From assembly GCA_026989175.1 (NCBI GenBank), contig JALSJT010000013.1:1-33146 (forward strand): a stretch of DNA of 33,146 nt, given 5' to 3'. Shown one piece after another: positions 1 through 33,146 of this stretch. The DNA comes from Thiomicrorhabdus sp. (GTDB lineage: Bacteria; Pseudomonadota; Gammaproteobacteria; Thiomicrospirales; Thiomicrospiraceae). Both the position numbers and the translations under genes were made by a program. Every line of letters starts with the position of its first letter. Within the stretch, counting starts at the first letter, position 1. The notes under the pieces are model-generated. The model was not told the DNA's origin. It saw only the letters and a program-made list of their open reading frames with translations, and did not search any database.

Positions 1-127
1 AAAGGCTGAAATATGCCTGATTTTTGTTGAAAATCTTGCGAATACCTAGGTATTCCCTGCAATTTCCGCCTCAATCAGCCAAATTTCATCTCTTTTTTCT
101 CTTGCGCCCCTCTCGTACAAAGGTCTC
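1..127 (-). repeat. Family-1 palindromic MITE-like element, copy 1 (cut by window start)
   Basis: The reverse complement aligns without gaps to 16098-16224 with about 12 mismatches by eye. Contains the perfect palindrome GAATACCTAGGTATTC at 40-55 and the terminal AAAGGTCTC ending at 127. The other end lies upstream of base 1. Confidence 0.85.
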
Positions 128-191
128 TATGTAAGTAAATAATAAAACCCTTTTAGTTTTATGGGTTTACAGGAAGAAGGTTTAATAGAGT

Positions 192-1508
192 ATGACGACA
201 AAAAATATAAATTCTGAAAAAAATCAGAGCGTCGACCACGGTTCCGCAGCGTTTGTTGCTAAATATGCTGGCCGAGATATTCAAGCAGGTGTCATTACCG
301 CGACGATGGCGATTCCACTGTCGATTGGTATTGCGATGATGTCTGATTATCCGATTCAAGTCGGGTTAGCAACGGTTGCTTTTGCTTCTTTTATAGGATT
401 TCTTTTTGCTTGGTTTCGCCCAGGTAATTTTATTGGTGCACCAGGGATTGCCGCGGGTTTAGCCCCTATTTTAGCCATGGGTGTCGCCACCTTTGGTATT
501 GAAAATATGGCGTTTGTTATCTTTATGACCGCTACCTTTCAAGCGTTAATTTGGAAGTATGATTGGCAGCGTTATTTGTTAAAGGCGGTGCCTCCTTATT
601 TAGTAGAAGGCTTATTAGCGGGTATTGGGTTAAAGATTGCCTTGAAGTTTTTACCTTTTCTTTGGATGTTGCCGGTTGGAATGGCCGTGAGTGAGGAGTT
701 TTGGACAGATTCACGTATTCAAGTGATTGTCTTATCAGTCATTGGTGCTATTTTATTTTTGGGCTTATTTAAAAAGTTTAAAGACACCAAGCCTGCACTG
801 CCGTATTTTGCTTTGATTGTGTTTGGTATTGCGGCCTCACTGTTTATTGATGTTAGAATGCTGAAGGTAGAGGATGTTGAGTTTAATATTGGACTTCCCA
901 TTCCAGATTTTGATTCGGTTTATTTATGGGTATATGCCATCTTTTTTGCACTCATGTTAGCCGTAGTTGACGTTATTGAACAGGTAATGAGTAATGCGGC
1001 GATTGAGAAAATTGATCCACTCAAACGACCTTGTAATTCAAATAACTCGTTACTCTCTATTTGGGTCTCTAATATGGGGGCAAGTTTCTTTGGTGGAATG
1101 ACAAACTTAGATGGATTGGCAAAATCGTCAACGAACCGTTTAGCAGGTGCTTATACCAAACTTTCGGTATTGGTAATCGGATTGTTAATTGCTTTTTTTG
1201 TCTTTAACGTTCAGTATTTAGATAACTTACCGTATTTTGCACTGGCCATTATTATGACGTTTGTTGGTGTTAAGATGGTTTTAGGCTTATTGCATGTGGC
1301 GACGCATGGTCCTTATGCGGTATTGCTGGCAACAGTTTGTGGTTTATTAGTCTTTCAAGTGGGTATTTTTGAAGGTCTAATTATTACCTTAGTGATTCAT
1401 GCGGTGATCAGCTATGTGATCTTTTCAAAAGTAGAGAGTATGCCTGCGGGCACAATTGTTCGAAAATATTTCCAAAAATTTAAAGAAGATAAACAAGAAA
1501 TTAACTGA
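192..1508 (+). CDS. SulP-family anion permease-like protein, membrane domain only (no STAS domain)
   Basis: 438 aa, many TM segments; N-terminal DIQAGVITATMAIPLSIGIAMM and the GGMTNLDGLAKSSTNRLAGAYTKLS segment resemble SulP transmembrane domains. Ends shortly after the last TM. Confidence 0.7.
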   Translation: MTTKNINSEKNQSVDHGSAAFVAKYAGRDIQAGVITATMAIPLSIGIAMMSDYPIQVGLATVAFASFIGFLFAWFRPGNFIGAPGIAAGLAPILAMGVATFGIENMAFVIFMTATFQALIWKYDWQRYLLKAVPPYLVEGLLAGIGLKIALKFLPFLWMLPVGMAVSEEFWTDSRIQVIVLSVIGAILFLGLFKKFKDTKPALPYFALIVFGIAASLFIDVRMLKVEDVEFNIGLPIPDFDSVYLWVYAIFFALMLAVVDVIEQVMSNAAIEKIDPLKRPCNSNNSLLSIWVSNMGASFFGGMTNLDGLAKSSTNRLAGAYTKLSVLVIGLLIAFFVFNVQYLDNLPYFALAIIMTFVGVKMVLGLLHVATHGPYAVLLATVCGLLVFQVGIFEGLIITLVIHAVISYVIFSKVESMPAGTIVRKYFQKFKEDKQEIN

Positions 1509-1545
1509 GTTATTTAAAAATATAATAAGAGATATTTACCCGCGG

Positions 1546-1566
1546 ATCCTCTCGCGTAAAGGTCTC
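1546..1566 (+). repeat. Isolated family-1 terminal motif (ATCCTCTCGCGTAAAGGTCTC)
   Basis: Matches the terminal ~20 bp of the family-1 elements at 105-127, 16098-16121 (rc) and 16234-16256; the rest of the element is not recognisable here. Confidence 0.6.
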
Positions 1567-1580
1567 AATAAGGAATAACA

Positions 1581-1844
1581 ATGGAAGCTAAAAAAATATC
1601 GAAAGCGCTACCGATTCAAGATCCGTATTTAAATGCATTGCGTAAAGAGCGTATTAATGTATCGGTTTACTTGGTGAACGGAGTGAAGCTACAAGGTAAG
1701 GTCGACTCGTTTGATCAGTTTGTGGTCTTATTAAGAAGTAGTGTGACGCAAATGGTTTATAAACATGCCATTTCAACCATTGTGCCAGCACGCGATCCTA
1801 AACTCTATGAAGCGTCGGATGATGTAAAAGAGTCGATTGATTAA
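1581..1844 (+). CDS. hfq: RNA chaperone Hfq
   Basis: 87 aa with canonical Sm motifs: [39 protein letters not shown] and [12 protein letters not shown]. Confidence 0.98.
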
Positions 1845-1866
1845 AATTGCTTTTTTGAACGATACT

Positions 1867-1918
1867 CCCCTCTTTTTGCATTGAAGTGACGGATGTAAAA
1901 AGTAGGGCTTTTTTTTGC
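1867..1918 (+). terminator. Probable Rho-independent terminator after hfq
   Basis: Imperfect stem CCCTCTTTTTGCAT / ATGTAAAAAGTAGGG followed by CTTTTTTTT. Confidence 0.5.
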
Positions 1919-2007
1919 CTAAAATATAATCCAAGTTTTTAGATAGGAGGCGCAATGTGTTGCGATCTTATATCTTAGAGTGTTGGGGATAAGAGAAATT
2001 TCAAAAT

Positions 2008-3315
2008 ATGGAATTATTTGATCGCCTGGAACGGCGTGAGTTAGAAAAAGCCGTTTTGGTTCATGTTGATTTTTATCATGAATCAGACCGTGAAGATTTG
2101 GATGAGTTTTATGAGTTGGTCGATTCCGCAGGTGCCGAAGTGTGTACCTTGTTAGGGACGAAGCGTCAAAGACCCGATTCTAAATATTTTGTGGGCAAAG
2201 GGAAAGCAGGGGAAATTCAGCAAGCCGTCGAGTTGCATGAAGCCGATGTGGTGATAGTGAATCATGCTTTAACCCCCGCGCAAGAGCGCAATCTATCTGA
2301 GCTGGTACAGTGTCAGGTATTAGATAGAGTGGGATTGATTTTAGATATTTTTGCTCAAAGAGCACGCTCCCATGAAGGAAAGTTACAAGTCGAACTCGCG
2401 CTGCTTAAACGGATGTCTACCCGCTTAGTAAAGGGGTGGACACATTTAGATCGCCAAGGTGGCATTGGGGCGCGTGGTCCTGGAGAAACTCAGCTTGAAT
2501 CTGATAGGCGTTTAGTGCAGGGGCGAATTAAATCGCTGGAACGAAAAATTGAAAAGGTGCGTAAACAGCGTGGCTTAGGGCAAGAAGCCCGTAAGCGAAC
2601 CGATATTCCCGTTATTACCATTATTGGCTATACCAATGCCGGTAAATCGACCCTGTTTAATCAAATGACTTCAGCAGGCGTGTATGCAGAGGATCGTTTG
2701 TTTGCGACCTTAGATTCGACGTTACGCCGTGTCCATCTTCCCGGTGCAGGACGGGTGATTTTTGCCGATACCGTAGGCTTTATTCGACACATCCCGCATG
2801 ATTTGGTGTCGGCCTTTCGCTCGACCTTAGAAGAAACAAGAGAAGCGGATCTATTGGTTCACTTAGTGGATGCGTCAGACATACACCGAGAAGAGAAAAT
2901 TGCAGATGTGCATGAGGTGATTCGTGAAGTCGGTGCCGAGTCGGTGCCTCAGCTAATGGTCTTTAATAAAATTGATCGGTTAGAGCCGGCGGTAAAAGCC
3001 AAGGTCGATAAAAATAACGAAGGGATTCCTCAGCGTGTTTGGATCTCGGCACAAAGTGGCGAGGGGATTGATTTATTGTTGGATTCCGTCGCCTCCTTTT
3101 TTAAGGGTGCCTTTTTGACCGTGGTGTTAACGTTACGCGTTGATGCAGGAAAAAAACGAGCCGAACTTTACTCCTTGGGAACCATTTTAGAGGAGGGGTT
3201 TGATGAAGCGGGCAATAGCCTGTTTAAAATGTCTTTAACCGAACAAGAGTGGCAAAGTGTCAAAATTTGGCCAGAATTGATCGAAGCAAAGGTTTTGGAT
3301 GAGGACTCAAACTAA
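2008..3315 (+). CDS. hflX: GTPase HflX
   Basis: 435 aa; GARGPGETQLE, GYTNAGKSTLFN (G1), DTVGFIRHIPHDLVSAFRSTLEE, NKID; located after hfq. Confidence 0.96.
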   Translation: MELFDRLERRELEKAVLVHVDFYHESDREDLDEFYELVDSAGAEVCTLLGTKRQRPDSKYFVGKGKAGEIQQAVELHEADVVIVNHALTPAQERNLSELVQCQVLDRVGLILDIFAQRARSHEGKLQVELALLKRMSTRLVKGWTHLDRQGGIGARGPGETQLESDRRLVQGRIKSLERKIEKVRKQRGLGQEARKRTDIPVITIIGYTNAGKSTLFNQMTSAGVYAEDRLFATLDSTLRRVHLPGAGRVIFADTVGFIRHIPHDLVSAFRSTLEETREADLLVHLVDASDIHREEKIADVHEVIREVGAESVPQLMVFNKIDRLEPAVKAKVDKNNEGIPQRVWISAQSGEGIDLLLDSVASFFKGAFLTVVLTLRVDAGKKRAELYSLGTILEEGFDEAGNSLFKMSLTEQEWQSVKIWPELIEAKVLDEDSN

Positions 3316-3468
3316 ATTATTTGTTATAAATTATTTTAATAGGTGACTTTTTGCAGCAACCTCACTAGAATATGGGGAATCGTGTCTGTAAAAATGCAGA
3401 TCAATGAATAGATAGCGATTGTATGCATAAGTAGAATCGTATTAGATTGAACACATGGAGATGTTTGA

Positions 3469-4698
3469 ATGGCGTGGAATGAACCTGGTAAGCCGGGACA
3501 AGATCCTTGGGGGAACTCAGGAAATAAGAACGGTGGTGGGGATCAAAAGCCGCCTAAAAACCAAAAAAATGATGATATTGATGAGTTATTAAAAAAGGCT
3601 CAGAAAATTTTTGGTGGGGCGAGTGATAAATTTGGCAAGAAAAATGGCGGAGGCATCGGCGGTGTTGGTGGTTCGGTTATTTTTGGTGTCATAGGAACCG
3701 TTTGGTTGCTTTCAGGTATCTATATTGTTGACCCAGCAGAACGTGGTGTTGTGACGCAGTTTGGTTCGTTTGTTGAAGAGACCAAAGCGGGACCTCACTG
3801 GCATATTCCTTATCCGATTGAAAGTGTTCGTATTGTGAATGTCGATCAAATTCGTACCGCTGAAATTGGTTATCGTTCGGATACAAACCGTTCGGGCAAT
3901 GTGCCAACGGAATCCTTGATGCTGACTAAAGATGAAAACATTGTCGACTTAAAAGTCGCGGTGCAGTATCAAATAAGCAGCGCCAATCAATATTTATTTG
4001 AAACATCGGATCCAGATTTAACACTACGTGCGGTCGTGGAAAGTACGTTACGTGAAGTCGTTGGTCAAAGTACCATGGATTTTGTGTTAACCGAAGGGCG
4101 TGATCAAGTGGTTTCCCGTGTGAAAGAGTTAACACAAGAGCGTTTGGATGGTTATAAAACAGGGTTGATTGTGACCAGTGTTAACTTGCAAGATGCTCAG
4201 CCACCAGAGCAAGTGCAATCGGCTTTTGCCGATGTGGTGAAAGCGCGAGAAGACAGAGAGCGTTTGATTAACGAGGCCGAAGCCTACTCAAATGATATTA
4301 TCCCAAAAGCGCGTGGTAAAGCTGCGCGTGAACTGGAAGAAGCCAGTGCGTATCACGATCGAGTGATCGCTCAGTCGGTCGGTGAATCGGCGCGTTTTGT
4401 CAGTATTGTTGAAGAGTATAAAAAAGCGCCAGAAGTAACGCGTAACCGTTTGTATATTGATGCCATGTCAACGGTATTGAGTAACACTAGCAAGGTCTTT
4501 GTCGGATCTGATAGTAGTAATAATCTTCTGTACTTACCACTGGATAAGATGGTTAATCAAGGGCAAGCAACCATTCCGTTTGCACCGCCTCAACCCGTAG
4601 CACCTATGAATACGGGTACAGTAGGAAATCGTCAAAATACATCAACGGGTCAGCGAACCAATATTCGTGACTACTTGAAAAATAGGGAGCTACGTTAA
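3469..4698 (+). CDS. hflK: FtsH protease modulator HflK
   Basis: 409 aa; N-terminal MAWNEPGKPGQDPWG, Gly-rich segment, TM helix, SPFH/band-7 domain, paired with hflC. Confidence 0.96.
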   Translation: MAWNEPGKPGQDPWGNSGNKNGGGDQKPPKNQKNDDIDELLKKAQKIFGGASDKFGKKNGGGIGGVGGSVIFGVIGTVWLLSGIYIVDPAERGVVTQFGSFVEETKAGPHWHIPYPIESVRIVNVDQIRTAEIGYRSDTNRSGNVPTESLMLTKDENIVDLKVAVQYQISSANQYLFETSDPDLTLRAVVESTLREVVGQSTMDFVLTEGRDQVVSRVKELTQERLDGYKTGLIVTSVNLQDAQPPEQVQSAFADVVKAREDRERLINEAEAYSNDIIPKARGKAARELEEASAYHDRVIAQSVGESARFVSIVEEYKKAPEVTRNRLYIDAMSTVLSNTSKVFVGSDSSNNLLYLPLDKMVNQGQATIPFAPPQPVAPMNTGTVGNRQNTSTGQRTNIRDYLKNRELR

Positions 4699-5555
4699 TG
4701 AAAGCGGTACTTGGAATATTAGGGGCTGCAGTCTTATTTGTGGGCAGTAACTCCGTTTATGTGGTCAATCAGTGGGAAACTGGTGTGGTGCTTCGTTTAG
4801 GGGAAATTGTAAAAGCAGATGTTGAGCCTGGTTTACACTTTAAAATGCCGTTTATTAATAATGTGCGTAAGTTTGATTCTCGTTTGCAAACATTGGATGC
4901 TTCTCCTGAGCGTTATTTAACCAGTGAACAGAAAAACCTTGTGGTAGATTCTTTTGTGAAGTGGCGAATTGTCGATGTCGAAAAATTTTATACGACCATG
5001 AACGGGGATAACCGTCAGGCGGGTATGAAATTGGGTCAAATTGTAAAAGATGGCTTGCGTGCGGAGTTTGGTAACCGTACTGTAAAAGAAGTTATCTCTG
5101 CAGAACGAGTCGAGATTGCTCAAAAGATTAAAACGAGCACGGCCGTTGCTGCCAGTTCGTTTGGTATCAAAATTGAAGATGTTCGTATTAAACGAATTGA
5201 TTTAGCACAAGAGGTGAGTGAATCGGTTTATCGTAGAATGGAGTCGGAACGTAACCGTGTTGCGAAAGACTTGCGTTCGAAAGGTTCGGAAGCGGCTGAA
5301 AAAATCAGAGCGGATGCCGATCGTCAACGTGTGGTTATCTTAGCGGACGCTTACAGTGAAGCAGAGATTCTTCGTGGTAAAGGCGATGCGAAAGCGGCTG
5401 AAATTTATGCCGATGCGTATAATCGTGATGCGGAGTTCTACTCTTTTTATCACAGTATTAACGCCTATAAAGCATCCTTTAAAGATAAGTCAGATATTAT
5501 GTTAGTTGATCCTAAGTCAGACTTCTTTAAATATTTTAATCAGTCCTCACAGTAA
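4698..5555 (+). CDS. hflC: FtsH protease modulator HflC
   Basis: 285 aa; VYVVNQWETGVVLRLGEIV, band-7 domain; start overlaps the hflK stop. Confidence 0.96.
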   Translation: MKAVLGILGAAVLFVGSNSVYVVNQWETGVVLRLGEIVKADVEPGLHFKMPFINNVRKFDSRLQTLDASPERYLTSEQKNLVVDSFVKWRIVDVEKFYTTMNGDNRQAGMKLGQIVKDGLRAEFGNRTVKEVISAERVEIAQKIKTSTAVAASSFGIKIEDVRIKRIDLAQEVSESVYRRMESERNRVAKDLRSKGSEAAEKIRADADRQRVVILADAYSEAEILRGKGDAKAAEIYADAYNRDAEFYSFYHSINAYKASFKDKSDIMLVDPKSDFFKYFNQSSQ

Positions 5556-5570
5556 GTAGTAGGGAGGCCC

Positions 5571-5600
5571 AAAAAAGGTGGGGTTCCCCACCTTTTTTAA
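5571..5600 (+). terminator. Terminator-like hairpin between hflC and the DUF2065 gene
   Basis: AAAAAAGGTGGGGTTCCCCACCTTTTTT: perfect GC-rich stem followed by a T-run. Confidence 0.7.
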
Positions 5601-5604
5601 TGTT

Positions 5605-5796
5605 ATGTTAGAAACAACCTTAATTGCAGCCATCGCTTTAGTATTTATTATTGAAGGAATCTTACCTTTTGTGTTTCCCAATGCTTGGAAGCGTATGATG
5701 ACTGCCGCGGTTCAAGCCTCTGAAAAAGAGTTGCGAATAATGGGGTTGATTTCCATCACCATTGGTATGGTGGTGTTAATGTTTTTAAGTGAATAA
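5605..5796 (+). CDS. DUF2065 family small membrane protein
   Basis: MLETTLIAAIALVFIIEGILPFVFPNAWKRMM is typical of DUF2065; located between hflC and hisZ. The ORF track starts at GTG 5578; the start is uncertain (see findings). Confidence 0.85.
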   Translation: MLETTLIAAIALVFIIEGILPFVFPNAWKRMMTAAVQASEKELRIMGLISITIGMVVLMFLSE

Positions 5797-5875
5797 TGTG
5801 TTGTGTATTTTTGTGGACTTTATTTGACGCAAAAAGTACAACCTCTCCAATTTAGTAATTAGAAAGAAGTGATTA

Positions 5876-7051
5876 ATGCAACAATCTACTTGGTTTACGC
5901 CAGATGGTTTAGAAGACCTTCTGCCCCCTCAAGCCCAGAAACTGGAATATTATCGTCGTAAGTTAATGGATGGTTTTAACCTGTCAGGATATGACTTGGT
6001 GTTGCCACCGCTTGCGGAATTTACCGACTCTTTATTGACGGGAACTGCGCGCCATATGGCGGTGGATACTTGCCGTTTTACCGATCAAGAGAGCGGGAAA
6101 ATGATGGGCGTTCGTGCCGACATGACGCCGCAAGTCGCCCGTATTGTCAGTAATCGTTTAAAAGCGTCTGATGGTATTTCTCGTTTATGTTATGCGGGCG
6201 AAGTGTTGAAAACACGCAACAATAAAGCAAAAGGGTCTCGCAGTCCGATTCAGCTTGGCGCAGAGATATTTGGTCATGCCGACGTTGAAAGTGATATTGA
6301 AATCATTGAGCTGATGTTGGAATCGATGCAGATGCTGAATTTAGAGAACAGCAAACTTAGCTTGGGGCATGTGGGCATTGTTGATGAACTGATCTCTCTT
6401 GCAGGGCTAAATGAAGGGCAAACCGCCCAATTGATTGATATTCTTGAGCGTAAAGCACTGCCTGAGTATGAACAGTTTTTAACGGAAATCACCTTGCCAG
6501 AAACGGTTGCAAATGCTTTTACAGCCTTACTCTCTTTCTGTGGTGAAGCATCAAAGGTCATTGTGCAAGCAAAAGCGTGTTTATCTCCGATCTCTTCGAC
6601 GTTAAACGATGCGGTAGAGCGTTTGGATACGGTGATCACCTTTTTAAGAGCCATGCACAGTAATCCGATTCATTTAGATTTGGCGGATATTCGAGGTTAT
6701 CAATACCATACCGGAATTATTTTTGCTTGTTACAGTGCCAATGGGTTTTTATTGCCGATTTGTAAGGGTGGACGTTATGACAACATTGGCTCTGAATTTG
6801 GTTTAGCACTGCCTGCGACAGGCTTTAGCTTGGATTTACGTCTCGCACTGGATCTATTAGCACCGGTTGAACCCGCTGAAAAAGGGTGTGTTTATGCGCC
6901 ATTGCAAGCAGATAAAAACCTTCAAGAGAAGATTGTTGAATTGAAGGTATCGGGTCTAAAAGTGGTTAAGGTGCTTGATATGACTCAATTAAATACGGGT
7001 GATCAATTTTTATCCAATGCCTCTGGTCAATGGGTTATTGAAACCGTTTAA
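5876..7051 (+). CDS. hisZ: ATP phosphoribosyltransferase regulatory subunit HisZ
   Basis: 391 aa HisRS-like: WFTPDGLEDLLPPQAQKLEYYRRKLMD, GVRADMTPQVARI; lies directly before purA. Confidence 0.95.
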   Translation: MQQSTWFTPDGLEDLLPPQAQKLEYYRRKLMDGFNLSGYDLVLPPLAEFTDSLLTGTARHMAVDTCRFTDQESGKMMGVRADMTPQVARIVSNRLKASDGISRLCYAGEVLKTRNNKAKGSRSPIQLGAEIFGHADVESDIEIIELMLESMQMLNLENSKLSLGHVGIVDELISLAGLNEGQTAQLIDILERKALPEYEQFLTEITLPETVANAFTALLSFCGEASKVIVQAKACLSPISSTLNDAVERLDTVITFLRAMHSNPIHLDLADIRGYQYHTGIIFACYSANGFLLPICKGGRYDNIGSEFGLALPATGFSLDLRLALDLLAPVEPAEKGCVYAPLQADKNLQEKIVELKVSGLKVVKVLDMTQLNTGDQFLSNASGQWVIETV

Positions 7052-7059
7052 AATTATAA

Positions 7060-8400
<1,341 letters not shown>

Positions 8401-8425
8401 TTTCTATTAAGGATGCCGTAATAAC

Positions 8426-8459
8426 AAAAAAGCCGAATCAAATTGATTCGGCTTTTTTT
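8426..8459. terminator. Bidirectional terminator between convergent purA and the DUF3581 gene
   Basis: AAAAAAGCCGAATCAAATTGATTCGGCTTTTTTT stem with A/T tails on both sides. Confidence 0.9.
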
Positions 8460-8483
8460 ATGCTTGGAGGGGGGGAACTTATA

Positions 8484-9203
8484 TTATGCGGTATATTCGG
8501 ATTTAGAAGCTTCATAGCGTTTTACAATCTCATCAATGCTGTCTTGATCGTATTTACGTAAGCCACTTAATACCATCGTTTTAAAGCCTGAACCAATTTT
8601 TTCTCCTGCTTCCATTATATTGAACTCAATTCGAACTTGCCCGCGTTTTCCTTTGACTTCTAATTGGCTGTCTTTGAACTCAAGTGTGGGCTGAGAGCAG
8701 TTTAATTGATCAAATTCAAACGCCATGCTTTCATAAATAACCATCGGACGTTCTGGATTGATCATGACATTATGTTGCTTCATTAATGGCACGAGAATGT
8801 GCGGAAAGCAGTGGCCTGAAAAAGCGACGTAAGCACGGGAGAATGCTTCAATAAGTATGGCATCATGGGTTATTTCGCCTTGACGAGTCGCATTTAAACA
8901 GGGTTTTTGGTTTTCATCGATAACACTTAATTCGTTTTCGTTGGTATCAGGTATGGTGACCGCCATGTTTTTACCAATCATGCCTGTGTATTGGAAGGCC
9001 ATTTTTTGAGACAGCCCTTGGTAGGCTAAGACCAGAGAGAATAACAGGTCGCCTGGAACGCAAAACCGTTTAGAGTCTGGGTTATGTAGTGGGTTAAAAT
9101 CATCAGAAATTTCTTTGGCAAAGGTGCTGGCTTGCTCTGGTGTGATGTGGATGGTTTGACCATCGAGCGTTTTATTTGAGGTATGAAAAGCGGTTAGATA
9201 CAT
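8484..9203 (-). CDS. DUF3581 family protein (MaoC/hotdog-like N-terminal motif)
   Basis: 239 aa; SDDFNPLHNPDSKRFCVPGDLLFSLVL motif. Confidence 0.75.
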   Translation of the reverse strand: MYLTAFHTSNKTLDGQTIHITPEQASTFAKEISDDFNPLHNPDSKRFCVPGDLLFSLVLAYQGLSQKMAFQYTGMIGKNMAVTIPDTNENELSVIDENQKPCLNATRQGEITHDAILIEAFSRAYVAFSGHCFPHILVPLMKQHNVMINPERPMVIYESMAFEFDQLNCSQPTLEFKDSQLEVKGKRGQVRIEFNIMEAGEKIGSGFKTMVLSGLRKYDQDSIDEIVKRYEASKSEYTA

Positions 9204-9318
9204 AGTTTCTCTGAGGGTTTTAAAAGAATAAAAGAGGAATCATACTGAAATAGAGTCAAAAAATCATCTATTGCGAATACGATAGTCATAAAAAAAATTA
9301 ATGATTTCTTTAGAAGAA

Positions 9319-9346
9319 TTGACTCTTAGCCCGATTATGTTAAGCT
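9319..9346 (+). promoter_or_regulatory. Candidate sigma70 promoter for the mnh operon
   Basis: TTGACT, 16-nt spacer, TAAGCT; start codon at 9407. Weak -10 match. Confidence 0.35.
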
Positions 9347-9406
9347 TCGTTGCCCGAATTTGAGTGCTTTTTATTTAAATCTCCTTTATTTACAACAGGC
9401 TAACGC

Positions 9407-12274
9407 ATGACCTCTTTGACCTTTTTAAGTATTAACTTGCCAATCGTTGCTTTACTTCCGTTTTTTGGTGCGATTTTTGCCGCTTGGGCCTCTAAAATAA
9501 ATCGTTTAGCCTCGGCATGGGTGGCGGCATTCGTTACGATTTTGGCGTTGGCTTTTTTAGCCCCTTCCATTGCAATGGTGTTTGCGGGGGAAACCTTGAT
9601 TCAGAGTTGGACTTGGATTCCAGCGATCGGGCTGGAGTTTGCGTTTCGCTTAGATGGTTTGGCGCTGCTGTTTGCACTGTTAATTTTAGTGATTGGTTTA
9701 CTGGTCATTATTTATGCACGTTACTACCTCTCTAAAAAAGACTCAATGGGACGGTTTTTTGCCTATCTATTGATGTTTATGGGTTCCATGCTTGGGATTG
9801 TTCTCTCTGAAAACTTAATTCAGATGGTGGTTTTTTGGGAGCTTACCTCGTTAACCTCTTTCTTGTTAATCAGCTACTGGCAATATCGTAAAGATGCACG
9901 TGCTGGTGCTCGTATGGCGTTGGTGATTACGGGGGCTGGTGGCTTAGCCTTGCTCGCAGGGGTGCTTTTGTTAGGACATGTGGTTGGTAGTTATAACTTA
10001 ACCGATGTCTTAGCGGCGGGTGAGTTGATTCGTGGGCATAATCTATACCTTCCAATTTTAGTATTGGTTTTACTGGGTGTCTTTACCAAATCGGCACAGT
10101 TTCCATTTCATTTTTGGTTGCCACATGCGATGGCAGCACCAACCCCTGTTTCGGCCTATTTGCACTCTGCAACGATGGTAAAAGCGGGTATCTTCTTATT
10201 AGCCCGTTTCTTTCCGGTGTTATCAGGCACACCAGAGTGGACGTGGTTAGTCGGTGGTGCAGGCTTAATTACCCTGTTAATTGGGGCGTACACCGCTCTA
10301 TTTCAACATGATATTAAAGGGTTGTTGGCGTATTCAACCATTAGTCATTTAGGGTTAATTACCTTGCTATTTGGTTTTGGAACGCAACTGGCTGCCGTGG
10401 CGGCGATTTTCCATATTATTAACCATGCAACCTTTAAGGCCTCTCTCTTTATGGTCGCGGGAATTATTGACCACGAAACGGGTACGCGAGATATGCGGCG
10501 TATTAATGGCTTGCTCAAATACATGCCGCATACCGCTATATTGGCGATGATTGCTGCGGCTGCAATGGCTGGGGTTCCTTTATTGAACGGCTTCTTGAGT
10601 AAAGAGATGTTCTTTGAGCAAGCGTTAACCGCTTCAAACTCTTCCGTTTGGGCGTGGGCGGTTCCTATCTTAGTCATTGTTGCCGCGGTCTTCTCGGTCG
10701 CCTACTCATTACGTTTTATTCACGATGTGTTCTTTAATGGCGAACCGGTTGATCTCCCTAAAACACCACATGAACCGCCACGTTTTATGAAAATCCCCGT
10801 CGATTTATTGGTCATTATTTGTTTAGCGGTCGGGATCATTCCGATGTTTACCGTTGCGCCTATTTTGGCGGTTGCGGTTGCAGGTACGTTACAGACCACA
10901 CCACCAGAATACAGCTTAGCGATTTGGCATGGATTTAATCTGCCGCTCTTAATGAGTTTCGTGGCGTTGGTCTTAGGGGTTTTAGTCTATGTGATGCGCA
11001 AACGACTGTTTGCATGGCACGAGTCAGGTGTCGCGCATTGGGATGCACGGATTATTTTTAATGCCGTACTAGGCGGGTTGGATGCGGTTGCTAAGTCGAT
11101 TACACGCTCTTTTGATAAAGGGTCGTTGCAAAATGCTTCGGTCTGGGTGATTGCAACCGCGTTATTAGCGGGCTTTATTGGCTTTACTAGCGTATCAGCA
11201 CCGCTGTTTGGTGATCGTGAATTAATGCCGGTTGATGGTGTGAGTGTTTTGGCGGTTGCAATCTTAATGATTGCCAGTGTATTGACGCTGGCACTGCACC
11301 GCAAGCGTTTAATCTCTTTGGTGATGCTTGGTGTGGTGGGTTTAATTATTTCACTGATGTTTGTCAAGTTCTCAGCACCCGATTTGGCATTAACGCAACT
11401 GTCCGTTGAAATTGTAACCGTGATTTTATTACTACTGGCACTGTATTTCTTGCCACAAACCACACCGAAAGAGACCTGCGATTTACGAGTGAGTCGAGAC
11501 ATTGTGATTGCTGTCTTGTCGGGGGTTGGCGTGACGTTATTAGCGATGGCGGTATTAACCCGTGATTTTGCACCGATTTCAGAGTTCTTCTTATTGAACT
11601 CTGTTCCGGGCGGTGGGGGAACCAACGTGGTGAACGTGATATTGGTCGATTTCCGAGGAACCGATACCTTAGGTGAGATTGCCGTATTGGCACTCGCAGG
11701 GTTAGGTATCTTTGCGATGTTGCAAGGCATGAAGTTACACGCGCCAGATCGAGATACAGGGGGACGTTTATGGAACAGCGATCTACATCCAGAAATTATG
11801 CAAACCTTAACCCGTCTGTTGTTACCACTGATGCTAATGATTGCCATCTATATTTTCTTACGAGGGCATAATTTACCCGGCGGTGGCTTTATTGCAGGAC
11901 TGATTGCCGCCGTTGCCTTAATTGTGCAATACCTCTCTAACGGGATTGCCTGGACCAATGATCGCCTTAAGTTTGATATGCACTGGGTTATTGGTTTTGG
12001 TCTATTAATCGCAACCGCTACGGGCTTGGTGGCAATGGGATTAGGCTATCCCTTTATGACCACCGCCTTTACCTATTTAAATTGGCCAGTGGTTGGCAAG
12101 TTTGAAGTCGCCAGCGCCATTGCCTTCGATTTAGGCGTGTTCTTAGTGGTGGTGGGCGCAACGGTTATGAGCTTGGTAGAACTTGGCAAGCTCAGCAATG
12201 AGTCGCATCAAGCGCCAGTAAAACCTACAACACAACCAACAACGCAACGTAAATTAGAACAGGAGGCAAACTAA
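9407..12274 (+). CDS. mnhA: Na+(K+)/H+ antiporter subunit A, fused to a subunit B domain
   Basis: 955 aa; NuoL/MrpA core (HFWLPHAMAAPTPVSAYLHSATMVKAGIFL) plus C-terminal MnhB-type domain (LRGHNLPGGGFIAGLIAAVALIVQYL). Confidence 0.95.
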   Translation: MTSLTFLSINLPIVALLPFFGAIFAAWASKINRLASAWVAAFVTILALAFLAPSIAMVFAGETLIQSWTWIPAIGLEFAFRLDGLALLFALLILVIGLLVIIYARYYLSKKDSMGRFFAYLLMFMGSMLGIVLSENLIQMVVFWELTSLTSFLLISYWQYRKDARAGARMALVITGAGGLALLAGVLLLGHVVGSYNLTDVLAAGELIRGHNLYLPILVLVLLGVFTKSAQFPFHFWLPHAMAAPTPVSAYLHSATMVKAGIFLLARFFPVLSGTPEWTWLVGGAGLITLLIGAYTALFQHDIKGLLAYSTISHLGLITLLFGFGTQLAAVAAIFHIINHATFKASLFMVAGIIDHETGTRDMRRINGLLKYMPHTAILAMIAAAAMAGVPLLNGFLSKEMFFEQALTASNSSVWAWAVPILVIVAAVFSVAYSLRFIHDVFFNGEPVDLPKTPHEPPRFMKIPVDLLVIICLAVGIIPMFTVAPILAVAVAGTLQTTPPEYSLAIWHGFNLPLLMSFVALVLGVLVYVMRKRLFAWHESGVAHWDARIIFNAVLGGLDAVAKSITRSFDKGSLQNASVWVIATALLAGFIGFTSVSAPLFGDRELMPVDGVSVLAVAILMIASVLTLALHRKRLISLVMLGVVGLIISLMFVKFSAPDLALTQLSVEIVTVILLLLALYFLPQTTPKETCDLRVSRDIVIAVLSGVGVTLLAMAVLTRDFAPISEFFLLNSVPGGGGTNVVNVILVDFRGTDTLGEIAVLALAGLGIFAMLQGMKLHAPDRDTGGRLWNSDLHPEIMQTLTRLLLPLMLMIAIYIFLRGHNLPGGGFIAGLIAAVALIVQYLSNGIAWTNDRLKFDMHWVIGFGLLIATATGLVAMGLGYPFMTTAFTYLNWPVVGKFEVASAIAFDLGVFLVVVGATVMSLVELGKLSNESHQAPVKPTTQPTTQRKLEQEAN

Positions 12275-12639
12275 TGGAGTGGCTTATTTCACTAGCAATT
12301 GGGGTGCTGACCGCAACAGGTGTCTATTTAACCTTACGTGCGCGTACCTTTCCCGTGGTATTGGGGCTAACCCTATTGGCGTATGCCGTCAATATTTTCT
12401 TATTTGCAATGGGGCGTTTAACCGTGGGCTTGCCAGCCGTAATTGATAAAACCGCTACCGCAGCACAGTACAGTGATCCATTGCCACAAGCATTGGTCTT
12501 AACCGCGATAGTTATCGCCTTTGGTATGACCGCCTTTTTAATTGTGCTGGCATTGAAAGCGCGTGGCGAACTGGGCAACGATCATGTTGATGGCTTGGAT
12601 ACAGAATCCGATAATTACTCAAATAAGGAGGTCAAATAA
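12274..12639 (+). CDS. mnhC: Na+/H+ antiporter subunit C
   Basis: 121 aa NuoK-like; DPLPQALVLTAIVIAFGMTAFLIVLALK. Confidence 0.95.
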   Translation: MEWLISLAIGVLTATGVYLTLRARTFPVVLGLTLLAYAVNIFLFAMGRLTVGLPAVIDKTATAAQYSDPLPQALVLTAIVIAFGMTAFLIVLALKARGELGNDHVDGLDTESDNYSNKEVK

Positions 12640-14178
12640 ATGAGTCATTTAGTTGCTTGGCCCGTTTTTTTACCCCTTATTACGGGGTTTTTATTGATTT
12701 TAGCGCACATGGGAGGCATTCGTCTTCAGCGTGTCATTAGCTTTTTAGCTGTTATCGGCTTGGTCTTATTGAGTGCGGCACTTATTTCAGCCACCTCAAC
12801 CGACCAATACCAAGTGTATCTGTTAGGAAACTGGACGGCACCGTTTGGAATCGTACTTGTCTTAGACCGTTTATCCGCATTAATGGTGGCAATCACCTCG
12901 TTATTGGCTGTGGGTGCATTATGGTACGCCATGAGCACCGATACTGATAAAAAAGGCGCGCATTTTCATATCCTGTTTCAAATGCAACTGTTTGGTTTAA
13001 ACGGTGCGTTTTTAACGGGGGATGTGTTTAACCTATTCGTCTTCTTCGAAGTGCTGTTGCTGGCCTCTTATGGTTTATTGTTACACGGCAGTGGGCGTTT
13101 ACGAACCAAAGCGGGCTTGCATTATGTGGTCATTAACCTTATTGGTTCCACACTGTTCTTATTTGCGGTTGGCGCGCTGTATGGTGTTTTAGGCACGCTT
13201 AACATTGCGGATATGGCGGCTAAAATTGCGGTTGCACCGCAAGAAGACTTAGGGGTGATTGCGGCGGCTGGACTGTTACTGCTGGTGGTCTTTGGCGTAA
13301 AAGCCGCTATGTTCCCACTGTATTTATGGATGCCAAGCGCCTACGCCAATACCTCTGCTCCCGTGGCGGCACTGTTTGCGATTATGACCAAAGTAGGAAT
13401 TTACTCCATTATTCGAGTTCACGGTACCATTTTTGGCAGTGAAGCAGGGGAGTTGGCTTATTACTACGCCCCTTGGGTATTAGGGCTTGGATTGATTACG
13501 CTGTTGTTAGCGGCATTTGGTGTGGTGGCGTCACGTGGATTACGCGAGCAAGTGGCATATTTAGTACTGGCATCGGTCGCCACGTTATTAATCGGGGTGG
13601 GGCTGATGAGTCCTGCGGCACTGAGTGCGACCTTGTACTACCTCATTCACTCCACTTTAATTGCGGGCGCGATGTTCCTGTTAGCAGATGTTATTTTAAG
13701 AGGACGTGGCACTTATGAAGATCGTTTTGAGAGCGGACCTTCTATGCCCAGTGCGATTCTGATTGGTTCGATCTTTATGTTTGCCGCTATTGCGATGACA
13801 GGAATGCCACCGTTATCTGGTTTCTTTGGTAAGGTATTGATTCTAAGTGCCGCGTTAGACGACGCATGGTTTGCGACTATTATCTCTGTGATACTGGTGG
13901 CTGGACTCATAACTATCTTGTCGATGGCGCGTACGGGATCGTTAATTTTTTACAAAGTGTTACCTGACGATTCCGTTCCAACCTCTGAACGTGGTGAACC
14001 GTTGAACCGTATGGCCTTTATTGCTGTCATTGGTTTGTTGTTAGCCAGTCCAATTTTGGTGGTATTTGCACAACCGATTACCGCCTTTACCGAATCCGCG
14101 GCCAATCAAGTCTTTAACAGTGCGACTTATATTGAAGCGGTACTTTCTACCCCAGCGGTTACGGAGGTTACAAACTAA
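12640..14178 (+). CDS. mnhD: Na+/H+ antiporter subunit D
   Basis: 512 aa NuoN/MrpD-like; FEVLLLASYGLLLHG, KAAMFPLYLWMPSAYANTSAPVAALFA. Confidence 0.95.
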   Translation: MSHLVAWPVFLPLITGFLLILAHMGGIRLQRVISFLAVIGLVLLSAALISATSTDQYQVYLLGNWTAPFGIVLVLDRLSALMVAITSLLAVGALWYAMSTDTDKKGAHFHILFQMQLFGLNGAFLTGDVFNLFVFFEVLLLASYGLLLHGSGRLRTKAGLHYVVINLIGSTLFLFAVGALYGVLGTLNIADMAAKIAVAPQEDLGVIAAAGLLLLVVFGVKAAMFPLYLWMPSAYANTSAPVAALFAIMTKVGIYSIIRVHGTIFGSEAGELAYYYAPWVLGLGLITLLLAAFGVVASRGLREQVAYLVLASVATLLIGVGLMSPAALSATLYYLIHSTLIAGAMFLLADVILRGRGTYEDRFESGPSMPSAILIGSIFMFAAIAMTGMPPLSGFFGKVLILSAALDDAWFATIISVILVAGLITILSMARTGSLIFYKVLPDDSVPTSERGEPLNRMAFIAVIGLLLASPILVVFAQPITAFTESAANQVFNSATYIEAVLSTPAVTEVTN

Positions 14179-14681
14179 TGAAACCCTTTTTAAATAAAGT
14201 CCTTCCACATCCCATTCTTACCTTGGTTTTGTGGGGCGTTTGGCTACTGTTAAATAACACCATTGGCGCAGGGCATATTGTACTGGGCTTGATTTTGGCT
14301 ATTTTCATCCCGTGGCTAACCTCTGGCTTCTGGCCTGAAAAGGTGCGTATTCAATCGCCGTTGACGCTGTTAAAGTTTTTGGGCGTGGTGTTGTGGGATA
14401 TTCTAGTCGCCAATATGGCAGTGGCAAAGCTCATCTTAGGGCGTAATAAAGACTTAAACCCCGGCTTCTTTTACATTGATTTAGACATTGAAACCCCATT
14501 GGGCATTAGCTTATTAGCGAACACCATTTCGCTTACACCCGGTACGGTTTCATGTGATTTAACCGAAGATCGAAAACGATTACTGGTTCATGCGTTGCAT
14601 ATTGAAGACATTCCAGCAACGATTAAAGAGATTAAAGCGCGTTATGAAGCGCCCCTAAAAAAGGTATTTGTCGCATGTTAG
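14178..14681 (+). CDS. mnhE: Na+/H+ antiporter subunit E
   Basis: 167 aa; LLANTISLTPGTVSCDLTEDRKRLLVHAL motif. Confidence 0.95.
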   Translation: MKPFLNKVLPHPILTLVLWGVWLLLNNTIGAGHIVLGLILAIFIPWLTSGFWPEKVRIQSPLTLLKFLGVVLWDILVANMAVAKLILGRNKDLNPGFFYIDLDIETPLGISLLANTISLTPGTVSCDLTEDRKRLLVHALHIEDIPATIKEIKARYEAPLKKVFVAC

Positions 14682-14944
14682 AGACCGCACTACTCATTGG
14701 ATTTACGTTGGTAAGCATCGCGTTGTTGCTTAGCTTTTTACGCTTAATCAAAGGCCCCGATGTCCCTGATCGAATTTTAGCCCTCGATACGTTATACATT
14801 AACTCAATCGCACTGTTGGTTCTACTTGGGCTGTACTTTCAAAGCGCCTTGTATTTTGAAGCCGCACTGTTAATTGCGGTAATGGGGTTTGTTGGCACCA
14901 TCGGATTAAGCAAATATCTGTTACGTGGCGATATTATGGAATAA
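14675..14944 (+). CDS. mnhF: Na+/H+ antiporter subunit F
   Basis: 89 aa; LRLIKGPDVPDRILALDTLYINSIALLVLLG; overlaps mnhE. Confidence 0.95.
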   Translation: MLETALLIGFTLVSIALLLSFLRLIKGPDVPDRILALDTLYINSIALLVLLGLYFQSALYFEAALLIAVMGFVGTIGLSKYLLRGDIME

Positions 14945-14949
14945 GGGCT

Positions 14950-15071
14950 GTAACGATTCAGCTTGCTCCCTGAAATACGCCACTTCTGCGTTAAAAAATG
15001 GACATTTACACTTGTAAACTCACATTTTTTGCCTTGAATTGACGGATTTCAGGGGCAATCTGAACCGTTAC
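14950..15071. repeat. Family-2 palindromic element, copy A
   Basis: Near full-length imperfect palindrome: GTAACGATTCAG.../...CTGAACCGTTAC with centre TTTACACTTGTAAA. Core matches 28257-28380. Confidence 0.85.
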
Positions 15072-15110
15072 TCATGCAGTAAATTACAACCTAAAATAAC
15101 GATTTAAAAT

Positions 15111-15170
15111 TTTCTCCCCCCCCCTAATTTATTCGCGTTTAGATAGAGTTTATATAGGGGGGGGAGAAAA
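15111..15170. repeat. C9/G8 inverted repeat (TTTCTCCCCCCCCC ... GGGGGGGGAGAAAA)
   Basis: Complementary 14-bp arms at 15111-15124 and 15157-15170 around a 32-nt AT-rich loop. Confidence 0.8.
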
Positions 15171-15190
15171 ATATTTAAAAGGAAAAAACA

Positions 15191-15508
15191 ATGTTTGAAT
15201 GGATTTTATCTGCACTTATTGTTATTGGTGCATTTTTTACCTTAGTTGGATCCATCGGGTTATACAAACTCCCCGATTTTTTCATGCGATTGCACGGTCC
15301 CACCAAAGCGACGACCTTGGGTGTGGGCGCGTTACTGATCGCCTCGGCACTGTATTTCAGTTTTAAAACCGACGACATCAGTTTGCACGAAGTCTTAATT
15401 ACGGTGTTCTTATTCATCACCGCGCCCGTCAGTGCACATCTTATGGCGAAGGCCGCGATTCACATTAAGCTTAAACAGGTGGATCGAACACAAAATAAAA
15501 TGAAATAA
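15191..15508 (+). CDS. mnhG: Na+/H+ antiporter subunit G
   Basis: 105 aa; FTLVGSIGLYKLPDFFMRLHGPTKATTLGVGALLIA. Confidence 0.95.
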   Translation: MFEWILSALIVIGAFFTLVGSIGLYKLPDFFMRLHGPTKATTLGVGALLIASALYFSFKTDDISLHEVLITVFLFITAPVSAHLMAKAAIHIKLKQVDRTQNKMK

Positions 15509-15538
15509 AAAAGGCAGCTCTAAAGCTGCCTTTTTTAT
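15506..15538. terminator. Bidirectional terminator between mnhG and the MOSC gene
   Basis: AAAAAAGGCAGCTCTAAAGCTGCCTTTTTT. Confidence 0.9.
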
Positions 15539-15554
15539 CTGACTGAGTATTATT

Positions 15555-16010
15555 TTAAATACGTTTTAAAAGTTGAATTTTATCCCCTATTTGAATGGTT
15601 CCCTCTTTGAGTACCTTGCAGCGAATACCGCCATTCCAGTCGGGTGATAGGGCTTCTTTTAGCCCAGGGCAGAGTTGCTCCATTCGAGCGCAAGGGTCAG
15701 TTTCTGCGGTAATTTCGAGCAGTACTTTTCCAACTTGAACCTGTTGTCCAATCAGAGCATCACCTTCGCTAAAATCCATGTCATCCACCAATAAATTTGC
15801 CCGTCTTTCACTCCAGTCCAATTTGACGTCTAATGTTTGGCAAATACGCTCCCATGTTTGAGCTGAGAGTAGGGTGACTTGGGTACGTGGGTTACACTGA
15901 CCACGATAATCATTCTCAAGCCCTGTTTTTAGATGGACTTGAATACTCTGGTGCTGTGTAATGGCCCCTTTTGACTGGGCATGGGTTGCAATCCCAATAA
16001 GTTTTGGCAT
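15555..16010 (-). CDS. MOSC domain-containing protein
   Basis: 151 aa; ETDPCARMEQLCPGLKEALSPDWNGGIRCKVLKEGTIQIGD is MOSC-like. Confidence 0.85.
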   Translation of the reverse strand: MPKLIGIATHAQSKGAITQHQSIQVHLKTGLENDYRGQCNPRTQVTLLSAQTWERICQTLDVKLDWSERRANLLVDDMDFSEGDALIGQQVQVGKVLLEITAETDPCARMEQLCPGLKEALSPDWNGGIRCKVLKEGTIQIGDKIQLLKRI

Positions 16011-16097
16011 GATGCGTTTCTTCTGTTATAAATTGGTCAGACGGCATTATAATGAGCCAATAAAACAATGAATGTGACATTTTAGTGAATAAGTACA

Positions 16098-16256
16098 GAG
16101 ACCTTTGCTCGAGAGGAGCGCTAGAGAAAAAAGAGATAAAATTTGGCTGATTGAGGCGGGAAATGCAGGGAATACCTAGGTATTCACAAGTTTTTCAACA
16201 AAAATCAGGTATATTTTAACCTTTTTTATCTGTGCATCCTTTCGTGTAAAGGTCTC
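16098..16256. repeat. Family-1 palindromic MITE-like element, copy 2 (full length)
   Basis: 159 bp; GAGACCTTTGCTCGAGAGGAGCGC at the left, GCATCCTTTCGTGTAAAGGTCTC at the right, arms pair along the length with one 1-nt indel around GAATACCTAGGTATTC (16170-16185). No ORF inside. Confidence 0.85.
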
Positions 16257-16269
16257 AGAGTGAGATAAG

Positions 16270-17340
16270 ATGAAAAAAGTAGCAGGCGAGGCGATGTCTT
16301 TAGGATCCGTGATGATTGATATTGAGGGCACGTGCTTGCAACCGATTGAAAAAGAGCGGTTGATGTCGCCGTTGGTGGCGGGCGTTATTTTATTTAGTCG
16401 CAATTTTGAGACGATCGAGCAGTTACAACGCTTAACCACTCAGATTCATAACTTACGCCATCCAAGGCTTTTAATTGCCGTGGATCATGAAGGTGGGCGA
16501 GTACAACGTTTTCGAGAGGGATTTACCCATATTCCGCCGATGCGCTTGTTAGGTACGTTGTATGAACAAGACCCCTCTAATAGCTATCAAGTCGCTGAAA
16601 AAATAGGGTGGTTATTGGCGGCAGAGTTACTGTCGGTTGGCGTTGATTTTAGTTTTGCCCCTGTTGTTGATTTGGACTATGGTGGCAGTACCGTGATTGG
16701 CGATCGTGCGTTTCATCGCCACAGTGCTGCGGTGGGAAATTTATCGTTTCACTTGATGTTAGGAATGCGAAAAGCGGGCATGGCGTCGGTGGCAAAACAC
16801 TTTCCTGGGCATGGCTTTATTGAGGCCGATACGCATATTGAGATGGTGGTGGACGAGCGACCGTTTATGGAAGTTCAGCAACATGATATGAAGCCATTTT
16901 TACATTTGATTGAAAATGGATTGGATGCGGTGATGCCCGCACATGTGATCTACCCGAAAGTTGACAGCTTACCCGCAGGGTTTTCAGAGGTCTGGTTGCA
17001 GGCGATTCTACGAAAACAGTGTCACTTTGAAGGGGCGATTATCAGTGATGATATGAGCATGAAAGCGGCACAAGCCTATGGCACGCCTTCTGAGCGAGTA
17101 TTAAAAGCGCTGCAAGCAGGGTGCGATTTAGTGTTGGTGTGTAATGATCCTTTAGCTTCAGATGAAGTGCTGGCAAAATTAGTTTGGCACGCTTGCACCT
17201 TATCTCATGCTCGATTGATTCGTTTGCATGGGCACGGTAAATTTAATTATGCAACCTTACGATTTGACCCTCAATGGCAAGCGGCCGTGAGTGTCGTGAA
17301 TGAATTAAACCAAGTAAATGATCAGCAGGAGTTAATTTAA
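16270..17340 (+). CDS. nagZ: Beta-N-acetylhexosaminidase (cell wall recycling)
   Basis: MSLGSVMIDIEGTCLQPIEKERL, LIAVDHEGGRVQRFREGFTHIPPM, KHFPGHGFIEADTHIE. Alternative in-frame start at 16294. Confidence 0.96.
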   Translation: MKKVAGEAMSLGSVMIDIEGTCLQPIEKERLMSPLVAGVILFSRNFETIEQLQRLTTQIHNLRHPRLLIAVDHEGGRVQRFREGFTHIPPMRLLGTLYEQDPSNSYQVAEKIGWLLAAELLSVGVDFSFAPVVDLDYGGSTVIGDRAFHRHSAAVGNLSFHLMLGMRKAGMASVAKHFPGHGFIEADTHIEMVVDERPFMEVQQHDMKPFLHLIENGLDAVMPAHVIYPKVDSLPAGFSEVWLQAILRKQCHFEGAIISDDMSMKAAQAYGTPSERVLKALQAGCDLVLVCNDPLASDEVLAKLVWHACTLSHARLIRLHGHGKFNYATLRFDPQWQAAVSVVNELNQVNDQQELI

Positions 17341-18467
17341 TGGAATTTTTGATGGAACTTTGGGCAAACTTAGTCGCACTATTTGGCGGGCAAGTTTGGT
17401 TGCTATTAGTGATCTCCATTTTATTGGTCACGGCAATTATTGATGTGGTTCAACGTCGTGTTTTAAAAACAACACATCTGTATTTAGAGCGCAAAGAGCG
17501 AGTTTGGCTGGACAGTTTTGTCGATGCGACGCGTGCGCCAGTCTCATTCTTTATTTGGGTCACGGGAACCATCTTGGCGTTAACGACGTTGATTTTGCAT
17601 CTTGAAGTCTATGTGGAGGTGGTGGATTATATTAATGCGTTTAAGAACACCATTTTAACCCTCTCTGTCGGTTGGTTTGTAATTCGTTTGGTGCAACGTT
17701 TAGAAACACACCTTAAAGCATTTGCTTCAGAGGACGATCGGCTAGATGAAGTAACGGTTGAAGCTTTGGCAAAAATTATTAAGCTCTTTGCCTTTATTTT
17801 AACGGGACTGTTTTTCTTAAATGCATTTGGCGTGAGCTTAACAGGACTATTAGCTTTTGGTGGTGTTGGGGGAATCGCCATTGGTTTTGCCGCGAAAGAC
17901 CTATTAGGAAATGTCTTTGGTGGTTTAATGTTGTACTTAGATAAGCCCTTTAAAGTTGGGGAGTGGATCCGATCTCCCGATCGACAAATTGAAGGAACAG
18001 TGGAGCACATTGGTTGGCGTATGACGACGGTGCGCACCTTTGATAAACGTCCGCTGTATATTCCCAATGGAATCTTTGCCAATATTGCGATTGAAAACCC
18101 CTCAAGAATGACCAACCGCCGTATTAAAGAGACCATGGGGGTACGTTATGCTGATGTACACAAAATTCGTGAGATTATTAAAGCGGTAAAATCGATGCTA
18201 CAGAACCATCCCGAGATTGATACTCGACAAACCTTGATTGTGAACTTTAATCAATTTAATGCCTCCTCGTTAGACTTTTTTATCTACACCTTTACTAAAA
18301 CCACTAACTGGATTCGTTTTCATGAAGTTAAAGAGGATGTGTTGTTAAAAGTTAGTGATATTGTGGAAGCACATGGCGCAGAGATGGCCTTTCCGACTCG
18401 AACCTTGCATATTGAATCGATGTCGAATGATACTGAGGTATTGGTTGATACTGAAAAAAAGGGATAA
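17340..18467 (+). CDS. MscS-family mechanosensitive ion channel
   Basis: 375 aa; LTGLLAFGGVGGIAIGFAAKDLLGNVFGGLMLYLDKPFKVGEWI, PNGIFANIAIENPSRMTNRRI. Confidence 0.93.
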   Translation: MEFLMELWANLVALFGGQVWLLLVISILLVTAIIDVVQRRVLKTTHLYLERKERVWLDSFVDATRAPVSFFIWVTGTILALTTLILHLEVYVEVVDYINAFKNTILTLSVGWFVIRLVQRLETHLKAFASEDDRLDEVTVEALAKIIKLFAFILTGLFFLNAFGVSLTGLLAFGGVGGIAIGFAAKDLLGNVFGGLMLYLDKPFKVGEWIRSPDRQIEGTVEHIGWRMTTVRTFDKRPLYIPNGIFANIAIENPSRMTNRRIKETMGVRYADVHKIREIIKAVKSMLQNHPEIDTRQTLIVNFNQFNASSLDFFIYTFTKTTNWIRFHEVKEDVLLKVSDIVEAHGAEMAFPTRTLHIESMSNDTEVLVDTEKKG

Positions 18468-18474
18468 TAATATT

Positions 18475-18508
18475 CCCCCCCCCCTTTATTTTTTATGAGG
18501 GGGAGAAA
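18475..18508. repeat. C10/G5 inverted repeat between convergent mscS-like gene and murB
   Basis: TTCCCCCCCCCC...GAGGGGGAGAA around an AT-rich loop. Confidence 0.55.
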
Positions 18509-18518
18509 TTATGAAAAA

Positions 18519-19541
18519 TTATAAAATAATCACTTCAGGTTCTAAATAAATCCCAAATTTATGGTTTACATCTTCTTGGATAAGCTGTGCAAGCTCCCCT
18601 ATCTCTCCGCCTGTTGCTCCGCCTAGGTTAATCAAAAAAAGTGCATGTTGGTTTGATACGGCGGCATGTCCGTGTAGTTCACCTTTCCAGCCAGCGTGTT
18701 CGATTAACCAAGCGGCGGGGATTTTATAATCGCCATTTAGCATTTTATGGTGCGGTATTTCTGGGTATTTTTCACGGAGCTTTTCAAAGTATTCGACATC
18801 AATAACGGGGTTTTTAAAGAAGCTACCCGCATTACCCGTTTTGTGATAATCCGGAATTTTGCTTTCACGAATTTTAATAACCGTATCGTAGATTATTTTA
18901 GGGGTTAAGTCGCTCTTTTTATACGATTCAAGCGCTATTTTAAGCGGGTCATAGACTAAGTTGGGCTTGCCTTCATGACGTTTTCTAAGCCGAAAGGTAA
19001 CACGGTAGACGAGGAGTTTATTAATAAATTCCTGTTTAAAAATACTGGTTCGGTAGCCAAACTGACACTCTGAGTGTCGAAACTCTCTGCGCTGTCCATC
19101 GTAAATATTTAAGGTATGCACTCGGGTAATGCTGTCCTGAGCTTCAGCACCATACGCGCCTATGTTTTGTACCGGTGCCGCACCAACCGTTCCAGGGATG
19201 AGCGCTAAATTTTCCAGCCCCCACCAGTCATTTTCGACGGTATAGGTCACTAAATCATGCCACTCAACCCCTGAACCAACGGATATCCAAATATTGTCAC
19301 TGTCTTCCTTGACCACGGTTATTTTTTTAAAGGTACAGCGAATCGTGACCCCTTCTAGATCATGGGTAAACAGTAAATTACTGCCTCCGCCAATAATGCG
19401 CCAAGGGAGAGAGGCGAGTTTGATATCGGTTCTAAGGGTTAGGATGTCACTTTGGCGATTAATCTCAATATAGTATTGGGTTTTAACATCTATTTGAAAG
19501 GTGTTATGAGGAAGCAGTGAGTAGTTGGCCTGAATGTGCAT
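18519..19541 (-). CDS. murB: UDP-N-acetylenolpyruvoylglucosamine reductase
   Basis: 340 aa; NTFQIDVKTQYYIEI, WRIIGGGSNLLFT, LIPGTVGAAPVQNIGAYGAEAQD, GNAGSFFKNPV. Confidence 0.96.
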   Translation of the reverse strand: MHIQANYSLLPHNTFQIDVKTQYYIEINRQSDILTLRTDIKLASLPWRIIGGGSNLLFTHDLEGVTIRCTFKKITVVKEDSDNIWISVGSGVEWHDLVTYTVENDWWGLENLALIPGTVGAAPVQNIGAYGAEAQDSITRVHTLNIYDGQRREFRHSECQFGYRTSIFKQEFINKLLVYRVTFRLRKRHEGKPNLVYDPLKIALESYKKSDLTPKIIYDTVIKIRESKIPDYHKTGNAGSFFKNPVIDVEYFEKLREKYPEIPHHKMLNGDYKIPAAWLIEHAGWKGELHGHAAVSNQHALFLINLGGATGGEIGELAQLIQEDVNHKFGIYLEPEVIIL

Positions 19542-19595
19542 AAGGGTCTTGTGTATAATGTTTTCAAAATGATTTTTTATTATAAAGGAAGATAG

Positions 19596-21035
19596 ATGGG
19601 GCAGTTAAAACTTTCTACCGATGCGTGGTCTTCACAAACGGTTTTTATCTTGGCGGCAGTCGGTTCTGCGGTAGGGCTTGGTAATTTATGGAAGTTTCCT
19701 TATATTACCGGTGAAAATGGTGGCGGAGCCTTTGTTTTAGTCTACTTGGCATGTGTGTTGTTAATTGGTATTCCCGTCTTAATGTCTGAAATAGCCTTGG
19801 GTCGTGCTGGAAAAGCCAACCCCGTTCAGGCGATGTCGAACTTAGCACGTGAAAATGGTGCCAGCCGATTATGGGCACTATTGGGGCTGAATGGTGTTTT
19901 GGCAGGAGCATTAATTCTCTCTTTTTATACCGTTATTGCCGGTTGGGCGGTCTCCTATTTTGTGCAAAGTATTTCAGGTGCCTTTGTTGATATTACTGCT
20001 AATGAAGCAGGGAGTCATTTTGAAAGTTTAATGGCTAATCCCTATGAACTGCTGTTTTGGCATACAGTGGTCAGTTTGGCAACCATTTACATTGTTTCGA
20101 AAGGAGTGAAGCAGGGCTTAGAAAAAGCAATTAATTTGATGCTCCCCGCGTTACTGCTGATTTTATTGGTGTTATTAGGCTATGCGACCACGACGGGCGC
20201 ATTTGGTGAAAGCTTTAATTTTTTATTTGCAGCCGACTTTTCCAAACTCACATGGGCATCGGTATTAATCGCCATGGGACATGCCTTCTTTACTTTAAGT
20301 ATCGGGTTGGGAACCATGATGGTGTATGGCTCGTATCTGTCTAAAAAAGGATCAATTGTAAAAGCAAGTTTGTGGATCGCGTTTGCGGATACCGCCATTG
20401 CGTTGATCGCTGGGTTGGTCATTTTTTCAATTGTATTTGCCAATGGTTTAGAAGCGGGCTCAGGACCTGGGCTATTGTTCGAAACCTTACCAGTCGCTTT
20501 TGGTCAAATGACTGGAGGGTGGTTTTTTGGTACTTTGTTTTTTGCATTGGTGGTCATGGCGGCATTAAGTTCTGCGATTTCATTAATTGAGCCTGTCGTA
20601 AGTTGGTTTGATCAAAATTGGGGCATTAAGCGAGAAAAAGCCGTTTGGATTTTAGGGGGCTTAATTTGGATGCTTGGTGTGGGAACGGTGTTGTCATTTA
20701 ATGAGTGGCAAGATGTTCACTTTTTAGGGGATCGTAATTTCTTTCATTCGGTCGATTATCTTACTTCTAACATCATGCTACCGTTGGGAGGTTTATTAAC
20801 CGCAGTCTTTATGGCATGGGTCATGAAGAGAGAGCAGGTTCAGGAACAAATTGATCTGCAAGCGCCTTGGATGCAACTGTTAATTTTAGATCTCAAGTGG
20901 TTGTCACCAGTCGCGGTGCTTGTGGTATTTTCGTCCAGTTTAGTGGCATCAGAGAGCGTGGTTTGGATGATTGCAGTGAGCTTATTCATCTATGCTATTT
21001 ATGTTTGGAATGCGCTTAATGAAGCAAGATCATGA
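19596..21035 (+). CDS. Neurotransmitter:sodium symporter (NSS/SNF) family transporter
   Basis: 479 aa; AAVGSAVGLGNLWKFPYITGENGGGAFVLVYL is diagnostic for bacterial NSS members. Confidence 0.95.
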   Translation: MGQLKLSTDAWSSQTVFILAAVGSAVGLGNLWKFPYITGENGGGAFVLVYLACVLLIGIPVLMSEIALGRAGKANPVQAMSNLARENGASRLWALLGLNGVLAGALILSFYTVIAGWAVSYFVQSISGAFVDITANEAGSHFESLMANPYELLFWHTVVSLATIYIVSKGVKQGLEKAINLMLPALLLILLVLLGYATTTGAFGESFNFLFAADFSKLTWASVLIAMGHAFFTLSIGLGTMMVYGSYLSKKGSIVKASLWIAFADTAIALIAGLVIFSIVFANGLEAGSGPGLLFETLPVAFGQMTGGWFFGTLFFALVVMAALSSAISLIEPVVSWFDQNWGIKREKAVWILGGLIWMLGVGTVLSFNEWQDVHFLGDRNFFHSVDYLTSNIMLPLGGLLTAVFMAWVMKREQVQEQIDLQAPWMQLLILDLKWLSPVAVLVVFSSSLVASESVVWMIAVSLFIYAIYVWNALNEARS

Positions 21036-21053
21036 TGAGATTTGAATAAGACA

Positions 21054-21097
21054 GGGGGGAGAAAGTTTAAAAATGCGACTTTAAGTTTTCTCCCTCT
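21054..21097. terminator. Candidate bidirectional terminator between convergent genes, GGGAGAAA/TTTCTCCC type
   Basis: GGGGGGAGAAAGTTTAAA...TTTAAGTTTTCTCCCTCTTTA; arms complementary with few mismatches. Confidence 0.55.
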
Positions 21098-21131
21098 TTA
21101 TTGATTGGTAGGGTGACTAGCGTAGAAAAGG

Positions 21132-21611
21132 TTAATATTGCGCCGTATACTGGTTTTGAATCATACGATGCATCTCTAAATATTTTGCATTCATTTTGCG
21201 TTGTAACTTGTGTGAATAACGCAAAATAGAGCGCATAACATTAAAGGTCAGATGGGGGTGCTTTTCAATCATCTCTTCAAATGCTTTGCGTGAAAGCATG
21301 AGGACTTCACTGTCTTTTTTGGCGATGAGGCGCATGGAGTGAGGGTTACCATCTAAAAAGCTTAGTTCACCCGTCATAGAGCCCTCTTTAAGGGTGTCGA
21401 TCGAGAGGGACTTTTCTGCAGTAAGCATTTTTAAGACTTCTAATTTTCCGCTCACCAGAATATAGAGTGTGTCATCTTGAGAACCCGCATCAAATAAAAT
21501 ATCTCCTTTTGCGACTTTGCGTGTTTCAACGGCCTTTGCAAGTATTTTGCACTCTTTTTCACTTAAGTCTTGTCCTAAGATAGAGTCCTTAATTTTTTTA
21601 GCTTCTGGCAT
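21132..21611 (-). CDS. Stand-alone cyclic-nucleotide-binding domain protein
   Basis: 159 aa; GDILFDAGSQDDTLYILVSGKLEVLK, EGSMTGELSFLDGNPHSMRLIAKKDSEVLML; no recognisable HTH. Confidence 0.85.
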   Translation of the reverse strand: MPEAKKIKDSILGQDLSEKECKILAKAVETRKVAKGDILFDAGSQDDTLYILVSGKLEVLKMLTAEKSLSIDTLKEGSMTGELSFLDGNPHSMRLIAKKDSEVLMLSRKAFEEMIEKHPHLTFNVMRSILRYSHKLQRKMNAKYLEMHRMIQNQYTAQY

Positions 21612-21725
21612 TGTGCACTCCTTATTAGTTAAATTAAAAATCCCTTATATTTTACGCCTATACCTTGTATAACGCTATGTAAATAAGCGTAATTTCTGGT
21701 ATTTGTTATATCTCTTTAAGAGACT

Positions 21726-21974
21726 TTAATGTGCAACATCAAGGCGTTCTACCGGAAAGAAGGCATCAAAAAAAGCGCCCATTCCGTAGCTAAAGAGAAA
21801 AATAATGACAAAGACGATCAGAATGGATCGGGCAGACTTGTTTTCAATAAATTTTTCACGCCATCGCTCTTTACGAACATAAGGCCAGATGAGGTAAAGA
21901 AAGCCAATCGTTGCAATCACTTGAACGCCAATAAGCAGGTATTGAATGCCCGTAGGCAACTCTGTCTCGATCAT
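21726..21974 (-). CDS. Uncharacterised small membrane protein
   Basis: 82 aa with two hydrophobic segments (GIQYLLIGVQVIATIGFLYLIWPYV, ILIVFVIIFLFSYGMGAFF); 12 nt downstream of dapE on the same strand. Confidence 0.65.
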   Translation of the reverse strand: MIETELPTGIQYLLIGVQVIATIGFLYLIWPYVRKERWREKFIENKSARSILIVFVIIFLFSYGMGAFFDAFFPVERLDVAH

Positions 21975-21986
21975 AAAGCGTGCCTT

Positions 21987-23132
21987 TTAAGCCAGTAATT
22001 GAATGAGAGTCTGGTAATAAATTTCGGTGAGTTGGTTAAGGTCATCGACACTGACACGTTCATCAATTTGATGAATGGTGGCATTTAAAGGGCCGAGTTC
22101 AATAACTTGTGCGCCCGTTGGTGCAATAAAGCGACCATCGGAGGTGCCACCTGCGGTAGAGAGTTTGGGTTGATAACCTAAAACGATTTCTGAGGCTTGT
22201 TTAACGGCTTGAATCAGTTGACCATCTGCTGGGGTAATAAAGGGGAGTCCGGAGAGTGTCCACTCTAAGTCGTAATCAATTTTATGTTGATCCAGAATGT
22301 TGTGAACACTCGATTTCAAACTGTCGGGCGTGTGCTCGGTTGAGAATCGAAAGTTAAATAAGACCTCTACCGTGCCTGGCGTAATGTTGGTTGCGCCCGT
22401 GCCGCCATTGATATTGGAAATTTGGAAGGAGGTGGGGGGGAAATATTCATTACCATGATCCCATTGAAGCTGTACCAGTTGTTCTAAAGCGGGGGCAATT
22501 TGATGAATTGGGTTGAGAGACAGCTCAGGGTAGGCAATATGCCCTTGTACTCCTTTAACCGTTAAGGTGCCACTTAATGAACCTCGGCGTCCATTTTTAA
22601 TGGAGTCTGCCAGCTTTTTGCTGCTGGAGGGTTCACCTACTAAGCAGTATTCAAAATGCTCTTTACGGTTTTGTAGTGTTTCAATGACTTTAACCGTGCC
22701 GTCAAGAGCTGGCCCCTCTTCATCACTGGTAATGAGATACGCAATGGAACCTTTATGATCAGGATAGTCCTGTACAAAACGTTTGCTGGCGACCATAAAG
22801 CAGGCAATGCTGCTTTTCATATCCGCCGTGCCGCGACCGTACATCATGCCTTGGTCATCAATCTGTGCTGAAAAAGGTGGGTGTGTCCATTTTTCTTCTG
22901 GCCCCGTCGGTACCACGTCGGTGTGACCTGCAAATACGAAACACGGGCTGGCGTTGCCTTTACGCGCCCATAGATTGTCCACCTCTCCAAACGGCATCGG
23001 CTCGATCTGAAACCCTAAAGGCTCTAAATGGTCGGCAATAATTTTCTGACAGCCTTTATCATTTGGCGTGACAGAGTCAATTTGAATCAGGCGTTGGGCA
23101 AGTTGAATGGTTTCGCTAGCGTGGTCAGACAT
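21987..23132 (-). CDS. dapE: Succinyl-diaminopimelate desuccinylase
   Basis: 381 aa; FVFAGHTDVVPTGPEEKWTHPPF, YGRGTADMKSSIACFM, TSDEEGPALDGT. Confidence 0.97.
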   Translation of the reverse strand: MSDHASETIQLAQRLIQIDSVTPNDKGCQKIIADHLEPLGFQIEPMPFGEVDNLWARKGNASPCFVFAGHTDVVPTGPEEKWTHPPFSAQIDDQGMMYGRGTADMKSSIACFMVASKRFVQDYPDHKGSIAYLITSDEEGPALDGTVKVIETLQNRKEHFEYCLVGEPSSSKKLADSIKNGRRGSLSGTLTVKGVQGHIAYPELSLNPIHQIAPALEQLVQLQWDHGNEYFPPTSFQISNINGGTGATNITPGTVEVLFNFRFSTEHTPDSLKSSVHNILDQHKIDYDLEWTLSGLPFITPADGQLIQAVKQASEIVLGYQPKLSTAGGTSDGRFIAPTGAQVIELGPLNATIHQIDERVSVDDLNQLTEIYYQTLIQLLA

Positions 23133-23213
23133 GAGTGTTTTCTTATTTTAGTATAAATGATTCCCTATTTTAGGCGTTCTATGTGAGTTTTAGAAGGGGG
23201 AGGCAGAATTTAT

Positions 23214-23567
23214 TTAAGGGGTAAGCGTTTGATATTCACTCTCTTTAAACCCGATGATGATAGGGGAGTTTGGTGTGTTGTCTGTTTGTAATACTGGGCG
23301 TTTAATAAGGGTTGGGTGCTCAATTAGAGTGGTGAGTTCGCAGTGCGAGATAAGTGCTTCTTTTTGTGATTCATTGAGTTGTCGCCAACGGGTGCTACGT
23401 TTATTCACAAGGGTGGTGATGGGGTGTTGTTTGAGCCACGTTTGCAGAAGTTCGAGCGTTACGCCATCTTTTCTGAAGTCGTGAAATTGGTAGGGAATGT
23501 TGTTTTGTTCTAAAAATTTTCGTGCTTTGCGAACCGTATCGCAATTGGGTATGCCGTATAGAATCAT
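23214..23567 (-). CDS. ArsC/Spx-family (YffB-like) protein
   Basis: 117 aa; MILYGIPNCDTVRKARKFLEQNNIPYQFHDFRKDG; ...LIKRPVL. Upstream of dapE in the same orientation. Confidence 0.92.
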   Translation of the reverse strand: MILYGIPNCDTVRKARKFLEQNNIPYQFHDFRKDGVTLELLQTWLKQHPITTLVNKRSTRWRQLNESQKEALISHCELTTLIEHPTLIKRPVLQTDNTPNSPIIIGFKESEYQTLTP

Positions 23568-23611
23568 GGTTTTATTGTCCCTGTTTTTTAGACTTTATGA
23601 CACAGTATAGG

Positions 23612-23640
23612 CTGAAAGTTCTGTCTTTAGAAGGTATACT
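23612..23640 (+). promoter_or_regulatory. Candidate sigma70 promoter for dapD
   Basis: CTGAAA, 17-nt spacer, TATACT, 44 nt before the dapD ATG. Confidence 0.5.
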
Positions 23641-23683
23641 CTCTCCAAATTTATTTTTAACATTTAATTAAGAGAATAGCATT

Positions 23684-24583
23684 ATGACCATCAAACGAAT
23701 TGGACATCGCTACAGCGATACGAAAACTGGTGTGACTTTAGATGTGTGGTTTCCACGCTCTAATAAAGAGATCTCTCGTAATTGTTTAGCGTTGCAAGCG
23801 GGTTTGATTAAAGGTGACTTTGTTACGGTAGAGATTGCATCGGTGGATGATGCACCGACTTCGGCGGAAGAGGCGTATCTTCGTCTTCACTTACTGTCTG
23901 AGTGTGCCGTTAAACCCAATGAAATTAATTTAGACGGTGTTTTTGGTCTGTTAAACAATGTCGCTTGGACAACAGCGGGCCCTGTGTTGCCTGCTGAAGT
24001 TGAAAACTTGCGTGAAGCGATTGCCAATGAAGTGCATCAGTTTAATGTCACCTGCATTGATAAGTTTCCACGCATGACCGACTATGTGATTCCTGAAGGG
24101 GTTCGTATTGGGAATGCGGATCGTGTTCGATTGGGCGCACATTTAGCACCAGGAACCACGATTATGCATGAAGGATTTGTAAACTTTAATGCCGGTACCC
24201 TAGGGAACTCAATGGTCGAAGGGCGTATTAGTGCCAGTGTTGTGGTCGGTGAAAATACCGATATCGGTGGTGGAGCGTCTATTATGGGTACACTGTCTGG
24301 TGGTGGTAAGCAAGTCATCTCAATGGGCAAGCGTAACTTATTGGGTGCAAATGCTGGACTGGGTATCTCGTTGGGCGATGATTGTATTGTTGAATCGGGT
24401 CTGTATTTAACGGCAGGTACCAAAGTAAAAATGCCTGACGGCTCGATTGTGTCTGCGCGTGAACTGTCTGGTGCCTCTAAACTGTTATTCAGACGTCATA
24501 GTCAAACTGGCGCGGTAGAAGCAATTGTGACAGATGGCTCGTTATGGGGCGGACTCAACAGCGCATTGCATAGCAACGATTAA
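23684..24583 (+). CDS. dapD: 2,3,4,5-tetrahydropyridine-2,6-dicarboxylate N-succinyltransferase
   Basis: 299 aa; hexapeptide-repeat C-terminus ([42 protein letters not shown]). Confidence 0.92.
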
Positions 24584-24610
24584 CCACTGTAGGGGTAACC
24601 CCCAGTGGTT
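24582..24610. repeat. Nested hairpin at the dapD 3' end
   Basis: AACCACTG-TAGGGGTAACCCCC-AGTGGTT; begins at the dapD stop codon; no clear T-run. Confidence 0.6.
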
Positions 24611-24638
24611 ACCCTGTTTGATTTAAATCTATAAAACC

Positions 24639-24697
24639 ATTCGTAGGGGCGGAATCCATTTTCGTCCTTTTGAGGGTAGATATAGGATCTACACCTA
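24639..24697. repeat. REP-like palindrome pair downstream of dapD
   Basis: CGTAGGGGCGGAATCCATTTTCGTCC followed by GGGTAGATATAGGATCTACACC. Confidence 0.45.
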
Positions 24698-24705
24698 CCG
24701 TTTCT

Positions 24706-27339
24706 TTATTCAATCAAATCCATTAACTCAGCTGAAATTTTCTCTTTTAGCTGAGGGTCTTTTATCGCATTATTATTGGTATCACTAATAATAAAGGTAT
24801 CTTCTGCTTTTTCACCTACCGTATGGATTTTAGCGTCGTGTAATCGGATGTTACAACGCTTGAGGGCGTGGCCTATTTTTGAGAGTAGTCCTGGAATATC
24901 TTTGGTGGTGATGTGTAGCTCTGTTCGGTGTTCATTTAAGGTTTTAAAGGTCAGTTCGGTTGGTGTTTCAAAGCAACGAATTCGACGTGCCTGCGTGCTG
25001 CCTTGATACGTATGATTATCGATTTCGGTTTGTGAGAGTTTGGTCTGAATTTTTTGAATGACTTCTGGGTGTCGCGCTTGATCTAGGTAGGACATCGTTT
25101 CACGATCGAGAATGTACATAATAACCAGCGTCATCTGGTCTTGAGTGCTGAAAATACGCGCTTCGACTACCGTTAAATTGAGTAGGTCTAAAGCGTGGGT
25201 TATGTGGGCGAACAAGAAGTCTCTGTCTTGCATATAAATCATCAGTTCTGTGGCACCAAGCGACTTTTTCTTTTTGAGAAAAATGTGCGTTTGATCGTGC
25301 TCAATGATGTAAAGCTGTTGGGTGATGCGTGCGACATCCTGTGCATTTTGGCGACTGAAAAACTCACTTTGTGCCACGCTGTTCCAAAAAGGTTGATAGT
25401 GTGTGGGTCGAATCCCTTTTTTAGCGAGTATCTCTTTGGCTTTCTCTTGGATTTTTAGGGCTTTCTTTGCACGGTCTTGTGGGATGTTTTTTGCTTGCGA
25501 TAAAACGTTTGAGGTTTCATTGTAAAGTACTAAAAAGAGTGAATTTTTCCAATCGTTCCATACCGCATCGGATGTGGAACAGACATCGGCAACGGTGAGC
25601 AGATAGAGGTAGTCTAAATGCTCTTGATCTTGCATTAAGTCGGCAAACTGTTTAATTACCTCTGGATCGCTTAGATCTTTTCGTTGCGCGGTGCCTGAAA
25701 AGACTAAATGGTTACGTACTAGCCAGTGAAGCATTTGACTGTCTCGGTCGGCTAGGTGGTGTTGTTTGGCAAACTCGAGTGCATCCTGTGCGCCTACTAT
25801 TTCATGTTTGCCACCACGGCCTTTGGCGATGTCGTGAAACAGCCCTGCCAAAAAGAGCACTTCGGGTTTGTTCAGCTGAGTAGCTATTTGGTGAGCCGTT
25901 GGAAATTCATAGGTGAACTCTTCGACAAAGAAACGGCGAAGGTTTCGAATAACTAAAACCGTATGTTCATCAACGGTATAGGCGTGAAAGATGTTAAATT
26001 GCATTAACCCAGATATTTTTTTAAAGGCGGGTAGATAGGCGGCTAAGATGCCATAGCCATGCATCCGTTTTACGGCAGCATTCACCCCTTTGGGTTGACG
26101 AAAAATTTCAATAAATAGGGCGATATTAATGGGGTCTTTTCGAAAATCATCATCAATTAGGTAAAGATGATCACGTATCGCTCGGATAGTTTTTGAGCGT
26201 AATCCAGTAATATGCGGTCGCGTTTCTAAAATAATAAAGACTTCGAGTAGGGTAGTTGGGTTCTGTTTAAAAATATCGGGGTCTTTGATGTCTAGGTGTT
26301 GGTTCACCACGTTAAAGCGTTTATTAATGCTTTCGGTGTGCTTTTCATCATTAAAGAGGGTCTCTCTAAAGTGCTGTAATAAGATTTCGTTGAGTTTGAC
26401 GGTGCTGTGCACATTGCGATAGTAGCTGCTCATAAACTGTTCAACAGCCATTTTTTCATCCGTATCGACATAACCAAAAGATTCTGAGATTGACTGCTGT
26501 AGATCAAACTGTAAACGATCTTCTCGACGCCGTTTAAGGTGTTGTAAAGCGAATCGCACGCGATTTAGGTATTTATAGGCGGATTCAATCTCAATAAATT
26601 CTTCGGTGCTCAAGAAATTTCGTTGCACCAGTTCGTTAATAGAGGAGGCATTAAAGTGGCGTTTGGCGACCCAGTAGATGGTTTGAATATCACGCAACCC
26701 ACCTGGGCTCTCTTTGATATTCGGTTCAAGTTGATATACCGTATCATTAAAGCGTTTGTGGCGGTTCTCTTGTTCAATGTATTTGGCTTGAAAAAAAGCC
26801 TTACTTGGCCAGAAATCGGCATGGTTCCAAATGGAGTGTAGTCGTTCAAATAGGGCATAGTCTCCAGTGAGCCAACGAGATTCTAAAATATTGGTGGCGG
26901 TGGTAACATCCTCTAATCCTGCTTCAAAGCAGTCTTCAACGGTACGAATGGCGGAGCCTACATCAAAGCCTAAGTCCCATAAGAGGGTGATAAATTTAGA
27001 TAGGTTATCTTTGTGTGCATCAATCTCATTACAGAGAATAAGCAGATCAATATCGGAATAGGGATGCAACTCTTCACGGCCATAGCCTCCGACAGCAATG
27101 AGGGAGGCGACACCTGAAGGAAGGTAGGTGTTCCAAATGGTTTTTAGGAGCTGATCGATAAAATGTGCACGTTCTTTAATTAAACTGGAAACCGCAATGC
27201 CATTTTCATACTGGATAAACTGGTAGTCTAAAAAGGTTTTTAGAACCAAGCGTCCTGATTTTAATATATCAGGGTAGACCATTTGTTCGCTGTTAAGCGC
27301 CTGAATAAAAGAGGCGTTGTGGTTTTCAGTGGTATTCAT
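24706..27339 (-). CDS. glnD: [Protein-PII] uridylyltransferase / uridylyl-removing enzyme
   Basis: 877 aa; nucleotidyltransferase motif VGGYGREELHPYSDIDLLIL, SPGGLRDIQTIYWVAKR, HD domain LAGLFHDIAKGRGGKHE, C-terminal ACT domains. Confidence 0.97.
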   Translation of the reverse strand: MNTTENHNASFIQALNSEQMVYPDILKSGRLVLKTFLDYQFIQYENGIAVSSLIKERAHFIDQLLKTIWNTYLPSGVASLIAVGGYGREELHPYSDIDLLILCNEIDAHKDNLSKFITLLWDLGFDVGSAIRTVEDCFEAGLEDVTTATNILESRWLTGDYALFERLHSIWNHADFWPSKAFFQAKYIEQENRHKRFNDTVYQLEPNIKESPGGLRDIQTIYWVAKRHFNASSINELVQRNFLSTEEFIEIESAYKYLNRVRFALQHLKRRREDRLQFDLQQSISESFGYVDTDEKMAVEQFMSSYYRNVHSTVKLNEILLQHFRETLFNDEKHTESINKRFNVVNQHLDIKDPDIFKQNPTTLLEVFIILETRPHITGLRSKTIRAIRDHLYLIDDDFRKDPINIALFIEIFRQPKGVNAAVKRMHGYGILAAYLPAFKKISGLMQFNIFHAYTVDEHTVLVIRNLRRFFVEEFTYEFPTAHQIATQLNKPEVLFLAGLFHDIAKGRGGKHEIVGAQDALEFAKQHHLADRDSQMLHWLVRNHLVFSGTAQRKDLSDPEVIKQFADLMQDQEHLDYLYLLTVADVCSTSDAVWNDWKNSLFLVLYNETSNVLSQAKNIPQDRAKKALKIQEKAKEILAKKGIRPTHYQPFWNSVAQSEFFSRQNAQDVARITQQLYIIEHDQTHIFLKKKKSLGATELMIYMQDRDFLFAHITHALDLLNLTVVEARIFSTQDQMTLVIMYILDRETMSYLDQARHPEVIQKIQTKLSQTEIDNHTYQGSTQARRIRCFETPTELTFKTLNEHRTELHITTKDIPGLLSKIGHALKRCNIRLHDAKIHTVGEKAEDTFIISDTNNNAIKDPQLKEKISAELMDLIE

Positions 27340-27357
27340 TGGCGATCTCTTTTAGGA

Positions 27358-28140
27358 TTATGGCAGTACCGGTTGCTCATCGGTTCTTAAGGTGAATACT
27401 TCATAGCCGGTTTGTGTGACGACTAAGGTATGTTCCCACTGAGCGGAGAGTTTACGATCCTTGGTGACGACGGTCCAGTTATCGGCTAATAATTTAACAT
27501 CCGCTTTGCCTAAGTTGATCATTGGTTCAATCGTAAAGACCATTCCAGGTTTTAAAATGATCTCTTTCAGTTCGGGGGCAGCGTAGTGCAATACTTGAGG
27601 GGGTTCGTGAAAGTCTGCACCAATGCCGTGGCCACAATACTCTTTAACGACACTAAAATTATTTTTTTCAGCATGTGTCTGAATAGCCTGCGCCACTTCG
27701 TAAAGGCTAATATCGGGTTTCACTTGTTGAATACCGAGCCATAAACATTCGTGTGCAACCTTGGTTAAACGGCTGGCAAATGGTTTGACGTTGTCAATTT
27801 CAAACATACGGCTGGTGTCACCGTGATAGCCATCTTTAATAACGGTAACATCAATATTTACAATATCCCCTTTTTTAAGCTTTTTCTTGTCGTCTGGAAT
27901 ACCGTGGCAAACCACTTGGTTGATGGAGATGCAGCTAGAGGCTGGAAACCCATGGTAATTTAGCGTAGCAGGAATGGTCTGTTGCTCGTTGACCATGTAA
28001 TCATGCATAATTTGATTTAAGTGTCCCGTGGTCACGCCTGCAACAACATGAGGTGCGATCATTTCAAGTACCTCTGCGGCCAGCTTTCCAGCGACACGCA
28101 TTTTTTGAATTTCATCTTCGGTTTTGATTTTTATGGTCAT
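27358..28140 (-). CDS. map: Type I methionine aminopeptidase
   Basis: 260 aa; INQVVCHGIPDDKKKLKKGDIVNIDVTVIKDGYHGDTSRMF, YCGHGIGADFHEPPQV. Confidence 0.97.
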   Translation of the reverse strand: MTIKIKTEDEIQKMRVAGKLAAEVLEMIAPHVVAGVTTGHLNQIMHDYMVNEQQTIPATLNYHGFPASSCISINQVVCHGIPDDKKKLKKGDIVNIDVTVIKDGYHGDTSRMFEIDNVKPFASRLTKVAHECLWLGIQQVKPDISLYEVAQAIQTHAEKNNFSVVKEYCGHGIGADFHEPPQVLHYAAPELKEIILKPGMVFTIEPMINLGKADVKLLADNWTVVTKDRKLSAQWEHTLVVTQTGYEVFTLRTDEQPVLP

Positions 28141-28186
28141 TTTTTGAGTCTTTTAATAAAAATTAAGGGTGTTTTCTTAATTGTAA

Positions 28187-28215
28187 TTGTTAAATAAGCT
28201 TGCTTATGGTATAAA
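28187..28215 (+). promoter_or_regulatory. Probable rpsB promoter
   Basis: TTGTTA, 17-nt spacer, TATAAA, followed by GC-rich TGCCGCGCC discriminator typical of stringently controlled ribosomal promoters. Confidence 0.65.
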
Positions 28216-28256
28216 TGCCGCGCCTTTCTATTGAGAGGAATTTTAACAAAAAATCT

Positions 28257-28380
28257 GGTAACTGCTCAGCTAACTCCTGAAAAGAGTCAACTCCGTGTTA
28301 AAAAATGGATATTTACACGTGTAAACGCACATTTTTAGCCTTGATTTGTTCTCTTTTCAGAAGTCATCTGAGCCGTTACC
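28257..28380. repeat. Family-2 palindromic element, copy B
   Basis: GGTAACTGCTCAG.../...CTGAGCCGTTACC with perfect centre TTTACACGTGTAAA; core matches 14950-15071. Confidence 0.85.
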
Positions 28381-28500
28381 AACATATTTGATGGCTCGTT
28401 GAGTCGTTATAAAAAAATCCGCACGTTTACCGACACATAAAACGGGGTGCTGAAAAAGGGGGGTAAAATTTTACCTAATACGCTTTTTTGGTTCGTCTTA

Positions 28501-28525
28501 TGGGGTAAACGGAGGCTTAACCCCA
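28501..28525 (+). promoter_or_regulatory. Leader hairpin before rpsB (possible S2 autoregulatory element)
   Basis: TGGGGTAAACGGAGGCTTAACCCCA, 17 nt before the rpsB start. Confidence 0.4.
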
Positions 28526-28541
28526 AACTTGGAGAAATATC

Positions 28542-29282
28542 ATGGCAAAAGTTACCATGCGTGAAATGCTAGAAGCCGGTGTACATTTTGGACACCAAAC
28601 TCGTTATTGGAACCCTAAGATGGCTGAGTACATCTTTGGCGCTCGTAATAAAATTCATATCATCAACCTAGAAAAAACACTACCGATGTTTAATGATGCA
28701 TTAAACATGATTGGCGGAATTGCCGCAAATAAGGGTAAAGTTCTTTTTGTAGGAACAAAAAAGGCGGCACGTGAGTTAGTTGCACAAGAAGCGAAGCGTT
28801 GTGGCATGCCTTACGTTGATTACCGTTGGTTAGGTGGTATGTTAACGAACTTCAAAACCATCAAGCAGTCTATTAAGCGTTTAAAAGAGCTTGAAGCGAT
28901 GGAAAAAGATGGTACGTTTGAAAAAATCACCAAAAGAGAAGCGTTGACTCGTACCCGTGAGAAAACAAAGTTAGAGTTGTCTTTAGGCGGAATTAAAGAC
29001 ATGCGTGCGATGCCTGATGCGATTTTCATTATTGATACTGGAAATGAAAACATTGCGATTCAAGAAGCAAAAAATCTTGGAATTCCAGTAATCGGTGTGG
29101 TTGATACTAACAACGACCCACGTGGTATTGATTATGTTATTCCTGGTAACGACGATGCCATTCGTGCAATCACGCTATACTTAACCGCAGTTGCGGATGC
29201 GGTGCTTGAAGGAAAAGCGACCATCACAACCGGTGTTGAGGGTGATGATTTTGTAGAAGCAAAAGAAAAAACAGCTAAGTAG
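28542..29282 (+). CDS. rpsB: 30S ribosomal protein S2
   Basis: 246 aa; [41 protein letters not shown]. Confidence 0.99.
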
Positions 29283-29290
29283 TGTTTATT

Positions 29291-29338
29291 GACCTAGTTT
29301 GGAGGGTTAATTCACTTCACTAGGTCGCTTGTTTTTTT
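29291..29338 (+). terminator. Terminator/attenuator between rpsB and tsf
   Basis: GACCTAGT...ACTAGGTC stem followed by GCTTGTTTTTTT. Confidence 0.7.
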
Positions 29339-29364
29339 AGACAAAATTAGAGAAGGAATGAATG

Positions 29365-30249
29365 ATGGCTATTACAGCTTCTATGGTAAAAGAACTGCGT
29401 CAAGCAACTGGCGCAGGGATGATGGATTGTAAAAAAGCACTAACTGAAACAGGCGGTGACATGGATGCCGCAATTGAGTTTTTGCGTAAAAAAGGCATGG
29501 CGGGTGCCGATAAAAAAGCGGGTCGTGTTGCAGCGGAAGGTGTGATTGCGATTGCGATTTCTGATGATAAAAAATCAGGCATGATTGCTGAAGTTAATTG
29601 TGAAACAGATTTTGTTGCGAAAGGCGACGAGTTTAAAGCGTTTGCAAATGAGATTGCCGCGTTGGCACTGGCTGCGGATACTACCGATGTTGAAGCGATC
29701 ATGGGATTAAGCATGGCTTCTGGTAAAACCATTGATATTACCCGTCGTGAAATGATTGCTCGCATTGGTGAGAATATGGCATTGCGTCTTGTGCAAAAAA
29801 TCGAATCAGACGGCGTAATTGGTCAGTACCAGCATGGCGAAAAGATTGGTGTTGTTGTCGCGCTTGACGGTGGTGATGATGCGCTTGCACGTGATATTGC
29901 GATGCACATTGCTGCGGTAAATCCATCTGCAATTACGGCGGATGAAGTAGATCAAGAGATGTTGGCTAAGGAGCGTAAGTTCCAAATTGAGCAAGCTCAA
30001 GAGAGTGGTAAACCAGCAGAGATCATTGAAAAAATGATTGATGGTCGTATGCGTAAGTTCTTACAAGAGATTACATTAGTGGGTCAGTCGTTTGTTAAAA
30101 ACCCTGATGTCACCATTGAGAAACTTTTGAAAGAGAACAATGCAACCGTTACCGCCTTTATTCGTTTAGAAGTGGGTGCGGGCATTGAAATTGAAGAGAC
30201 AGACTTTGCTGAAGAAGTTGCATTAGCGGCGAAAGCAGTAACAGGCTAG
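29365..30249 (+). CDS. tsf: Elongation factor Ts
   Basis: MAITASMVKELRQATGAGMMDCKKAL; the track starts one ATG upstream at 29362. Confidence 0.98.
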   Translation: MAITASMVKELRQATGAGMMDCKKALTETGGDMDAAIEFLRKKGMAGADKKAGRVAAEGVIAIAISDDKKSGMIAEVNCETDFVAKGDEFKAFANEIAALALAADTTDVEAIMGLSMASGKTIDITRREMIARIGENMALRLVQKIESDGVIGQYQHGEKIGVVVALDGGDDALARDIAMHIAAVNPSAITADEVDQEMLAKERKFQIEQAQESGKPAEIIEKMIDGRMRKFLQEITLVGQSFVKNPDVTIEKLLKENNATVTAFIRLEVGAGIEIEETDFAEEVALAAKAVTG

Positions 30250-30268
30250 TTTAGTTCGATGAAGAAGG

Positions 30269-30315
30269 CCATAGTCAAGCTCTACTGTTTACAGTAGACG
30301 GGCTATGGTTTTTTT
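30269..30315 (+). terminator. Terminator after tsf
   Basis: CCATAGTC...(CTACTGTTTACAGTAG)...GGGCTATGG followed by TTTTTTT. Confidence 0.8.
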
Positions 30316-30411
30316 GTATGTGAGTTTTGAGAATATTTTGTCATGATTGAGCATTGCAAAATATTTTTTGGATTGTATTTTTTAAATTGTATAACGTAAG
30401 GATGCATGTAA

Positions 30412-31134
30412 ATGGCTCTTAAGTATAAACGTATATTATTAAAGTTTAGTGGTGAAGCCTTGATGGGATCAGGTGACTTTGGTTTGGATGCAGGCACCCT
30501 GAAGGTGGTTGTTTCTCAGGTGAAAGCCTTGCGTGACTTAGGGGTTGAAGTGGCGATTGTTGTAGGGGGGGGGAATATTTTTCGTGGTGCTCAAATTCAA
30601 GGCTCAGGTATTCAACGAACCACGGGTGACCAGATGGGAATGATGGCGACGGTCATGAATGCACTTGCGTTGCGTGATGTGATTGAAAGCATGGGAATGA
30701 CCTCTCAGGTGTTATCTGCAATGCCAATTGACGGTGTTTCAGTTGGTTTTGAGGCGAATAGTGCTAAGAAACGGTTGGCAGATGGTGAAGTATTAGTGTT
30801 TGCCGCAGGAACAGGAAGTCCTTTTTTTACCACTGATACTGCCGCCGCGTTGCGAGGAATTGAAGTCGATGCAGAGATTGTATTGAAAGCCACGAAGGTC
30901 GATGGTATTTATACGGCAGACCCAATGAAGGATTCAAGTGCAACACGTTATTCGTTTTTAACGTATGATGATGTTATTCAGAAAAACTTGCAAGTGATGG
31001 ACATGACGGCATTTGTGTTGTGTCGTGAACATCAAATGCCAATTCGTGTTTTTGATATGTTTAAAGATAATGCAGTCATTCGGATCGTGCAAGGTGAAAG
31101 TGAAGGCACGTTAGTGGCAGAAGGAGAGAAGTGA
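30412..31134 (+). CDS. pyrH: UMP kinase
   Basis: 240 aa; [42 protein letters not shown]. Confidence 0.98.
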
Positions 31135-31691
31135 TGTTAAATGAAATTCGTGAAGATGCAAAAAAAAGAATGCAAAAATCGTTTGAAAATTTAGAGACCA
31201 ATTTTGCTAAAATTCGAACAGGACGTGCACATCCAAGTATTTTGGATTCAATTACCGTTGAATATTATGGCTCACAAGTGCCAATCAGTCAGGTTGCCAA
31301 TATTAATTTAGAAGACTCTCGTACCTTAACCGTTCAGCCATGGGAGCAGCCGATGGTCTCTGTTATTGAAAAAGCGATTATGATGTCGGATCTTGGGATT
31401 AACCCTGTAACGGTTGGAAATATGATGCGTATTCCAATGCCTCCATTGACGGAAGAGCGTCGTCGGGATTTTATTAAAGTTGCACGCTCTGAAGCTGAAA
31501 ATGCGCGTGTTGCAATTCGTAATATTCGTCGAGATGCAAACAGCGATGTAAAGTCGTTATTGAAAGATAAGGATATTACAGAAGATGAAGCGCGTCAGTC
31601 AGATGATCAAATTCAGAAGTTAACGGATGAGGTAATTAAGAAAGTTGATGCGGCTTTAGCGGATAAAGAAGCCAGCTTAATGGATATTTAA
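31134..31691 (+). CDS. frr: Ribosome recycling factor
   Basis: [42 protein letters not shown] at 31134 preferred over the track's GTG at 31131. Confidence 0.98.
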
Positions 31692-31784
31692 GTCGCTATT
31701 TTTACGCAATTACGGCATAATTAGTGAGTTTTATTGTGGTCTGAGAAAAGATCTCAATAAGGTTTCATCAACTTTATTCCAAAT

Positions 31785-31836
31785 AAAACGGCTCAATTCA
31801 ATTTGAACATTATCAAATTGAATTGAGCCGTTTTTT
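31785..31836. terminator. Strong Rho-independent terminator between frr and uppS
   Basis: Perfect 22-bp stem AAAACGGCTCAATTCAATTTGA / TCAAATTGAATTGAGCCGTTTT, 6-nt loop, T-run. Confidence 0.9.
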
Positions 31837-31859
31837 GTTCTATTTTTTAGAGGTTTGTT

Positions 31860-32591
31860 TTGTCTCAAAATTTACATCATGATCTTCAGCCACAACATAT
31901 CGCCATTATTATGGATGGTAATGGACGTTGGGCTAAAAAACGTTTTTTACCCCGATTTATAGGCCATCAAAAAGGACTTAAGTCGGTTAGACGTTTGGTG
32001 GCACACTGTTCTGCTTTAGGCATTAACGCATTAACTTTGTTTGCGTTTAGTACCGAAAATTGGCGACGGCCGGCTGATGAAGTTAATAAATTGATGGGGC
32101 TGTTTTTAAAGGCTTTACAAAAAGAGGTCTCTAAGCTGAATGAAAATAATATTCGTCTGTTAATTATTGGAGACCGCTCTGGTTTTAGTGAAGAAATTCA
32201 AACGCATATTGCCATTGCAGAAGCGACAACTCGTGACAATACTGGCTTGGTTTTATCGATTGCTGCAAACTATGGCGGTCGTTGGGATATTGTTGAAGCG
32301 GTTAAAAAGTGGCAGTTAGCAAACCCTGGTTTGAATGTTTCTGAAATGACTGAGGAGGCATTGGATCGGTATGTCGCTTTGAATGAATTGCCAGAGGTGG
32401 ATCTATTAATTCGAACCGGCGGTGAACAGCGAATTAGTAATTTTTTGATTTGGCAAATGGCCTATGCAGAATTTTATTTTACCGATGATTTATGGCCAGA
32501 TTTTGATGAGGCAAGTATTGATAAAGCGATTGAATCCTTCTCTTCGCGTGAACGTCGTTTTGGCAAAACCAGTGAGCAGGTAGCGAATTAA
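31860..32591 (+). CDS. uppS: Undecaprenyl diphosphate synthase (TTG start)
   Basis: 243 aa; HIAIIMDGNGRWAKKR, LIRTGGEQRISNFLIWQMAYAEFYF. Confidence 0.97.
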   Translation: MSQNLHHDLQPQHIAIIMDGNGRWAKKRFLPRFIGHQKGLKSVRRLVAHCSALGINALTLFAFSTENWRRPADEVNKLMGLFLKALQKEVSKLNENNIRLLIIGDRSGFSEEIQTHIAIAEATTRDNTGLVLSIAANYGGRWDIVEAVKKWQLANPGLNVSEMTEEALDRYVALNELPEVDLLIRTGGEQRISNFLIWQMAYAEFYFTDDLWPDFDEASIDKAIESFSSRERRFGKTSEQVAN

Positions 32592-33146
32592 TGTTAAAGC
32601 AACGTATTCTTACGGCCGTTATTTTGGCCGTATTGGCTGTGCTGGCACTTTTTAAATCAACGGATGCTGTTTGGCAGTGGATTGTGCTGTTGATTGGTGT
32701 GGTCATGGCATGGGAGTGGTCAGGTTTTGCACGATTAACAGCTTTGTGGCAAAAGGCGTGTTTTTCATTGCTGGTTCTTTTGGTTAGCTGGCTTGGATTG
32801 GCGTGGCTTTCAATTCAAAGTCTCGTGATTTTAACTTTGCTTGAAAGTCTGTTACTTGTGGTGGTCGTCTTGCGTTATCAGCGTAGTCAAGGCGAAAGAG
32901 GGCCGACATCAGCTGCGTTTATTCTAATAACGGGACTCTTATCTGTGGTGTTATTTGTTTCAGCGTTAACACTCTTTCGAAATGAATTTTCACCTCAAAT
33001 TGTGTTGTTAAGCCTGTTGATTATTTGGGCGGTGGATACGGGGGCTTATTTTAGCGGTAAGCGCTTTGGAAAAACAAAATTGGCTCAATATGTGAGTCCA
33101 GGTAAAACTTGGGAAGGCGTTTGGGGTGGGGTTGCGCTCGCATTTG
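32591..33146 (+). CDS. cdsA: Phosphatidate cytidylyltransferase, N-terminal part (runs off window)
   Basis: My translation from ATG 32591: MLKQRILTAVILAVLAVLALFKS...WAVDTGAYFSGKRFGKTKLAQYVSPGKTWEGVWGG; open to the window end. Confidence 0.93.
   Translation, partial: MLKQRILTAVILAVLAVLALFKSTDAVWQWIVLLIGVVMAWEWSGFARLTALWQKACFSLLVLLVSWLGLAWLSIQSLVILTLLESLLLVVVVLRYQRSQGERGPTSAAFILITGLLSVVLFVSALTLFRNEFSPQIVLLSLLIIWAVDTGAYFSGKRFGKTKLAQYVSPGKTWEGVWGGVALAF

Follow-up and report, generated by a model that had tools for sequence, protein, structure and literature searches.

A 159-bp hairpin MITE upstream of nagZ in Thiomicrorhabdus with a core that appears to be under strand-specific selection

The bcr1 repeat of the Bacillus cereus group is a mobile element of ~155 bp with 5-bp duplications and with paired changes in its predicted RNA fold; it is not known to have IS5-type ends. 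The Correia (NEMIS, CREE) repeats of Neisseria, of 107 and ~155 bp, likewise form a long hairpin and occur in high copy number. NEMIS transcripts are cleaved by RNase III (PMC10969869), and a systematic survey of stem-loops lists NEMIS and the Pseudomonas families separately (PMC2267715). In enterobacteria, the 127-bp ERIC sequence is an intergenic repeat that is palindromic over its full length, and its transcript influences the decay of mRNA (PMC10969869). Two IS5-family-derived MITEs with a parent inferred from their ends are BrickBuilt, from Porphyromonas gingivalis, and the ATR of Neisseria (parent ISNme1) (PMC4596501).

The stretch of DNA analyzed here (33,146 nucleotides, hereafter the window), from the marine sulfur bacterium Thiomicrorhabdus sp., contains a full-length copy of a 159-bp MITE at positions 16098-16256 on the plus strand, recognized by the family covariance model R1 with 167.6 bits (E = 2.9e-39). 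The left terminal inverted repeat (16098-16112, plus strand) reads GAGACCTTTGCTCGA, the family consensus being GAGACCTTTGCACGA, and the right one (16242-16256) reads GAGACCTTTACACGA on the minus strand. A perfect 16-bp palindrome at 16170-16185 forms the tip of the hairpin, and the conserved core that the element has in common with elements bearing other ends spans 16135-16221 on the plus strand (core model R2, 84.5 bits, E = 6.9e-19). The extent of the segment, its inverted ends and the central palindrome agree with the coordinates claimed in an earlier note on this DNA. That note put the right end 14 bp before the ATG of nagZ (16270-17340, plus strand; glycosyl hydrolase family 3, Pfam PF00933, E = 2.7e-77), a gene that adjoins the element but lies outside it; the measured spacer is 13 nt. 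The element has no coding capacity, as had also been claimed, the sole overlapping open reading frame being a spurious, GTG-started one on the minus strand. With its 159 bp and 15-bp ends, it is thus a short, noncoding sequence with terminal inverted repeats, as MITEs are. The earlier note suggested that the element could supply or disrupt nagZ expression; a promoter and terminator scan of positions 15950-16350 found neither. No Rfam family was matched above its gathering threshold by the element itself or by its more distant relatives.

The segment is one copy of a short mobile, non-autonomous DNA element. Its genome (1.98 Mb in 212 contigs) holds ~92 copies of the 159-bp MITE, with 40 long copies scored by BLAST, so that the single-copy outcome by which the earlier note proposed to refute its own reading does not apply. 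Target duplications accompany 57 of the 79 full-length copies in the genome, 56 of them with 5 bp and one with 6 bp, and are AT-rich and otherwise unspecific. A 5-bp duplication is found in 35 of 84 copies from relatives and, in the larger copy sets, in 27 of 40 (G015) and 19 of 34 (G018). At nagZ itself the absence of a convincing duplication, remarked on earlier, was borne out. Because this copy lacks a duplication and has diverged from its sister copies by 8-10%, it is probably an old insertion. A plasmid collection returned no match to the 159-bp element, and no paper in the literature collection searched connects MITE with Thiomicrospira.

Two further pieces of the element lie in the window. 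A second copy at base 1, already suspected from the sequence, occupies positions 1-127 on the minus strand (R1) and is ended by the contig edge. A right-end remnant of the same GAGACC element was located by repeat search and sequence at 1535-1566 on the plus strand; it stops 14 bp upstream of the start codon (1581) of hfq, a gene assigned by reading its open reading frame, a spacing nearly the same as at nagZ. Contigs C211, C16, C19 and C86 of the same genome start, like the window, inside or at an element copy. The assembly is therefore probably broken by the element, and more copies may exist than were counted.

Three relatives (G022, G016 and G029) have an empty orthologous site upstream of nagZ, in line with the earlier suggestion to compare such sites; in G022 it reads TTTAGTGAAAACGGTGAGATG, compared with TTTAGTGAATAAGTACA, element, AGAGTGAGATAAGATG in our sequence. 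In G025 an independent insertion in the same orientation precedes nagZ with a TTAAT duplication (L208:1297-1481), and in G018 an inverted, degenerate insertion sits just before the gene (L215:1319-1477). From these separate insertions in other species, the region upstream of nagZ is a recurrent insertion spot. The position of the element 13 nt before the ATG, together with the insertions at the same place in G025 and, inverted, in G018, is what one would cite for a conserved nagZ leader or cis-regulator. Most relatives examined nevertheless lack an element before nagZ and the ~92 copies lie elsewhere in the genome; since relatives show the empty site, the element is not a conserved nagZ leader, and we assign that reading next to no probability.

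The ends of the element point to a transposase source within the genus. G029 contains two elements of 1254 bp, and G007 one of 1244 bp, whose ends are GAGAYCTTTGCACGA or a near variant, as are those of an internally deleted 586-bp element in G016. The 1254-bp G029 elements carry GAGAYCTTTGCACGA at both ends and encode a 328-aa IS5-family transposase matching NF033581 (E = 2.6e-77). The 15-bp ends are thus the same in the 159-bp MITE and in the 1244-1254-bp IS5-family elements of the genus, which are the likely source of transposase for the MITE; the search for a transposase with matching ends that the earlier note had called for accordingly found one in Thiomicrorhabdus. In other proteobacteria, related transposons carry these ends too, one of them (L315) with a 5-bp duplication, and no target duplication was seen at the Thiomicrorhabdus copies of the insertion sequence. 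BrickBuilt and ATR have the same terminal 12 bp as our element, GAGACCTTTGCA; BrickBuilt carries a minisatellite, the part of the source available describes no shared hairpin core, and the comparison covered the ends (PMC4596501).

In the MITE-rich relatives G015 and G018 no transposase of the IS5_4 type is found now, for which loss of the transposase after amplification of the MITE is the simplest reading. The PF01609 transposases of G015 (13 being 400 aa) were considered as a source, and no GAGACC pair flanks any of them. In G018, GAGACC ends without a partner were likewise considered as a hidden insertion sequence, and among the matches listed no pair lies at the distance of an insertion sequence. 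Beside an IS5-type transposon of a marine gammaproteobacterium lies another MITE (L310:1736-1874), of 139 bp, which has GAGACC ends and is flanked by a CCTTT duplication; the interior of this MITE matches the core model weakly (18.5 bits).

The hairpin fold of the nagZ element is far beyond chance. The plus strand of 16098-16256 folds with -66.7 kcal/mol, compared with -33.3 +/- 3.6 kcal/mol in dinucleotide shuffles (z = -9.3), and the minus strand with -45.3 kcal/mol (z = -6.1). In an alignment of 58 copies from this genome and its relatives, 37 of 64 pairs (230 cells) had both partners changed while still pairing; shuffled alignments gave 20.0 pairs and 79.5 cells on average, 0 of 500 reaching the observed level, and slid structures gave 15-49 cells. 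RNAalifold reported both-side changes at 33 of 56 pairs. In all genome groups the plus strand is the stabler one, mostly with a margin of 10-20 kcal/mol, and the same holds for 97% of the copies. A stable YNMG tetraloop was considered as an RNA signature and dropped, being found in 139 of 157 family copies and not class-wide.

A G-T juxtaposition on one strand of a hairpin is an A-C juxtaposition on the other, and the ratio of the two among departures from Watson-Crick pairing can therefore indicate which strand is under constraint. Counted as distinct events, which are not fully independent because the copies are kin by descent, such departures comprise 123 G-T and 59 A-C cases (p = 2e-6), and unpaired columns show no asymmetry of this type after allowing for base opportunities. 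These data favor a hairpin fold that is selected, and selected on one strand. The earlier guess of a MITE-like or hairpin-RNA element thus holds on its MITE side, and a selected single-strand hairpin is favored as well.

The observed covariation bears on two explanations that dispense with selection on the fold. In an ordinary MITE only the ends would matter to the transposase, and the palindrome between them would be functionless inherited filler, a reading that agrees with the match of the ends to IS5-type elements and with the neutrality of variants confined to one copy (see below). We regard it as quite unlikely in view of the strong covariation, the confinement of the strand asymmetry to paired columns, a length that stays close to 159 bp in dozens of families, and the conservation of the core within different ends. 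Paired changes could also arise without selection if template switching during replication corrected imperfect palindromes, an established mutational process for which a long near-palindrome such as this element would be a natural substrate. Such correction would, however, erase conserved mismatches, while the same internal loops and G-U pairs are retained from genus to genus, and it would not favor one strand; we judge it highly improbable.

Splitting the variants by the number of copies that carry them, into private (one copy) and shared (at least four to five copies), separates two patterns. Among private variants the G-T to A-C ratio is 12:10 in our genome, 13:12 in G018 and 10:9 in G015, for a total of 35:31, whereas among shared variants it is 10:0, 3:0 and 3:0, respectively, with a total of only 16:0 (Fisher p = 3e-4 for shared versus private). 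Pair-keeping and pair-breaking changes are similarly distributed 22:8 among shared and 53:94 among private variants (p = 2e-4). As shared variants respect the fold and private ones do not, we infer that the folded strand aids spreading, and that the fold is probably kept by whatever makes copies spread and not by individual insertions. The neutrality of private variants would mean that insertions decay neutrally while source copies retain the fold.

The orientation of copies relative to neighboring genes shows no bias, with tandem contexts split 44:46 on crude open reading frame calls. Read-through from neighbors thus does not easily explain the strand preference, and the result fits poorly both with selection on read-through and with host regulation. 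Under host-level regulation, the insertions would act as RNA hairpins processed in flanking mRNAs, and useful copies would be kept. The closeness of insertions to genes and their recurrence before nagZ agree with such a role, as does the RNase III cleavage of NEMIS transcripts (PMC10969869). Given the lack of orientation bias, the neutral decay of private variants and the relatives without a nagZ copy, we consider it very unlikely that host regulation accounts for the fold.

The same lack of bias, which a read-through RNA role would not predict, counts for a selected form consisting of folded single-stranded DNA, comparable to integron attC sites or REP/RAYT hairpins, where one strand would be exposed during lagging-strand synthesis or when the element is excised, and would be recognized by its hairpin. 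A strand-specific fold kept through propagation suits this reading equally, and G-T is the milder mismatch in DNA too. The 5-bp and 4-bp duplications and the IS5-type ends point instead to ordinary double-strand DDE transposition, and the sequence-conserved internal loops look RNA-like, which is a weak argument; on balance we think single-stranded DNA a credible but rather unlikely alternative.

The core recurs in elements with other ends. In the taxonomic family, R1 matched 43 of 63 genomes and six of seven genera, an order-level search returning the same set. Over Gammaproteobacteria, R1 matched 43 of 274 sampled genomes in 37 of 221 genera, with matches nearly always of 158-162 bp, and over Pseudomonadota the core model R2 matched 73 of 399 genomes, some of the hits being repeats in a different sequence context; the genome sets for class and phylum were drawn as samples and are not censuses. 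Outside the family many copies end differently, in GGAACCTCTGATTAATTCTGG, and often have duplications of 4 bp (TTAA, for instance), and copies with GAGACC ends and 5-bp duplications also occur; six end types were assigned by eye and with simple scripts. Both end groups conserve, in order, the motifs AAAAT, AGGC, GCA, AATA.C..GCTATT, AAG, AAC and ATTTT. In 49 of 51 class-wide copies the same strand gives the better fold, one of the two exceptions being L369, whose match strand was not known, and the core has a G-T to A-C ratio of 108:14, a figure inflated in favor of G-T by the derivation of the structure from that same strand. A Pseudomonas aeruginosa copy, fetched for comparison, scored 46.3 bits with the core model.

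Two repeats of this kind occur in the window itself. A 122-bp repeat with ends GTAACGGTTCAG at 14950-15071 has the core on the minus strand (R2, 46.5 bits, E = 3.3e-9), and a second 122-bp repeat with ends GTAACGGCTCAG and the same core, also on the minus strand, lies at 28258-28379 (R2, 28.5 bits, E = 1.3e-4), where R1 found it unprompted (E = 1.7e-6). In these GTAACGG-ended repeats the core strand is again the one that folds better. The presence of the core on the same strand in small mobile elements with different ends across Pseudomonadota suggests that the fold aids their spread. A third copy of the 122-bp GTAACGG repeat is present in the relative G029 (L072). Repeats in Pseudomonas-type genomes (L435, L441, L442 and L445) have this core embedded in longer flanking sequence (TAGGGTCTGTTC...), lack simple terminal repeats and are not in Rfam. 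An ordinary t44 RNA (Rfam RF00127) lies at 28402-28521 in the window, before rpsB.

The motif order in the core resembles that of the Correia repeat. A Correia query retrieved a real copy 100% identical to it. With the core model and filters off, this gonococcal copy ranked first in a 30-kb stretch with a modest 26.6 bits and an E-value of 3.4e-4, in a comparison that was picked after the fact for its motif order, that has only rough E-values and that misses the copy under default filters. It scores far better on one strand than on the other and has AAGGCG..CAACG at the same places as our element, but its ends, TATAGTGGATTAAATTT, differ from GAGACCTTTGCACGA, as does its inner stem sequence. 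The Correia query also retrieved a Cupriavidus element with other ends, which scored 30.6 bits with the core model. On these matches it is likely, but not proven, that the Correia repeat shares its hairpin core with the Thiomicrorhabdus element. ERIC resembles the element as a full-length palindromic repeat but has no core-model match, the best score in an ERIC locus (5.9 bits) falling outside the repeat. The bcr1 repeat resembles the element in length, mobility, 5-bp duplications and paired changes, and its hosts, unlike those of our element, are Gram-positive.

The 159-bp MITE is a mobile element with IS5-type ends, and we find it probable that its hairpin core is under strand-specific selection acting on propagation. 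An IS5-type transposase would act in trans on the MITE through the shared ends, and the folded single strand itself would raise the success of spreading or the survival of new copies. Within this explanation we lean modestly toward RNA as the acting form: the plus strand would be transcribed into a hairpin, and a host factor might bind or process the conserved internal loops of this transcript, AGGC/AAC and GCA/AA. The alternative acting form would be folded single-stranded DNA in mobilization or replication. The ends would be the replaceable part and the core the persisting part, with the nagZ copy representing one old, decaying insertion.

The usual view of bacterial MITEs is of transposon ends with filler between them. 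In the element described here it is the interior that is conserved, apparently kept on one strand and recurring within different ends, possibly including those of Correia. A broader reading, which we put forward tentatively and at somewhat less than even probability, is that a single ancient module with the loops AGGC/AAC and GCA/AA persists across Pseudomonadota as a selfish unit in MITEs that repeatedly swap ends and transposase, its folded strand, probably as RNA, promoting its own spread, and Correia being one form of it. The covariance models from this analysis allow such repeats, for which Rfam has no family, to be annotated. If this view of the interior is right, separately named repeat families would share one active ingredient, and the question of why many bacterial MITEs are full-length hairpins would become testable.
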